Source of the DNA: Thermosynechococcus sp. NK55a
GTDB lineage: Bacteria > Cyanobacteriota > Cyanobacteriia > Thermosynechococcales > Thermosynechococcaceae
Reading direction: 5' to 3'
DNA length: 64,000 nt
Assembly (NCBI RefSeq): GCF_000505665.1
Contig: NC_023033.1
Location: 806,001 to 870,000, forward strand
Within the stretch, counting starts at the first letter, position 1. Each line of letters starts with the position of its first letter. A program made the position numbers and the translations under genes. Below, piece after piece: positions 1 to 64,000 of this stretch. The notes under the pieces were generated by a model. It did no database searches. It was not told the origin of the DNA and saw only the letters and a program-made list of their open reading frames with translations.

Positions 1-2151
1 CTCTAGTGCTGTCAGCACTCGATATGTATCCGCAGCAGCGAGGATCGCAGGGATATCAACAATCACGAAGTCAAAAGTTTCTTTAGTGCTGTCTAGGAAA
101 TCAAACCAACGATAAGAACTAAACAGTGCCATGGGTTCCTGCTGCGCCTGACCTGCGGTCAATACCCAGAGTCCTTCAGTAGAATTGGCCAAAAGACTAG
201 ACCAGTGGGGCAGAGGCATTGTTCCCTGCAACAGTTCCCCTAAACCAGTGACGTTGGGAATGCCAAGAGCTTGATGGAGGCTTGGCTGGTGCAAATTGGC
301 ATCCACCAGCAAGACCCGCTTTCCCGTCGCCGCTGCCGCCAAAGCAAGATAAAGGGCAACGGTGGTTTGTCTTTCTTGACCACTGATGCCCATAATTGCT
401 AAGGAGTGGGGTAACCCCAACGCTTCTAACTGCGTCAACAGGAAGTAAAAACTTTCCTTAAAAGCAGGACTTACCCCCGGCAAACGGTGCTGCAACCCCC
501 ACAACGTCAACGGTGTCTCTAAACGACTAAAAGCCAGTTGATCAAAGGTCTTGGTCACAGGAATCTGACCCAAAATAGGTAAGGGGGTCTGTTGGCGAAT
601 CCGCTCCACCTCTAGACAGCGATCATCCAACCAATCCACGATCAAGGCAACCAGCACCCCAGAGACTCCCCCAAGCGCCAAAGCGATCAACAATGCTGTT
701 GACAAACGCATGGTCAACTCATACCGCTTCAGATCCCCAATATCGGAAAGAAGCTTCCATGTAAAGTCGCGCTGGGCAATTTGGAGTTGCAGGTTTTGCC
801 GTGTCTGCAATAGCAGTGTTAGGGATTCTAGTGTGGCTGCAAAACGTTGCTCAATTTTGCGGTAAGGGTTTGCAAGCCTTATCAGTCGGGATATTTCTGC
901 TTCAGTTGCTTGAATTTGATTACTCAATTCCGTATCTGCTCTTTTGAGAGCTTCAAGCTCAACTTTTGCCTCTAGGTATTTCTCAATCAGGGAGTCAGAG
1001 ACTGCACTTTCGTAACCAATTAAGGCTTCAGGGCGAGGAACTTGGTTCCGGTATCGAATCGTTATTTGTCGACCTTGGCGCTTAGCCTGAGCCAGTAGTT
1101 GCCGCTTTTGTTCTTCTAGGGCTTGGACTGTGGGCGATCTGTCCGTTAACTTGCTCCGCTGTTCCACCAACTGTATTTCCGTTTCGGTGAGTCCCTCCAG
1201 TAATTTTTCATAATTTTTCGAAGCAGCTAAGTTAGAAGCAGCTAATGCCTCATCAGGAGAGAGCTTTAACTGCGCCTTTAGGGAGTTAAATGCTTCCTGT
1301 GTAGATTCCAGTTTTACTCTATTTCGTTTTTTAGATTCCAACTCAGTTAGAAGGTTAGCATAGAGCTGAAGATCACTGATCTCAGAGACTGGAGTTTTAG
1401 AAGTCGCAGAAGGTATAGAATCAGGACGTAAAACTCGATTTTGATACCGGAACTCATTGAGTTGACTGTCAAGATCATCAATTTGACTAAGGGCCTTTTG
1501 AATTTCTTGGTTAACGTAGCGAAGATTATCTGATATTTGCTCTTGTTTTTGTGTCTCATTAAACTTTTTTAATTCCTCAGCAATGATTTTTAAGGCAGAT
1601 TCTACCTTTGTTTTATCTTTGGCAATAAAAGTAATATTTACTATTTTTGAGCTACCTTTGCTAAGCAATTTTCGTTCTTCTTGATTCTTACTAATTTTTA
1701 TGGACTTAAGAAACCTTTTATAGGAATATTTCTCTCGATCTAAATCGGGATTATCTTGAAGAAACTTTTCATAAATGGGTTGGAGGATGGTATCACTACT
1801 GAGTATCTGAACTAGTGTTTCTACATCCCCCTCCGTTGATTCTGATTCTAGAGGTAGAGGCAGAGGTGCAAGATTACGGATTAAATCTAACCTTGCCGCT
1901 GGTCGAGTACCTAAGGGTTTGATGGGTTCAACTTGCAGCAAAATGGAGTATTGATAGTTCCTCACAAAGAGGTAATAGTACCCCAAGTAGCTAATTGCAA
2001 CAAATGCACCAACTAATGCAGCAACCGCTGAACGCCGCTTCAAACCTCGCAATAGTTCGTCAATGGTGACTTTGTCAATGGGTCGCGGCTGCCACAAACT
2101 CAGTTGTGAAGCTTCAGGGGAAAAGGACAGATGGTTATTTTCACTGGACAT
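1..2151 (-). CDS. Wzc-like polysaccharide chain-length/BY-kinase protein (partial, runs off the left edge)
   Basis: The frame is open from an ATG at 2151 down to base 1, giving 717 residues with no stop, so the C-terminus lies outside the window. The N-terminus has a Wzz-type region with a membrane segment near residues 38-58. A long coiled-coil periplasmic region follows (about 190-430), then a second membrane segment near 500-520 and a cytoplasmic P-loop domain. Walker A' (LLVDAN, about residue 617) and Walker B-like FVIVDIP (about 699) are visible. The Walker A position reads MGISGQERQTT and lacks the usual GK[ST] lysine, so ATP binding or kinase activity is doubtful. Known relatives span the inner membrane and control chain length and export of exopolysaccharide. 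It is the last gene in the window of the minus-strand EPS operon and starts about 20 bases after the epimerase stop. The tyrosine-rich tail cannot be judged. Confidence 0.85.
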   Translation of the reverse strand, partial: MSSENNHLSFSPEASQLSLWQPRPIDKVTIDELLRGLKRRSAVAALVGAFVAISYLGYYYLFVRNYQYSILLQVEPIKPLGTRPAARLDLIRNLAPLPLPLESESTEGDVETLVQILSSDTILQPIYEKFLQDNPDLDREKYSYKRFLKSIKISKNQEERKLLSKGSSKIVNITFIAKDKTKVESALKIIAEELKKFNETQKQEQISDNLRYVNQEIQKALSQIDDLDSQLNEFRYQNRVLRPDSIPSATSKTPVSEISDLQLYANLLTELESKKRNRVKLESTQEAFNSLKAQLKLSPDEALAASNLAASKNYEKLLEGLTETEIQLVEQRSKLTDRSPTVQALEEQKRQLLAQAKRQGRQITIRYRNQVPRPEALIGYESAVSDSLIEKYLEAKVELEALKRADTELSNQIQATEAEISRLIRLANPYRKIEQRFAATLESLTLLLQTRQNLQLQIAQRDFTWKLLSDIGDLKRYELTMRLSTALLIALALGGVSGVLVALIVDWLDDRCLEVERIRQQTPLPILGQIPVTKTFDQLAFSRLETPLTLWGLQHRLPGVSPAFKESFYFLLTQLEALGLPHSLAIMGISGQERQTTVALYLALAAAATGKRVLLVDANLHQPSLHQALGIPNVTGLGELLQGTMPLPHWSSLLANSTEGLWVLTAGQAQQEPMALFSSYRWFDFLDSTKETFDFVIVDIPAILAAADTYRVLTALE

Positions 2152-2170
2152 GGTGGACTCTCAAGAAATT

Positions 2171-3190
2171 TTAAAGACGATAGTAGTCACGATACCACTC
2201 CACAAACTGTTGTACACCAATCTCAACAGGGGTAACGGGTTCATAACCTGTATCTTCTTTGAGGGCGGTTACATCGGCATAGGTATCAGGCACATCTCCC
2301 GGCTGCAAGGGTAAAAAAGTTATGAGAGCCTTTTTGCCAAGGTACTGCTCCAAAAGCTCAATGTAGCGGAGAAGCTCAATGGGACGATGGGCGCCAATGT
2401 TGTACACTCGCCAGGGTGCTAAACTGGTGGCGGGATCTGGTGTTTCGCCACACCAAGCAGGGTTGGGGACTGCTGGCCGATCCAAGACGCGCAGAATACC
2501 TTCGACAATGTCATCAATGTAGGTAAAGTCACGGTGATGTTTCCCATAGTTAAAGACGGGTAGGGGTTCATTATTCAGGATGGCCCTAGTGAACTTAAAC
2601 AGTGCCATGTCAGGGCGACCCCAAGGGCCATAGACGGTAAAAAAGCGCAGTCCCGTTGTCGGAATATTATAGAGGTGGCTGTAAGTGTGTGCCATGAGTT
2701 CGTTGGCCTTCTTGGTTGCTGCATACAGGCTCAGTGGATGATCAACGTTATCGTGAACAGAAAAAGGTAACTTTCTATTGGCGCCATAAACACTGGAACT
2801 ACTGGCATAGACCAAATGCTCTACTTGGTGATGGCGGCAAGCTTCTAAAATGTGGAGAAAACCAACGATATTACTATCAATGTAGGCAAAAGGATTTTCT
2901 AAGGAATAACGCACGCCTGCCTGGGCTGCTAAGTGGATCACCCTTTGGGGAGAAAAATCTGCAAAGAGCTGGTTTACCCCTTGGCGGTCAACTAAATCAA
3001 TTTTTCGGAAAATAAACTGACCTGGCTGGCTAGAAGCATTCAGGTGCTCTAAGCGAGATTTCTTAAGGTTGACGTCATAGTAGTTATTCAAATTATCCAA
3101 TCCAATTACGCGATCGCCCCGCCGTAGGAGTGCTAGAGCCACCCCATGGCCAATAAATCCGGCCACACCGGTTACCAAAACATCCATCAC
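2171..3190 (-). CDS. NAD-dependent UDP-glucuronate/UDP-GlcNAcA-type 4-epimerase
   Basis: A 339-residue short-chain dehydrogenase/reductase. The N-terminal nucleotide-binding motif is [11 protein letters not shown], the catalytic pair is SSSSVYG followed by YAATK, and the segment [19 protein letters not shown] is typical of UDP-glucuronate 4-epimerases (CapI/LpsL type). Family members invert C4 of a UDP-hexuronic acid in the cytoplasm to supply precursors for capsule or EPS. The neighbouring dehydrogenase would make the uronic acid, so the pair could give UDP-GalA or UDP-GalNAcA; the exact sugar is inference. Start: ATG at 3190, with a second Met immediately after. It lies 15 bases after the dehydrogenase stop, in the same operon. 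The reading frame is intact, unlike its three upstream neighbours. Confidence 0.88.
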
Positions 3191-3205
3191 TACCTCCTTG
3201 AAAAC

Positions 3206-4487
3206 TTAAAGGCGTCCATCTGCATCTTCCTTGGACAACACCCACTTGACATCATACAGAGCACTTGGGGTTTTTAAGCAACGGCGAATTCCAGCAGCAC
3301 CCAATTCACAAAATTGACGATGAGCAACTGCAATCACTGCACCATCCCAGTACTCTGGGTACAACTCCTCAATCAGTGAAATGCCATACTCCTTTTTAGC
3401 CAATTCAGGATCAGCCCATGGATCATAAACATCTACTTGAATACCATAGTCTCGCAACTCGGAAATCACATCCACAACACGTGTATTGCGAAGGTCAGGG
3501 CAATTTTCCTTAAACGTTAGACCCATGACGAGCACCCTTGCTTGTTGTGGATGAATTCCTTTTTGGATTAAAAGCTTAATAAACTGTTAGCTACATAAAT
3601 GCCCATATAGTCGTTAATTCGTCGGCCGGCTAAAATCAATTCAGAGTGATAACCGTAGGCAGATGCCTGATAGGTTAAATAGTAAGGATCTACACCAACG
3701 CAGTGACCGCCTACCAATCCCGGACGGAAAGGTAGAAAATTCCACTTTGTTCCTGCGGCTGTTAGTACCTCTTGGGTGTCGATCCCTAAGCGATTAAAGA
3801 GAATAGAAAGCTCATTCATTAAAGCAATATTCACATCTCGCTGAATATTTTCGATGACCTTAGCAGCTTCTGCTACCCTAATTGAGCTGCATTTATAGGT
3901 TCCTGCGGGTATAATTGAAGCATAGACACAATCTACAATCTCTGCCACTTCAGGAGTTGATCCAGAGGTAATTTTAACAATCGTTGTCAAACGATGTTCT
4001 TTATCTCCTGGATTGATTCGTTCTGGACTATAACCTACAAAGAAATCTTGATTAAAAATAAGGCCAGAAGCTTGCTCAAGAATGGGTACACAAATTTCTT
4101 CAGTGACACCTGGATAGACGGTGGATTCATACACAACAATACTGTTGCGAGGGGGAACACTACCGAGATGTTGAGAAGCGGTTTTAAGAAACCCTAAGTC
4201 AGGCACTTTGTGATCATCCACAGGAGTTGGAACTGCGACCACAAAAAAGAACATTTTTTCAAGTCTTGAATATTGGTTGTGTAAGTTAAATATGAGGCAC
4301 TTTTTAGCTCTTCAGAACTAATTTCACCTGTGTGATCATGTCCTTTGATAAGTTGTGATACTCGCAGTAAATTGAGATCATATCCTAATGTAGGATATTT
4401 TTTGCCGAACTCTACTGCTAAAGGAAGGCCCACATATCCAAGACCAATCACAGCAATTGAAAGTTTGTTATGTTCCATCTGAATCAT
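3206..4487 (-). pseudogene. Nucleotide-sugar dehydrogenase (TviB/WbpA type), broken by two frameshifts
   Basis: Three overlapping or adjacent frames together spell one UDP-N-acetylhexosamine 6-dehydrogenase. The N-terminal part (4487-about 4245) has the Rossmann motif IAVIGLGYVGLPLAVEFGKK. The middle (about 4254-3580) has [16 protein letters not shown] and the catalytic region [12 protein letters not shown]. The C-terminal part (about 3580-3206) has VLVMGLTFKENCPDLRNT. The first break is at the adjacent A6/T6 runs 4243-4259 and the second near 3578-3584. Adding one base at each gives a 427-residue protein, the normal family size. The enzyme oxidises UDP-GlcNAc or a similar sugar to the uronic acid using NAD+. 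Two single-base losses may be sequence errors, in which case the gene is functional. Start at 4487, or at the Met at 4478, which overlaps the end of the glycosyltransferase. Confidence 0.85.
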
Positions 4488-5666
4488 TCCACTCTCCTAG
4501 CTCCTCTGTAAATAATTGAAGGTACTGGGCATTAATTTTTTTGACGTCAAAATCTTCAACAGCTTTTTGATAACTACGGTACCCCATTAAGGGAATCAAC
4601 TCTGGTTGCTGAATAAATACTTCCATAGCTTTTGTTAAGGCACTGACATCACGCGGCGGAACCAAAAAACCACTATAGCTGTGAATAACGGTTTCACGAC
4701 AACCCGGCACATCTGTGGTGATAATTGGTCGACCAATAGCCATGGCCTCCTGAATACTTCGAGGAATACCCTCTCGGTAATAAGAAGGAAGGACAAAAAT
4801 ACTGGTTTTGCCGAAATAGCTTTTACAATCCACAAAGCCAAACCATTGAATAATCCCAGCATCAATGAACTTCTGAAGATCTTCTTTAACTAGAGATCCA
4901 GGATTGGTATCAAAATCTCCCAATAGCCAAAATTCAACTTTTGGATAGTTTGCTTTTAGTCGGGATGCTGCTTGCACAAACTCCAAAATACCTTTCTCTC
5001 GGAGGAGACGTGCAGCTAGAGTAAAGACTAAAGGAGATGTAGGAGCAGGAGAAAACTGCCACTCATTGAAGTTAACACCAGTACCTTTAATCAAAGCTAC
5101 TTTATCGCCTGGCAGTTGGCATAGCTTCTTAATTTCAGCACAGTCATCTGAGTTTTGGAAAATTACTTTTGTTGCTGATGGCAGAGTGATTTTATAAAGT
5201 AAAGCTAGTATATTTCCTATACATTTATCTCTCATTGATTTATCATTCATACAAAAGAAATATCCTAAGCCTGTAAACAGTGCAAATCTTTTTTCAATTC
5301 CTAGGAGCTTGGCAGCAGTTAATCCCCAAACAATTGGCTTAGCAGTAAATGCAAGAATACAGGATGGATTAATTTTTTAATGAGACTCATTAAAGATACT
5401 AAAGTGTGAATATCATGAAATGGATTAGCACTATTCCGCTCAAGGTAGAACTCGTCAAAAGATGCCCCTAATTCTAGGATTGCTCTTTTTTCCTTCTCTG
5501 AGGATGCAGGAACCATACAGTGAACACTATAACCAGATGTAATTAAGTCAATAATTAAATCCTTACGAAAGTTAACTAGCATAGAAGCTTTATTACCAAT
5601 GATGGCAAGTCTATAGCTTTCTCTATTAGAAGTATTAAGTGTTGATTCAGACATAGAATACCCCAT
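4468..5666 (-). pseudogene. Glycosyltransferase family 4-like, broken by one frameshift
   Basis: Two frames join into one 399-residue GT4 glycosyltransferase. The N-terminal part begins at the ATG at 5666 (or 5654) and contains RLAIIGNKASMLVNFRKDLI, a GT4 N-terminal signature. The C-terminal part carries VFTLAARLLREKGI, then LPSYYREGIPRSIQEAMAIG with the conserved glutamates, and GCRETV. The break is in the T6 run at 5373-5378 (A6 on the coding strand). One extra A restores a continuous frame reading through the stretch ending FTGLGYFF at the junction. The protein would transfer a sugar from a nucleotide sugar to a lipid-linked EPS intermediate at the cytoplasmic membrane; donor and acceptor cannot be read from sequence. 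It starts 7 bases after the EpsG-like stop. Confidence 0.82.
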
Positions 5667-5673
5667 AATGGTG

Positions 5674-6730
5674 CTATACGAACGGATACATACGATAGGG
5701 CAGCCAAGCAAAAGCATGATCTGCAAAATTGAGCCAAACCCATAATACCGCAAAGCTATAAGCAATAATAAGTATTAGCCACTTGATAAATAGTTTCCAG
5801 CTCTTGTCTATAAATAGATAGGGGAACTGACCAAGAACATAGATCTGAATAGGAATAAAATAAAGGCTGAGACGATCAGCTGCGGTACTGGAGCCAGTTA
5901 AGAGCAGCAGTGGGGATAAAATAGCTAACCAAGACATTGATAAATAAACTCTACTTGATAGCCTAAAAAGATTTCTAGCAGTATAGCGCTCCAGTAAAAA
6001 TATGAATCCTGGTAAGAAATTCATTAATAATCTGATAAGAGTACCGGAGGATTGCAGTTGTGCTTCAATATAAGAAGTTGAAAATGCCTGGTTTAAGCTT
6101 AAAATAAAGTTCGAAGCGACAGTAAATACAATAAATAAAAAAGATAGATTGATAATATTCAATACTTTTCTGTTTTCAATGGCAGTAATGATTTGTGCGG
6201 TCAAAGGGATTAAGAGAATAAATATAGCAGTCTTATGCAGTAAAGTAGCTAGAAATAGGTTCAGAAAAAATGCAGTCAATTTACCTTCAACTAAATCAAC
6301 TAAGGCAATCATTTCAAAGCCAATGGCGCCGGATTGGCGTGTATATCCCATTGCAACGACAGTGGTCAGGTATGGAAATGCAACTAGTAAACCTGCGTAA
6401 GGGTTTTTAATTTGGCGACAGAAGTAAAATAGACCAGATGTAAATATCAAGGCAACCACTGAGTTAACAAAGTAGATGTCTTGGTTCAGAGTTCCTGCTA
6501 GTTTGTTTATTGAATGATAACCAAAGTCCTTCAAAATTGCTTCTATGCCAAACCAGGACTGAGATTGTGCTTCATCGAATATGCGTAAGTACGACCCCCA
6601 ATCAGCACCAACTTCAAATCTTAGGCCAATGAATAAAACATACAAAAAAACAGAAAAAACCATACCATCTCGGTACTTGGAGAATCACTGGTATAGCTGT
6701 TAGGGCAAAAACAATGAGGTAGGGCAGCAT
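5674..6730 (-). pseudogene. EpsG-family membrane protein (Wzy-like polymerase), frameshift near the N-terminus
   Basis: A multi-spanning membrane protein with many hydrophobic segments and the EpsG-type stretch GLRFEVGADWGSYLRIF. Members are thought to polymerise exopolysaccharide repeat units in the cytoplasmic membrane. The long frame starts internally at 6663, but the family N-terminus (MLPYLIVFALTAIPVIL) is encoded in another frame from an ATG at 6730. Removing one T from the coding-strand T6 run (6654-6659) or T7 run (6644-6650) joins them into 351 residues. This is the first recognisable gene of the minus-strand EPS operon in the window. The DNA is visibly richer in A+T than the surrounding chromosome and has no HIP1 octamers. 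Confidence 0.75.
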
Positions 6731-7145
6731 GAGAGAGCCGTATCTTACTGTAGCTATCTATATTACTTCAAGTGAGCTTGAAACATTGCCGCTATCTACA
6801 GTTTAGCCATCCACTGTTTGTTCTGGCTCTAGGGAACTTGAGCTGCTAAACCTATTCCCACGGAATGCCCAGCCAGTCCTAAACGCTGCAGATCAAAGCA
6901 CTTTAGGTGAGCAGCCACGCAGTTGCTAACTGGGATCGCATCCTGATCCGGTTCGCTATCAGTGTGTGGATAAGACTCGCCACTTCTCCTGCATCCGTGG
7001 CGATCGCGACAAAGCACCTCACCAGCCAAGGGTTCCCTGGTTTCCTTGGTACAATTCACGCCATGCCACACCATACAAACCTGAGGAACAAAAGCCCAAT
7101 GATTAATGGAATAGGCTGTTGCCAATAATCAAGATTTGACCATCT
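6731..7145. other. Intergenic region, no convincing gene
   Basis: These 415 bases separate the EPS operon from the FeoA-like gene. Open frames exist on both strands (for example 6829-7125 minus), but none resembles a known family, and the two strands' frames shadow each other. One HIP1 site lies at about 7004. The end nearest 6730 probably contains the EPS operon promoter, but I cannot pick out a clear -10/-35 pair. Confidence 0.4.
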
Positions 7146-7394
7146 CTAAGGTGGGCCCAGCGGCTCCACGAGAATGGTGCCAGCATCCCCTGCCCGTATA
7201 GCTACATCCGTCAGGGCACCCACCCGGACGGCCAAGGTTTGACTGCAGGGGGCACGACGCAGCGGGGTGACAGTTTGACCGACCGTAAGTCCTACGGCCG
7301 CAAGGCGGCGCTGCCAAGCGGCTGTCCCGCCAATAGCAGTGATCCGCGCCGGGGTACCCAGGGGAAGGTCAGAGAGCAAGACAGGGCAATTCAT
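7146..7394 (-). CDS. FeoA-domain small protein
   Basis: An 82-residue protein made of a single FeoA/SH3-like beta-barrel domain. It begins LLSDLPLGTPARITAIGG, continues with RLAAVGLTVGQTV, and ends AGDAGTILVEPL. FeoA domains modulate the Fe(II) transporter FeoB or occur as stand-alone regulators; no feoB is present in this window. The ATG overlaps the stop of the upstream CHASE2 kinase gene by four bases, so translation is probably coupled. The pairing with a membrane kinase is unusual and suggests either an iron-related regulator or simple operon packing. Confidence 0.8.
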   Translation of the reverse strand: MNCPVLLSDLPLGTPARITAIGGTAAWQRRLAAVGLTVGQTVTPLRRAPCSQTLAVRVGALTDVAIRAGDAGTILVEPLGPP

Positions 7395-9700
7395 GGGCCT
7401 AAACGCCGTACCTCTTGAAGGGCTTCTTTTGCCGAGGGGTAGCGATCGCTAAAGTTAAATTTCACCATCTTATTGAGTACTGCCGCTAAACCTTCACTGA
7501 CTCTGACACACCGTTGCCAATCCAGTTCACCCGTGCGCGCATCTCGCGGTAGATCACGGGGCTTAATGCCCGTTAACGCCTGAAGGATAATCATGCCGAC
7601 AGCATAAATATCACTGCTGAGGGTGGGCTGACCAGAGAGTTGCTCAGGGGGAGCATAGCCCATCGTACCAATAACAACGGTACTCCCCTGGGCCTTCTCC
7701 ACTTCTTGAGGTTGAATTTGCTTCACTGCCCCAAAGTCAATTAGGACCAGTTTGCGATCGCTGGCACGGCGAATAAGATTATCGGGCTTAATATCGCGGT
7801 GAATCACATAGTGACTGTGGACAAAATTCAAGACTTCTAAGATTTCCCGCAGGAGTTGGATAGCCTCGGCTTCCGTGTGTTTGCGTTTCAGTTCCTCACT
7901 CAGGGAGGCACCATCAATAAATTCCTGCACTAGATAGAATTCCCCATTTTCCTCCACATAGGCAAGCAAGAGGGGAATTTGATCGTGGCGTCCTAGCTTT
8001 TCAAGGATTTCTGCTTCGGTATGAAAGAGTCGCCGCGCCACCTGCATAAAGCGCTCGTCGGTGCGTCCCGGGCGCAGATGCTTGACGACACAGAGGGGGT
8101 TTCCCGGTCGCTGGGTATCCTGAGCCAAATAGGTGCAGCCAAAGCCCCCTGACCCCAAAACTTTTTGGATTTTGTAGCGACCACTGAGGAGGGAACGAGG
8201 TTTGCCAGTAATTTCTGTGGGTTCTCGCAGCGCTGCATTGAGGGCTGCCGTATCCTCGGCCATTAACGATCGCAACAGCGCCAAGGCTTTTTCTTGCTCC
8301 TGCACTTTTTTTTGGAAAGATCTTTGCTCCTGCTGCGCCTGATAGCTGACGTAGCCTACCATCCCCACACTGCTGAGCACAAGGGCGATCGCCGGCGGCA
8401 CCACAGGAATCCAGCCACTCGCCATGACAAAAATGCCAAAGCCACCACTAAAGAGGACAATGAGCCCCCCCACGACTGCGCCTCCCAACCACAGGGGTTG
8501 CCGCAGCCACCAGCCAAGGACACTCCCCACCCCAGCCCACAGGAGAATCCAGCCTAGCACCAGCGGCAGCGGCCAATACCAAATGGGACCTTCCCCTTCA
8601 AGGGCAGCCCTCAGGAATTGACTCACCATTTGCCCATGAACCACCACCCCCGGCATTTGCTGCGTCACCGCATCACTACCGCTATAGGGGGTGAGGAAAG
8701 TATCCTTAATACTCGGCGCAGACACACCAATCAAAACCACGCGATCGCGAATGAGGTCTTCGCTCACCCGTCCACTCAGTACATCCGTTAGGGAAACCGT
8801 TGGCCCCACCGCGCCGCGTGAGCGGTACTTAAGGAGGGTTTGCATGCCGCGATCGTCCACCCCCACATAGCCACCGGCATCACTGGTAAGGAGGGGAAAA
8901 TGCACATCATTCAGCGTCAAACCCCTGTCATCGAGTTTGATAGTTTGAGAGGGGTCTTGTTGTAGATAGCGCAGTGCCAACATCAGAGCAAAGGAAAAGG
9001 GCGTTGTACACCGCTGCGCCTTGGGATTGCTGATCACAAATAGGTTGCGGCGAATGACACCATCGCTATCGAGGGGAATATCCGCAAAACCCACACGGTC
9101 TGGCACCTGTGCTGGGGGAATACTTGGTGGCGGGGGCACCTCGGGTTGTTCCACTGTTTCGCCCGCTGATTTGCACACTGGAATAATGCGTGGGTTGATA
9201 CGAATCATGTTTTGCAGCTCATCGTGGCCGGGGGGCTGGGGCAAATCACGGAAAATATCCAAGCCAATGGCACGTGGGCTGGCGGCATTGAGGCGGGCGA
9301 GAAGTTCTGCCACAGTGGCATCCGGCAATGGCCACGTTTTTTGGGCTTGAATGTCCTGCTCCGTCACCACCACCGTCAGGATGCGGGAATCAGGATCACG
9401 AGCGGGTTGCGATCGCACATAAAAGTCATACAAACTCAGTTCCGACGGCTGAAGCAGTCCCAGTTGGCGCACACCGATCACCACAGTAGCCGCCCCTAGA
9501 GTCGTGGCAAGAACTGGCATCGGCAGCCATTTTGGCCAAGGGTAGGACACGATTTCAACTCCTCGGGCAATTGTCCAGCGGCTCCCCAAGAGCAACGCTA
9601 GACCGATTTTAGCTTTATCGGCAGAAAGCCCAGCGCTGTATTGGTGAATGCTGCTCGAGCAACAGGGTATGGCTTTAAGAAGCGGCCAGTGCAAGCACAT
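7391..9700 (-). CDS. CHASE2-domain transmembrane serine/threonine protein kinase
   Basis: A 769-residue frame; the true start may be further in, because the first 50-60 residues look unlike the family. An extracytoplasmic CHASE2 sensor domain (about 85-370) is followed by three hydrophobic segments (about 385-465), a short coiled coil, and a C-terminal Hanks-type kinase (about 505-769). Kinase motifs are complete: LGSGGFG glycine loop, VVKHL lysine, HRDIKPDNL catalytic loop, DFG in LIDFGAVK and the APPE motif. The protein should sense an external signal and phosphorylate cytoplasmic targets on Ser/Thr. It is followed by, and overlaps, the FeoA-like gene, and is divergent from rbcR across about 250 bases. 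Confidence 0.88.
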   Translation of the reverse strand: MCLHWPLLKAIPCCSSSIHQYSAGLSADKAKIGLALLLGSRWTIARGVEIVSYPWPKWLPMPVLATTLGAATVVIGVRQLGLLQPSELSLYDFYVRSQPARDPDSRILTVVVTEQDIQAQKTWPLPDATVAELLARLNAASPRAIGLDIFRDLPQPPGHDELQNMIRINPRIIPVCKSAGETVEQPEVPPPPSIPPAQVPDRVGFADIPLDSDGVIRRNLFVISNPKAQRCTTPFSFALMLALRYLQQDPSQTIKLDDRGLTLNDVHFPLLTSDAGGYVGVDDRGMQTLLKYRSRGAVGPTVSLTDVLSGRVSEDLIRDRVVLIGVSAPSIKDTFLTPYSGSDAVTQQMPGVVVHGQMVSQFLRAALEGEGPIWYWPLPLVLGWILLWAGVGSVLGWWLRQPLWLGGAVVGGLIVLFSGGFGIFVMASGWIPVVPPAIALVLSSVGMVGYVSYQAQQEQRSFQKKVQEQEKALALLRSLMAEDTAALNAALREPTEITGKPRSLLSGRYKIQKVLGSGGFGCTYLAQDTQRPGNPLCVVKHLRPGRTDERFMQVARRLFHTEAEILEKLGRHDQIPLLLAYVEENGEFYLVQEFIDGASLSEELKRKHTEAEAIQLLREILEVLNFVHSHYVIHRDIKPDNLIRRASDRKLVLIDFGAVKQIQPQEVEKAQGSTVVIGTMGYAPPEQLSGQPTLSSDIYAVGMIILQALTGIKPRDLPRDARTGELDWQRCVRVSEGLAAVLNKMVKFNFSDRYPSAKEALQEVRRLGP

Positions 9701-9955
9701 GCTCGCGCGGTGCTAGATGGGCGATCGCTCGCTCCCCAGCCCAATAATGTAACAAAACAATGTAACAATTTGTAACAAAAATCAGTAATCGCGCGGGGAA
9801 AACCCAACCCTTACAATAGGTTTCAGACGTGCTATTTTGCGTTACTGGCACGCCAAGCTCAGCTTTCTTGTGCGGGGATACATACCATATTGGGCATGAT
9901 TCCTGATAAGTTCAGAAAAACGCCTCTTGGTGGCACGCCTATGGCCTCAATGCCT
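9701..9955. promoter_or_regulatory. Divergent regulatory region between the CHASE2 kinase and rbcR, with TGTAACAA repeats
   Basis: Three copies of TGTAACAA lie at 9749, 9761 and 9771, spaced 12 and 10 bases apart, roughly one helical turn. A TACAAT hexamer at 9812-9817 is a possible -10 element for rbcR. The spacing suggests an operator on one face of the helix, perhaps for autoregulation by the LysR-type product or for another regulator; this is inference. A HIP1 site lies at 9721. Confidence 0.4.
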
Positions 9956-10996
9956 ATGTCCGAACTGCCCTTTTCCCTTGATCAATTGCGAATCCTCAAG
10001 GCGATCGCCCTCGAAGGAAGTTTTAAGCGAGCCGCTGACAGCCTCTACGTCTCCCAACCCGCAGTGAGTTTACAGGTGCAAAACCTTGAGCGCCAACTGG
10101 ATGTTCCCCTATTTGACCGGGGGGGGCGCCGCGCCCAACTCACCGAAGCTGGACAGCTCCTACTGGCCTACGGCGATCAAATTCTCTCCCTGTGCCATGA
10201 AGCCTGCCGTGCCATCGAAGACCTGCAAAAATTACAGGGGGGTACCCTGATCATTGGCGCAAGCCAAACCACGGGCACCTACCTGATGCCCCGCATGATT
10301 GGGCTATTTCGCAGCAAATATCCCGAAGTCGCTGTTCAGCTACATGTGCATTCCACCCGCCGCACCTGCTGGAGCTTGGTCAATGGTCAAATTGATCTAG
10401 CGATTATTGGCGGTGAAGTTCCCTCAGAACTGAGTGAGCAAATCACTGTTACCCCCTACGCGGAGGACGAACTGGCACTGATCTTACCTGTGGATCATCC
10501 CTTAGCTAGTGCCGAAACCCTCACCAAAGAAGACTTGTATAAGCTGAGCTTTATTGCTTTGGATGCCCAATCCACCATTCGCAAGGTGATTGATCAGGTC
10601 CTTCAGCGCGCCAACATTGACCCTCGCCGCCTCAAGGTGGAGATGGAGTTAAATTCCATCGAGGCGATTAAAAACGCCGTGCAGTCGGGCCTGGGGGCTG
10701 CCTTCGTCTCCATTTCCGCCATTGAGAAGGAGTTACAACTGGGGAGCCTACGGCGGATGGGTATCGAAAATGTGGTGGTGAAACGTACTCTATCGCTGAT
10801 TACCAATCCCAATCGCTACCGATCGCGGGCAGCGGAGGTCTTCTGCCGCGAAATTCTCACCCAATTTGCCACCTTCGCCATCGATACAGAACTGACAACG
10901 GCCAAACCGCCCATCTCCGATAGTGAAAAGCCCCTTAAGGAACTGCTGACGATCGCCCCCCTTGAGGAAAACAGCACCAATGTCAGTAATTCTTAG
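9956..10996 (+). CDS. rbcR: LysR-type regulator RbcR of the Rubisco operon
   Basis: The N-terminal winged helix-turn-helix reads [20 protein letters not shown], then [20 protein letters not shown], typical of the cyanobacterial/plastid RbcR (Ycf30) family. The C-terminal two-lobed effector-binding domain contains [18 protein letters not shown] and LHVHSTRR. RbcR activates rbcLXS and other carbon-fixation genes in response to carbon/redox metabolites. The start is set at the ATG of [10 protein letters not shown] because family members begin there; upstream ATGs at 9890 and 9941 would add 22 or 5 residues. The protein is 346 residues with an acidic, low-complexity tail. Target genes are not in the window. 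Confidence 0.9.
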
Positions 10997-11066
10997 GGCA
11001 AAGCACGACCAGCCCAGGGGCAGAATAGTCCCCTTCACGGGAGTTTATTATTTCGAAAAATCGGAG

Positions 11067-11072
11067 TATGAT
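11067..11072 (+). promoter_or_regulatory. Candidate -10 element of rpsO
   Basis: TATGAT about 30 bases before the rpsO start codon. It matches the sigma-70 -10 consensus at five of six positions. The -35 element is not obvious. Confidence 0.35.
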
Positions 11073-11102
11073 AGTAGATCGCGCTGTTCATAACGGATGA
11101 CC

Positions 11103-11372
11103 ATGGCCCTGCAACACGACGTCAAACAAGAAATTATCAACACCTACCAGATCCACGGTACGGATACTGGCTCTGCGGATGTCCAAGTTGCCATCCTCAC
11201 AGAGCGGATCAAGCAGCTTTCTGAGCATCTCAAGGTGAATAAAAAAGATCACGCCTCTCGCCGAGGACTCCTGAAAATCATTGGCCGTCGCAAGCGGCTA
11301 TTGGCCTATATCCATCGCCACGATCCCCAACGCTATCATCAACTCATTGAACGTCTGGGAATTCGGGGTTAA
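11103..11372 (+). CDS. rpsO: 30S ribosomal protein S15
   Basis: An 89-residue protein with the S15 fold signature: [36 protein letters not shown] and [12 protein letters not shown]. It binds the central domain of 16S rRNA in early 30S assembly. The start is placed at the second ATG (MALQHDVK), the usual S15 start; an ATG two codons upstream is also possible. It is followed after 5 bases by the PAM68-like gene, an arrangement I take as an operon. Confidence 0.95.
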
Positions 11373-11377
11373 AGACA

Positions 11378-11840
11378 ATGGCAAAACGGTCGGATCTGCC
11401 TTTTGAGCCTAAAAAGAAAAAGGAGCAACCAATTCTGCTAAAGCTCCTGCTGCCGCAGCCGTCCGTTCTAAGGCCCCAAAATCCTCAGCCAAGCAAGCCA
11501 AAAAAGTACAGGTATTCCAGAAATTGTCAGCCAACGGATGGTCACTCGGATGGCAATCTTCTGCGGTACCCCCACCCTCTTGGGACTGATGACATTTCCC
11601 CTCAGCTATTTCATTGTCCATGAGGGCTGGTTCAAGTTGCCCAATGTGGTCGTTGTCATTGCTAGTCTCAGTCTTTTTGGCCTTGGGGCCCTGGGGCTAA
11701 GCTATGGGATTCTTTCTGCCTCTTGGGATGAGCACGAGCAGGGAAGTTGGCTCGGCTGGCGAGAATTCCGCACCAATTTTGGTCGTGTTGTCGAGAGTTG
11801 GCAAGCCTATCAGGCCAAGCGATCGCAAAATGCTGAATAG
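11378..11840 (+). pseudogene. PAM68-family photosystem II assembly protein, broken by two frameshifts
   Basis: The N-terminal frame gives MAKRSDLPFEPKKKK. The middle in a second frame is Ala/Lys-rich (about 11422-11510). A third frame gives IPEIVSQRMVTRMAIFCGTP followed by two membrane segments and the family ending SWDEHEQGSWLGWREF. Adding one A to each of the A5 run 11417-11421 and the A6 run 11510-11515 yields one 154-residue protein of normal PAM68/DUF3464 size. In plants and cyanobacteria PAM68 is a thylakoid membrane factor for photosystem II assembly and chlorophyll insertion. Two independent one-base losses in a conserved gene next to rpsO look more like sequence errors than decay. 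Confidence 0.8.
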
Positions 11841-12152
11841 GCGGAATGCTGAATAGTCGAATAGGTGCGATCGCTGATTCGCGTATGCTTCTCTAATTAA
11901 GTTCAATTCTAATGTCTAATCAAGAAAATATCAGGAATTTTTAGAGATTTTTAGCAATTTCTGTAGATTCTTTACTATAACCTTATAAGCTTATATTTGC
12001 CATCAATTCCTATAGTTACCCCCTTTCGCGAATAACTGAGCACACTCAGCAGCACCTCAGGGGGAGTTCCTGCCAACATCCGGTGCTCTCAGCATGGCCA
12101 ACGGCAAAGGGTGCTAAAATCGCTCAAACCCTGTTCCCCTCGGAGAATCCCT
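11841..12152. other. AT-rich intergenic region
   Basis: About 310 bases between the PAM68-like gene and the methanogen-output-domain gene. The stretch 11880-12010 is A+T rich with several ATTTTTAG-like motifs. I find no ORF, tRNA or clear terminator. It probably holds the promoter of the downstream gene. Confidence 0.4.
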
Positions 12153-12710
12153 ATGACAGCAAAGGAAATGTTCCGAGCTGAAGCCTACACAAACGTGGGA
12201 AATTTGCCCATTGACCTACAGTCCTCTAGCTTTCTGCAACATTTGCTGGGGTTAGTGGCAGAGACCCTTGAAGATATTGTCGGGCTGGATGATGCTTCTG
12301 GCTTTATTGCCCTTGTGGGACAGCAAATGGGCAATCACATCAACGAGCTTTACACCCAAGCCCTTGGCGATCGCCCCCTTGATGCTAAGACAGTGGCTCA
12401 AATTCTTGTAGATCTCAAAAACCGCATTGAAGGGGGATTTTTCCTGATTGAGCAAGATGAGGAACGCATTATTTTAGGGAATCAGCGTTGCCCCCTTGGC
12501 AGTGGTGTGATTGGTCATCCCTCGTTGTGCATGATGACCTCAAGTGTCTTTGGCGTCATTGTGGCGCACCACTTGGGCTATGCCAAGGTTTGTATTGAAG
12601 CGGCGATCGCCAATGGAGATCAAGGGTGCCGCGTGGTGATCTATACCCAACCCACTGCTGCTGCCGCTGCTGCCAAAGGACGAGAGTACTATCCCATTGA
12701 ATCACATTAG
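12153..12710 (+). CDS. Methanogen output domain 1-like regulatory protein
   Basis: A 185-residue soluble protein starting MTAKEMFRAEAYTNVGNLP; an upstream ATG at 12111 would add 14 residues. The C-terminal half carries CPLGSGVIGHPSLCMMTSSV and a final IANGDQGCRVVIY, which I recognise as the pattern of the 'methanogen output domain 1' family: small domains found as outputs of histidine kinases or alone in cyanobacteria. The biochemical role is unknown; conserved cysteines suggest ligand, metal or redox sensing. The GGDEF gene follows after 43 bases on the same strand, so the pair may form a signalling unit. Confidence 0.6.
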   Translation: MTAKEMFRAEAYTNVGNLPIDLQSSSFLQHLLGLVAETLEDIVGLDDASGFIALVGQQMGNHINELYTQALGDRPLDAKTVAQILVDLKNRIEGGFFLIEQDEERIILGNQRCPLGSGVIGHPSLCMMTSSVFGVIVAHHLGYAKVCIEAAIANGDQGCRVVIYTQPTAAAAAAKGREYYPIESH

Positions 12711-12753
12711 GCCAGTCTAAGCTAGGCAAGTAGTTCATTGCAGCGGGATCAAG

Positions 12754-13758
12754 ATGAGCAACTTTACACTCGATATTGGCGCATGGATTGATCTGTTGCC
12801 GGAGCCAACGCTGGTCATGGATCCCCAGGGCAACATTGTGGCCATTAACTCCAGTGGCCGTGAATTTTTTGGCGGCAGTGTGCTTGATTGCAACCTTAGG
12901 GAACTCGTAGCCACTCCTGCGGAGAAACTCAAAAAATGGCTGCTTCTTTGGCAACAGGCGGCGCAAATGGTGCCCGGCACTCTGCGAGACCCCCAAGGCC
13001 AAAAAATTGAAGTGGAAGCCGTGGGCATCCACCGTTGCCAGCCCCCCTTGATTCTGCTGCGCGTCTTGCGCCAACCTCGGTTTCTACGGCAGTTTATTGT
13101 CCAACGGCAACAGTTTGAGCAGTTGCAACAGCAGATGGCACGGCAAACGGCCTTGATTGTAGAGCTCCAGCAGCGGCAAAAACAACTAGAGGCAGAAAAC
13201 CACCATCTACAGGAGATCTCACAGCAAGATAGCCTGACCAAACTGGCAAATCGGTGTGCTTTTGAGTCCTATCTGCGGTTGGTCTGGAAGGAAGCGGCAG
13301 CAACCCATACTCCCTTTGCCATTGCTCTGCTGGATATTGACCACTTCAAGCGCTACAACGACACCTATGGCCATTTGGCGGGCGATCGCGCCTTGCAACA
13401 GGTTGCCCATGCCATTCAGTCCCAAGTGCAAAAGGCGGATCTGGTGGCTCGCTATGGTGGTGAAGAGTTTGTGCTTCTGTTGTGCCAGAGCCACCATGAC
13501 GCTGCCATTTGTATCTTAGAGCGGATTTTTAACCACATCCGCAGTTTAGAAATTCCCCATGCCAGTTCACCGGTAAAACCCTATCTCACCGTAAGCGCTG
13601 GCATTTGCATTGCAACTGCAACCCCCAGGGACTGCCCAATCTCTGAGGTTATCGCAACCGCCGATGCCGCTTTGTACGAGGCCAAACGCTCAGGGCGCGA
13701 TCGCTATGTGTTGCAAACCTATGCTTGGATGAGTGCGCCTATCTCCTCCAGCCAATAA
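12754..13758 (+). CDS. PAS-GGDEF diguanylate cyclase
   Basis: 334 residues. An N-terminal PAS-like domain (about 10-115) is followed by a glutamine-rich coiled coil (115-165) and a GGDEF domain (about 170-325). The signature is GGEEF, with metal-binding DIDHFKRYND upstream, so it should make c-di-GMP from two GTP. The usual inhibitory site RxxD, five residues before GGEEF, reads QKAD here, so product inhibition through the arginine is probably absent. It is soluble and follows the methanogen-output-domain gene. Confidence 0.88.
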   Translation: MSNFTLDIGAWIDLLPEPTLVMDPQGNIVAINSSGREFFGGSVLDCNLRELVATPAEKLKKWLLLWQQAAQMVPGTLRDPQGQKIEVEAVGIHRCQPPLILLRVLRQPRFLRQFIVQRQQFEQLQQQMARQTALIVELQQRQKQLEAENHHLQEISQQDSLTKLANRCAFESYLRLVWKEAAATHTPFAIALLDIDHFKRYNDTYGHLAGDRALQQVAHAIQSQVQKADLVARYGGEEFVLLLCQSHHDAAICILERIFNHIRSLEIPHASSPVKPYLTVSAGICIATATPRDCPISEVIATADAALYEAKRSGRDRYVLQTYAWMSAPISSSQ

Positions 13759-13920
13759 ATTCAGCCCTGTCCCTCGGGAAAGGCCCTGTAGCTGCCGCCG
13801 CTAGATATAATGTGGGTGACCAAAGCACGGCCATCCCGTAGCCAAAACGTGATAGTTGATCGCGGTTGGGACGTTGTGTTGCAGAATGTAAAGCTGAGTT
13901 AATTTTTGGAGATCGTGTAG

Positions 13921-15084
<1,164 letters not shown>

Positions 15085-15268
15085 GGAGATCATTGGGGGG
15101 CGATCGCCCCCTTTTATGCAATTGCCGCTTGGATCTGTCAGGATAGGAGTAAAGGGAACAGTGACCGAGCAATCAATGTCGGGTGTTAGGGTCACTAAAA
15201 GGTACCCTACTTGACGCTAAGTTGTCAGTATTCCCGTATTCTAATGGTGAGTCACCCAGCGATCGCGT

Positions 15269-15625
15269 ATGATTTATCCTCGCTTTCTGCGCAAAGCCTA
15301 CCGTAAAGAACCCATCTCGGCTTTTCTTCTGCTGATGGGAGGGGTGGATTCCACCATTGGTGGCTTGGGGGGCTACAACGGTCTGCTGCTATTGGGTCTA
15401 AGTGTGATGGGAAGTGCACTTCTCTATCGCCTGCTCCAGCGATCGCCCGAACGTCCTCTTCCTGAGAAAGTACCCCAGTATGCGCTGCCGCCCCAATCCT
15501 CCCAGCCCTTGCCGATGCTGACGATGACCCGAAAGCACCCCCCCTGCCCTAGGCCAAAGCTGAGATCATTGTCTGAAATTTCCACAAGATTTCCTGCCAT
15601 TCCCGTTCAGGGTGAGAGCCCTTGA
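15269..15625 (+). CDS. Small membrane protein of unknown function
   Basis: 118 residues. A basic N-terminus (MIYPRFLRKAYRKEPIS) precedes a glycine-rich hydrophobic stretch (about 18-57) that could span the membrane once or twice, and a proline-rich tail follows. I do not recognise the family beyond similarity to short conserved cyanobacterial proteins. The last 77 bases run antisense into the 3' end of menF. If the C7 run near 15538-15544 had one more C, the frame would stop at a TAG just before the menF stop, removing the overlap, so the tail may be an artefact. Confidence 0.55.
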   Translation: MIYPRFLRKAYRKEPISAFLLLMGGVDSTIGGLGGYNGLLLLGLSVMGSALLYRLLQRSPERPLPEKVPQYALPPQSSQPLPMLTMTRKHPPCPRPKLRSLSEISTRFPAIPVQGESP

Positions 15626-16931
15626 CAATACCTGCCCCAGCAAAGAGATGGGCATGGTTGTCCTGAAGGTGGGCAGAGCGAATTCCGACAATGAATTCCC
15701 CTTCTCCAGTGGGTGTTACCCAACCAAGGGGCGCAGCATAGCCATTGCGATCAAAGGGTTCCAGTTGCCGCAGCCAATGTTGGGCCCGGGCAGCAGGATA
15801 GCCCGCCACTGCTGGTGTCGGATGCAAGGCCGCCACCACTTGGAGAATATGAATCGGTTGAGGCAGGGGTGCCTGAATCAAGGTTTGCAGATGTTGAATA
15901 TGACTCAATTCAAGGATGCGGGGTTTTGCGGGCACCTCACAGGTCATGCCCAGCCGTTGGAGGGTTTGGCAGAGAAATTCAACAATGACCTGATGCTCGT
16001 AGCGTTCCTTGGGGCTGTGGTAAAGGCCATGGCGCAGGTTTTGATCCTCCTGTTGGGTTTGCCCCCGGGGACGGGAACCCGCCAAGGCATCGGCCCAGAG
16101 AACGCCATTGGCAATCTTGACCAAGCGTTCGGGACTGGCTCCCAAAAAGACCTGCTGCCCCTGTTGGCCAACACTGAAGATGTAGGAATTGGTGTACTGC
16201 TGGCGCAGGTTTTGCAACGTTCCCAGCCAGTTAAACCCCTGAGGCTGCTCTAGGGTGAGGGCAGCGGCTAAGACCAATTTTTCGATGTCTCCCTCCTCGA
16301 GGAGCTTGAGGGCATGCTTGACCCTGCTAATGAATTGTCCATACTGCTCAGTCAGGGGGGGTCGGGCGATCGCCAGGGGGGGTGGACAGGGGGGCGGATC
16401 AGCGAGAATGTGTGCCATTGCCCGCTGCACCAGTTGCCCGTCTTGCCAGAGGCGATGGGGTGTAGTGGTCTCTAGGGCACAGTTGAGGGTGAGCCAAACC
16501 TGATCCAGACGCTGAATGACCTGCCAGCGGGGTAAGACCCCCCGGTTAGAGCCTGTGTGATCCCAAAAACTGAATTGACAGAACATACGCGGTTCGGCTG
16601 GAGCGATCGCCCACACGCGGCTGAGGATGTGTTCACTAAAACGCTGCAGTTCCCCAAACCGTTGATGTCCCTGAACACTGCTGGTCGCCACTGCACCACA
16701 GGCAGCAACAATCTCCCCCGCTTGCTCAAGGTAAAAATGCTCACTTTCACCACTGACGTGCATCAGACCAGCCAGCAGCATCAGGGGATCAACTGTTGGT
16801 AAAGCGATGCCTAAACTGAGGAACTGACAATTGGCCTGCTGTGCTGCCTGAATTCCAGCGCTGACCTGAGTATAAAACTCGGACTCAGAGGATAAATCAA
16901 AAGTAAGGGGCAGCGAAACCGGCATAACCAA
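15549..16931 (-). CDS. menF: Isochorismate synthase (phylloquinone pathway)
   Basis: 460 residues of the chorismate-utilising family. The C-terminal catalytic half has IEKLVLAAALTLE, FLGASPERLV, ALAGSRPRG, the LHPTPAVAGYP motif and the metal-binding end FAGAGIVKGSHPEREWQE. The enzyme converts chorismate to isochorismate, the first committed step toward phylloquinone for photosystem I. menE lies elsewhere in this window (24.5 kb). Start: ATG at 16931 (MVMPVSL), or two codons later. It is convergent with the small membrane protein gene. Confidence 0.92.
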   Translation of the reverse strand: MVMPVSLPLTFDLSSESEFYTQVSAGIQAAQQANCQFLSLGIALPTVDPLMLLAGLMHVSGESEHFYLEQAGEIVAACGAVATSSVQGHQRFGELQRFSEHILSRVWAIAPAEPRMFCQFSFWDHTGSNRGVLPRWQVIQRLDQVWLTLNCALETTTPHRLWQDGQLVQRAMAHILADPPPCPPPLAIARPPLTEQYGQFISRVKHALKLLEEGDIEKLVLAAALTLEQPQGFNWLGTLQNLRQQYTNSYIFSVGQQGQQVFLGASPERLVKIANGVLWADALAGSRPRGQTQQEDQNLRHGLYHSPKERYEHQVIVEFLCQTLQRLGMTCEVPAKPRILELSHIQHLQTLIQAPLPQPIHILQVVAALHPTPAVAGYPAARAQHWLRQLEPFDRNGYAAPLGWVTPTGEGEFIVGIRSAHLQDNHAHLFAGAGIVKGSHPEREWQEILWKFQTMISALA

Positions 16932-17053
16932 ACAAGGTCAAGATTGCCCTTACATTTTCCCCTTGCTAGGGAACCTTTGGCAAAAAGACTGGAACTTGCC
17001 AATGTCACTGATTATGCTGAGGAGTAGGATCACAGTCTATTTCTGAGGCAAGT

Positions 17054-17461
17054 ATGACTAAGGTTGTGAAAACAGATGCAGAATGGCAAGCTCAACTGAC
17101 TCCTGAGCAGTACTATGTCACCCGCAAAAAGGGAACGGAGCGCGCCTTCACGGGCTGCTACTGGAATAACAAAAAGCCCGGTCTCTATCGCTGTGTCTGC
17201 TGCGGCACACCCCTCTTTCGCTCCGAGACAAAGTATGATTCCGGCACGGGTTGGCCCAGTTTTTGGCAGCCCCTTGATCCCAACAATATCCGCATGGAGC
17301 GGGATCTTTCCCACGGCATGGTGCGCACGGAAGTCTTGTGTGCTGTCTGCGATGCCCACCTGGGTCATGTCTTTGAGGATGGCCCGCCACCCACAGGACT
17401 GCGCTACTGCATTAACTCAGCAGCACTGGCATTTATCCCTGAATCTGCCGCCTCTTCATGA
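17054..17461 (+). CDS. msrB: Peptide-methionine (R)-S-oxide reductase
   Basis: 135 residues. It has two zinc-binding CxxC pairs (CVCC and CAVC), the substrate motif [12 protein letters not shown], and the catalytic cysteine in RYCINSAAL. It reduces methionine-R-sulfoxide in proteins using thioredoxin. The stop overlaps the start of the downstream histidine kinase by four bases (ATGA), implying translational coupling and a possible oxidative-stress context for the kinase. Confidence 0.95.
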
Positions 17462-19674
17462 GTCCCGTGATTGAGCAACTGCAAAGTCTCAACCGCATTT
17501 TGGTCAAACTGGCACGGCGGCAGCCCTTCCATGGGGCGAACTTTGAGGAGATTTTGCAGGATATTCTCTGTACGAGTGCCCGGAGTCTCAATGTGGCACG
17601 GGTGAGTCTTTGGTTTTACGCCAGCGATCGCCAGCAGATTGAATGTGTGCACCTGTTTCCAGCGTCGGGGCAAGGGTTGACGGCAGGGATGAAGCTGACC
17701 GCCAGTGACTATCCTCGCTACTTTGCGGCTTTACAAGAGGAGCGCACGATTACCGCCCATGAGGCCTGGGTTGATCCGCGCACCCAAGAGTTTCGCCAAA
17801 GTTACCTCGAACCCCTTGGCATTACCTCGCTGCTGGATGTGCCTATTTGGGTCGAAGGGGTGATGATGGGCATTCTCTGCCATGAGCACGTGGGGCCGCC
17901 TCGCCAGTGGACGGTGGCGGAGGAGCAGTTTGCTGCTTCCCTGGCTGATCTCCTGTCCTTGGTAGTGGCAAGTCGCGATCGCCACCGCGCCCTCAAAGCC
18001 CTAGAGGAAAGTGAAGCCCGCTTGGCCACCTTCTTTCAAGCCACCTCTGAGGCAGTCGTCATCCATGAGCAGGGGACAATTCTCGATGTGAATGCAGCCA
18101 CCGAACGGCTGTTTGGCTATAGGGCTGCAGAACTGGTGGGTCAGTCGGTGTTATTGCTGACACATCCAGAATCGCGATCGCTGATTTTAGAGCGAATTCA
18201 GCAGCCAACGGATGTTCCCTTTGAAGCTCTTGCTCGCACCAAAAGTGGTGAAGTACGGATTGTTGAGGTTCAGGGAAAATCAATTGTCTATCAGGGGCGC
18301 TGGGCACGGGTGGTGGGGATCCGGGATATTACACAACGTAAAACCGCTGAACAGAAGGTGCAATTGGCTGCCCAACAGCAACAACTACTTGCGGAAATTG
18401 CCCTGCGCCTTCGCCAAACGCTGGAACTGCCAGAGGTGCTCAATACCACAGTGGTGGAAGTGCGCCGCTATCTCCTCAGCGATCGCGTGTTTATTGTCTC
18501 TTTTGATCCGAGCACAGAAGAAATTCAAGTGGTGGCTGCGGCCATGGCTCCCCAGTGGCACACGAACCTGGAGGCTCTCCTGCAAAACGTGCCTTATCGT
18601 TCACAGCTGCTGACGACACCGGCCCCCCTCTCCTGCGGGCAGGAAAGTCTTGATTCCCATCTGCGACAGGTGTATGAAGCGCACCACATCCAATCCTGCC
18701 TGCTGATTCCAATCCAACATCAGCCCCAAGGCCTGTGCTTTTTACTGGGTGTCCACCAATGTGACCGCCAGCGAGAGTGGCAGCCCCACGAACGCGCTTT
18801 CTTGGAGCAGCTGGCAACTCAGGTAGCGATCGCCCTCCAGCAAGCAGAACTTTATCAACAATTGGCAGCCTTGAATGCCAATTTGGAACAGCAGATAGCC
18901 GAGCGCACTGGGCAGTTGCAGCAGAAAATGAGTGAACTGGAGGAACTCAACCGCCTCAAGGATATCTTCTTGCATGCGGTGTCCCATGATTTACGCACCC
19001 CGGTCCTAGGTACCCTCATGCTGATTAACCATCTCTTGCAGAGCAACACCAGCGACACGATTGCTGTACCCCGCAGCACCTTAACCTGTATTCAGCACAG
19101 CCAGCAGCGTCAACTGCATCTGATTGACACACTGCTGCATATCCAGGTGGACCGGCAACCTTCCCTCTCCTTGGCGATCGCCCCCACATCCTTAGCAACG
19201 CTTGTCAACGACATCTTGGCTGATTTGCAACCGCTGCTTCAGAAAAATAAAGCGACGGTGAACCTACAAATTCCTCCCACATTGCCCCTTGTGCCCGTTG
19301 ATCCTATCCAACTGCGACGAGTCTATGAGAATTTGATCACCAACGCCCTAAAACACAATTGTCCTGGGATAACCCTCACGCTGATCGCAGAGGAACAGGG
19401 AGATAGCGTTTACTGCATTGTCAAGGATAATGGCGTCGGCATCCCCCCTGAGCAGCAACCACACCTCTTTGAGCTCTATTATCGTGGCGGTGCAAGCCAC
19501 CTTCGTACGGGCATCGGTTTAGGTTTATATCTCTGCCGACAAATTATTATCGCTCATGGGGGGGAGATCGGGGGTCAAAGAGGGGGATTCCGAGGGAGCG
19601 ACTTTTTGGTTTCGGATTCCCTTAGCCGACCGAATTTAGCGAATAGGCAGGCAGCCCCGCACTGTTACCCTTGA
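17458..19674 (+). CDS. GAF-PAS-GAF sensor histidine kinase, C-terminus shifted by a one-base insertion
   Basis: 738 residues as encoded. A GAF domain (about 10-180) is followed by a PAS domain (about 185-300), a second GAF (about 305-465), a coiled coil, a HisKA domain with the H-box [13 protein letters not shown] (about 505) and a HATPase domain with N-box [17 protein letters not shown] and GIGLGLYLC. It is a soluble two-component sensor; no response regulator is adjacent. After HGGEIG the sequence turns non-family. Removing one G from the G5 run 19570-19574 restores the usual ending [13 protein letters not shown] with a stop at 19637-19639 (726 residues). The shift affects only the last strand of the ATPase domain. 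Confidence 0.88.
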
Positions 19675-19949
19675 CAAACCCAAGGCAAAAGCGAGACACT
19701 TAAGGCCAACATCATCTTTTTATCTCGGTTTTGTGTAAAATGGCCAGTTGAAGTTTCCTGTTTTAACTTTACTCTCGTGGACATTTGTGCATAGGTTCCC
19801 TTCTAGCCACGAAACTAAGATTGTTAAAACACGAGAAATCCCATCTGGCTTTTACATTTCTGACCTGTCGCGGCAACAATACCACGGCACTTCAGAAGGG
19901 TTATACAACTCATACATTTACATTGACTTAGGAGCAATAGTGAGTCGTT
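19640..19949. promoter_or_regulatory. Upstream region of sepF with an inverted repeat
   Basis: No convincing gene; a 73-residue frame at 19748-19969 overlaps the sepF start and looks random. TGTTTTAAC at 19759-19767 and GTTAAAACA at 19823-19831 form a 9-base inverted repeat separated by 55 bases. CTCGTG and CACGAG occur just inside and outside these arms, so the two pairs cannot nest in one hairpin. The region probably contains the sepF promoter and could bind a dimeric regulator. Confidence 0.3.
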
Positions 19950-20522
19950 ATGTTGGGCAAACTCCGTGACCTGATGGGTCTAACCCCCGAAAGTGACATC
20001 TACGATGAGGAATACCCTCAAGGAACGGCACGAACACTAACCAGAGAAGCTGATGTGGAACCGCTGCCCACATCGCGGCCAAGCCTGAGTCATGACTTCG
20101 ACACCAGTTCATCCCCTTCGGTGACCACTGGTTCAGTACCGACAGGATCAACTGCCTCCAATGTGATTGGTATGCCTAATGCCGGCCGTTGGTGGGGGGC
20201 AGTGGCCGAAGTGTTGGTGATGCAGCCCCGCAGTTTTAGTGAAATGCCTGAGGTGATCAAAGCCCTCAAGGAGCGCAAGTCTGTGGTGCTCAATCTGACC
20301 TTGATGGAGCCAGAGCAAGCCCAACGCTCGGTGGATTTTGTTGCCGGTGCCACGTTCACCATTGATGGCCATCAAGAGCGTATTGGCGAGAGTATTTTCC
20401 TCTTTACGCCAAGCTGTGTCCAAGTGAGTACCCAAGTCGGCGGCGTTCGCCCAAGTGCCACACCAACCCCCACACCCCCGCCCGCTTGGGGTATGGATGC
20501 CCAACAACAGCGTAGTGCCTAG
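19950..20522 (+). CDS. sepF: Cell division protein SepF (YlmF/Cdv2)
   Basis: 190 residues. A short amphipathic N-terminal helix ([11 protein letters not shown]) is the membrane anchor. A variable acidic/Ser-Thr linker (12-75) follows, then the SepF core (about 80-165) with [20 protein letters not shown] and [16 protein letters not shown] proline-rich tail ends the protein. SepF tethers FtsZ to the membrane at the division ring. The gene overlaps the proposed proC start by about 26 bases, so the two are likely co-transcribed, as in many cyanobacteria. Confidence 0.92.
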
Positions 20523-21318
20523 GGTGCCTGCCGTTGGGATCATTGGCTGTGGCCGCATGGCGGAGGCAATGCTTTCGCGGCTGCTTGTGAATGGTCTATT
20601 GCCAGACCAGGTGTGGGTATCGGCGCGATCGCCCCAGCGGCAACAGTACTTAGCCCACACCTACGGGGTTAGAGTAGCAACGAACCTAGAGGTAGCCACT
20701 GCCGAAACGCTCCTAGTGGCGGTCAAGCCACAGGTCTTTGCCGAGATTGAGTCGGAACTCGCGGATACGCCGGTAGCTCAGGAGATGGGGGTTGTCCTTT
20801 CTATCATGGCGGGCATCCATAGTGGGCGGCTGCGGCGGCTTTTTCCCCAGCGGTTGATCTTTCGGGCGATGCCGAATACACCAGCACAGGTGGGCGCCGG
20901 CGTGATTGCCCTTGCGAGTGACAGTGCCGCCAGTGAACTGGAGGTTCAAAAGATTAAGAATTTGTTGGGGGTGCTGGGGCAGGTGGTGGCTGTCAGTGAA
21001 GGGCAAATGGATGCGGTCACGGCGCTGTCTGGCTCTGGCCCTGCCTTTGTTGCTCTAATTGTCGAGGCCCTCTGTGATGCTGGGGTAGCGGTGGGCCTAT
21101 CGCGATCGCTGACACAGGAACTCGTTTATGGCACAATAGCAGGCACAGTACAATTACTTAAGGAGCGTGGGCTGCATCCGGCGCAACTCAAGGATGCGGT
21201 CACCAGTCCTGCGGGGACAACCATTGCGGGTCTCGAAGTACTGGAAGCTGCCGGTATGCGTGGAACCCTTATGCAAACGGTAAAAGCGGCCTACGAGCGT
21301 TCCCAAGCCCTCAATTAA
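20497..21318 (+). CDS. proC: Pyrroline-5-carboxylate reductase
   Basis: 273 residues from the ATG at 20497; the frame is open further upstream, but those codons are sepF sequence. An N-terminal Rossmann motif [14 protein letters not shown] binds NADPH, and AVKPQ and [13 protein letters not shown] follow. The C-terminal dimer domain has [17 protein letters not shown] and the [14 protein letters not shown] signature. It catalyses the last step of proline biosynthesis in the cytoplasm. It overlaps sepF and is followed after a few bases by an uncharacterised gene. Confidence 0.93.
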
Positions 21319-21324
21319 GTGCCT

Positions 21325-21753
21325 ATGCCCAACTCTCCCACAACCGCTGATCCCCCCGCCATTGAAGGTTTAGATGTGAAGGTGGTGTTCATTGACTCCT
21401 TTGCCTGTGTTACTGCCATCACCGCCCTGGGTTTGAGCCAAATTGGCCACTGCAGTCTATTGTCTTCTGTACCCTACCGTTGGGGATTCGCCGTGGGAGC
21501 GATCGCCGCCTATCGGAATCATACGAAAATTCTGGCGCTGACCCTCTCGCAACTGGTGCAGCGGGAGGCAGGGCTCAAGGACAAGGGCTACGCCGTGAGT
21601 GAAACCGCAGAGAAGTTGACCATTGATTGCTCGCCCCAAAGCTGGCAATGCGGGGCAACCATTCTGGAAAATTTGGGCGATCGCCGGCGCCTGTATAGCC
21701 GTGCGGTCACGATTCGGCAACTGCAACCACACTTGGCTGAGGGTGGACTGTGA
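21325..21753 (+). CDS. Uncharacterised soluble protein between proC and dapA
   Basis: 142 residues from the ATG at 21325 (or 144 from 21319). I do not recognise a family. The first third is mildly hydrophobic ([20 protein letters not shown]). The rest is mixed alpha/beta with [17 protein letters not shown]. There is no signal peptide or metal motif. The stop is coupled to the GTG start of dapA by a GTGA overlap, which together with normal codon usage argues that the gene is real. Confidence 0.55.
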
Positions 21754-22640
21754 CTGACTTGGGACGTGTAATTACCGCCATGATTACGCCATTTACAGCC
21801 GATGGCGCGATCGCCTACGATGTGGCGGCAAAACTGGCACAGCACCTTGTGGCCAATGGCTCCGATGGCATTGTTGTTTGCGGCACCACCGGCGAATCTC
21901 CCACCCTCACTTGGGAAGAGGAATTTCAACTCTTTCAAACGGTGCAGCAGGCTGTGGCGGGCAAAGCCAAAATTATTGCCGGTACGGGTTCCAACTCCAC
22001 CCGGGAAGCTGTTTATGCCACGGCAAAGGCCGCAGAACTCGGCCTCGATGGTGCGCTCTTGGTTGTCCCCTACTACAACAAACCGCCCCAAGAAGGACTC
22101 TACGCCCATTTTCAAGCGATCGCCAAGGCAGTGCCGGACTTTCCCCTCATGCTCTACAACATCCCCGGCCGCACCGGGCAAAACCTGCTGCCAGAAACAG
22201 TCATCCGCCTTGCTGAGTACCCAAACATCGTTGCCATCAAAGAAGCCAGCGGCAGCCTTGATCAAGCCAGTACCCTGCGCGCTGCTCTACCGCCGACCTT
22301 TCGCATTTACGCCGGCGATGATTCCCTGACGTTGCCACTACTGGCCGTTGGTGGTTATGGTGTAGTCAGCGTGGCTAGTCACCTTGTTGGCTCACGCATT
22401 CAAGAAATGATCCAAGCCTTTGTCCAAGGAGACACGGCCAAAGCCACAGCTATTCACTGTCAACTATTGCCACTGTTCAAGGTTTTATTTGTGACGACAA
22501 ACCCGATTCCGATCAAAGCCGCCCTTAGCCTCCAAGGTTGGTCAGTGGGTGAACCCCGACTGCCCCTCACGTCTGCGAGTGACGCTGTGATTGGCCAATT
22601 GAAGGCTGTTTTAGATGACCTTGGCCTACTGCAGTCTTAA
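21750..22640 (+). CDS. dapA: 4-hydroxy-tetrahydrodipicolinate synthase
   Basis: 296 residues, GTG start overlapping the upstream stop. It is a TIM-barrel aldolase with [13 protein letters not shown] near the N-terminus, [26 protein letters not shown] with the catalytic tyrosine, and the Schiff-base lysine in IVAIKEASG. It condenses pyruvate with aspartate semialdehyde, the first step of lysine and meso-diaminopimelate synthesis. It therefore feeds murE (50.7 kb). RNase J follows after 60 bases. Confidence 0.95.
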
Positions 22641-22700
22641 GACAACGCCGGGCATTTCCCAAGCTGCACCTTTTTTGTTCGTTTCATTGTAAGGAGACCT

Positions 22701-24446
22701 ATGAGTCAATCCGCTGCAACTGCTGCCCTAAAAATTATTCCTCTCGGTGGGCTGCATGAAATTGGCAAGAACACCTGCGTTTTTGAATTCCAAGATGAAA
22801 TTATTTTGTTGGATGCAGGGCTGGCCTTTCCCACGGATGGGATGCACGGGGTCACTATCGTCCTACCTGATATGACCTACCTGCGGCAAAATCGCGACAA
22901 AATCAAGGGGATGATTGTGACCCACGGCCATGAAGATCACATTGGTGGCATCCCTTTTCATCTGAAGCAGTTTGATATTCCTGTCATCTATGGCCCGCGC
23001 CTTGCCATGGCGCTACTGCAAGGGAAACTGGAAGAGGCGGGGGTTGCCGATCGCACCGAACTTCGCCCTGTACAGCCTCGGGAAATGGTGCGCTTGGGCA
23101 AAAATTTCCTCGTGGAGTATATCCGCAATACCCACTCCATTGCCGATAGCTTCTCGGTGGCGATTCATACCCCCATTGGCGTGATTATCCACACAGGGGA
23201 TTTCAAGTTTGATTTTACCCCCGTTGATGGCGAATGCTTTGACCTGCAGCGGCTAGCGGAGCATGGGGAGAAGGGGGTGCTCTGCCTCATTAGTGACTCC
23301 ACCAACTCAGAAGTCCCCGGCCATACCCCCTCGGAGCGATCTGTCTTTCCCAACTTGGATCGTGCCTTTAGCCAAGCGGAGGGGCGGATTATTTTTACTA
23401 CCTTTGCCTCTTCGGTGCATCGTCTCAGTATGGCCTTGGAATTGGCTCAAAAGCATGGCCGCGTGGTCTCGGTCTTGGGTCGCTCGATGCTCAATGTGAT
23501 TGCCCATGCCCGGCAGTTGGGCTATATTCGCTGCCCCGATGATCTCTTTGTGCCGCTGCACATGATGCACAAGTACCCGGATCATCAGGTGATGTACCTC
23601 ACCACGGGCTCCCAAGGGGAACCCCTCTCTGCCCTGACGCGGATTTCCAAGGGGGAACACAACAAAATTAAAATCCGCCCCGGGGATACTGTCATTCTCT
23701 CGGCTCACCCGATTCCAGGGAACACGATTGCCGTGGTGAACATGATCGATCGCCTGATGCTGCAAGGCGCCAAAGTCATCTATGGTCGCGAACAGGGCAT
23801 TCACGTCTCTGGTCATGCCTGCCAAGAGGATCAAAAGCTGATGCTGGCCTTGACGAAGCCCAAGTTCTTTTTACCTGTGCATGGAGAACACCGCATGTTG
23901 GTGAAACACGCCCAAACGGCTCAGAGCATGGGTATTCCCCCTGAGAATATGGTCATTATTGACAACGGCGATGTGGTGGAACTGACCCGTGACTCGATTC
24001 GGGTCATAGATAAGGTACCCGCTGGCATTGAGCTACTGGATCGCGGTGGCATTGTCAAAGCCCATGTGCTGCAAGAGCGGCAACAACTGGCTGAGGAAGG
24101 CATTATCACCGTGGCGGTGGCGGTGGGGACTGATGGCAGTCTGAAAGCTACGCCCGAAGTTCACCTGCGGGGCGTGGTCACAGCCATTGAGCCACAGGCT
24201 TGGCAGGCTTGGGTACAGGCCACGGTTGAAACCGCCTTGAGCGATCGCTGGAGCGAATATGCCCGCAATGGCGATGTGGACTGGGCGGGGGTCAAAGCCC
24301 ACATTGAACGGGAACTGGTGCGACTGGTGCGCCGTGAACTTCAGGGCAATGCCTCAGTCCTATTGCTCCTGCAACCCATCGAAGTCACCCCCCCTGTGGC
24401 AACAGGAATCCGCCGGCGTCGCAGCACGACTTCTGTGGTTGGCTAG
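22701..24446 (+). CDS. rnj: Ribonuclease J
   Basis: 581 residues. A metallo-beta-lactamase fold with the zinc motif HGHEDH at residues 75-80 and a third ligand in IIHTGDFKFDFTP, a beta-CASP domain in the middle (FTTFASSVHRLSM, SVLGRSMLNV), PVHGEHRML, and a C-terminal domain ending in an arginine-rich tail (RRRRS). It combines 5' exonuclease and endonuclease activity in mRNA and rRNA maturation. A clear Shine-Dalgarno AAGGAGA precedes the ATG. It is downstream of dapA, as in other cyanobacteria. Confidence 0.94.
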   Translation: MSQSAATAALKIIPLGGLHEIGKNTCVFEFQDEIILLDAGLAFPTDGMHGVTIVLPDMTYLRQNRDKIKGMIVTHGHEDHIGGIPFHLKQFDIPVIYGPRLAMALLQGKLEEAGVADRTELRPVQPREMVRLGKNFLVEYIRNTHSIADSFSVAIHTPIGVIIHTGDFKFDFTPVDGECFDLQRLAEHGEKGVLCLISDSTNSEVPGHTPSERSVFPNLDRAFSQAEGRIIFTTFASSVHRLSMALELAQKHGRVVSVLGRSMLNVIAHARQLGYIRCPDDLFVPLHMMHKYPDHQVMYLTTGSQGEPLSALTRISKGEHNKIKIRPGDTVILSAHPIPGNTIAVVNMIDRLMLQGAKVIYGREQGIHVSGHACQEDQKLMLALTKPKFFLPVHGEHRMLVKHAQTAQSMGIPPENMVIIDNGDVVELTRDSIRVIDKVPAGIELLDRGGIVKAHVLQERQQLAEEGIITVAVAVGTDGSLKATPEVHLRGVVTAIEPQAWQAWVQATVETALSDRWSEYARNGDVDWAGVKAHIERELVRLVRRELQGNASVLLLLQPIEVTPPVATGIRRRRSTTSVVG

Positions 24447-24498
24447 GGACCAGAGCCACCCCTTGCCTAGGGTTCTGCGTTTGCAGGCGGCTGCTTTC

Positions 24499-25797
24499 CT
24501 AGGAAACATTGGGGAGATGGATGGCAGACAATGGCACTTTTCCCTGAGGGGTACGGGGAATGTGGTCAACCGGAACCCAGCGCTTGGGGCATTTGTAGGC
24601 GCTGCACTGCTGCTTGAGCCATCTGCTGAGGACTTCCGGGGAAGCCTCTCCCACATAGAGAGCAACGACCTGTTCGCCCCAAAGGGGGTCGGGGGCGCCG
24701 TAAATATAGATATCTTGCACAAGGCCGCTGTTGAGCAGTAATGCCTCTAGCTCTTCAGGGTAGATATTCTCGCCACCGCTGATGATTTTGCGGCTGCTGC
24801 GTCCCAAAATGTAGAGGCGATCGTCTCGCCATTGAGCGCGATCGTCGGTTGGGAAGATGGCTGAGTGAAAGAACTCAGGGTAATAGCCAAGGGCAAGGGA
24901 AGCCGCCTGAATCTGAATCTCGCCCGTAGGGGTCAAATCAATCTGGGCATGGGGTAAGACTTGACCACAGGAGCGATCGCCCGCCCAAAATTCCCCCTGT
25001 CGCTGGGCACAGATCATACCTGCGGTTTCTGTCATTCCATAGGTGAGACATAAGGGCAATCGCTGCGTTGCCGCTTCCTCTAACAGTTGTAACCAGGTGG
25101 GGCCGCCGCCAATAAAAATCCCCCTTAACTTCCCTAACCACGGTAGCGGTTCCGTGAGCACCTGCTGCAGTTGCCGAGGCACCAGCGAGAGCCACAGATC
25201 AAGATTGGCAGGGGGTATGGTTTGCCGTAAGTCCTGTAAATGGCTCGCCAGATAGAGTTCTCCCCCACTCCATAGCGATCGCACCACGGGCATCAGGCCA
25301 CTGACATGGTACAAGGGCAAAATACTCAGGCAATGAATCGTTGATTGCTGGAGATGACTTTGCAGCCCCATCACCGCTGCCTGCAGGCTGTCCACCGTGT
25401 GAATTGCCCAACGCAACCGCCCTTGCGTGCCGCCAGTGGGAATTAGAATCCAGCCCTGGGGCCATCGTTCTCCAGATCCTTGGGGGTCTAGGGGGGGCAC
25501 CGTTCCCCAAGCCATAAAATTCTGCGGCAAGATTGCTGCCACCTGCTGCCACTCTTGGGACTGCCATTGGGGATTGGCCAGTAACAGGGGCGTGCCTGTG
25601 GAGAGTGCTGCTAGAAAACCCCTGAGAAAAGAGAGGGGATCGGGTTCGGCGAGCACGAGTACCGTTGGCTGCTGCTGCTGGAGTTGCGCCTGACCGTGGG
25701 CTAATTGTTCGAGGAGGATGGCGGTAGCACTGTGCCATTGTCCGTGGCGGGCGCACCACAGCCAGTGAGGGGCAATACTCGTAAGGTTTTGTAACAA
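24499..25797 (-). CDS. menE: 2-succinylbenzoate-CoA ligase (phylloquinone pathway)
   Basis: ANL-superfamily acyl-CoA synthetase: an ILIPTGGTQGRLRWAIHT P-loop-like motif, YGMTETAGMI, and the C-terminal hinge RLYILGRSSRKIISGGENIY with the catalytic lysine in TPQGKVPL. It activates o-succinylbenzoate to its CoA ester, downstream of menF. The frame is open to an ATG at 25902, but that would overlap the rsfS upstream region and add non-family residues. I prefer the TTG at 25797, preceded by GGGAGG, giving 432 residues. Confidence in function is high; in the start only moderate. Confidence 0.87.
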   Translation of the reverse strand: MLQNLTSIAPHWLWCARHGQWHSATAILLEQLAHGQAQLQQQQPTVLVLAEPDPLSFLRGFLAALSTGTPLLLANPQWQSQEWQQVAAILPQNFMAWGTVPPLDPQGSGERWPQGWILIPTGGTQGRLRWAIHTVDSLQAAVMGLQSHLQQSTIHCLSILPLYHVSGLMPVVRSLWSGGELYLASHLQDLRQTIPPANLDLWLSLVPRQLQQVLTEPLPWLGKLRGIFIGGGPTWLQLLEEAATQRLPLCLTYGMTETAGMICAQRQGEFWAGDRSCGQVLPHAQIDLTPTGEIQIQAASLALGYYPEFFHSAIFPTDDRAQWRDDRLYILGRSSRKIISGGENIYPEELEALLLNSGLVQDIYIYGAPDPLWGEQVVALYVGEASPEVLSRWLKQQCSAYKCPKRWVPVDHIPRTPQGKVPLSAIHLPNVS

Positions 25798-25883
25798 ATT
25801 TGTCCTGCACCTCCCGAAACCAATGGGTAAAATCAAAGGATGAAGGAGTGCGTTTAGGAGAGAGCAGCCTGAGTATTCAACAG

Positions 25884-26267
25884 ATGCAACAGGTAGCGGC
25901 AATTACTGACCCTAGCCTTAAACTAGCATGGACCGCCGCCTATGCCGCCGACGATCGCAAGGGAGTGGATATCTGTCTTTTAGATGTAAGGGGCGTGTCC
26001 TACCTCAGTGATTACTTTGTGATCATTACGGGACTCTCAAAAACCCAAGTGCGTGCCATTTACCAAGGGATTGAGGAGGCGGCTCTCGAACATTGCCAAC
26101 GCCAACCCCAACATATTGAAGGCCAAGCGGAATGTTCATGGGTGCTGATGGACTACGGTGATGTGATTGTCCATGTGCAGTTGCCCAAGGAGCGCCAATA
26201 CTACAACCTTGAGGCCTTCTGGGGCCATGCCCAGCGCCTTCCCTTTGCGCCCTTGGTGACGACCTAG
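25884..26267 (+). CDS. rsfS: Ribosome silencing factor RsfS/Iojap
   Basis: 127 residues from the ATG at 25884. It has the RsfS domain KGVDICLLDVRGVSYLSDYF, VIITGLSKTQVRAI, and the terminal WVLMDYGDVIVHV. RsfS binds ribosomal protein L14 and blocks subunit joining when nutrients are scarce. The frame is open upstream to 25800, but those codons look unlike the family and overlap the menE upstream region. It is divergent from menE. Confidence 0.88.
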   Translation: MQQVAAITDPSLKLAWTAAYAADDRKGVDICLLDVRGVSYLSDYFVIITGLSKTQVRAIYQGIEEAALEHCQRQPQHIEGQAECSWVLMDYGDVIVHVQLPKERQYYNLEAFWGHAQRLPFAPLVTT

Positions 26268-26713
26268 GGGGTACAGGTAGGCGGTTCTTTTTGGCCTGCT
26301 ACGGGGGGCGATCGCCAAACATAGCGCCATACCGCTTCTCGCACCCTTGACCCCTATTGCTGCCCCATTCCCAGAGTCAGGGCCCGACTGATTTGCTCAC
26401 GGGTTCTCCTCCTAGCCGAACAACTACCCCTGACTCTGCCCGTTATCCTCTATCAATCGCAACTGGCCGCGAAACGCTACACGCTGTTGCAAAATGCGAG
26501 CGATCGCACCGCAGTACTCACCTTTGATCTGGCAACCTGAGCACCCTTGCCGCCTACAAATCGTAGCCCCGCCATCAAGACACTGGGGCAACGGAACAGT
26601 GTGGGGTTTTGGACACAGCCTGAGCAACCCCTAACGCTTACGGGGACTATTGGCAGCGGTTTGGTATGGTGAAGATAAAGAAAGGATAAAAACAGTTTAT
26701 CTGCCCATCCACC
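26268..26713. other. Intergenic region with possible decayed coding remnant
   Basis: 446 bases without an intact gene. On the plus strand about 26415-26540 reads LAEQLPLTLPVILYQSQLAA then KRYTLLQNASDRTAVLTFDL with a stop, which has coding-like composition but no start. A later stretch (about 26600-26668) also reads like protein. I cannot name a parent family. The 3' part should contain the promoter of the P-type ATPase gene. Confidence 0.35.
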
Positions 26714-29539
26714 ATGACCTCCTCCAACGCCACCTCCAACCTTGATCGTGAGTCAGTTTGGCATGCTCTGAGTGCCGATGAAGCCATTAGCCGTCTTGGG
26801 AGTGATCCCCAACAGGGGTTAAGTTTTGCAGAAGTGCAACGGCGACAAGCCCAATATGGGCGCAATGAACTTGTTGACAATGGCCGCCGCCCCCGCTGGC
26901 AGATCTTCACGGATCAGTTTCGCAATGTAATGCTGATCATGCTGCTGGTGGTGGCCTTCATTTCTGGCACATTGGAGATTCTTGAATCCCTCCAGGAAAA
27001 CAGGATTCCCTTCCCCAAGGACGCAACCGCAATTCTGGTGGTGGTGATTCTCAATGCCATTTTGGGCTATGTTCAAGAAGCCCGGGCTGAGGAGGCTCTA
27101 GCAGCCCTGAAAAATATGGCCGCACCCAAGGTGCGTGTCCTGCGGGAAGGCAAAGTCATGGCAATTGACTCCCCTGAACTGGTTGTCGGGGATATTTTCT
27201 TTTTGGAAACGGGGGTAAAAGTGGCTGCCGATGGTCGGCTTCTAGAAGCCGTTAACCTGCAAATCCGCGAGGCTGCCCTTACAGGTGAAGCAGAAGCCGC
27301 TAGTAAAAATGCTGCGAACATTTTGCCCCTTGATACTGAAGTGGGCGATCGCGCCAATCTAGTGTTTGCAGGCACAGAGGTCAGCCAAGGGCGAGGGGTC
27401 GCCGTCGTCACCGCGATCGGCATGGATACCGAACTGGGGAAAATTGCTGCTGCCCTCCAAGGGGTCGAGCAGGAACCCACACCACTGCAAAAACGGATGA
27501 CCGAGCTGGGAAATCGCTTAGTGGGGTTTTCCTTGGTGCTGGTGAGCATTGTTGTGATGGCGGGGGGGCTGTACGACCCTTCACTGCTGCGGCATCTCAT
27601 TGAAGTTTCCCTGAGTATGGCGGTGGCAGTGGTCCCCGAAGGCTTGCCCGCTGTGATTACCGTCACCCTTGCCTTGGGAACGCAACGGATGGTGAAACGC
27701 CATGCCCTGATTCGTCGGCTGCCGGCAGTGGAGACATTGGGGAGTGTGACAGTTATCTGCTCCGACAAAACAGGTACCCTCACCCAAAACAAAATGGTGG
27801 TGCAGGCGATCGCCACAACGTCCTATCGTGCCAAGGTGAGGGGCAATGGCTATGAACCCAAGGGGGACTTTTACGACGCCAATACCGATGACCCCTTAGC
27901 ACTGTACGAACGGCACCTACTGCTACTGGCAGGGGCACTGTGTAATGATGCCCTGCTCAAACAACACGCAGCCGAATGGGTGATCCTCGGTGACCCGACA
28001 GAAGGCTCCCTCCTGCCCTTGGCCGCCAAGGGGGGCATTGATCTGAAAGCGCTACGGGAAACGGCGGAGCGGGTCGCTGAGTTTCCCTTTGATGCCAATC
28101 GCAAGCGCATGAGCACCTTCTATCGCAGTGAGTCTGTTCCTGCGATTCCCGCCAAGGAACCCTACTGGATGATCACCAAAGGGTCACCCGAGCTAACCCT
28201 GGAACGCTGTCAATGGCGGCAGGTGGGACAAGAGATTCAACCCCTAACACTGGCGGAGCGCCAAGAGATTCTCGCTGAAAACGATCGCTTTGCCGCTCAG
28301 GGTCTGCGGGTCTTGGGGATTGCCCATCGCTACTGGTCAGAGTTGCCGCCGCCAGAGAGTGTCGAGACCAGTGAGCAGGAGTTAATTTGGTTGGGGCTGG
28401 TGGGCATTCTTGATCCCCCCCGCCCGGAGGTGCTGGAGGCCGTCGCCACCTGTCGCACTGCCGGCATTCGCCCGATGATGATTACAGGCGATCATCCACT
28501 GACTGCCCAGGCGATCGCCAGTCAAATTGGCATCTGTGAGTGGGGCGCTCCGACCCTCACGGGTCGGAACATTGAAAAAATGAGTAGCGAGGAATTGGAT
28601 GCTGTCACCCCCACCGTCAGCGTCTATGCCCGGGTTTCCCCAGAACATAAACTGCGGATTGTCAAATCGCTGCAACGTCACGGTGAAATTGTGGCCATGA
28701 CTGGCGATGGTGTGAATGATGCCCCCGCCCTTAAACAAGCGGATATCGGGATAGCCATGGGGATGACGGGTACTGATGTCACCAAGGAAGCCAGTGATAT
28801 GGTGCTCTTGGATGATAACTTTGCTACGATTGTGGCCGCTACCGAGGAAGGGCGAGTCATTTACAGCAACATTCGTCGCTTTATTAGATACATTCTCGGC
28901 TCCAATATTGGCGAAGTGATTACGATCGCCTGCTCACCCCTGCTGGGACTAGGGGGCGTTCCCCTAACGCCCTTGCAAATTCTCTGGATGAACCTAGTCA
29001 CTGATGGCCTACCTGCCCTTGCTCTGGCCGTTGAACCGGGGGACCCTGAGGTCATGAAGCGCCCTCCCATTCAGCCGAATGAGAGCATTTTTGGCCGCGG
29101 CATGGGTTCCTACATGATTCGCGTTGGCTTGATCTTGGCCATCGTCGGCATTGCCCTCATGGTATGGGCGTATAGCTACACTGCCGAGCACATGGAGGGG
29201 GGTCTAGATCCACAGCGTTGGACAACTATGGTCTTTACCACCCTCTGCCTTTCCCAAATGGGTCATGCCCTTGCTGCTCGTTCGAGTACACGACTGACCA
29301 TTGAAATGAACCCCGCCTCCAATCTCTTTGTTTGGGCATCGGTTATTTTGACAACGATTCTGCAACTACTGCTAATCTACGCTCCACCCCTGCGGCAGTT
29401 TTTTGGTACCTACCTGATCTCGGGAACTGAGCTAGCCGTCTGTATTGGCTTTAGCATGCTTGTCTTTGTCTGGGTGGAGCTGGAGAAACTGGTGTTGCGG
29501 CTATTCAATAAGGGCCCAGAACTCAAGCTATTGGAATAG
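26714..29539 (+). CDS. P2-type cation-transporting ATPase (Ca2+/cation pump)
   Basis: 941 residues. It has an N-terminal cation-ATPase domain, actuator motif [10 protein letters not shown] (normally TGE[S/A]), the M4 motif [13 protein letters not shown], the phosphorylation site DKTGTLT at 351-357, the nucleotide domain KGSPE, and the hinge [20 protein letters not shown]. About ten membrane segments are visible. The PEGLP sequence and overall length fit the PacL/SERCA-like P2A group, which exports Ca2+ or Mn2+. Substrate specificity cannot be settled from sequence alone. Confidence 0.93.
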
Positions 29540-29544
29540 GCTCC

Positions 29545-30633
29545 CTAAAAGCCCATCACCTTGGCCACGGTTTGTTCTGTGGGTTCAATGTGGCGGTGGA
29601 AGCGATCGCTCTCCTGCTTGAGCGCTGTTTCTGGATCCTTGAGGCCATTGCCCGTCAGCACACAAACTACCGTGGCACCGCTGGGCACCTGATCTGCTAA
29701 CTTCAAAAGGCCAGCCACAGAAGCGGCACTCGCAGGTTCACAGAAGATTCCTTCCTCGGAGGCCAGCAGACAATAGGCATTCAGGATTTCCTCATCCGTA
29801 ACGGCATTAAAGGCACCTTGGCTGGCTTCCTTGACCGCGATCGCCCGTTGCCAGTTGGCAGGATTGCCAATACGAATGGCCGTCGCAACCGTTTCGGGAT
29901 GCGTAACAATCTCACCCTTGACAAGGGGGGCAGACCCCGCTGCTTGAAAGCCCATCATCCGCGGCAGGCGATCGCAACGGTTTTGCTCACGATACTGGCA
30001 AAAGCCCATCCAGTAGGCGGTAATGTTACCGGCATTGCCCATAGGAATGCAGAGCCAGTCGGGGGCATTGCCCAAGCTATCTACCACCTCAAAGGCCGCT
30101 GTTTTCTGTCCTTCCAGCCGATAGGGATTGACGGAATTGACCAGGGTCACGGGGTAGGTTTCCGCCATGAGGCGCACAATTTCCAAGGCTTTATCAAAGT
30201 TGCCCTCAATGGCAATGACTTCAGCACCATACAGAAGCGCTTGGGCGAGTTTTCCTTGGGCAACATAGCCCTCTGGCACCAGGACATAGGCGCGTAGTCC
30301 AGCTCGTCGGGCATAGGCCGCCGCAGCGGCTGAGGTATTCCCTGTGCTGGCACAAATCACCGCCTCAGCACCTACTTCCTTGGCCTTGGAAATGGCCATG
30401 GTCATGCCGCGATCCTTGAAGCTCCCGGTGGGGTTAAGGCCATCGTACTTGACATAAACTGAGACGTTGCGGCCAATCCGCGCTGCAATTTGAGGCACCG
30501 GAATCAATGGCGTATTCCCCTCATAGAGGGTGATCACTGGGGTGCGATCGCTCACGGGCAAAAAGTCACCGTAGGCGTGAATTAGGCCATGCCAAGCAGG
30601 ACGGATGGGGGGAGCAGAGAGGGTTACAGGCAC
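29545..30633 (-). CDS. thrC: Threonine synthase
   Basis: A PLP-dependent fold-type II enzyme of about 362 residues. It has the PLP lysine in [28 protein letters not shown] as the phosphate loop, [12 protein letters not shown] and the ending TGNGLKDPE. It converts O-phosphohomoserine to threonine. The frame is open to an ATG at 30711, but residues 1-26 are Cys/Ser-rich and non-family. The GTG at 30633 starts just before the conserved RPAWHGLI, so I use it. The gene is convergent with the ATPase gene and divergent from the histidine phosphatase gene. Confidence 0.9.
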
Positions 30634-30756
30634 AGGTACGCAGTCAAGAAATATGAATAAACTTGAGGCTGAGGATAGAGTGCAGCCACACAGTAGGATA
30701 ATTTTAGCCATCAGGGGTTACACTTGCCAATTGCCTCGCTGGGGGAGAGCTACACA

Positions 30757-31371
30757 ATGCGTTTAATTTTGATTCGTCATGGAGAAGCTGTTGGCAATGA
30801 TTCGGGCGTCATGCTGGGACGGCAAGATGTGCCCCTCACAGAACGGGGACGGCAGCAAGCCCTTGCCCTGCGGGAAAAACTCCCCCGACCGAATACCATT
30901 TACACCAGTCCACTGCAACGCTGCTACGATACGGCTACGCTGATGAATCCCTGTCCCGACTTAAAAATTCAAGAGCTAGCGGAGTTAATTGAAATTGATC
31001 AAGGAATTTTTACGGGACTGACATGGGCACAGGCACAGGCACGACATCCTGGCCTCTGTGAAGAACTGGAAGAGAGCGATCACCTGATTCCAGTCCCCGA
31101 AGCCGAGTCAATGGCCATGGCTTGGCAGCGGGCAAAACAGGCTTGGAAACAACTGCGACGCCACAGCGATGAGGACTGCGTTTGGTGTATTAGTCATGGC
31201 GGTTTTTTGCAGTGCCTCGTTAGTGTGGTGCTGGGGAGCGATCGCCTCTGGGGAATGGAGATTCCCCCCGCCGCTTGGTTTGACTTCTCAGTACGGCTGG
31301 ATTTAGATGGACGCTTTGAAGCGGAAAATACCCGCTGGTGGCGCATCAATGCCTTCAATCAGTTCCCCTAG
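30757..31371 (+). CDS. Histidine phosphatase (phosphoglycerate mutase-like)
   Basis: 204 residues. The N-terminal catalytic motif is LILIRHGEAVGND, the second Arg/His elements are YTSPLQRCYDTA and CISHGGFLQC, and the length matches the cobC/gpmB-type branch. These enzymes remove phosphate through a phosphohistidine; the substrate could be a sugar phosphate or a cobalamin-pathway intermediate, and I cannot choose. The start is at MRLILIRHG; an upstream ATG at 30724 would add 11 residues. Its 3' end is convergent with the CRISPR-Cas locus. Confidence 0.85.
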   Translation: MRLILIRHGEAVGNDSGVMLGRQDVPLTERGRQQALALREKLPRPNTIYTSPLQRCYDTATLMNPCPDLKIQELAELIEIDQGIFTGLTWAQAQARHPGLCEELEESDHLIPVPEAESMAMAWQRAKQAWKQLRRHSDEDCVWCISHGGFLQCLVSVVLGSDRLWGMEIPPAAWFDFSVRLDLDGRFEAENTRWWRINAFNQFP

Positions 31372-31456
31372 CCATCCAGCCGCATTAGGTTGTCAACAAA
31401 CTGCACTGGGCGCAACTAGGGTAAAGATGGCGCCCGCAAAACACTGAGACCCTCAG

Positions 31457-32074
31457 CTAAGGAATTGTTACCCAGCACGCTTCTTCATCAAATTCATCAA
31501 CTAAACGAAAGCGTTGAAATGTTCCTCGGCCGCTTTGGCGATCGATCCAGATGGGCAGGCTAATCAGACCGCGGTTGTCCCGAATGAGCCAGTGGATTGA
31601 ACCGTCGTTGTCACGATAGGGGCGGATGCCATTCACCAGTGCCCAGGATTCTCCTAGACTGAGCCCCCCAAAGCGAGTGATTTGAGCGGGGGTGGAAAGG
31701 GCCCTCGCCACCCGGTCGGCGAGCTTCACTGTCCCCGCTTCTTTATTGGAATCAATCCGAACAACCACTTTCAAATCTGTGAGCAGTTCGTGGTAATTGG
31801 GTTTTGAGAACTGGCTAGTTGAATAAGTTCCCAAGTTTTGTTTGCTGTACTTATGATGCCGTTGCTTCCTCAAAATTCGGGAGATTGGTGGATCGCCACC
31901 GATGATGCCAATGGCTAGCTTTACTCCCTGATGTTTGTTTATGTCAACTTCCCCTACAAGGGATAGAAGAAGTCCATAAATTGTGGATGGCGGTGGGTAA
32001 CGATAGGTTTCTTTGTAGTCTCGGGCAAAGTTGCGGGGAAAACTGGTACAGGGACAATCAATGTAAAGTTGCAT
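31457..32074 (-). CDS. cas5: CRISPR-associated protein Cas5 (MYXAN/DevS type)
   Basis: 205 residues. The N-terminal RAMP-fold segment with FARDYKETYRYPPPSTIYGL is the Cas5 signature. Cas5 binds the 5' handle of the crRNA and caps the Cascade filament. The ATG is fused to the cas7 stop (TAATG), so translation is coupled. It is the last gene of the cas operon. Length and context match the DevS branch named for the Myxococcus dev operon. Confidence 0.85.
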   Translation of the reverse strand: MQLYIDCPCTSFPRNFARDYKETYRYPPPSTIYGLLLSLVGEVDINKHQGVKLAIGIIGGDPPISRILRKQRHHKYSKQNLGTYSTSQFSKPNYHELLTDLKVVVRIDSNKEAGTVKLADRVARALSTPAQITRFGGLSLGESWALVNGIRPYRDNDGSIHWLIRDNRGLISLPIWIDRQSGRGTFQRFRLVDEFDEEACWVTIP

Positions 32075-32991
32075 TAGGCAGGCACCTTAATGTTCAGTTG
32101 TTGCTGGAGTTGTTCTTTGGCTTGGGCGATCGCTTTCTTTACCCCACGGTAGACTTGAACCCCTAAGGTCTTTAACTGCTCACCATAGGGAGTATCCGCT
32201 ATCTCACCGCCAACAATTAACTCATTAGCTTCTACATCCCCCACTTCAATCAGCCGCACTAGCTGTGGGCAGCCCACCGATTCCCCAATGCGTTTGAACA
32301 CGCCCATAATCCAAGGGCTTGGATCATCTGTTATCCGCAGAACAATTGACTCTGGGCGAAAGTCGTACAAGAAGCGAGCATGGTTGCCCCCCACATGACG
32401 TACAGCGGCAATGGCATCCAAGGCTAACAGTGCCCGCTCAGGTTTGCTCAGGCCTTCAGGCGTGAGGGCAATCGTGTATTGATAGGCAGTGTAGTGAACC
32501 TCAGTGTTATGAATCGAGGTTTTGCCCTTCTCACCTCCCTTGGAACCAAAGGTCACATCGCCCCAGTAGGGGTCAAGGCTCATAGCACGGCTAACTTCCA
32601 AGGCACCGCGCCGTTTTCTGGTGTCATCCTTTTTATCTTTCCCCTTTTTGGCGTCCATATAACCAAATAGGTCGTCATCAATGTATTTTTTGTGGCTGAA
32701 TTCTTCATCTTTGAAGCTATATTTGTCGGTCTTAGAGTCATCGGTCTTAGAGTCATCGGTCTTAGGGTCATCGGTCTCAGGGTTAAATGTACGATTCACT
32801 TCTGGTTCGTAATGATTTTGAAAATACTCCCGCAATCCCCAACGAATTGCCTCTGCACTGACAGTGGTGTATTGATCATTGCCGCGGGTAATTTTTTGCA
32901 GTGTTGAGAGGGTGCTGCCGTCTCCTTCTCCCCGATTGTTAGCGGCAATAGCTGTTGCAGTGACGATAGTGGCAAATAGGTGCTTGGTCAT
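32074..32991 (-). CDS. cas7: CRISPR-associated protein Cas7 (DevR/Cst2 type) with acidic repeat insertion
   Basis: 305 residues. It begins MTKHLFATIVTATAIAANNRG and has NRGEGDGSTLSTLQKI and AVRHVGGNHARFLYDF, which fit the Cas7/DevR (Cst2) family that forms the crRNA-binding backbone of Cascade. After residue about 65 there is a charged insertion built on repeats of KTDDS, encoded by a 15-base tandem repeat (32726-32785), then a Lys/Asp-rich stretch to about 125. This loop is presumably disordered and may occupy the thumb region. It is coupled to cas5. Confidence 0.85.
   Translation of the reverse strand: MTKHLFATIVTATAIAANNRGEGDGSTLSTLQKITRGNDQYTTVSAEAIRWGLREYFQNHYEPEVNRTFNPETDDPKTDDSKTDDSKTDKYSFKDEEFSHKKYIDDDLFGYMDAKKGKDKKDDTRKRRGALEVSRAMSLDPYWGDVTFGSKGGEKGKTSIHNTEVHYTAYQYTIALTPEGLSKPERALLALDAIAAVRHVGGNHARFLYDFRPESIVLRITDDPSPWIMGVFKRIGESVGCPQLVRLIEVGDVEANELIVGGEIADTPYGEQLKTLGVQVYRGVKKAIAQAKEQLQQQLNIKVPA
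32726..32785 (-). repeat. 15-bp tandem repeat, four copies, inside cas7
   Basis: Plus-strand unit TCGGTCTTAGAGTCA at 32726, exactly repeated at 32741, with one mismatch at 32756 and three at 32771. It encodes DDSKT-type pentapeptides in frame, so copy-number changes keep the gene open. Confidence 0.9.
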
Positions 32992-33095
32992 GATTTAGAT
33001 CTCCTTGTCAAAACTTGTCAAAATTAATTAAGCATTTGTGTTGAACCCGCCGCCACTCAACCTATCCCCAGTGCTACGTATTTATTGAAAAGATC

Positions 33096-34585
33096 TCAGC
33101 CTGCTGCTTCTAATTCTTCAGAGGTGCTGGTTGAGTCTTCAGATTTTTCATCAGATTTTCCATAGGTAGCGATCGCCAGCAGCACCAAATCCCGCGCTCG
33201 CCGCCAGTGTTTCTCTCGATGTATCCAGTGGAAAATCTGCGGTCCTTTGCCCTGGGCATTTTTACTGCGGAACTGACTCAGGAAGCTAACCAACGCTGTA
33301 GCAAATTCCTGCTGTGTGCTAGGTCGCTTCAAACGATAAATGACCTTATCGGTCACTTGCTGATAATCCAGATCACGATGTTGTTTTTCAGCTTGATTGA
33401 TCTGTCCAGACAGATATTTTCTAAATGCAGCCTGCACCACATCAAACAGCACTTGTTCTTCAGCATTTAAGTATTCAGTCATTTTTACCAATCCTTTGCG
33501 TTCATGGCCATAGATTTGGTTGGCTTTACGAAACTCAAAAAAGCCTGCATACCAAGGTTTACCAGTAATCAAGTTATCACAGATCCAAGACAGTGTTGTA
33601 GAAGTACGCAGCCAATTTTCTTGATTTTTATTTTGTTGAATACGTGCCGGAAAGGTCTGCCGAGCCACTTCATACAAGTCCAGAACTTCATCCGTAGCTT
33701 GGAAACGATATACCGCTTGCTTTAAATAACTTTGTTGTGCATCCCAGATTTGCTTGCCTAACTGGTAAACTTCACAGTAGGTCACCCGAAACTGTCTGAA
33801 TTCTTCGATGGTTTTTTCCTGCAACAGAAAAGATAGAGCAGATTCGCTAGCACTGCTGCTCCGAAAGTCTCGATAGGTACGCCCTGGTAGGGCTCGGCGT
33901 CTCTTGACCCAGTGCGTTAAGTTTTGAACCTCGGGAATCACCAATGCTGACCGTTTTGAACTTTTGCCACCAATCGTTTGGGGAGGCAGTTCATAGTAGC
34001 CACAGGCAACGGGCAGAAATAGTAAGGCCAGAAAACCTTCGGGAGATTCCCCATAAGCCCCATTGACAGGGCATTCCAGCAATCCAGGCAAGTGATTTCC
34101 CTTGACTGGAATTTCTTTCTTGAAGGCACCCTCACGGTTAAAGGCATCGTTTATTTTTCCTCTTCCGTGTAATAGCACTCCGACAGTGGCTTTATCTCGG
34201 TTCGAATTTCCGGCTCACCTGGCTCAATCAAAAACGTGCGGGTGATAGTTTTTTCTTTGAATTGTCGCTGTTTATTGTGCTGGAGAAAAGTTGATAATAC
34301 GCCCCGAGTGAAACTATATTGCCCCTGCTCATCGAGCTTGAGAGCAGGAACATTGAGATAGCCCGGTTCGTTAATCTGATACGTTCGGTTCAGTAGCCAT
34401 CGCACAACATCCTTGTCTTTCCCTTGCCATTGAAGTTCAACGGACTCATCAGTCACCTGCCAAGTCAAGGGAGCCTGATGACGTTGAGGTTCCAGGTCGG
34501 CTAGCACTAAGGCCAACCCTGCAATCCCAGCGCGATGGGGTAAAAGAAAGTTTGGATCAAAAATTGATAAGGTAAATTTTCTCAC
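33096..34585 (-). pseudogene. cas8: Large Cascade subunit Cas8 (Csx13/DevT-like), split by one frameshift
   Basis: The N-terminal part (34585-about 34155) begins at a GTG preceded by AGGAGAGG. The C-terminal part (to 33096) is a 360-residue frame when read from a GTG at 34178. The two overlap and join exactly if the coding-strand A5 run (plus-strand T5, 34154-34158) has one more A, giving 496 residues and the junction YYTEEEKINDAF. Position between cas3 and cas7 and the size suggest Cas8 of the MYXAN subtype, the PAM-recognising subunit. I recall that Csx13 is described as N- and C-terminal regions in some genomes, so a natural split is possible; the exact one-base join favours a frameshift. 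Confidence 0.72.
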
Positions 34586-34595
34586 AATCCCTCTC

Positions 34596-36881
34596 CTACT
34601 TAAGCGCAAACGCACCCAATTCTGAATCATAGCCCCACTGTTCCTGAGGGGCGATCAAGTATCCCCGGCGGTGGCGCTGCCAACCTTGGATATTGTTCGC
34701 AGGTAGTGGAACAGTGTATCGAGCGAGTTCACTCCATTTAAGCTGGGCAACTGTCGGCTGATCCTGTTCCAGAAGAGCAGTGACGGTATAGCCCGCCTTG
34801 CGCAAGGGGGCCGGGTAGGTTTTCCATTTGCCGTCTAGCCAGACAAAGTGATCTTTGGGTGTGTGTTGGATGTTTAAGTTCTCTAGCCAAGCAGCTAACT
34901 GTCTTTGACTGACTTCTTGAGCAGCAAACTTTTGGATCAGTGCTTCACCTGCCTTTAGCTGATCCTGACTGTAGGGAAAACCAGTTTTTTCATCGGGGTA
35001 AAAGAGGGCATCCCGGGGATGGCCACAGTACTGGCGGTTGAGGCGCCCCAAACGCTGGATTAAGCCTGCCGGGTCAGCTATTTGAGAGACTAAAAGTGTT
35101 GCGGATAAGTCTAGGGACATCTCAGCAACCTGTGTAGTGATGGCCAAGATGGGCTGATCCTGTTTGAAGGCATCTACAACTGCCCGATGGCGATCGACGC
35201 GATCGCCATAACGAAAGCGACTGTGATAGAGAAAGGGTCGCAGTCCCCGAGCTTTGGCTTGCTGATACACAGCGATCGCCGTATCCACTTGGTTGCAGAC
35301 CCACAGGACTTTACCGCCCTTGGCCAATTCCTGCTGAACCCATTCCCAGTCGGGCTCGGTCAGTTGATGGAAACGATAGCGAGGCAAGTCTTCCAGCTCT
35401 TGCGGACCTTGGACAACCTCTACAGGCTCTCCCACTGCTTCCTTAATTGCCTCTACCTGGGTGGGTAAAAACGAGGCAGACATGAGTAAGATGGGCGCTT
35501 TAACCACCTTGAGAAATCGCAGTAAGGCGCCAAAGAGGGCCTCATCATAGCAGTGAACCTCATCAAAGACGAAAGCAGCATTGGCGATCGCCGGGAAGCA
35601 ATACAGGGGACGGCGATGACATTGCAGAAGTCCCAAAACAGTATCGACAGTGCAAATATTGACCTTTGCATCCCATGCTTTGAAGGCTTCCAATTTCTGA
35701 GCTGTTTCATTCACTGATCCATCGCCATTATTTACTTCTTCGCCTGTGCAGGCTAGCTCCAGGTCAACAGCCGAGCGGGAGTGCAACAGTTCCGACTCCA
35801 CTTTGTTATGAACATAGCCTAGAAAGCCTTCGGTGCTCGTGCCTGTAGTGGGATAGCAGAAAAACAGCTTGCGCCCGATCGCGTGTTTTTGTGCCCAGCA
35901 GTAGGCACCGAGAGTTTTACCGCTACCGCAACCTGCACGTGCCAGCGTTACCCGCTGAGGTGTATTGGCTAGATCCGTTTGAAATGGCCGCAGTGAATGA
36001 CCACACAGCCGTGTGTTAATCACTGTTTGCAAATCAGCCTCGGTCAAGGTCTGTTTTAGGACGTCCTCAATCCACTGCTGGAGGCTGATTGCCATCTGTC
36101 CTGAGGCTGAGGCAATAGCATCTGCTGCCACAAGGAGTGCTTTCACTACCGCAACAAAGGCAGCATCTGGCTCCCACTCATCAATAAAAGCATCCAAGAC
36201 CTTCTCCCCTTTATCCTTGATAGTTTTAATTTCCCATTGCTGCGAAAACTGAGAGAGGGGAAGATCTTGCGGCAGCCCTAGCGTTCTCACCCCGTAGTGA
36301 ATCAGCTTGCAGAAGTAAGGATGCTTGACATACCAGTGCAGGCAAGTGTCTCCACTGCCTTCCCGGACTTCCACAAGTTTACCGGTGTCTTTACCGTCTT
36401 TGCCCCCTAGTTTGAGGTGATGACCCCCAGCAGCAGCGATCGCTGTCATGAAGTCAGCATTTGGACATTGAACAAGCCATTCTCGGAACTCCCATGCCAG
36501 TAGCACAGACCCCACTTCATGACGGATCAGTTGAGGGCGCTCCAAGGGATTACGTTGCGGCGACACCGATGGATTGGAACCAATGAGAGAGTATCTAACA
36601 ACCCCTTGGAATTGGTGGTTTGCCTTTCCCCAATCGTGAAGATAGGCCGCTAGTCGTGCCGTTGCCTCCAGGGTTGCAAAGCTGCTATGGCGATCGCCCA
36701 ACCCAAACTGCTGGAGCAAATTTGAGCCTAAGGAATGAACTAAGGTGGTTATTGACTTCACAACGGCAGCTGTGTGGCCGACCAAGTCATGGTCTTCTCC
36801 CCAGTCAGGATTTCCTGGTAGCGAGGATTTTGCCAACAAAATATCTGGCTCTAGTTTGGGTGGAGTAAACCTAGGCGGCAT
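34596..36881 (-). CDS. cas3: CRISPR-associated nuclease-helicase Cas3
   Basis: 761 residues. The N-terminal HD nuclease has HDLVGHTAAV and the HD pair in LAAYLHDWGKANHQ. The SF2 helicase follows: Walker A RAGCGSGKTLGAY, DEVH box in FVFDEVHCYDE, motif III MSASFLP, and motif VI-like QRLGRLNRQ. It unwinds and degrades target DNA after recruitment by Cascade. The start overlaps the cas6 stop by about 11 bases. The cas8 GTG starts 10 bases after the cas3 stop. Confidence 0.95.
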   Translation of the reverse strand: MPPRFTPPKLEPDILLAKSSLPGNPDWGEDHDLVGHTAAVVKSITTLVHSLGSNLLQQFGLGDRHSSFATLEATARLAAYLHDWGKANHQFQGVVRYSLIGSNPSVSPQRNPLERPQLIRHEVGSVLLAWEFREWLVQCPNADFMTAIAAAGGHHLKLGGKDGKDTGKLVEVREGSGDTCLHWYVKHPYFCKLIHYGVRTLGLPQDLPLSQFSQQWEIKTIKDKGEKVLDAFIDEWEPDAAFVAVVKALLVAADAIASASGQMAISLQQWIEDVLKQTLTEADLQTVINTRLCGHSLRPFQTDLANTPQRVTLARAGCGSGKTLGAYCWAQKHAIGRKLFFCYPTTGTSTEGFLGYVHNKVESELLHSRSAVDLELACTGEEVNNGDGSVNETAQKLEAFKAWDAKVNICTVDTVLGLLQCHRRPLYCFPAIANAAFVFDEVHCYDEALFGALLRFLKVVKAPILLMSASFLPTQVEAIKEAVGEPVEVVQGPQELEDLPRYRFHQLTEPDWEWVQQELAKGGKVLWVCNQVDTAIAVYQQAKARGLRPFLYHSRFRYGDRVDRHRAVVDAFKQDQPILAITTQVAEMSLDLSATLLVSQIADPAGLIQRLGRLNRQYCGHPRDALFYPDEKTGFPYSQDQLKAGEALIQKFAAQEVSQRQLAAWLENLNIQHTPKDHFVWLDGKWKTYPAPLRKAGYTVTALLEQDQPTVAQLKWSELARYTVPLPANNIQGWQRHRRGYLIAPQEQWGYDSELGAFALK

Positions 36882-37539
36882 CCAAGCTCTCCTTTACAGG
36901 ATAAAACCAACCACAGCCAAAATGTTGGCGTCCGCCTAAACCATGCCATTGCAGCTTGAGTGAGTCCGCTGCGCTCAAATCCTCGACCACTAAACGGTAG
37001 CCCACCACTTTTTTGCCCTTTACTTGAATTGTGCGCCGTGCAAGGTTACCGTTGGGGTCAGAGGGAATAAATGCTGTCCCCTTAATCCCCAAATCACTGA
37101 GAGCCTTTTGACAAGATTTTAGAAAATACTCCGGCACCTCTAAATGATCAATTGTCTCTAACTTGAAAGTGACCAACCGAGAAGCAAGGGTTTGTGAGGG
37201 TTTTGGCAAGGCAATGCGGGGCTGCACCAGTCGAATCAAATGCCCCTGAATATCAAGCACTTGGTTCTGGAAAAAGCGGTACCACACTTGTACCCGATCG
37301 CTCAGACAACGGATGCGAAAGCGTGAAGCACGGTTGAGATAAACAATCCCCTCACCGTTAGGAATTCCAGGAATACTGCTAAGCCGCAGGTCGCTTGGTA
37401 TGTCTGAAGGTAGATTGGGCTGGGGTGATTTTTGCAACTGTTGCTTAATCGCTGAGTACAATGCGTAGCCATGATCGGCTGGCAAAGTTCTTCCCCGCAG
37501 GCTGTAGTGCAGTTCAAGAAAAGAACATTGATCAGTCAT
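36871..37539 (-). CDS. cas6: CRISPR pre-crRNA endoribonuclease Cas6 (MYXAN type)
   Basis: 222 residues. Two RAMP folds; the C-terminal glycine-rich loop reads GLGGRQHFGCGWFYP, the Cas6 hallmark. An N-terminal histidine (LPADHGYALYSAI, about residue 20) is a candidate catalytic residue. Cas6 cuts each repeat at the base of its hairpin to leave a short 5' handle. It is the first gene of the interference module (cas6-cas3-cas8-cas7-cas5) and lies about 290 bases from the array end. Confidence 0.88.
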   Translation of the reverse strand: MTDQCSFLELHYSLRGRTLPADHGYALYSAIKQQLQKSPQPNLPSDIPSDLRLSSIPGIPNGEGIVYLNRASRFRIRCLSDRVQVWYRFFQNQVLDIQGHLIRLVQPRIALPKPSQTLASRLVTFKLETIDHLEVPEYFLKSCQKALSDLGIKGTAFIPSDPNGNLARRTIQVKGKKVVGYRLVVEDLSAADSLKLQWHGLGGRQHFGCGWFYPVKESLDAA

Positions 37540-37828
37540 TGCTTGGTCCTAAATAATGTTGCCCCCACCCTAAAGGGAGCTTTCCAGTTATTCAGTTATT
37601 TATTGCTCCCTAAGGACAGGGTACCTCATATTCATGCCCTTTGAATCATTATTTTTAATGATTTTCTCAATCATTATTATTGCTAAACTCACCATAGATG
37701 TAAGCTAACAACGTCCTTTAGTCTGTATGTTAAACAATAGGATAGCGAAAGAGGTGCTTGGTCAAGATTCTTAATTAATTCGTAAAGAAAGGTAATTTAT
37801 CAGAGCACAAGTCTCTAGGGTAATGCCT
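37540..37828. promoter_or_regulatory. AT-rich spacer between the array and cas6, with AATCATT repeats
   Basis: No gene. It contains the palindrome AATCATT-ATTTTT-AATGATT at 37644-37663 and a further AATCATTATTATT copy at about 37669. These sit about 105 bases upstream of cas6, so they may form an operator or promoter element for the cas6-cas5 genes, or help end array transcription. If my orientation is right, this is the trailer end of the array. Confidence 0.45.
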
Positions 37829-39578
37829 GTGCTCAACGCCTTACGGCATCAGAGGTAGAGGCACAGGTCCGCAGGGTTCTTTCCAAGGGGCTTCCGTGCT
37901 CAACGCCTTACGGCATCAGAGGTAGAGGCACCTTCCAATTTCTGGGCGTAACAGAAGGTCTCCCGCACGTGCTCAACGCCTTACGGCATCAGAGGTAGAG
38001 GCACTTCTTCATTCCGCCGCCTACTCTAGTCAAAAAGAGTGCTCAACGCCTTACGGCATCAGAGGTAGAGGCACTTGAGAATTCCAAGGTTCTGGCCGAT
38101 ACCAGCTAGTGTGCTCAACGCCTTACGGCATCAGAGGTAGAGGCACTTAGATAGAGGTAGAGGCACCAACAAAAGGCGGTGCGTGCTCAACGCCTTACGG
38201 CATCAGAGGTAGAGGCACGGGAATCCGAGAAGTCAGTAACTATCAAAAGGCGGTGCTCAACGCCTTACGGCATCAGAGGTAGAGGCACGGTTTTCGGGGT
38301 ACTAGACTATCCTATAAATAGGGTGCTCAACGCCTTACGGCATCAGAGGTAGAGGCACTCTGAGCTCCGCCGTTTAATCTGCCGGGCTTTCGTGCTCAAC
38401 GCCTTACGGCATCAGAGGTAGAGGCACTCTCATTCGGGTCATACGGTGCAATCACATCGGCAAACAATGCGTGCTCAACGCCTTACGGCATCAGAGGTAG
38501 AGGCACTGCTCTATAACCCACCTGCGTATCTTTCGGTAGCTTTTGTGCTCAACGCCTTACGGCATCAGAGGTAGAGGCACTCGAGCGTAAGGATTCCTAG
38601 CGCAAAAGCCGCGCATGGTGCTCAACGCCTTACGGCATCAGAGGTAGAGGCACTTTTTCCGCCAAGCGGAAAGGAAGTTCAAGATCTCGTGCTCAACGCC
38701 TTACGGCATCAGAGGTAGAGGCACGCTCTGCGAGAACGGTGATTACGATTTTGCGTTATAGTGCTCAACGCCTTACGGCATCAGAGGTAGAGGCACAAAA
38801 GGAGGAGAAAATGACGGACAAGGATAGTGTTGTGCTCAACGCCTTACGGCATCAGAGGTAGAGGCACGTCCAGATTTTCTGGCCCTTGCCGGATCGTTGG
38901 GGTGCTCAACGCCTTACGGCATCAGAGGTAGAGGCACTGATCACCTCGTAACCCCTGAGACTACCCATTAGTGCTCAACGCCTTACGGCATCAGAGGTAG
39001 AGGCACAAGGTTGACGGGCCTGCAGAAGACTTTGCTTTAGTGTGCTCAACGCCTTACGGCATCAGAGGTAGAGGCACCAACTAATAGACGGGACAGATGT
39101 GGATATTCAAAAGTGCTCAACGCCTTACGGCATCAGAGGTAGAGGCACTCTAGGTTCCGCCGACGGGACCCCCCGTAACTCTTGATGTGCTCAACGCCTT
39201 ACGGCATCAGAGGTAGAGGCACGCAATCTTATCCTCAAGCTGCCAACAGCAGAAAAGTGCTCAACGCCTTACGGCATCAGAGGTAGAGGCACCGTCGTCA
39301 CTATAATAATCAAATTTGTCGCCAGCCTCACAGTGCTCAACGCCTTACGGCATCAGAGGTAGAGGCACATGAAAGAAAAAATACTAATCTCAGACCAACC
39401 GGTGCTCAACGCCTTACGGCATCAGAGGTAGAGGCACTCTTGACGCGAGATTGGGCACTTTCCACTTCAGAGGTGCTCAACGCCTTACGGCATCAGAGGT
39501 AGAGGCACAAGGTAAAGATTGCTTCCAGCTGCTCTAGGTTTTGTGCTCAACGCCTTACGGCATCAGAGGTAGAGGCAC
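37829..39578 (-). CRISPR. CRISPR array, 25 identical 36-bp repeats and 24 spacers
   Basis: The plus-strand repeat starts GTGCTCAACGCC and ends GTAGAGGCAC. Repeats begin at 37829, 37896, 37969, 38039, 38111, 38183, 38253, 38323, 38392, 38471, 38545, 38618, 38689, 38761, 38832, 38902, 38971, 39042, 39113, 39187, 39257, 39333, 39402, 39473 and 39543. Spacers are 31-43 bases, mostly 33-38. All repeats appear identical, so no decayed terminal copy gives the direction. Read on the minus strand the repeat ends with a GCCGTAAGGC hairpin followed by GTTGAGCAC, resembling the type I layout where Cas6 cuts below the hairpin and leaves an 8-9 base handle. I therefore assign minus-strand transcription, with newest spacers at the right. 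Confidence 0.97.
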
Positions 39579-39828
39579 TGACCCGCCTCAAAAGCCTCTC
39601 TAGAACTATATTAGCACAGGTCATTTTCAAGTATGTCAGCCACTTGATTTTTTTGGCTGTAAAGTTTTTAGCCTGGCCCCGTATTCAGTTGTCAATTCCA
39701 CTCTGGGGAATAGGTTCAGAGATTTTCAAGCACCTCTAAATCTAACAAAAACTCTCAAACCATGTCAAGGGGCTATTTTTGAATATTGATGAATTGAGAG
39801 AATATTTGAGTCCAGAGGTGCTTGCACG
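39579..39828 (-). promoter_or_regulatory. Probable CRISPR leader
   Basis: 250 non-coding bases between cas2 and the last repeat, rich in A+T, with runs such as GATTTTTTTGGC. They lie upstream of the array if it is transcribed from the minus strand, as proposed from repeat structure. An inverted CAGCCA...TGGCTG pair (about 39638-39660) could be a binding site. A leader next to cas1-cas2 is the usual arrangement. Confidence 0.5.
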
Positions 39829-40122
39829 CTAGAAGATCTTGAAATTCTGCTGCGACACTGGCCATGCCCCTGAACGGTTGCAAGCACGGACCCGCTCTAT
39901 GCATTGGTTGCACAGTCCTACGATTAGGAGATCATCTTCCTCAGTTAGGACTTTTTCGAGCTGCCAGCGTAGCTTTTCCCGCTCTCGAGGTGTGAGACGA
40001 CAGCGAAAAATTGAAAACTGCAATCGTTCACCGTAGCCCTCCAACTGCTTATAAACCTGTCGCCATCGCTTGGGATCGCGGATGTCATAGCAGATGAGGT
40101 ACCAATTTTTAGATTCAGCCAT
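39829..40122 (-). CDS. cas2: CRISPR adaptation protein Cas2
   Basis: 97 residues with the ferredoxin-like fold: YLICYDIRDPKRWRQVYKQL carries the conserved aspartate on the first strand, then FSIFRCRLTPRER. Cas2 forms the core of the Cas1-Cas2 integrase. It starts a few bases after the cas4-cas1 stop. Confidence 0.95.
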   Translation of the reverse strand: MAESKNWYLICYDIRDPKRWRQVYKQLEGYGERLQFSIFRCRLTPREREKLRWQLEKVLTEEDDLLIVGLCNQCIERVRACNRSGAWPVSQQNFKIF

Positions 40123-40125
40123 GGT

Positions 40126-41793
40126 TCAGCGCAAAATGAGTTTGCCAAACAACCCCGCTTCCCCGCTCCACTCCTTTTCTAGTAGGCGCACTTCCAGTTC
40201 CAAGAGTCGCCGATAGGTGAGGGAGTAGTTGGTGACTGGGTGTTTCCATGTTTCACCTTTGCGAGCTTCATAGAGCTCAATGAACTTACGCCGACCATAG
40301 TCACTCAGCCATACGTGATCTCGGCGTACTTCAAAGCACTGGTCAAGGTTCCACTGCATGCGGTTAATTGACCCAATAACCACCATATCCACAAGGGGGA
40401 CACGGAAAATTTCCATCAAATCTAACGCAAGGGGCGGTGCTTGAGTACGCGGCTGGTGATAAAAGCCAAAGGCTGGCTCAAGACCAACCGTGAGAATAGC
40501 ATTCATCACATCCCTGAGGAGCATGCCATAGCCAAAACTCAGCAACGCATTAAACGGATCTTTAGGGGGGCGGCGATTGCGACCGTTGAAGTGCAACTTC
40601 TTGGGAACGTGATCCGCCAGTAGATAGGGCAACGCTGAAAAATACAGGGCAGCGAGATGGCCTTCAATACCCCGTAGAGTCTCTAGGGAATCGGCTTGGG
40701 AGAGGGTACTGAGGTGCCGCTCCATTTGGGTGGTGATATCCTGTAATGGCGGCAGAGGGTCTTGGCGATTCCGCTGTCCTCGCAGGAGCAGGCGGCGCTG
40801 ACTCTGTCCCCGACAATTCACCAGTAACCGGGCAAGATGTAAACACTGATCTGGGTTTGTCAGGGCTTGATATTGACGAATACGCCGCTGAATACTGCCT
40901 TTGCGGTTGTCAATGCTGCCGATGTAACGCCCACCACTGCTGATGAAGTGAATACCAATACCCTCATCGGCGCACAGATGAATGGCGGGGGTGGTAATTT
41001 GGGCAAATTTGTGGATCACGACTTGACCCACCTGCTGAATGGGTAGCTTTTGCTCAGGTTGATCTTGAATCGCAATCCTGAGCTGCTTGCCAGCGCGCTT
41101 GATGAGAGCTTCGCCAACGGTGATGTGGATAATCTCCCGTTCGTCATCCCTTGGAAATAACCGCAGGGGTAAATGCTCAGGATCCCGAGCGAGGCGGGCT
41201 TCTTCGGGTAGGCAAACAGGTGCTAAGGAGCAGTTGAGGCAGAGTCTTTCATTGCTGCATACAGGGGGACGTTCTAGGGAAGCGCGCAGTTGACGTGCTT
41301 GCTCAATCGTGTCGCGCACCAGTTGGCGGCCTGACTCATCCACAGGAACTCGGACAGTGACGTTATCCCGGTGATAGTGAATGCGGCCTTCGGGCACAGT
41401 GACGCCGAGAACGGTTTCCAGTAAGCAGGCATAGGCCAAAATTTGTACCCTGTCACTGTGCCAAGCTTGGGGCTGTCGCTGGCGATCGCGATAACAGCGA
41501 CCGATTTTGTGCTCATAGGGAATTAAATGTCCCTCAAGGGTGCGCAGGGCATCAACTTGTCCGCGTAAGCCCAGAGCGATGCTTTCAAGACGGAATTCTT
41601 GCCAATCTCCCCGTTCTAGCTTTTGTAGTTCTACGTGGAGCCGTCGCCCCGCAAAGACTGACTCATTTTGGGTGTACAGCTCTTCAACTTCTTCAAGATA
41701 AAATAGCCGCCGACAGTAGGTAAAAGCCCGCAGGGAGCTGACGCGCAGGGTCTCCGTTTCCGCACAGGCAACCATCTGTTCCATGATTGACAT
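40126..41793 (-). CDS. cas4-cas1: Cas4-Cas1 fusion protein
   Basis: 555 residues. Residues about 12-200 are Cas4 (RecB-type nuclease): FTYCRRLFYLEE gives the first iron-sulfur cysteine, QVDALR and YEHKIG carry active-site residues, and CSNERLCLNCSLAPVC supplies the other cysteines. From about 205 on is Cas1, beginning LRLFPRDDEREIIHI, with the catalytic glutamate probably in RGIEGHLAALYF, histidine in FYHQPR and the acidic residues in LDLMEIFR. The fusion couples prespacer trimming at the PAM to integration. Fused Cas4-Cas1 is known in I-G (I-U) and in MYXAN-type systems, agreeing with the other genes here. Confidence 0.95.
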   Translation of the reverse strand: MSIMEQMVACAETETLRVSSLRAFTYCRRLFYLEEVEELYTQNESVFAGRRLHVELQKLERGDWQEFRLESIALGLRGQVDALRTLEGHLIPYEHKIGRCYRDRQRQPQAWHSDRVQILAYACLLETVLGVTVPEGRIHYHRDNVTVRVPVDESGRQLVRDTIEQARQLRASLERPPVCSNERLCLNCSLAPVCLPEEARLARDPEHLPLRLFPRDDEREIIHITVGEALIKRAGKQLRIAIQDQPEQKLPIQQVGQVVIHKFAQITTPAIHLCADEGIGIHFISSGGRYIGSIDNRKGSIQRRIRQYQALTNPDQCLHLARLLVNCRGQSQRRLLLRGQRNRQDPLPPLQDITTQMERHLSTLSQADSLETLRGIEGHLAALYFSALPYLLADHVPKKLHFNGRNRRPPKDPFNALLSFGYGMLLRDVMNAILTVGLEPAFGFYHQPRTQAPPLALDLMEIFRVPLVDMVVIGSINRMQWNLDQCFEVRRDHVWLSDYGRRKFIELYEARKGETWKHPVTNYSLTYRRLLELEVRLLEKEWSGEAGLFGKLILR

Positions 41794-42092
41794 CTCCAGT
41801 CAGAAGATGCCACTAGTTTATCCATTGCCCTTCAGAGGAAAATGCAAGGTAAAAGGGGAAAAGAATTTCCTCCTCTGAAAATGTTGCTGGCAGGGACACG
41901 CCCTTGGGTGTTTACTAGGGGCAATGAATTGCTGCCATCGACGCTTGGCAGACAATCAACCACCCTAGGCAGCAGCTGTTGCCGAATCTATCTCCTGCAT
42001 TTTTAGCCTTCAGCAAGACAACTCATTACTAAATTGGGGCAAGGAGACATCATCCCTTGGCATTGTTCTAGGGTTAGGAGCTGCAACGCTCT
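41794..42092. promoter_or_regulatory. Upstream region of cas4-cas1 with a 9-bp inverted repeat
   Basis: No gene. TTCAGAGGA at 41831-41839 and TCCTCTGAA at 41871-41879 form a perfect inverted repeat about 40 bases upstream of the cas4-cas1 start, a plausible operator or 5' UTR hairpin. The rest is unremarkable. Confidence 0.45.
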
Positions 42093-42707
42093 CTAAAGAT
42101 GGTTTCGCCACTGAAAACTGCGTTTCCATGCGGGCGATCGCGGGGGCAATTCCTGCAACGAAGCTGTTACATGGTTAAAGACCTCCTCCATTACCGGTAG
42201 GGGCACTTGATCCTCAGCCTCCAAAAGAAGCGCCAGCCGCTGTCCCCCCTGTAGCTGCATGAAGTACAATTCTTGGTGAATTGGTCGTGGCACTGGCAAA
42301 TAGCGCACTTCACCGCGCAGGCGCCGTCCCAAAATGCGTCGCTCAACTGGGGTGGATGTGGTAGTGGGGGAGCCCCCCAGTTGGGTAAAGCGCAGCCAAT
42401 TGCGCAACTCCTGATCCGAGAGACCCCCTAGTACTTCATCTATTTTGGGTAGAGCAATGAGGCTCACCATTAACTCGTGCTCCCCGGGTACAGCATTGGC
42501 GGGATAAACCACAGCAACGCCATTCTCACCAAAAGGGGTGGGGGGCGAAAATGGGAGGGGTGTTTCAAAGGATAGCCCCAGCAGTTGATAGCGTTGGGGG
42601 ACAAGGGCAACCGTCTGAATTGTCGGTTCACTCGCCCGCCCCATGAGCAGGGGAAACGCTCCCAAAAGGGCCAGACTACAACAACCAAGGGTCAGCAGCA
42701 AACGCAT
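42093..42707 (-). CDS. Exported protein of unknown function
   Basis: 204 residues. The N-terminus MRLLLTLGCCSLALLGAFPL is a signal peptide or lipoprotein-like anchor. The rest is a soluble domain with LGLSFETPLPFSPP and HQELYFMQLQGGQRLALLLE. I do not recognise the family. It lies 11 bases after the RDD-protein gene in the same orientation, so they may be co-transcribed. Confidence 0.6.
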   Translation of the reverse strand: MRLLLTLGCCSLALLGAFPLLMGRASEPTIQTVALVPQRYQLLGLSFETPLPFSPPTPFGENGVAVVYPANAVPGEHELMVSLIALPKIDEVLGGLSDQELRNWLRFTQLGGSPTTTSTPVERRILGRRLRGEVRYLPVPRPIHQELYFMQLQGGQRLALLLEAEDQVPLPVMEEVFNHVTASLQELPPRSPAWKRSFQWRNHL

Positions 42708-42718
42708 AAACTCTCACA

Positions 42719-43807
42719 CTAGGGGGATGATTGATGTCGTTGACGATAGGCAATGTATAGACCCTCTAGGAAGTCTTCGGCGCTCAGGGAGGGCCAGTGG
42801 GCAGGATAGGTGGGCAGCAACAGGGGTTCTAATTGTTGGCGCAGCTCTTGAGCTGCTTGGTAACGACCCACAGGACTCAGGCGATCGCGACTATTGAGGT
42901 AGTTCCGTAGTAGGAGATAGTGTTCGGGGGTCATCTGTTCCCAGTGGGCGAGCGATCGCAACTCCTGCACCCAAGCCGCCTGTGATTGCCGAAGGGTTAT
43001 CCCTTGGGGTGCAAACCGCGTCGCCTGTTCATCTTGAATCACCAAGGTACCTGCCACCCTATCTCCTAGGCGTTTTTCTGATGGAGATAACGTCACCAGG
43101 AATGCCCCTATACCCAAAAAAGCAAAATCAATGGATTGCAGCAAACTGCGCAGCGTCGCCTCCCGCAGACCAATGGGGCGGCCATTATCCTGAACAACCC
43201 GAATTTCTGCGTATCGCTTGCCGGGGGTTTGTCCCTGCCAATAGGTTTCAAAGAAAATGTAATAGCCGTTGTAGAGGACAAAGATCACCAATAGGTAAAT
43301 GCCCAAACTCCAAGCTTCAATACTCTGACCACTGGCGGGTAGCACCTCAATCAGCCACGGGTAAAGCGCATAAAAGATGTACCCTGCCGCCAACGAAAAG
43401 AGCACAAGGGCGGTGTAGAGAATCACCTGATCAATGACCCAAGCTAAAACACGGCTGCCGATTCCCCCAAGGGCAAAGTCCAATTCAATACTTTCGGGCG
43501 TGCGTAATGTTACCCGCCGCAACCAACGCAAGGGGTTGACCGCTTTAGAGTGCACTTGAAACGCTGCCCCTTCATTGCGTACCCGCAGATCCCAATAGAG
43601 AACTGCCTTGATCCCTTGCCACAGGGGCAGGAGCAAAACTGCGACAAAGAGGCCAGCGACGGGAATAATCACCACACTATTGAGAATACCGCCAAGGAGA
43701 TTGACGGGAATAGTTGCCAGGGAAGCAACAAAAACACCGCTAGGGTATGCCATGCCTGTCCCTGCGTCAGTTGCCAACTGCGCCAAATGGACTTGAGGGG
43801 CGTACAT
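42719..43807 (-). CDS. RDD-family membrane protein (frame also holds the C-terminus of the upstream membrane gene)
   Basis: The RDD domain starts near residue 100: RVTLRTPESIELDFALGGIG, then membrane segments and the second conserved block GQTPGKRYAEIRVV. After the membrane part there is a soluble C-terminal region. RDD proteins are membrane proteins of uncertain function, some proposed to be Na+/H+ antiporters. A GTG at about 43560 preceded by GAAGGGG is the likely true start. The first ~80 residues of the open frame (VASLATIPVNLLGGIL and so on) belong to the upstream gene. The true RDD protein would then be about 280 residues. Confidence 0.75.
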   Translation of the reverse strand: MYAPQVHLAQLATDAGTGMAYPSGVFVASLATIPVNLLGGILNSVVIIPVAGLFVAVLLLPLWQGIKAVLYWDLRVRNEGAAFQVHSKAVNPLRWLRRVTLRTPESIELDFALGGIGSRVLAWVIDQVILYTALVLFSLAAGYIFYALYPWLIEVLPASGQSIEAWSLGIYLLVIFVLYNGYYIFFETYWQGQTPGKRYAEIRVVQDNGRPIGLREATLRSLLQSIDFAFLGIGAFLVTLSPSEKRLGDRVAGTLVIQDEQATRFAPQGITLRQSQAAWVQELRSLAHWEQMTPEHYLLLRNYLNSRDRLSPVGRYQAAQELRQQLEPLLLPTYPAHWPSLSAEDFLEGLYIAYRQRHQSSP

Positions 43808-44475
43808 TCCGGTTCAAGAGCCAAGACCACATCAACGAGGGAAAGCCGCGCCATAAAGTAGCTAATCACCAACAGCGCAAGGAGCACTAGCAACAGGATG
43901 CCGAGGAGAAAACTTAACAAGAAGAGACCTCTTGCGGGCTCAGTTTGGATATTCTGCTCCAGGAATTGCCCTAAGGGCGATCCCACCAAATAAAGTAAGT
44001 AGCCGATCGCCCCCAAGACCATATAAACCAAAAGCAAAATAAAGCTGACAATCAGAGTAGCCAGCAGATAATTCCACATCTTGGGAAAAATGAAGCTGCG
44101 GGCTTCCGATTCCGATTCCTCAAGGGCAGTGAGAGCAGCATAGATCCGGCGAGAAAGCAGGGCACCACTGGCCATCAGCCGGGTCCAACCAAAGAGATAA
44201 AAAGGCAAAGCGACCAGGATACCAATGCCTGCAAGCAAGAGAAACAGAGCAACATTATTGATGGCTCCAGCGAGAATCCCGCCAACAATCAGGGCCACAG
44301 CGACGATCAGCACGGCGGCAATGGTGAGCAGAAAAAACCACGCATGGGCAAAAAGGCTCAAAAGAAAATAGCGGTTGCCCTGATGACGGTACAGTTCCAA
44401 AGCAATCGTGACCACATTGCCACTAGAGAGAGAAGGGAAAAGCCGTCCTCGCTGTTGAAAAGGCCACATTCGCAA
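43560..44475 (-). pseudogene. Multi-spanning membrane protein, frameshifted near the C-terminus
   Basis: Starting at 44475 (MRMWPFQQRGRLFPSL), the frame has at least four membrane segments and resembles the membrane-domain proteins (DUF975 or GDPD membrane domain-like) often found beside RDD genes. It stops prematurely at 43669. Adding one T to the coding-strand T5 run (plus A5, 43730-43734) continues it into VASLATIPVNLLGG and the typical ending YWDLRVRNEG. The corrected frame then runs without a stop into the RDD domain. So either the two are fused (585 residues) or another one-base change hides the stop CTCTAA just after 43560. Confidence 0.65.
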
Positions 44476-44688
44476 TACTCAACCAATTGGAAATCGAGAC
44501 GATCCTAACGTTTGCACCTATCGGTCCCTGCGCCATCTTTGTAAAATTTGTTAACATTAGAACCATTTAACCCTTCTTTTCTTCGTTCATCGCTGTTGTT
44601 GTTCTGTTCTTGATGGCTGAGGTGTGGGCATTGACCCCCCTGGTCAGCTCAGGTATTGGTTGCGTTTTCGCCAGTTCAAGGAGCACGT

Positions 44689-45741
44689 ATGGCACTGTAC
44701 GCAGAACTACATCGACATTTAGGTGGCTCAGTGGTACCGCGCATCCTTTGGCGGTATTTTCAGCGGAACGATCGCTCCCTTGCTGATCGCTTTCCCGACT
44801 ATGAGGAATTTGAAGCCTTTTATACTCGCCCCCGCCAATCCCTTGAAGAATACCTCGAACTCCACACCCTAGTGGAGAGTGTGCAAACGCCGCAAACCTT
44901 GCCCTATTTCATTTTTCGTTTGATTCGCGGCGCCTATATTTTTGAAAATTTGGCCTACTTGGAGTTGCGCTATACCCCCTACCTGCGCACGGATCCGCAG
45001 CGATCCCAGAGCGATCGCATTGAGCAGATGGCAGACATTGTCAAAACCGTGGGTCTAGCTTGCCAAGTGCCCGAGTACCCAATTGTCACTAGCCAAATTC
45101 TCTGCATGCACACGCGGCTACCCTATGCCGTCAACCGTGCCATCGTTGATCTGGCGGCGAGTTTTCCTGAGTTTGTCTGTGGGATTGACTTGGCTGGGGG
45201 CGATAGCGTCTATGGCGATCGCCTGGCGGAATTTATTGACCTCTATGCCTATGCCCGCGATCGCGGTCTGAAAACCACGGGTCACCTCTACGAAACGGTG
45301 AATGGCTGCTACCCCGAATTGCTGCCCTATCTACAACGCATTGGCCATGGCATTCAAATTCCGCTGCGCTACCCAGAGCTGCTCAAAGAAGTTGCTGCAG
45401 CGGGGCAATGCCTTGAAGTGTGCCCCACCACCTATTTTCAAACGGGTACCCTTGAGAGCTATGAACAGTTGCGGCTGATTTTTGAACGCTGCTTTGAGGC
45501 AGGGGTGGATGTGGCCATTTGTACCGATAATGCGGGTCTGCATAATGTGCGGCTGCCCTTTGAGTACGAAAACTTGCTGACCTATGACATCCTGAACTTC
45601 AAGGAATTGCAAGCCTGTCAGGAAGCGGCTTTTCGCCATGCCTTTGCTTGGCCCCATCCGCAACCGCCGACCCTGCTCCTGAGTAACCTGCTTCAGAGCA
45701 ATTCACCGCAAACTGCCCTTGCTGGCTGCGGTATCCAGTAA
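44689..45741 (+). CDS. Adenosine deaminase-family protein
   Basis: 350 residues; start at MALYAELHRHLGGSV, since the upstream 11 residues are not family-like. An amidohydrolase TIM barrel with metal-ligand HxH in ELHRHLGG, TTGHLYE (family HAGE position), a conserved GH in RIGHGI, VCPTT and CTDNAGLHN. The motifs deviate from classical adenosine deaminase (HLDGA, HAGE, TDDP), so the substrate could be a related purine or N6-modified adenine. leuD follows after about 10 bases. Confidence 0.8.
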   Translation: MALYAELHRHLGGSVVPRILWRYFQRNDRSLADRFPDYEEFEAFYTRPRQSLEEYLELHTLVESVQTPQTLPYFIFRLIRGAYIFENLAYLELRYTPYLRTDPQRSQSDRIEQMADIVKTVGLACQVPEYPIVTSQILCMHTRLPYAVNRAIVDLAASFPEFVCGIDLAGGDSVYGDRLAEFIDLYAYARDRGLKTTGHLYETVNGCYPELLPYLQRIGHGIQIPLRYPELLKEVAAAGQCLEVCPTTYFQTGTLESYEQLRLIFERCFEAGVDVAICTDNAGLHNVRLPFEYENLLTYDILNFKELQACQEAAFRHAFAWPHPQPPTLLLSNLLQSNSPQTALAGCGIQ

Positions 45742-45750
45742 GATAGACTT

Positions 45751-46341
45751 ATGAGCAAGATTGAACGCATTACAGGTCGGGGCCTTCCCCTGCGAGGCAA
45801 CGATATCGATACCGACCGCATTATTCCAGCGCGGTTTCTCCGCTGTGTCACCTTTGATGGCCTCGGAGAACATGTTTTTGCAGACGATCGCCAGTCGGGG
45901 CAGCACCCCTTTGACCTGCCTCAGTACCAAGGGGCCCGGATTCTAGTGGTGAATGCCAATTTTGGCTGTGGCTCGAGTCGTGAGCACGCCCCCCAAGCGA
46001 TCGCCCGTTGGGGCATTCAAGCAATTGTCGGCGAAAGCTTTGCTGAAATTTTTGCGGGGAACTGCTTGGCAATGGGGGTTCCCTGTCTGACGGCAGCCCC
46101 AGAACAGGTACAGGCACTGCAAACGCTCTTAGAGAATCGGCCCAGCACAGAACTGACCCTAGACCTGCACGCCCTGACCCTGACGGCGGGGGATCAAGTG
46201 ATTCCCCTAACCGTAGCGGAAAGTAGCCGACAAATGCTCATTTCTGGTCAATGGGATGCCTGTGGTCAGCTCTTGGCCCATCGTGACAAAATCCAGGAAG
46301 TAGCAGCGCGACTACCCTATGTGCAGTGGGCCATTCGGTGA
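45751..46341 (+). CDS. leuD: 3-isopropylmalate dehydratase small subunit
   Basis: 196 residues of the aconitase swivel domain: GNDIDTDRIIPARFL at the N-terminus and NANFGCGSSREHAPQAI, the small-subunit signature. With LeuC it isomerises 2- to 3-isopropylmalate in leucine biosynthesis; leuC is not in the window. It is adjacent to and probably co-transcribed with the deaminase-like gene. Confidence 0.94.
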   Translation: MSKIERITGRGLPLRGNDIDTDRIIPARFLRCVTFDGLGEHVFADDRQSGQHPFDLPQYQGARILVVNANFGCGSSREHAPQAIARWGIQAIVGESFAEIFAGNCLAMGVPCLTAAPEQVQALQTLLENRPSTELTLDLHALTLTAGDQVIPLTVAESSRQMLISGQWDACGQLLAHRDKIQEVAARLPYVQWAIR

Positions 46342-46724
46342 TGTACCCCCGACGCTGATGCTGACAGACTGATCCATTAATACATTTTCCATTGATACAT
46401 TTAGAGTGCGGGCTGCTCAGTGACCTCTGCTACTGCAGCGGGCGTTTCCTGAACTGTAAGGAGGGGATGCCCCACCGCTGGTATTGACTGCCCCATGGGT
46501 AAAATTTCGCTAAAAACCTGCCTAGAATGTGATCAATATCACAGCAACCCTAGGGAAAACCGGCAAAGGTAGAAGTAAGCACACAATTTAGACCACTTGT
46601 TGAAGTGTCACGTTTTGCAACGTTGTTCCTGCCCTAACTTAAGCTGAAGGCGGAAAGTATTTAGAAAGTATTTAGATTTGCAGAGGGAATGATTTTTTGA
46701 GGGCGATTAAGACGGAGAGATAAA
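46342..46724. promoter_or_regulatory. Regulatory region upstream of the FHA gene
   Basis: 383 bases without a gene. It contains a CRP-type palindrome (46528-46543, listed separately) and an 11-base tandem GAAAGTATTTA at 46653 and 46664, immediately upstream of the FHA gene. Confidence 0.5.
46528..46543. promoter_or_regulatory. CRP/SYCRP1-type binding site
   Basis: TGTGATCAATATCACA matches the consensus TGTGA-N6-TCACA at all ten fixed positions. In Synechocystis the cAMP receptor SYCRP1 uses the same consensus. It lies about 180 bases before the FHA gene; the distance suggests either a long leader or an activator site for a promoter in between. Confidence 0.65.
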
Positions 46725-47465
46725 ATGAGTGGCCTGCAAGAGGAACGGCATGTCTTGATTTTGAATACGGTCGGTGGACGGCGGGCGATCGCCCTTGAGG
46801 CAGCGGCCTACTCCCTTGGGCGCGATGAGAGTAATGCCATTGTTATTGATTTTGAAACAGTTTCCCGCCAGCACGCCATTCTCCTGCGGGTCCCTGTCCC
46901 CGGCACCACCAGCTATCGCTATCGTTTGGTGGATGGCAATGCCAATGGTAAACCCAGTACCAACGGCACTTTTGTCAATGGCAAGCGCATTAGCAGTCAT
47001 GAATTGCAACACGGCGATGTCATTCTCTTTGGCCGTAAAGCCAAGGCCTCCTATCTCCTGCTCTCCATGGCGGATACAGAGTTTAGCCAATATCTGCAAT
47101 CCATTGCTTTCCAAAGCATTAAATCCGATCTGCGGGGTGCAAAGGAAACCCTGGTGGGCATGGAGCTAAGTGGCGAACTGCGGCGAACCCCCAACCGTGA
47201 ATTGGTGGCAGCTGCAGCCACCCAGTTACACCCTGAACTTGAACCAGCAAAAGATACGTTGCCTAGTGAGAGCGACAGCGAGGCAAAGGGGAACAACAAA
47301 GAAACCCTCCATGAAAAAGAAAGCCAAGGATTAAAAACGAACCTCGTGGCTCTAGGGGCGATCGCCCTTGTGGTTGTTGCCATTACCATAGGAGCGGTCT
47401 GGAGAGCGGGCCTCTCCCCCAATCAACCGCAGGGATCACCACCTGCCACCCCAACCCGCAACTAG
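46725..47465 (+). CDS. FHA-domain protein with C-terminal membrane anchor
   Basis: 246 residues. The N-terminal FHA domain (about 25-110) has the phosphothreonine-binding pattern YSLGRDESNAIV, VSRQHAILL and STNGTFVNGKRI. A charged low-complexity linker (about 150-205) follows, then a membrane helix (NLVALGAIALVVVAITIGAV) and a short proline-rich tail. It could read the output of Ser/Thr kinases such as the CHASE2 kinase at 7.4 kb; the link is inference. It is preceded by the CRP-type site. Confidence 0.85.
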   Translation: MSGLQEERHVLILNTVGGRRAIALEAAAYSLGRDESNAIVIDFETVSRQHAILLRVPVPGTTSYRYRLVDGNANGKPSTNGTFVNGKRISSHELQHGDVILFGRKAKASYLLLSMADTEFSQYLQSIAFQSIKSDLRGAKETLVGMELSGELRRTPNRELVAAAATQLHPELEPAKDTLPSESDSEAKGNNKETLHEKESQGLKTNLVALGAIALVVVAITIGAVWRAGLSPNQPQGSPPATPTRN

Positions 47466-47678
47466 CTTAACCCAGATCCTTACATCGCTTTGATAAATAG
47501 TTTCAAAGTATAAACAATCCCGTATAATAGTCGCTCCCCTGAGTCCCTTTGCTAAAATAAAATCAATAATGAAATGCGTTCTACAACTAGCTGGGAGGTT
47601 GCGATCGCCCTAAAATCATAGGTTCCGCAAAGAAACATAGAGACATTTCAAAAGCAAGCAACTTTTAGGAGAACCTGA

Positions 47679-48005
47679 ATGACAAAGCGAGATCACAACA
47701 AAGTCTATAATGTCACTTTGGTGAACGAAGCAAGGGGCCTAAATAAAACGATTCGTGTTCATGCCGACGAGTACATTCTCGATGCGGCTGAAGCCCAAGG
47801 TATTTCTCTACCCTACTCCTGCCGTGCTGGCGCCTGTGTCAACTGCGCCGGTCGCATCATTAAAGGTACTGTGGACCAGTCAGATCACTCCTTTTTGAAA
47901 CCCAAGGAGCTGGATGCTGGCTTTGTGCTGCTGTGTGCCGCCTATCCCACATCGGATTGCATCATCTCAACCCACGAAGAAGACAATTTATTGAACTTAA
48001 CTTAG
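47679..48005 (+). CDS. Plant-type [2Fe-2S] ferredoxin
   Basis: 108 residues. Iron-sulfur ligands C48, C53, C56 ([12 protein letters not shown]) and C86 (VLLCAAYP). The N-terminus is about ten residues longer than photosynthetic PetF, and VNC replaces the usual STC, as in the alternative ferredoxins of cyanobacteria. A Shine-Dalgarno TAGGAGA precedes the ATG. It is probably a special-purpose electron carrier rather than the main photosystem I acceptor. Confidence 0.9.
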
Positions 48006-48011
48006 CTTTTG

Positions 48012-48031
48012 CCTCAACGTTGTTGTTGAGG
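48012..48031 (+). terminator. Hairpin after the ferredoxin gene
   Basis: CCTCAAC and GTTGAGG form a 7-bp stem with a 6-base loop, 7 bases after the stop. No strong T-run follows, so it may be a terminator or an RNA-stabilising hairpin. Confidence 0.4.
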
Positions 48032-48110
48032 AGTGTCTCCACTTCGGCTTTATAGATTTCCCTCCAGCCGAGGGGGTGGTAGGATTAATAATTCATAATT
48101 CCTGAAAAGG

Positions 48111-49991
48111 CTACTCAACGGTTACTGACTTGGCAAGGTTGCGGGGTTGATCAACATCTAGACCACGGCGGGCAGCAATGTGATAGGCCAACAGTTGCAG
48201 AGGCATCACCGTCAAGACCGGGGAGAGAAGCTCATCAACCTCAGGCACCGGTAAGAGCTTATCAAAGGTGTGCTGGGCTTCGGCCTCGTCAAGGGGGGTA
48301 ACACCAATGAGGCGAGCATCACGAGCGCGGGCCTCTTGGGCATTGGAGAGGACTTTTTCAAAGACACTGCCGGGCATGGCGATCGTGAGCACTGGGACTT
48401 TGGCATCGAGGAGGGCGATCGGGCCATGTTTCATCTCACCCGCAGGATACCCCTCGGCATGGATATAGCTAATTTCTTTGAGTTTAAGGGCACCTTCAAG
48501 GGCAATGGGAAAGTTGATCCCGCGTCCCAAAAAGATAAAGTCTTGGGTTTCCCAGAAGTCATGGGAGAGAGCTTCAATATAGCGTTCTTGGCTTTCTAAA
48601 ATTTGCTCCATCTGGGCGGGCAATTGCCGCAACCCAGTCACCAGTTCCGCTAACCGGGAGCGATCGCAAGACTGCCGCTGCCACGCCAATTCGAGGGTCA
48701 GCAGATAGAAGGCTATCAACTGGGCAACAAATGTTTTTGTAGCTGCCACGCCAATTTCAATGCCGGCACAGGTATCAATAATGTGGGGCACCAGATGCCC
48801 TAGAGTACTTTCGGGCCGATTGGTAATCCCTAACAAACGAGGTTGGAGAGCGCCATCAAGGCCTCGGCGGCGTTTTAGCTCCATCTCTAGGGCCGCAAGG
48901 GTGTCTGCTGTTTCCCCAGACTGGGTGACACCAATGGTGAGGGTATAAGGTAGCAGAGGCGGCGGCGCATAGCGAAACTCTGAGGCATATTGCACACTCG
49001 TGGGAATCTGAGCCACCTGCTCAAGCAGATATTTGCCCACCAGGCCGGCGTGCCAACTGGTTCCACAGGCAACAATTTGAATGTGCTGTAGATTATCCAG
49101 CAAACTGGGAGGAAGATTTAATTGCACAGGACTAAAGGGACTGGCCACATCCCAATCGGCTCGTAAATAGTTCTCTAAACAGGTGCGGACCACCCCCGGC
49201 TGCTCATAGATTTCCTTGAGCATGTAGTGCTTAAAGCCCTGCTTTTCGACCATCACAGGGGTCCAGTTGAGGGTACGGGGGGTTTTGCGTAGGCGATGTC
49301 CCTCAAAGTCATAGACCTCAACCCCTGTGGGCGTCAGCCGAGCCAGTTCCCCATTTTCCAGCGGCAACACCGCACGGGTATAGGGAATAATCGCTGGGGT
49401 ATCCGAGGCACAGAAAAATTCCCCTTGGCCAAAACCAATCACCAGAGGAGCCTGTTGCCGTGCCACGATCAATTCATCCGGGTAGTCTGCACAGATAACG
49501 GCGATCGCAAATGCACCTTCCAATTGATGTACGGCTTGGCGTACCGCTTCTAGGAGGCCGTTGGCCGTGGGGGTCTCAGGCAATACTTCGGCAATCAGGT
49601 GGGGGATGACTTCGGTATCTGTTTCCGAGCGGAAAATGTGCCCCCGCGCCTGTAGTTGGTCCCGCAGTTCCCGATAGTTTTCAATGATGCCATTTTGCAC
49701 CACAGCTAGGCGATCGCGACTGTCACGATGGGGGTGGGCATTGTGTTCCTCTGGTTTACCGTGGGTTGCCCAACGGGTGTGGCCAATACCGACATGGGCA
49801 ACAATGTCCAGCTGTTCAACCTTCTCCACCAAGTTCTGGAGTTTGCCCTTGGCGCGCACACAGAGGAGTTCGCCCTCATTGAGTGTGGCAATGCCAGCGG
49901 AATCATAACCTCGGTATTCCAGCTTTTGCAGGCCCTGGAGTAGGACTTGCGCCGCTTGCTGGGGGCCAATATAACCAACAATGCCACACAT
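48111..49991 (-). CDS. glmS: Glutamine-fructose-6-phosphate aminotransferase (isomerising)
   Basis: 626 residues. The N-terminal glutaminase begins MCGIVGYIG with nucleophile Cys2, followed by GHTRWATHG. Two SIS isomerase domains follow (VACGTSWHAGLV, GVTQSGETADTLAA) and the C-terminal loop LAKSVTVE. It makes glucosamine-6-phosphate for peptidoglycan and EPS. I looked for a glmS ribozyme upstream and see none, as expected outside Gram-positives. Confidence 0.96.
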   Translation of the reverse strand: MCGIVGYIGPQQAAQVLLQGLQKLEYRGYDSAGIATLNEGELLCVRAKGKLQNLVEKVEQLDIVAHVGIGHTRWATHGKPEEHNAHPHRDSRDRLAVVQNGIIENYRELRDQLQARGHIFRSETDTEVIPHLIAEVLPETPTANGLLEAVRQAVHQLEGAFAIAVICADYPDELIVARQQAPLVIGFGQGEFFCASDTPAIIPYTRAVLPLENGELARLTPTGVEVYDFEGHRLRKTPRTLNWTPVMVEKQGFKHYMLKEIYEQPGVVRTCLENYLRADWDVASPFSPVQLNLPPSLLDNLQHIQIVACGTSWHAGLVGKYLLEQVAQIPTSVQYASEFRYAPPPLLPYTLTIGVTQSGETADTLAALEMELKRRRGLDGALQPRLLGITNRPESTLGHLVPHIIDTCAGIEIGVAATKTFVAQLIAFYLLTLELAWQRQSCDRSRLAELVTGLRQLPAQMEQILESQERYIEALSHDFWETQDFIFLGRGINFPIALEGALKLKEISYIHAEGYPAGEMKHGPIALLDAKVPVLTIAMPGSVFEKVLSNAQEARARDARLIGVTPLDEAEAQHTFDKLLPVPEVDELLSPVLTVMPLQLLAYHIAARRGLDVDQPRNLAKSVTVE

Positions 49992-50027
49992 AAATAGACC
50001 TCGTAATCTGAGAGAAACAGGGGTGCT

Positions 50028-50333
50028 CTAACGACGGCTGGCAAACTGGGGCAGTTCCACCTGTGGTTGTTTCAGGGGAGGTCGTGAACGGGTAGCAAAG
50101 CGTTCTTTGGTGAATTCGGCTTGCCAAGGCTGAATGCCAATCGGCTGAATCGAACGCCGATGGGAAACTGCTGACCTAGTGATCCTGTCTAAGGGTTTGG
50201 AGGCGGTGCTGGAGGGAGCCTCAACTTGCTGAATTGTTCTTTGCCAAGAGGTTTCGATCTGGCGGCGAGAATTGGCGATCGCTTGCCATTCTTGATCATC
50301 AATGTTCCACGCTACTTTCTGCCACTCACTCAT
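50028..50333 (-). CDS. Small hypothetical protein upstream of glmS
   Basis: 101 residues from MSEWQKVAWNI (an ATG one codon earlier exists). Tryptophan-rich at the N-terminus, then basic and rich in Ser/Arg/Gln. No family recognised. It lies 37 bases upstream of glmS on the same strand, so it may be co-transcribed. Confidence 0.45.
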   Translation of the reverse strand: MSEWQKVAWNIDDQEWQAIANSRRQIETSWQRTIQQVEAPSSTASKPLDRITRSAVSHRRSIQPIGIQPWQAEFTKERFATRSRPPLKQPQVELPQFASRR

Positions 50334-50663
50334 CACCCAACACCCACACTTTGATGACAGGTTATTATTCGGATTTTTATGAACTAGATTATCGGAATTT
50401 TAACAAAAGGCAAGCTTTGGGCAAAAATTGTCACAGGATGCCAGAAAGACAGCCTGTAACTCCCGTCACCTGCTGTGTTGAGCAATTACGCCCATCTCCT
50501 AGGGTTCATGCGGTTTCAGGGGAACTCAAGACACTTCACAAACTGGCACGTGCCTTTCCGGTTCCGCCTCTGGGGAGCGGGGCAATTTGTTTTCGTATCT
50601 TTTACAGACGAGTGCCGTAGTGCCACAATACCCTAAACAGCCTATCACTGGAGATGCACAGCC
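50334..50663. other. Intergenic region upstream of murE
   Basis: 330 bases. A plus-strand ORF of 88 codons (50354-50620, MTGYYSDFYELDYRNF) starts well but has no family resemblance and ends in Cys/Pro-rich sequence, so I do not call it a gene. The promoter of murE should lie here, as should the divergent promoter for the small hypothetical gene. Confidence 0.35.
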
Positions 50664-52157
50664 ATGAACCTGCGGGAACTCCTGACAGCGGCAGCGATTA
50701 CACCGGGTTTTGAGCATCCTGCCCTCGATCAAGAGGTGAAGTCCCTGAGTACGAATTCTTGGGAGTGTGAGCATGGCTCGTTGTTTATTGGTATGCCGGG
50801 CACACGGGTGGAGGGGGGCAATTTTTGGCCAAGTGCCTTGGCGGCAGGGGCGATCGCCGCGGTGGTGTCTCCCCAAGCCAAACCCCGTGAGGGAGATGCC
50901 TGTGTAATTGTGGTGCCCGATATTGAGCGTGCCTGTGGTCGGCTTGCAGCTGCTTTTTATAATTACCCCGGCCAACATCTCAGCCTGCTAGGGGTTACGG
51001 GTACCAACGGCAAAACAACCACCACTCACTTGGTGGAACATCTCCTCAACAGTGTTGGCTCGCCAACAGCACTCTTGGGGACGCTCTACAGTCGGTGGCC
51101 GGGACACTGTGAGGTGGCTAGCCATACAACGCCCTTTGCGGTGACCCTTCAGGCGCAATTGGCCGCTGCAGTGGCCGCAGGCTGTCGCTTTGGGGTAATG
51201 GAGGTCAGTTCCCATGCCTTAGCGCAGGATCGGGTGTGGGGCTGTCAGTTTGAGGTGGCGGCTTTTACTAACTTGACCCAAGATCATCTAGACTATCACC
51301 GCGATTTGGAGGACTATTTTGCCGCTAAGGCCAAGCTCTTTACCGCTGACTACCTGAAGGGTCGCGCAATTCTCAATGGCGATGATCCCTTTGGCCAGCG
51401 ACTGGCTCAGCAGTTGCCCCGCGATCGCTACTGGACCTATGGCTTAAGCAAGGATGCGGATTTTCGGGCTGAGAATCTCAACTATCGCATCAATGGTGTG
51501 GCGGGCACGGTTCATACCCCCCTCGGTAGCGGTACCCTAGACTCACCGTTGGTGGGACAGTTTAATGTGGCCAATGTGCTGGCAGCGATCGCGATGGGAG
51601 CAGCGGTGGGGCTACCCCTTGATGCCATGCTCAAGGCCCTGCGTGACTTTCCAGGGGTGCCGGGGCGCATGGAGCAGGTGCGCCTTGACCCAGAACAGGA
51701 CATTACCGTTGTCGTGGACTATGCCCACACTCCCGATAGCCTTGAGAACCTGCTGAGGGCAGCTCGTCCCTTTATTCCTGGCAAACTGATCTGTGTCTTT
51801 GGCTGTGGGGGCGATCGCGATCGCAGCAAACGTCCCCAAATGGGAGCCATTGCCGCTCGCTTGGCGGATCAGGTAGTGGTCACCTCGGACAATCCCCGCA
51901 CTGAGAATCCACAGCGGATTCTCGATGACATCCTTGCCGGTATCCCACCTGAAACAGCGATGATTGTTGAGGGCGATCGCCGCCAAGCTATTCTCCAAGC
52001 CATTCTGAGCGCCGCCCCCGGCGATGGCGTGATTATTGCCGGCAAAGGCCATGAGGACTACCAAATTCTCGGTACCGAAAAAGTGCACTTTGACGATCGC
52101 GAGGAAGCCCGAAATGCCCTCAAGGAGCGACTCAAACAACCACGGCAGGGGGGCTAA
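50664..52157 (+). CDS. murE: UDP-MurNAc-tripeptide synthetase (meso-DAP-adding)
   Basis: 497 residues of the Mur ligase family. ATP loop GVTGTNGKTTTTHLVEHL, the central VMEVSSHALAQDRVWG, and the DNPR motif (TSDNPRTENP) specific for meso-diaminopimelate ligases. It adds meso-DAP to UDP-MurNAc-L-Ala-D-Glu in the cytoplasm. dapA in this window feeds the same pathway. Confidence 0.95.
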   Translation: MNLRELLTAAAITPGFEHPALDQEVKSLSTNSWECEHGSLFIGMPGTRVEGGNFWPSALAAGAIAAVVSPQAKPREGDACVIVVPDIERACGRLAAAFYNYPGQHLSLLGVTGTNGKTTTTHLVEHLLNSVGSPTALLGTLYSRWPGHCEVASHTTPFAVTLQAQLAAAVAAGCRFGVMEVSSHALAQDRVWGCQFEVAAFTNLTQDHLDYHRDLEDYFAAKAKLFTADYLKGRAILNGDDPFGQRLAQQLPRDRYWTYGLSKDADFRAENLNYRINGVAGTVHTPLGSGTLDSPLVGQFNVANVLAAIAMGAAVGLPLDAMLKALRDFPGVPGRMEQVRLDPEQDITVVVDYAHTPDSLENLLRAARPFIPGKLICVFGCGGDRDRSKRPQMGAIAARLADQVVVTSDNPRTENPQRILDDILAGIPPETAMIVEGDRRQAILQAILSAAPGDGVIIAGKGHEDYQILGTEKVHFDDREEARNALKERLKQPRQGG

Positions 52158-52174
52158 CATGCCACAATAGGGGA

Positions 52175-53671
52175 TTGTTGTCCCAAAGCGAGCAGATTGT
52201 GATTGAGGCAGAGGTTCACCGCCAATTACGGGCATTTTTACGCAGCAGTGGCGATCGCCGGTGGCCTCACCATCTCACCTTGGCGCGGTTGGTGGCCCGT
52301 GCCCTGCGGCTGCGGCGGGGGTGTTTACTTCAGGTCAGCCAGCGGGCGGTGTTACAACATCGCTATGGCCTGAGTTATCTGTTGCCGCTGCTGTTGTATC
52401 CTGAACCGGCCCTGCTAGTTGTCCCCCAGGAGCGACTGACACGGCTACTGCACCAAGAAATTCCTGAACTGCTCACCTTCCTTGCCGTCACCAAACCAAT
52501 TCAGCATAGCCACTGCCCGCAGCCAGTGTTTGAGGGAGTGCTCGTGATGAACCTCGAGGACTGGTGTCGCCAAGCCACCCCCCACCCCAAGGTTGTCACG
52601 ATTATTGATGGCATTGAAGCCTTGCCCCAAATTGCCCAGCAGCAGATGACCTGCACAATTACCACCAGGGATTGGGAGCACTTGAAACTAGCGATTCCCA
52701 GTGCCGTTGGCGCCATTCGCCAAGTTTATGCCCAGTTGGTGCAACACCTCTTTCAGCGGCCTCAGAATCCCTATGGCGACTATCTGCTCACCCCCACAGA
52801 ACAGCAACCCCTCCTTGATCTGCTCCATCAATGGCCGCAGTCGCTGCCTCCCCAGTGGTCGCAATTGCGGGACTACCTCAACCGCAGTGACACAGTCATC
52901 TGGGGCCGCCGCCATCCCACGGTAGGCTACTTTACCCTCCATGGCCACCCCCTGAATTTGCGTCCCTATTTTCAGGAGATTTGGTGCCAAGCCCCCTTTG
53001 TCCTCATTGGCAGCGGACCCGATACAGACTCCCCTCTGGCCTATGTGCAGCAGGACCTAGGGATTCCGCCCCAAACGACGATTAAATTTGCCAGCGATCG
53101 CCACAGTGAAGCCATTACCCTTGCGATCGCCGAAGACTTACCCCTGCCCAATACCCCGGAATTTGCCCCGGCGGTTCTGCGGCGTCTCTACGATCTCATT
53201 GGCACGATTGGCCATCAACGGGCAGTGATCCTTGTCAGTGATGTACCCCTGCGGGAACAGTTGGCCACCCAATTGGCTGCCCTCTACGGTTCACGGGTAC
53301 AGGTGGAGACGACGGCCCTTGAGACGAACACGATTTTAGTAACGGGGGAAACCTTTTGGCTGCGCCATGGGGCACAGTTACCCTGCCCGGCCCTATTGGT
53401 CCTGACGACGTTGCCCTTCCCCTCCCCGGAAAAAGCAGTGGTGAGTGCCCGCATTGAATGGCACAAGCGGCAAAAACAAGACTGGTTTCGTCAATATCTC
53501 TTGCCCGAGTGCTTGACGGTGCTAGATCGTGCCCTTGCCCCTGTCCGTCAGGATGATACCTTGGTGGCCATTTTGGACCGGCGGCTTACGGAGCGCAGCT
53601 ATGGCCGCGAAATTCTCCAGAGTCTCAGTCCCTACAACCGCGTTAGGGATCGCGCCCAATCCCCGCGTTGA
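52175..53671 (+). CDS. DinG-like helicase-related protein
   Basis: 498 residues from a TTG preceded by AGGGGA, 17 bases after murE. The C-terminal part (about 335-498) resembles the XPD/DinG-type helicase C-terminal domain (RAVILVSDVPLREQLATQL, ALLVLTTLPFPSPEK, a conserved arginine region near LDRALAPVRQDD). I see no intact Walker A motif in the N-terminal half, so the protein may be a degenerate helicase known only in cyanobacteria. The last 29 bases overlap the 3' end of larE on the other strand. Confidence 0.65.
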   Translation: MLSQSEQIVIEAEVHRQLRAFLRSSGDRRWPHHLTLARLVARALRLRRGCLLQVSQRAVLQHRYGLSYLLPLLLYPEPALLVVPQERLTRLLHQEIPELLTFLAVTKPIQHSHCPQPVFEGVLVMNLEDWCRQATPHPKVVTIIDGIEALPQIAQQQMTCTITTRDWEHLKLAIPSAVGAIRQVYAQLVQHLFQRPQNPYGDYLLTPTEQQPLLDLLHQWPQSLPPQWSQLRDYLNRSDTVIWGRRHPTVGYFTLHGHPLNLRPYFQEIWCQAPFVLIGSGPDTDSPLAYVQQDLGIPPQTTIKFASDRHSEAITLAIAEDLPLPNTPEFAPAVLRRLYDLIGTIGHQRAVILVSDVPLREQLATQLAALYGSRVQVETTALETNTILVTGETFWLRHGAQLPCPALLVLTTLPFPSPEKAVVSARIEWHKRQKQDWFRQYLLPECLTVLDRALAPVRQDDTLVAILDRRLTERSYGREILQSLSPYNRVRDRAQSPR

Positions 53672-54455
53672 GTTTGCCACTGCGAAAGCCCTCCAGATCC
53701 AAGGTGACATCGGTAAAACCAAGGGACTGAAAGTGATTCACCAGTTGCTCAAGATCCGTCATCGTTACAAAGTCAGCAATCTGCTGTTGGGGCACCTCAA
53801 TGCGAGCGGTATCGCCATGACTGCGGACACGACACAGTTCCCAGCCCTGCTTGCGCAGGTAGTATTCGGCATTGCCCACCCGTTGCAGCTTGGCAAGGGT
53901 AATTTCTTCACCGTAGGGAAAGCGCGAACTGAGACAGGGTTGGGCGGGTTTATTCCACCAGGGCAGCCCTAGGGATTTGGCAATTTCTCGCACTTCTAGC
54001 TTGCTAATGCCAATTTCGGCTAGGGGCGATCGCACCCCACGTTCTTTGGCCGCCGCAATGCCCGGACGATAGTCTTGGAGATCATCAGCGTTTACCCCAT
54101 CAAGAACATACTCATAGCCCCAAGCCTGCGCCAGTTCCCGCAGGCGATCGTGGAGTTCACTTTTGCAAAAGTAGCAGCGATTCACGGGGTTGGTGGCGTA
54201 GTTGGGGTTCTCCAGTTCATGGGTTTCAATCAATTCATGGCGAATGCCAATGGCTGCCGCTTGAATGCGCGCATCCTCTAGATCCGCTGGAAATAGGGAA
54301 GGGGAGACCGCCGTGACCGCCACCGCCCGATCGCCCAAGACATCCTGAGCAACTTTGGCCACCAGGGTACTATCAATACCACCAGAGTAGGCAATCAAGG
54401 CTCGATCGAGTTGACCGATGAGATCGCGTAAGGCCGCTAGTTTGTCCACGCCCAT
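53643..54455 (-). CDS. larE: ATP-dependent sacrificial sulfur transferase LarE
   Basis: 270 residues from MGVDKLAALRDLI; an upstream ATG at 54512 would add 19 non-family residues. The PP-loop ATPase motif is AYSGGIDSTLVAKV. The CYFC motif in NPVNRCYFCKSELHDRL plus the cysteine in QPCLSSRFPYG make the three-cysteine set of the cluster-using LarE class. LarE supplies sulfur for the nickel-pincer cofactor of lactate racemase-type enzymes; larB and larC are not in the window. It is convergent with the DinG-like gene. Confidence 0.9.
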   Translation of the reverse strand: MGVDKLAALRDLIGQLDRALIAYSGGIDSTLVAKVAQDVLGDRAVAVTAVSPSLFPADLEDARIQAAAIGIRHELIETHELENPNYATNPVNRCYFCKSELHDRLRELAQAWGYEYVLDGVNADDLQDYRPGIAAAKERGVRSPLAEIGISKLEVREIAKSLGLPWWNKPAQPCLSSRFPYGEEITLAKLQRVGNAEYYLRKQGWELCRVRSHGDTARIEVPQQQIADFVTMTDLEQLVNHFQSLGFTDVTLDLEGFRSGKLNAGIGRDP

Positions 54456-54607
54456 CACCGACCGATTTTCTGAGAATTCTGCTCCTACAGTGTAGCTTAG
54501 GGGTGAGAGCAAAACACTCAGGCACCCGTTGCCAAATGCTGCGAGTGCTCCCCCCTGCTCTAAAATAAAATCACGAACGGATAACCGCTGATTACTCGGG
54601 AGAACCT

Positions 54608-54748
54608 ATGGGAATTTTCAATGGTATTATTGAGTTTCTTAGCAATATCAACTTTGAAGTCATTGCTCAACTCACCATGATTGCCATGATTGGCATTGCA
54701 GGACCAATGATTATTTTCCTGTTGGCCGTGCGTCGCGGCAATTTGTAG
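54608..54748 (+). CDS. psb30: Photosystem II protein Psb30 (Ycf12)
   Basis: 46 residues, too short for most gene finders. MGIFNGIIEFLSNINFEV is followed by one membrane helix (AQLTMIAMIGIAGPMIIFLL) and a basic end AVRRGNL. It matches my memory of the Thermosynechococcus Psb30 (Ycf12) chain in photosystem II structures, where it sits at the periphery near PsbJ and cytochrome b559. Upstream CTCTAAAATAAAAT may hold the -10 element. The last 38 bases overlap recJ antisense. Confidence 0.95.
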   Translation: MGIFNGIIEFLSNINFEVIAQLTMIAMIGIAGPMIIFLLAVRRGNL

Positions 54749-57062
54749 GCCATTTCTTTTTCAAAACTTTGGCAGTCCCCCACGTTTGTGCTAACCGTGC
54801 CAAATCCTTGGCTTGCAGTTGATACCAGCGTTGCAATCGTGCCAGTTCTTCGGTAATGCTCAGGGTGGGGGCAAATTCTTCGCAGCCATAGCCCAGATGG
54901 CGCAGGATCGCTACCAGCGTACAGGGGGCAATCCAATAGGTTTGACTTAAGGCTAAAAGATTCACTTTAGCCCCTTCTTTGGCTTTCAGCTCATTTTGAA
55001 TGGAGAGGATGAGGGTCGGTGGGGGGGCGATCGCGGGTCGTTGGTACCCCACATAGACTATTTCGGGCTGGGCAATGGCCAATAACCAACGCAAATGGGT
55101 AGAAGAGGGGGGCAGGGACCAGAGGATGAGTGTGCGACAGCGGTCGCGGGGGCGATCGTAGTGAATGGCTGCTGTGGTGAAGTTGGGAGGGACCTCAGGG
55201 CGGCCATAGCCATAGAGCAAGACATGGTCGCGCAACTGCGGCAGGAGCGTTGTCAAAGGCGGGAGGGGTTGCCAACTGGGAATCGGGTGACTCGGTGGCT
55301 CGGGGACGTACCACGCCAGTGAGGGTTTGACTCCCTTGAGTTCGAGTTCCAACTGGGTTTCGCCATTCCAAGTGTGGGCTGTGAGGTGATAGGCAATATC
55401 TACTCTGGTTGGCAACGGCAAAAATGGTCCCCAGCGCCAAGCCTTAGCGGTCATCTGCTGCCCATTCTGCTCTAGGGTGAGTTTCAGGTGCTCCCCCTGC
55501 TGACCCATGGGCGTTTGTTCGAGGATCTTGACCCCGCGACTACAGAAAATAGGCTGAGGATTCTCACTGCCAAAGGGTTGCAATTGCTCCACTTGAGTGT
55601 AAAAGTCCCAGGTCAGTTGCTCAAAGGAGATTTCGGCATCAAGGGTGACCAGGGGACGCAGATCCTCGGGTTTGAGACAGGTTTGGGCAAAGGCCCGCAG
55701 GCGATCGCGCCAAGCCGCTAAATGCTCTGCCCGTAGGCTAAACCCCCCGGCCGCTTTATGACCGCCATATTTCAACAGCAAGTCCTTGGTGGCCTCAAGA
55801 GCCTCAAAAACATGGAATTCTGGAATACTACGAATTGAGCCACGAATTGTCGTCTCATCTTCATAGGTGCCAATAAACACAGGTACGCCGTAGCGCTCCA
55901 CAAGACGGGAGGCCACAATGCCAATGACCCCATGGTGCCAGTTGGGCTGGACGATCACCAAAACCCATTCCTGTTGGGGATCAAAATCCGTCTCTTCGAG
56001 GTGGGCGATCGCCGCCGCTTCAATCTCGGCACAGAGATCCTGACGGCGACGGTTGGTTGCTTCACAGAGGGCTGCCAGCTCCTGAGCACGGTCTGGATCG
56101 TCCGTTGTCAACAATTCAATCACTACTTGCGGGTCACCAATCCGGCCAATGGCGTTGATCCGCGGTCCGAGACGAAACCCCACGGCCGTGGGTTTTAGGG
56201 AGGCGTCCTGCTCGGGTAAACAGCGCGCCATTTGCATCAGTGCTTGGACGCCCACCAGAGGAGAGGTGGGAAGGGTTTGCAATCCCTGCTTGACCCAGCG
56301 GCGATTCACCCCCGTCAAGGGCGCCAGATCGGCAATTGTGCCAAGGGTACACAGCTCCCGCAACGGCCGCACCAGTGGCCGCCAGTTGCCCAATCGCTGC
56401 GCCAGGGACACAGCTAGAATATAGGCCATCCCCACCCCTGCGAGGGTATGGTAAGGCGAGGTCGGGGAAACTAGTTTTGGATTGAGAATGGCATGGGCAG
56501 GGGGCAGTTGCGGTGGTACATCGTGGTGATCCGTCACAATGACTGTCAGTCCCAGTTCCCGCGCCTTGAGAATCGGTTGGAGAGCAGCAATGCCGTTGTC
56601 CACGGTGAGAATCAGTTTGACGCCGCGGTCGTAGCACTCCTGCACAATCCGCTCATTGATGCCATAGCCTTCATGCATGCGCGAGGGAATTTCATAGTCA
56701 ATGTCTGCTCCCAGATGGCGCAGGGCACGCAACAGCAGGGCGGTACTTGTCATGCCATCGGCATCGTAATCCCCACAAATGGTCATCTTGTCGCCGTGGG
56801 CGATCGCCCGTTGCAGCAATTCCACTGCTAAATCAAGGTCAGGAAAGACCCTGTTGGGAGGCGGTAGCTCTAGGGTTTCCGGTTCGAGAAACGCCCGTAC
56901 GGCTGTAGGGGTTGTAAGACCCCGCCGCAAATAAATTTCCGCCAGCGATGAGTGGCAACCCAGAGTCCGCCTCAAGGCGTCCCGACACTTAGGATCAATC
57001 GGCGGCAAAAGCCAACGTTGCTGGGGAAGAACACCCATGATGCGGAGGGGGGAGATAGGCAA
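54711..57062 (-). CDS. recJ: Single-strand DNA exonuclease RecJ
   Basis: 783 residues. DHH-family motifs: CGDYDADGMTSTALLLRAL, VTDHHDVP as the DHH site, and DHHA1-type GGHKAAGGFSL. The OB-fold and a long cyanobacterial C-terminal domain follow. It degrades single-stranded DNA 5' to 3' in recombination and mismatch repair. The start is at MPISPLRIMGVLP, or the Met nine codons later. The C-terminus runs antisense into psb30 by 38 bases. Confidence 0.94.
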   Translation of the reverse strand: MPISPLRIMGVLPQQRWLLPPIDPKCRDALRRTLGCHSSLAEIYLRRGLTTPTAVRAFLEPETLELPPPNRVFPDLDLAVELLQRAIAHGDKMTICGDYDADGMTSTALLLRALRHLGADIDYEIPSRMHEGYGINERIVQECYDRGVKLILTVDNGIAALQPILKARELGLTVIVTDHHDVPPQLPPAHAILNPKLVSPTSPYHTLAGVGMAYILAVSLAQRLGNWRPLVRPLRELCTLGTIADLAPLTGVNRRWVKQGLQTLPTSPLVGVQALMQMARCLPEQDASLKPTAVGFRLGPRINAIGRIGDPQVVIELLTTDDPDRAQELAALCEATNRRRQDLCAEIEAAAIAHLEETDFDPQQEWVLVIVQPNWHHGVIGIVASRLVERYGVPVFIGTYEDETTIRGSIRSIPEFHVFEALEATKDLLLKYGGHKAAGGFSLRAEHLAAWRDRLRAFAQTCLKPEDLRPLVTLDAEISFEQLTWDFYTQVEQLQPFGSENPQPIFCSRGVKILEQTPMGQQGEHLKLTLEQNGQQMTAKAWRWGPFLPLPTRVDIAYHLTAHTWNGETQLELELKGVKPSLAWYVPEPPSHPIPSWQPLPPLTTLLPQLRDHVLLYGYGRPEVPPNFTTAAIHYDRPRDRCRTLILWSLPPSSTHLRWLLAIAQPEIVYVGYQRPAIAPPPTLILSIQNELKAKEGAKVNLLALSQTYWIAPCTLVAILRHLGYGCEEFAPTLSITEELARLQRWYQLQAKDLARLAQTWGTAKVLKKKWPTNCRDARPTGK

Positions 57063-57119
57063 AGCAACAACCCCAATGCTAACTTGAGGCTGGCTTTGGT
57101 TGACAGGCTGAAAGAATTA

Positions 57120-57140
57120 GAATGATAATCATTAGCATTC
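57120..57140 (+). promoter_or_regulatory. Fur box upstream of the porin gene
   Basis: AATGATAATCATTAGCATT (57121-57139) is close to the 19-base Fur consensus GATAATGATAATCATTATC, with the GATAATCATTA core intact. It lies 60 bases before the porin start and 58 after the recJ start, fitting iron repression of the porin. Confidence 0.8.
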
Positions 57141-57199
57141 TTATAGAGCCTTAGTGAATCCCCTAGGCAAGGTCTTGGTGTGAGGTTAGGAAGGCAAGT

Positions 57200-58801
57200 A
57201 TGGCAAAATCCCTAGCAACGGCCATTGTCGGTGCCGTTGGCGTTAACGTTTTCTTTTTGAATTCCGCAGTTTTCGCCCAGAGGCCAAATCCGCTGTCGGC
57301 AAGTGCCAGCATGGGGCAAGTCACCTCTGTCTCGCAGCTTTCTGATGTGCGCCCCACTGACTGGGCCTATCAAGCCCTAGCCTCCCTTGTGGAAAAATAT
57401 GGCTGTGTTGCCGGCTATCCCGATGGCACCTTTCGCGGCAGCCGCGCCCTGACGCGGTTTGAAATGGCGGCGGCATTGAATGCTTGCCTCGATGTGGTGA
57501 GCGATCGCTTTGCCAGTAAAGAAGATCTCGCTACACTGCAACGGCTCTCTCAGGAATTTGCTGCCGAATTAGCCACGCTTCGCGGGCGGGTAGATCAGCT
57601 TGAAGCGCGTACTGCCAACCTAGAAGCTCAGCAATTTTCCACAACTACCAAGTTATCCGTGGATGCCGTGATGGCCTTTCAAGCCGGTGGAAATACAGGC
57701 CAAGTAGTCGATCCCGTCACGGGGACTGGGTTCGCAGGGGGAAGCTACAACCCCACAGCGATCAGCCGTGTAGAACTGACCCTGAATACCAGTTTCCGCG
57801 GTGACGACTTGCTGACCACTACGCTGGAGGTGGGTAACAATGGCGTAGATACGTTTGGAGCAACGGGGATTGGTACCAACGGCCTCCTTGCCGGTGGTTC
57901 TGTAGATTATGGCGGTGTTGCAGCGGCTGCGAATCTATTTCGCCTTTTTTATACCTTCAAGCCCACGGCAGACCTGACAATCGGTATCGGCCCACAGTTT
58001 TACCCCAGCGATATTGTGGATACCAACAGCTACGCTAACAATTCATTCACGCATTTTAGTTCCAACTTTTTTATCAACAATCCTCTGATTGTTCCCTTTG
58101 CCGTAAATGATCCCGGAGGGGCAGGGGTGAGTATTGAATGGAACCCAGGAGGAGGGTTCTTTACCCTGCGCAGCGTCTATGTTGCCGCCACTGCCAACGC
58201 CCCCGGCGGTGTAGCCACAGGGGGGGGGCTGTTTGGGGATCCCTATCAGGGAACTGTGGAATTAGAGTTTGCGCGTGCCTTTGGGGCCAATGAACAAAAC
58301 AATTTTGCTGTTCGCCTGCAATACACCAACGCCTCGACCTTGAACATTTCCCAAAATGCAGCTGGGATCAATGCCGAACTCTCCCTGGGCAAGTTTGGCC
58401 TCTTTGGGCGCTATGCCTACTCCGATATGAAGCTCTATGGGGATGGGGCCACCATTAATGGTCTAGGGCCCTTTGCCGTCGATCCGGGTGCCCTAATCAT
58501 TCCTGCCGGTGGGCAAGTGAATACTACGGCGCACACATGGATGGTCGGCCTTGCTTACCGGGATTTGCTCACCGAGGGGTCACTATTGGCAGCGGCAGTG
58601 GGCCAGCCCTTTATTAATTCGCTGCCCTCAGCCCCGCAAGTTAATGATGCCACCCAAATGAACTATGAACTCTTTTTCCGCTATCCCCTGAGCGACCATA
58701 TTTCAATTACACCGGTGTTTATGGCGGTAACCAATGCCCACAATCGGTCTGACAGCAGTCCCCTTTTTCAGGGGCTGATCCGCACCACGTTTAGCTTCTA
58801 G
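57200..58801 (+). CDS. Iron-uptake porin (SLH + OprB-like outer membrane protein)
   Basis: 533 residues. Signal peptide (about 1-27, ending AVFAQ), an SLH domain (about 50-110: DVRPTDWAYQALASLVEKYG then AGYPDGTF), a coiled coil (about 115-145) that anchors to peptidoglycan-linked polymer, then an OprB-type beta-barrel ending in aromatic F at LIRTTFSF. In cyanobacteria this family includes iron-uptake porins; the Fur box supports that role here. Confidence 0.9.
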   Translation: MAKSLATAIVGAVGVNVFFLNSAVFAQRPNPLSASASMGQVTSVSQLSDVRPTDWAYQALASLVEKYGCVAGYPDGTFRGSRALTRFEMAAALNACLDVVSDRFASKEDLATLQRLSQEFAAELATLRGRVDQLEARTANLEAQQFSTTTKLSVDAVMAFQAGGNTGQVVDPVTGTGFAGGSYNPTAISRVELTLNTSFRGDDLLTTTLEVGNNGVDTFGATGIGTNGLLAGGSVDYGGVAAAANLFRLFYTFKPTADLTIGIGPQFYPSDIVDTNSYANNSFTHFSSNFFINNPLIVPFAVNDPGGAGVSIEWNPGGGFFTLRSVYVAATANAPGGVATGGGLFGDPYQGTVELEFARAFGANEQNNFAVRLQYTNASTLNISQNAAGINAELSLGKFGLFGRYAYSDMKLYGDGATINGLGPFAVDPGALIIPAGGQVNTTAHTWMVGLAYRDLLTEGSLLAAAVGQPFINSLPSAPQVNDATQMNYELFFRYPLSDHISITPVFMAVTNAHNRSDSSPLFQGLIRTTFSF

Positions 58802-58845
58802 GGAAAGACCTACAGTTGTTGTGAAATGGGCGGTAGGATAAAAAA

Positions 58846-59613
58846 ATGCACAATTATGGAACGCTTAAGTCTATGCTGCATCCGCGTTTGGCTGCTGCCT
58901 TTGAGCAGCGTTCGGCTCTCAAGATTATCAGTGGCCTGAATAACTTTGATCGCGATCGCGTGCGGGCGGTGGTGACCGCTGCCGATCAAGGGGGCGCCAC
59001 CTTTGTGGATATGGCTGCCGATCCTGAACTGGTGCGCCTTGCAAAGGAACTGACGACGCTGCCAGTCTGTGTGTCGGCGGTGGAACCGTTGCAACTCCTA
59101 CGGGCAGTGGCCGCTGGTGCCGATCTGGTGGAAATTGGCAACTATGATAGCTTCTATGCCCAAGGGCGAGTGTTCAGTGCTGAGGAAGTGCTGGCCTTGA
59201 CGCGCCAAACCCGTGAGCTGCTGCCCCAGACTATGCTGTCGGTGACCGTGCCCCATACGCTGTCCTTGGATCAACAAGTTGCCCTGGCTGAGGCCTTGGT
59301 GGCCGCTGGTGCCGATGTCATTCAAACGGAGGGGGGGACGAGTAGCCAGCCCCACCACGGCGGCACCTTGGGTCTCATTGAAAAAGCAGCTCCCACATTG
59401 GCAGCCGCCTATGAAATTTCCCGTGCCGTTTCGGTGCCGGTGCTGTGTGCTTCGGGGCTTTCGACGGTGACGATTCCGCTGGCGATCGCCGCTGGGGCTG
59501 CGGGGGTTGGGGTTGGTTCTGCCGTCAACCAACTCAACAGTGAAGTGGCCATGGTGGCCAGTGTGCGTGCCCTTGCCGAAGCCGTCAAAGGTGCCATTGC
59601 CGTCCACCGCTAA
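58846..59613 (+). CDS. ycf23: Ycf23/DUF561 TIM-barrel protein
   Basis: 255 residues. Family signature SALKIISGLNNFDRDRV near the N-terminus, QGGATFVDMAAD, SVTVPHTLSLDQQ and AGAAGVGVGSAVN. It is a conserved cyanobacterial/plastid protein of unknown function with a phosphate-binding TIM-barrel look. The ATG at 58846 is preceded by GGTAGGA; a second ATG at 58873 is also possible. Confidence 0.85.
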   Translation: MHNYGTLKSMLHPRLAAAFEQRSALKIISGLNNFDRDRVRAVVTAADQGGATFVDMAADPELVRLAKELTTLPVCVSAVEPLQLLRAVAAGADLVEIGNYDSFYAQGRVFSAEEVLALTRQTRELLPQTMLSVTVPHTLSLDQQVALAEALVAAGADVIQTEGGTSSQPHHGGTLGLIEKAAPTLAAAYEISRAVSVPVLCASGLSTVTIPLAIAAGAAGVGVGSAVNQLNSEVAMVASVRALAEAVKGAIAVHR

Positions 59614-59617
59614 CCCT

Positions 59618-60595
59618 GTGGTCAACCCCTCTCGATTGGCGCTGGCCTGTGCGAATCGCCTTTTTGAGACGGCGGACAATCGGGAGCGGTTCCTCCAGGC
59701 GCTAATGACCCCCCCAGCTTATCCTGCCACTGTGCTTTGGTGTGGGGAGCCGGCTGCTGCGCTCCCTTTTGTGGCCTTACCGCCGCTGCCGTGGCAGCCC
59801 CCCTGGGTGAGCCGCTTTGTTGCCGGTAGTCCAACGGGTCAACACCCTCTCCATGCAGCCGGTGCTTATTATTGCTTGGATACCTCCTCGGTGTTTGCGG
59901 CGGTTCCCCTGCTCACCCTGCCCCAGGAGCCGTCCTTGGTGATAGATGTGTGTGCGGCGCCTGGCGGCAAGAGTCTCTTTGCGTGGCGATCGCTGCGCCC
60001 TCGCTACCTCATCTGCAATGAGACCATTGGCAAGCGGGTGGGGATGCTCATTGGCAATCTCAAGCGCTGTCGCGTGCATCCCGTAGGGGTCACTGCTTGG
60101 GATAGTGAAGTGCTGGCTGCTGAGTTCCAAGGCACTGCCGATGTGGTGATTGTGGATGCCCCCTGCTCTGGCCAATCCCTGCTGGCCAAGGGGCAAAAAG
60201 CCGATGGGTGCTTTCATCCACTGACGATTCGCCACAACCAACGGCGACAAAAACGGATTCTAGCGGCGGCAAGCGCCATTGTGCGCCCGGGGGGATGGCT
60301 GCTCTATAGCACCTGCACCTTTAGCCAAGATGAAAACGAGGATGTGGCGGCTTGGCTCATGGCAAAGTTTCCGCAGTTGCTTCCTCAACCGGTGCCGGCG
60401 CTGGCGGCCTATCAATCCCATTTAGCAACATTTCCTTGCTATCGACTATGGCCCCACCAAGGGGAAGGGGCGGGTGCCTTTACAATTCTCTGGCAACATC
60501 AGGGCAAGGGAGAATCTCATCCCTTCCCGGCATTGGGGGAACGTGGCGCCTTTGGCGATCGCTGGCGCTGGCACTCCAGTTCCCAACCGGCATAG
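59618..60595 (+). CDS. RsmB/NOP2-family RNA (cytosine-5) methyltransferase
   Basis: 325 residues from a GTG 4 bases after ycf23; the frame is open upstream but inside ycf23. S-adenosylmethionine motif VIDVCAAPGGKSLFAW, catalytic VIVDAPCSGQSLL and LLYSTCTFSQDENE with the two cysteines typical of m5C methyltransferases. It lacks an N-terminal NusB domain, so it acts on rRNA or tRNA with a target I cannot name. The last 79 bases overlap the convergent FAD-protein gene. Confidence 0.88.
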   Translation: MVNPSRLALACANRLFETADNRERFLQALMTPPAYPATVLWCGEPAAALPFVALPPLPWQPPWVSRFVAGSPTGQHPLHAAGAYYCLDTSSVFAAVPLLTLPQEPSLVIDVCAAPGGKSLFAWRSLRPRYLICNETIGKRVGMLIGNLKRCRVHPVGVTAWDSEVLAAEFQGTADVVIVDAPCSGQSLLAKGQKADGCFHPLTIRHNQRRQKRILAAASAIVRPGGWLLYSTCTFSQDENEDVAAWLMAKFPQLLPQPVPALAAYQSHLATFPCYRLWPHQGEGAGAFTILWQHQGKGESHPFPALGERGAFGDRWRWHSSSQPA

Positions 60596-61626
60596 GTGAT
60601 GGCAGCAAAGGCATTTTGATCTAAGTACCGACTGAAAATGCGACTACTGGCGATCGCCGCCCGTCCCATTAATGTTGCTCCTAGAAGCTGCCCTTGGCGA
60701 TTGATCACCACTTGCCCTAAACTCTGACCCTCGGGAGTCAACTGCTGAATCTCCCAGCATTGAATGGGTTCCCTAAGGTACTGCTGCGCTTGCCGCACAT
60801 TCCAACCCACACGAGCAATGGGCACAGGTAAGGCAATCCACCACGGTTGACGGTAGTAGTCCAGGGTCATGGGCTTTCGCTGTAAAATCTGGCGGGCGAT
60901 CGCAAAGGCTTCAAAGAATGTCAGGGAGGGCAAATGGTATCCCCGCTGCCAACCGCCACAGGCGTAGACTTGGGGATGACTCGTGCGCCCTTGGGGATTG
61001 ATTCGCAACCACCCTTGCGCATCCCGCTGCAGGTGTTGCACATTCAAAGAGGTCGGATCAGGTGCTTTGCGCCTTCCCAGAAGTGGAACCCCCAAACCGA
61101 GACCACTTAGAGCAGCGTGCAGGCGATCGTTGAACCAGGCATCTTCCGTTGTTACAACCGGCAGCCCTTGTCCATTAGCATCAGAAGCTTTGCCAGACCA
61201 GTGGTGCCAACAGGCTCGCTCAATCCTGCTGAGGGCGTCCAGATCATGAAAATCCATTGCCGCCGGCGCATCAAGGAGCAAATAGCCTCGGGCATAGAGG
61301 CGATCGCCGCCCACCTGAAAATGACAGCGCGGCCGCCAAACAAATTCCCCCACCCCTGTGATCACATCTACCCCCACCAGTTCCAAGACCCTAGGGGCAT
61401 AGCGCCGCTGTCCGTGGCGGAGGTGGGCTTGAAAGTGCTGCCAATGCTGAGCATCTAAGCTTAGGGGCGGAAACTGCGATAACCACCAGCGTTGCCACTG
61501 CCACTGCCACTGCTCATCAGGAGGTGGGATCACCAAGCCAATCCGCCCCAAAGGGGCACAGCGATAGGCAAGATCCAGCGCAAGGGGACTGGCCGCAACA
61601 ATCAGCAAATCGTACTCAAAACGCAT
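60517..61626 (-). CDS. FAD-dependent oxidoreductase-like protein (dihydrolipoamide dehydrogenase/mercuric reductase fold)
   Basis: 369 residues. The N-terminus RFEYDLLIVAASPLALDLAY replaces the canonical GxGxxG with AASPLA. No redox CxxxxC pair is visible. The segment HPQVYACGGWQRGYHL matches the second FAD motif (usually VYAxGD), and the C-terminal half resembles the interface domain. It is probably a cyanobacterial relative of the pyridine-nucleotide disulfide reductases that has lost disulfide chemistry; substrate unknown. Confidence 0.65.
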   Translation of the reverse strand: MRFEYDLLIVAASPLALDLAYRCAPLGRIGLVIPPPDEQWQWQWQRWWLSQFPPLSLDAQHWQHFQAHLRHGQRRYAPRVLELVGVDVITGVGEFVWRPRCHFQVGGDRLYARGYLLLDAPAAMDFHDLDALSRIERACWHHWSGKASDANGQGLPVVTTEDAWFNDRLHAALSGLGLGVPLLGRRKAPDPTSLNVQHLQRDAQGWLRINPQGRTSHPQVYACGGWQRGYHLPSLTFFEAFAIARQILQRKPMTLDYYRQPWWIALPVPIARVGWNVRQAQQYLREPIQCWEIQQLTPEGQSLGQVVINRQGQLLGATLMGRAAIASSRIFSRYLDQNAFAAITYAGWELECQRQRSPKAPRSPNAGKG

Positions 61627-61649
61627 CGGAAATTAAGAGAAATTAAGAT

Positions 61650-62285
61650 AGAAACGACAACACTGGCAGCGCCCATCCGCACGTTTAACGTTCGTCCCCA
61701 CTGGCCACAACGTTTGGCACCCCTGTGGGAATTGGCCTACAACCTCTACTGGACGCGGCACGCAGCGGCAATCGCCCTCTTTCGCCGCCTCGACCCAGAA
61801 CTGTGGGAGCAACAACCACAGCCCGATTTTGGGATGCATTGCCCAGATCCCCACTGAGAACCGCTTTTGGGCATAGAGGGAGCGGGTAATCAACCAATTT
61901 CAAGAATATGCCCAGCCTGTGCAGACGTGGTACCAGCAAACCCGCACCAATGCGCCCCGGCGATTGTATTGCCTATTTTTCCCTTGAATTTAGCCCCACG
62001 GAGTGCCTGCCAATCTATTCGGGGGGCTTGGGATCACCTCAAATCCGCCAGCGACCTAGGACTCCCCTTGGTGGCGGTGGGGTTGCTCTATCAAAAAGGC
62101 TATTTTTATTGATTTTTATACCCTGGCCCTGAAGCTGATCACGACTTCCCAAGGCCAAGAACTCCGCATTCGCGTGGATTACTCCAATCGGGAAGTGCAA
62201 GCACCGATCTGGCAAATCTAAGTGGGGCAGCTTTCCTTCTATTCACTGGACACAAACTTGCTAGAAATGCTAAGAAACAGTCCCT
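61650..62285 (+). pseudogene. Decayed alpha-glucan (glycogen) phosphorylase
   Basis: Scattered fragments in different frames match the N-terminal third of a DUF3417-type alpha-glucan phosphorylase. They are: RTFNVRPHWPQRLAPLWELA with LYWTRHAAAIALFRRLDPEL (61674-61805); [18 protein letters not shown] (about 61887-61940); [20 protein letters not shown] (about 61971-62035); [20 protein letters not shown] (about 62033-62100); DFYTLALKLITTSQGQELRI and SFYSLDTNL. At least four frameshifts or stops and internal losses separate them, and the C-terminal two thirds are missing. This is true decay, unlike the one-base breaks elsewhere. Confidence 0.8.
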
Positions 62286-62324
62286 ACGATCAGCCGACAA
62301 GGCGATCTACAGCGAAAGTGGCAC

Positions 62325-62725
62325 ACCTACAGATGGCCGATCAAGGCCTCTTTCAAAAACTCTTTATGGCAGTAGGGGCGGCACAGTGGGAGGAAAACAG
62401 TGATCTGGCAGAGCGCGCGGATGCTTTTGTAGCACACTTTGGCCGCCTTCAAGATACCCTAGGGAGTAAGCTCTTGCCCGCTTCTCTGAGGGTCTTTGCC
62501 CAACCAGTGGCGACTTTCTTGGAAAACCTTGACGATGCTGAGCGGCTCGGCTTTCTGCCCGATGCAGGGGCTGGGTTTACAATCCAGTAACTGCACAGTC
62601 AAATGGTTCATGACTACATTCGAGATCCAGCCGTTTTAGTCCCTAGTTTGCAGGCCGCCCATGAGTTTGTTCCTGTCCTGATTGAAACGGCTGCTCGGTT
62701 TTGCTCAGGCATCAAACACGCATCA
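62325..62725 (+). pseudogene. Decayed HEPN/HepT-like gene
   Basis: The remnant ADQGLFQKLFMAVGAAQWEE through AERADAFVAHFGRLQDTLGS and DDAERLGFLPDAG, an in-frame TAA at 62588, then SQMVHDYIRDPAVLVPSL, carry the RxxxxH-type HEPN ending (here the arginine-asparagine part is damaged: expected RNxMVHDY reads HSQMVHDY). No nucleotidyltransferase (MntA) partner is next to it. It is fused in frame behind the phosphorylase remnant, so the junction is a deletion scar. Confidence 0.65.
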
Positions 62726-62752
62726 AACAAGCATCCCCTTTCTCAATGGCCT

Positions 62753-64000
62753 ATGCGATCGCCCCCGCCAAAAACGGTTGTTGATCTACCCACCGTCACC
62801 CTTACCCTCGAAAGTCAAGGGAAAACGCTGACCTATTCCCTGACCCAACCAGAGCATCGCTTGGGGCGCGATCACCAGTGGGCGGATTTGGTGGTGCCCG
62901 ATGATCCACTGTGGTCAGTGATTTCCGGCCGCCATGCCGTTTTTAAGCAACAGGGGGCAACCTACTACCTCTGGGATGGAGATGGCAATCAACGCCACAG
63001 CACCAATGGCACCTTCTACAACCGACGCCGCATCGGCATTGAAGAGGGCTTTGCCCTCGGGGAAACCCTACGCCTAGAAATTGGCCAAGACCCAAAAAAC
63101 AAAGTGCAATTGCTGGTCCAGATCCAGTTTGCGGGAACCGCCAGTCCACCACCCTTACCGCAGCAGCGCCGCCTTGTCCTCAAAACCCTCAAGGAATGGC
63201 CGCTGACTTTAGGGCGCCAAGCGAGCAACAGCTATCAGCATTGGCAACTGGATGCCCCCACGGTGTCCTTGCGCCACGCCAGCATTGATCGCACCAGTGC
63301 GGGTCTCTACGTTCTGAGGGATTTGGGCAGCAGCAACGGCACCTATGTCAACGCCAAACTCCTAAAAGGTCCCTACACGCTGCGCAACGGTGATCAGATT
63401 CGCATTGGGCCTTTTGTCCTTCTCTACCGCCATGAGACCTTAGAAATTACGGATCAGGGCAGTCATCTTCGCATTGATGCTTGGGGATTGGAACGACGGG
63501 TAAAAACACCAGCGGGCGATCGCTCCCTCTTACAAGGGGTTTCCTTTGTGGCGGAGCCGAGACAACTTGTGGGTATTGTCGGTGGCAGTGGTACGGGGAA
63601 ATCCACCCTCTTAAAAGTGTTGATGGGGCTAGATCCACCTCAGGAAGGACAGGTGCTGCTCAATGGTTTGAATTTGCATCGCCATCTTGGCACCTACCGC
63701 CACCAAATTGGTTATGTACCCCAAGATGATATTGTCCATGCCCGCCTCACAGTGGCCGAAGTCCTGAATTATGCGGCGCAACTGCGCTTACCGGCGGATA
63801 CCGATGCCCAAAACCGCAGGGCAGCAATTGAGCGAGTGCTTGAACAGGTGCAGTTAAGGGGTACGGAACATCAACTGGTGGCCAGCCTCAGTGGCGGTCA
63901 GCGCAAGCGGGTGAGTATTGCCGTTGAGCTATTGGCCAATCCCAAGCTCTTTTTCCTTGACGAACCCACCTCGGGTCTAGATCCCGGGCTAGACTTTTTG
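62753..64000 (+). CDS. Double-FHA ABC transporter ATPase (partial, runs off the right edge)
   Basis: At least 416 residues from the ATG at 62753 to the window end with no stop. Two FHA domains (about 20-120: LGRDHQWADLV, SGRHAVFK, STNGTFYNRRRI; about 140-230: LGRQASNSYQHWQ, RHASID, SSNGTYVNAKLL). An ABC ATPase follows: Walker A GIVGGSGTGKSTLLK, signature LSGGQRKRVSIAVEL, Walker B LFFLDEPTSGLDP. The SGGQRKRVS motif is typical of the ABCG/White family, so a C-terminal membrane domain probably follows outside the window. FHA domains suggest control by protein phosphorylation. Confidence 0.88.
   Translation, partial: MRSPPPKTVVDLPTVTLTLESQGKTLTYSLTQPEHRLGRDHQWADLVVPDDPLWSVISGRHAVFKQQGATYYLWDGDGNQRHSTNGTFYNRRRIGIEEGFALGETLRLEIGQDPKNKVQLLVQIQFAGTASPPPLPQQRRLVLKTLKEWPLTLGRQASNSYQHWQLDAPTVSLRHASIDRTSAGLYVLRDLGSSNGTYVNAKLLKGPYTLRNGDQIRIGPFVLLYRHETLEITDQGSHLRIDAWGLERRVKTPAGDRSLLQGVSFVAEPRQLVGIVGGSGTGKSTLLKVLMGLDPPQEGQVLLNGLNLHRHLGTYRHQIGYVPQDDIVHARLTVAEVLNYAAQLRLPADTDAQNRRAAIERVLEQVQLRGTEHQLVASLSGGQRKRVSIAVELLANPKLFFLDEPTSGLDPGLDFL

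Follow-up and report, generated by a model that had tools for sequence, protein, structure and literature searches.

A spacer with partial matches to its own repeat and its neighbouring spacer in a type I-MYXAN CRISPR array of Thermosynechococcus sp. NK55a

New spacers enter CRISPR arrays mainly at the leader end, and replication misalignment is the explanation proposed for duplications and deletions in arrays (PMC8047081, PMC11472070). Here, an array from Thermosynechococcus sp. NK55a was analyzed in which one spacer is made up largely of pieces of the adjoining array. The window, which is the whole 64,000-nucleotide stretch of DNA analyzed, corresponds to positions 806001-870000 of a single-contig genome of 2,520,064 bases. 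The array and its associated genes were located in the window as follows.

31457..32074, minus strand: cas5 (DevS), TIGR02586
32074..32991, minus strand: cas7 (DevR), TIGR02585
33096..34630, minus strand: cas8a1 (Csx13/Cmx1), in two frames, 34151-34630 and 33096-34178
34596..36881, minus strand: cas3, TIGR01587 and TIGR01596
36871..37539, minus strand: cas6 (Cmx6), TIGR02807
37829..39578, minus strand: CRISPR array of 25 identical 36-nt repeats and 24 spacers
39579..39828, minus strand: leader, between the array and cas2
39829..40122, minus strand: cas2, TIGR01573
40126..41793, minus strand: cas4-cas1 fusion of the I-MYXAN type, TIGR03983 and TIGR00372

The array is thus flanked by minus-strand cas genes, with cas4-cas1 and cas2 to the right and cas6, cas3, cas8a1, cas7 and cas5 to the left. 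Together their products (Cas3, Cas8a1/Csx13, Cas7 DevR, Cas5 DevS, Cas6 Cmx6, Cas4-Cas1 and Cas2) make up the type I-MYXAN set, and the array, with regular identical repeats beside a leader and related arrays in congeners, belongs to the same type. Related arrays in the genus resemble this one in their right flank but not in their left, which places the leader on the right and means that reading runs along the minus strand. On that strand a small hairpin lies near the 3' end of the repeat, as expected for Cas6 processing. Spacer lengths range from 31 to 43 nt, and none of the spacers is shared with the other genomes compared. The cas8a1 gene carries a net 5 additional nucleotides as compared to four congeners with a single open frame. 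Because the frame is split, the Cas8a1 matches fall into two fragments, each slightly under the family cut-off, and with the gene split in the assembly, interference may be lost. The split could mean that the gene is truly a pseudogene, or it could stem from a homopolymer error in 454 reads; the latter may apply since the NK55a genome was read by 454 and an A-run is present at the site.

Several features of related loci were recorded alongside. Adjacent identical spacers are found in five related arrays (L041, L045, L046, L051 and L052), and L051 has three further duplicate spacers that are not adjacent. In other cyanobacteria, over-long gaps between repeats of one array measure 110 nt (L064, where the gap contains a degenerate repeat), 521 nt (L078) and 343 nt (L082). 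The congener G003 has a 7-repeat array with a leader (L042, 1160000-1170000) and no cas8a1 was found in its genome, which suggests an orphan array. In the NK55a genome itself (G000), outside the window at ∼549.4-550.7 kb (L009, 3397-4670), two lone copies of the array's repeat in the same orientation flank a 370-aa open reading frame with an HSDR_N restriction-type domain. The syntenic site holds a 7-repeat array with a leader in G003 and a single degenerate repeat in congener G005, and the NK55a arrangement suggests a former array, now without spacers, that acquired a cargo gene. Beside the cargo gene, a further non-syntenic segment (L009, 2116-3396) encodes a cyclopropane-fatty-acid-synthase-like methyltransferase.

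The spacer of interest, spacer 5, can be divided into the following pieces, given with spacer 6 in the order in which the array is read.

38219..38252, minus strand: spacer 6, the likely source of 9 nt, namely those read first (38252-38244)
38147..38182, minus strand: spacer 5, chimeric, 36 nt, TTAGATAGAGGTAGAGGCACCAACAAAAGGCGGTGC, 20th of 24 from the leader
38179..38182, minus strand: GCAC, opening 4 nt of spacer 5, same as the end of the repeat (repeat 33-36)
38170..38178, minus strand: CGCCTTTTG, 9 nt identical to positions 1-9 of spacer 6
38167..38169, minus strand: TTG, 3 nt with no assigned source, possibly a tandem copy of the preceding TTG
38153..38166, minus strand: GTGCCTCTACCTCT, 14 nt identical to positions 1-14 of the repeat
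38147..38152, minus strand: ATCTAA, 6 nt with no assigned source

In the reading direction, spacer 5 is therefore GCAC-CGCCTTTTG-TTG-GTGCCTCTACCTCT-ATCTAA. The array accounts for 27 of its 36 nt, and the pieces have the order and strand of a contracted repeat-spacer 6-repeat. Perfect repeats stand on both sides, and spacer 5 directly adjoins spacer 6 on the older, leader-distal side. A preliminary description of this DNA had placed spacer 5 and both internal matches at these positions, and its coordinates were all confirmed. Where it had reported nearly the last 15 repeat bases, read on the plus strand, positions 38153-38166 (AGAGGTAGAGGCAC) are exactly the last 14 nt, with the 15th mismatched (T for C). 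The 13 bases it had described as shared (38170-38182, CAAAAGGCGGTGC) do indeed correspond to the closing bases of spacer 6 (38244-38252) followed by the opening 4 nt of the repeat after it.

To place these matches in context, spacers from this array and from arrays of its relatives (294) were combined with 350 from other cyanobacterial arrays of the same repeat family, for a total of 644. The longest match of each spacer to its own repeat ranged from 4 to 9 nt across the 294 spacers, except in spacer 5, where it was 14 nt, and reached only 8 nt in the further 350; a match above 9 nt was found in none of the 643 spacers besides spacer 5. Neither 58,800 shuffled spacers nor 165,959 real 36-nt windows of non-array sequence contained a repeat match of at least 14 nt, and no real window with a repeat match of at least 13 nt also had a junction-type match. 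Since this real-window background takes in viral contigs picked for carrying pieces of spacer 5, it makes the test conservative for the junction match. Among 550 comparisons of adjacent spacers, the spacer 5/6 pair alone reached 13 nt, with the runner-up at 9 nt. Two of ∼85,600 non-adjacent comparisons reached at least 13 nt, representing a single pair counted both ways, and neither touches the repeat. The 9-nt core by itself is unremarkable, 8-mers being shared by chance between several spacer pairs of the array; spacer 5 stands out because the core is in register with GTGC, lies in an adjacent spacer pair and comes together with the repeat match.

We judge it about an even call that spacer 5 is a local rearrangement scar, produced by template switching or strand misalignment beside spacer 6 in an array that is otherwise normal. 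What we infer from the arrangement is how the copying went wrong, which unit it started from and when it happened. While the array was being replicated, the strands would have slipped out of register or the template would have switched beside spacer 6, perhaps onto a tandem second copy of the spacer-6 unit, and a contracted copy consisting of repeat end, spacer-6 start and repeat start would have been laid down before normal sequence resumed. A local rearrangement is favored because the repeat and neighbor matches, each rare, co-occur in one spacer, because the pieces are colinear and on the same strand as repeat-spacer 6-repeat, and because spacer 5 adjoins its apparent donor, a match unique among the adjacent comparisons. 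Five adjacent identical spacer pairs among the 294 spacers show that unit-level misalignment is evidently active in these arrays. Against a local rearrangement, at least two or three breakpoints are required, none with long microhomology, and TTG and ATCTAA (9 nt) have no assigned source.

Other array-internal origins were considered and set aside. The position of spacer 5 would suit a decayed tandem duplicate of spacer 6 better than it suits capture at the leader. A decayed full copy is not visible, as the remainders of the two spacers resemble each other no more than shuffled sequence does, and a tandem spacer duplication does not describe a pair that shares only 9 nt of spacer and 4 nt of repeat. 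A junction of spacers 6 and 18 was also tried; spacer 18 starts with CAAC on the plus strand, which would lengthen the repeat match to 18 nt, yet with 24 spacers to choose from an extra 3-4 nt is easily had by chance. Imprecise integration of spacer 6 into spacer 5 would require a prespacer of ∼25 nt and a further 4-nt deletion.

A possible, if doubtful, alternative is that 36 nt of array-like DNA were taken up by Cas1-Cas2 as a prespacer and integrated normally, the source being this array, a rearranged copy of it, a sister array, or a mobile element carrying a mini-array or a solitary repeat. Both flanking repeats are perfect, and cas4-cas1 and cas2, the genes for adaptation, are intact. The 36-nt length falls within the main mode of spacer lengths and is typical of an acquired spacer, although it is also expected if a normal unit was patched. 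Uptake of host DNA is known (PMC10011333), and viruses may carry mini-arrays with host repeats (PMC7099407). However, because new spacers enter mainly at the leader end, one derived from spacer-6 DNA should sit on the leader side of spacer 6. Spacer 6 must predate spacer 5 under capture, yet spacer 5 lies on the older side, a position that leader-end capture of spacer-6 DNA does not predict and that would call for a second source or for integration at an ectopic site. Any source must, moreover, already contain the same odd junctions, and no matching source was found in the NK55a genome, congeners, or viral or genome collections at the sensitivity used.

The searches behind this last point were of several kinds. 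By exact scan, the 21-nt core of spacer 5 was absent from IMG/VR viral contigs and from genome contigs, three 16-17-nt segments of the spacer gave only chance-level partial matches in IMG/VR, and the exact 31-nt core of the repeat did not occur in IMG/VR contigs. A blastn comparison of spacer 5 with phages and plasmids returned no alignment over most of the spacer. At individual viral loci the best partial alignments had 25/36 identities, which is close to chance, and DNA of the locus had no match among phage records. Outside spacer 5, the NK55a genome yielded only repeat-junction pieces and short chance matches, so that spacer 5 does not qualify as self-targeting. Ten congeners contained nothing matching it beyond repeat-spacer junctions; the best of these as a source, 21/22 at a repeat-spacer junction in G010, is weak, 14 nt of it being repeat. 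No protospacer from which a PAM could be derived was found for this array. As these searches favor exact or long matches, the absence of an external protospacer is weak evidence.

It is unlikely that spacer 5 is an ordinary foreign spacer whose 14-nt match to the repeat and 13-nt match to the spacer-6/repeat junction are coincidental. Its length is unremarkable, the purine-rich AGAGGTAGAGG is simple sequence, and a known protospacer is likewise missing for most spacers of the array. The finding was also selected from much sequence, which enriches rare coincidences, and some modest weight is therefore still left to chance. The zero counts among shuffled spacers and real windows described above, and the failure of windows with a long repeat match ever to pair it with a junction-type match, argue against coincidence. 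A sequencing or assembly artefact in this repetitive region is very improbable. The NK55a genome was assembled with Newbler from 454 reads (mean 282 bp, ∼26x) with Sanger finishing, and was published as ∼2,519,964 bp with one unclosed gap (PMC3907722). Reads of ∼282 bp nevertheless cover some four units, a collapse would drop whole units as opposed to building a chimera within a spacer, and the homopolymer indels typical of 454 are unable to give the spacer 5 sequence. Very improbable, too, is an origin from a mobile element whose CRISPR unit, either a mini-array or a mimic of the repeat, had degenerated, which would make spacer 5 the immune record of a repeat-imitating element. Spacer 5 has only the first 14 and last 4 nt of the repeat, the central hairpin of a Racr-like mimic being absent.

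The preliminary description had proposed that this chimera came from slippage or recombination between units or from an aberrant integration that captured array DNA. An array-made chimera is still the best reading, and slippage or template switching is favored over capture by the arrangement (adjacency, strand, order and position on the older side), short of proof. It had also suggested that the crRNA would partly match the array. Those matches are present, as the first 13 nt of the spacer 5 crRNA equal the repeat-spacer 6 junction, with GTTGA on the 5' side of that junction, and another 14 nt are those with which every repeat begins, but their significance is weak since only 13 and 14 of 36 nt are covered. 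Partial self-matches of this size are probably too short for type I self-targeting or interference. On the scar reading, the crRNA of spacer 5 would be produced in the same way as the others and would probably guide nothing useful.

Spacer 5 is read as a real, statistically unusual but minor intra-unit scar in an ordinary type I-MYXAN array. It is probably without function, and there is no sign of a new function or a new system. If it is a template-switch scar, arrays can change within a unit, besides gaining and losing whole units, and a small share of the spacers with no known target would be home-made as opposed to viral. With one such spacer in 644, the effect is small.

Spacer 5 can be compared with four described phenomena. 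Like a self-targeting or self-derived spacer it carries host sequence, in this case from the array, but it matches only 13 and 14 of 36 nt and has no full-length chromosomal target. Ectopic spacer integration would likewise put a new spacer inside the array beside an older one; it has been described mainly for type II-A (PMC11472070, PMC8047081), and here position is the sole hint. Viral mini-CRISPR arrays and solitary repeat units (Racr) are foreign DNA with a host repeat and could give rise to a spacer that contains repeat sequence; spacer 5 differs in having no repeat hairpin. With array rearrangement by replication misalignment it shares a local setting within the array and the involvement of a neighboring unit, and tandem duplicates occur in related arrays. 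While the events documented in the papers cited shift whole spacer-repeat units, the breakpoints of spacer 5 lie inside a spacer and a repeat.
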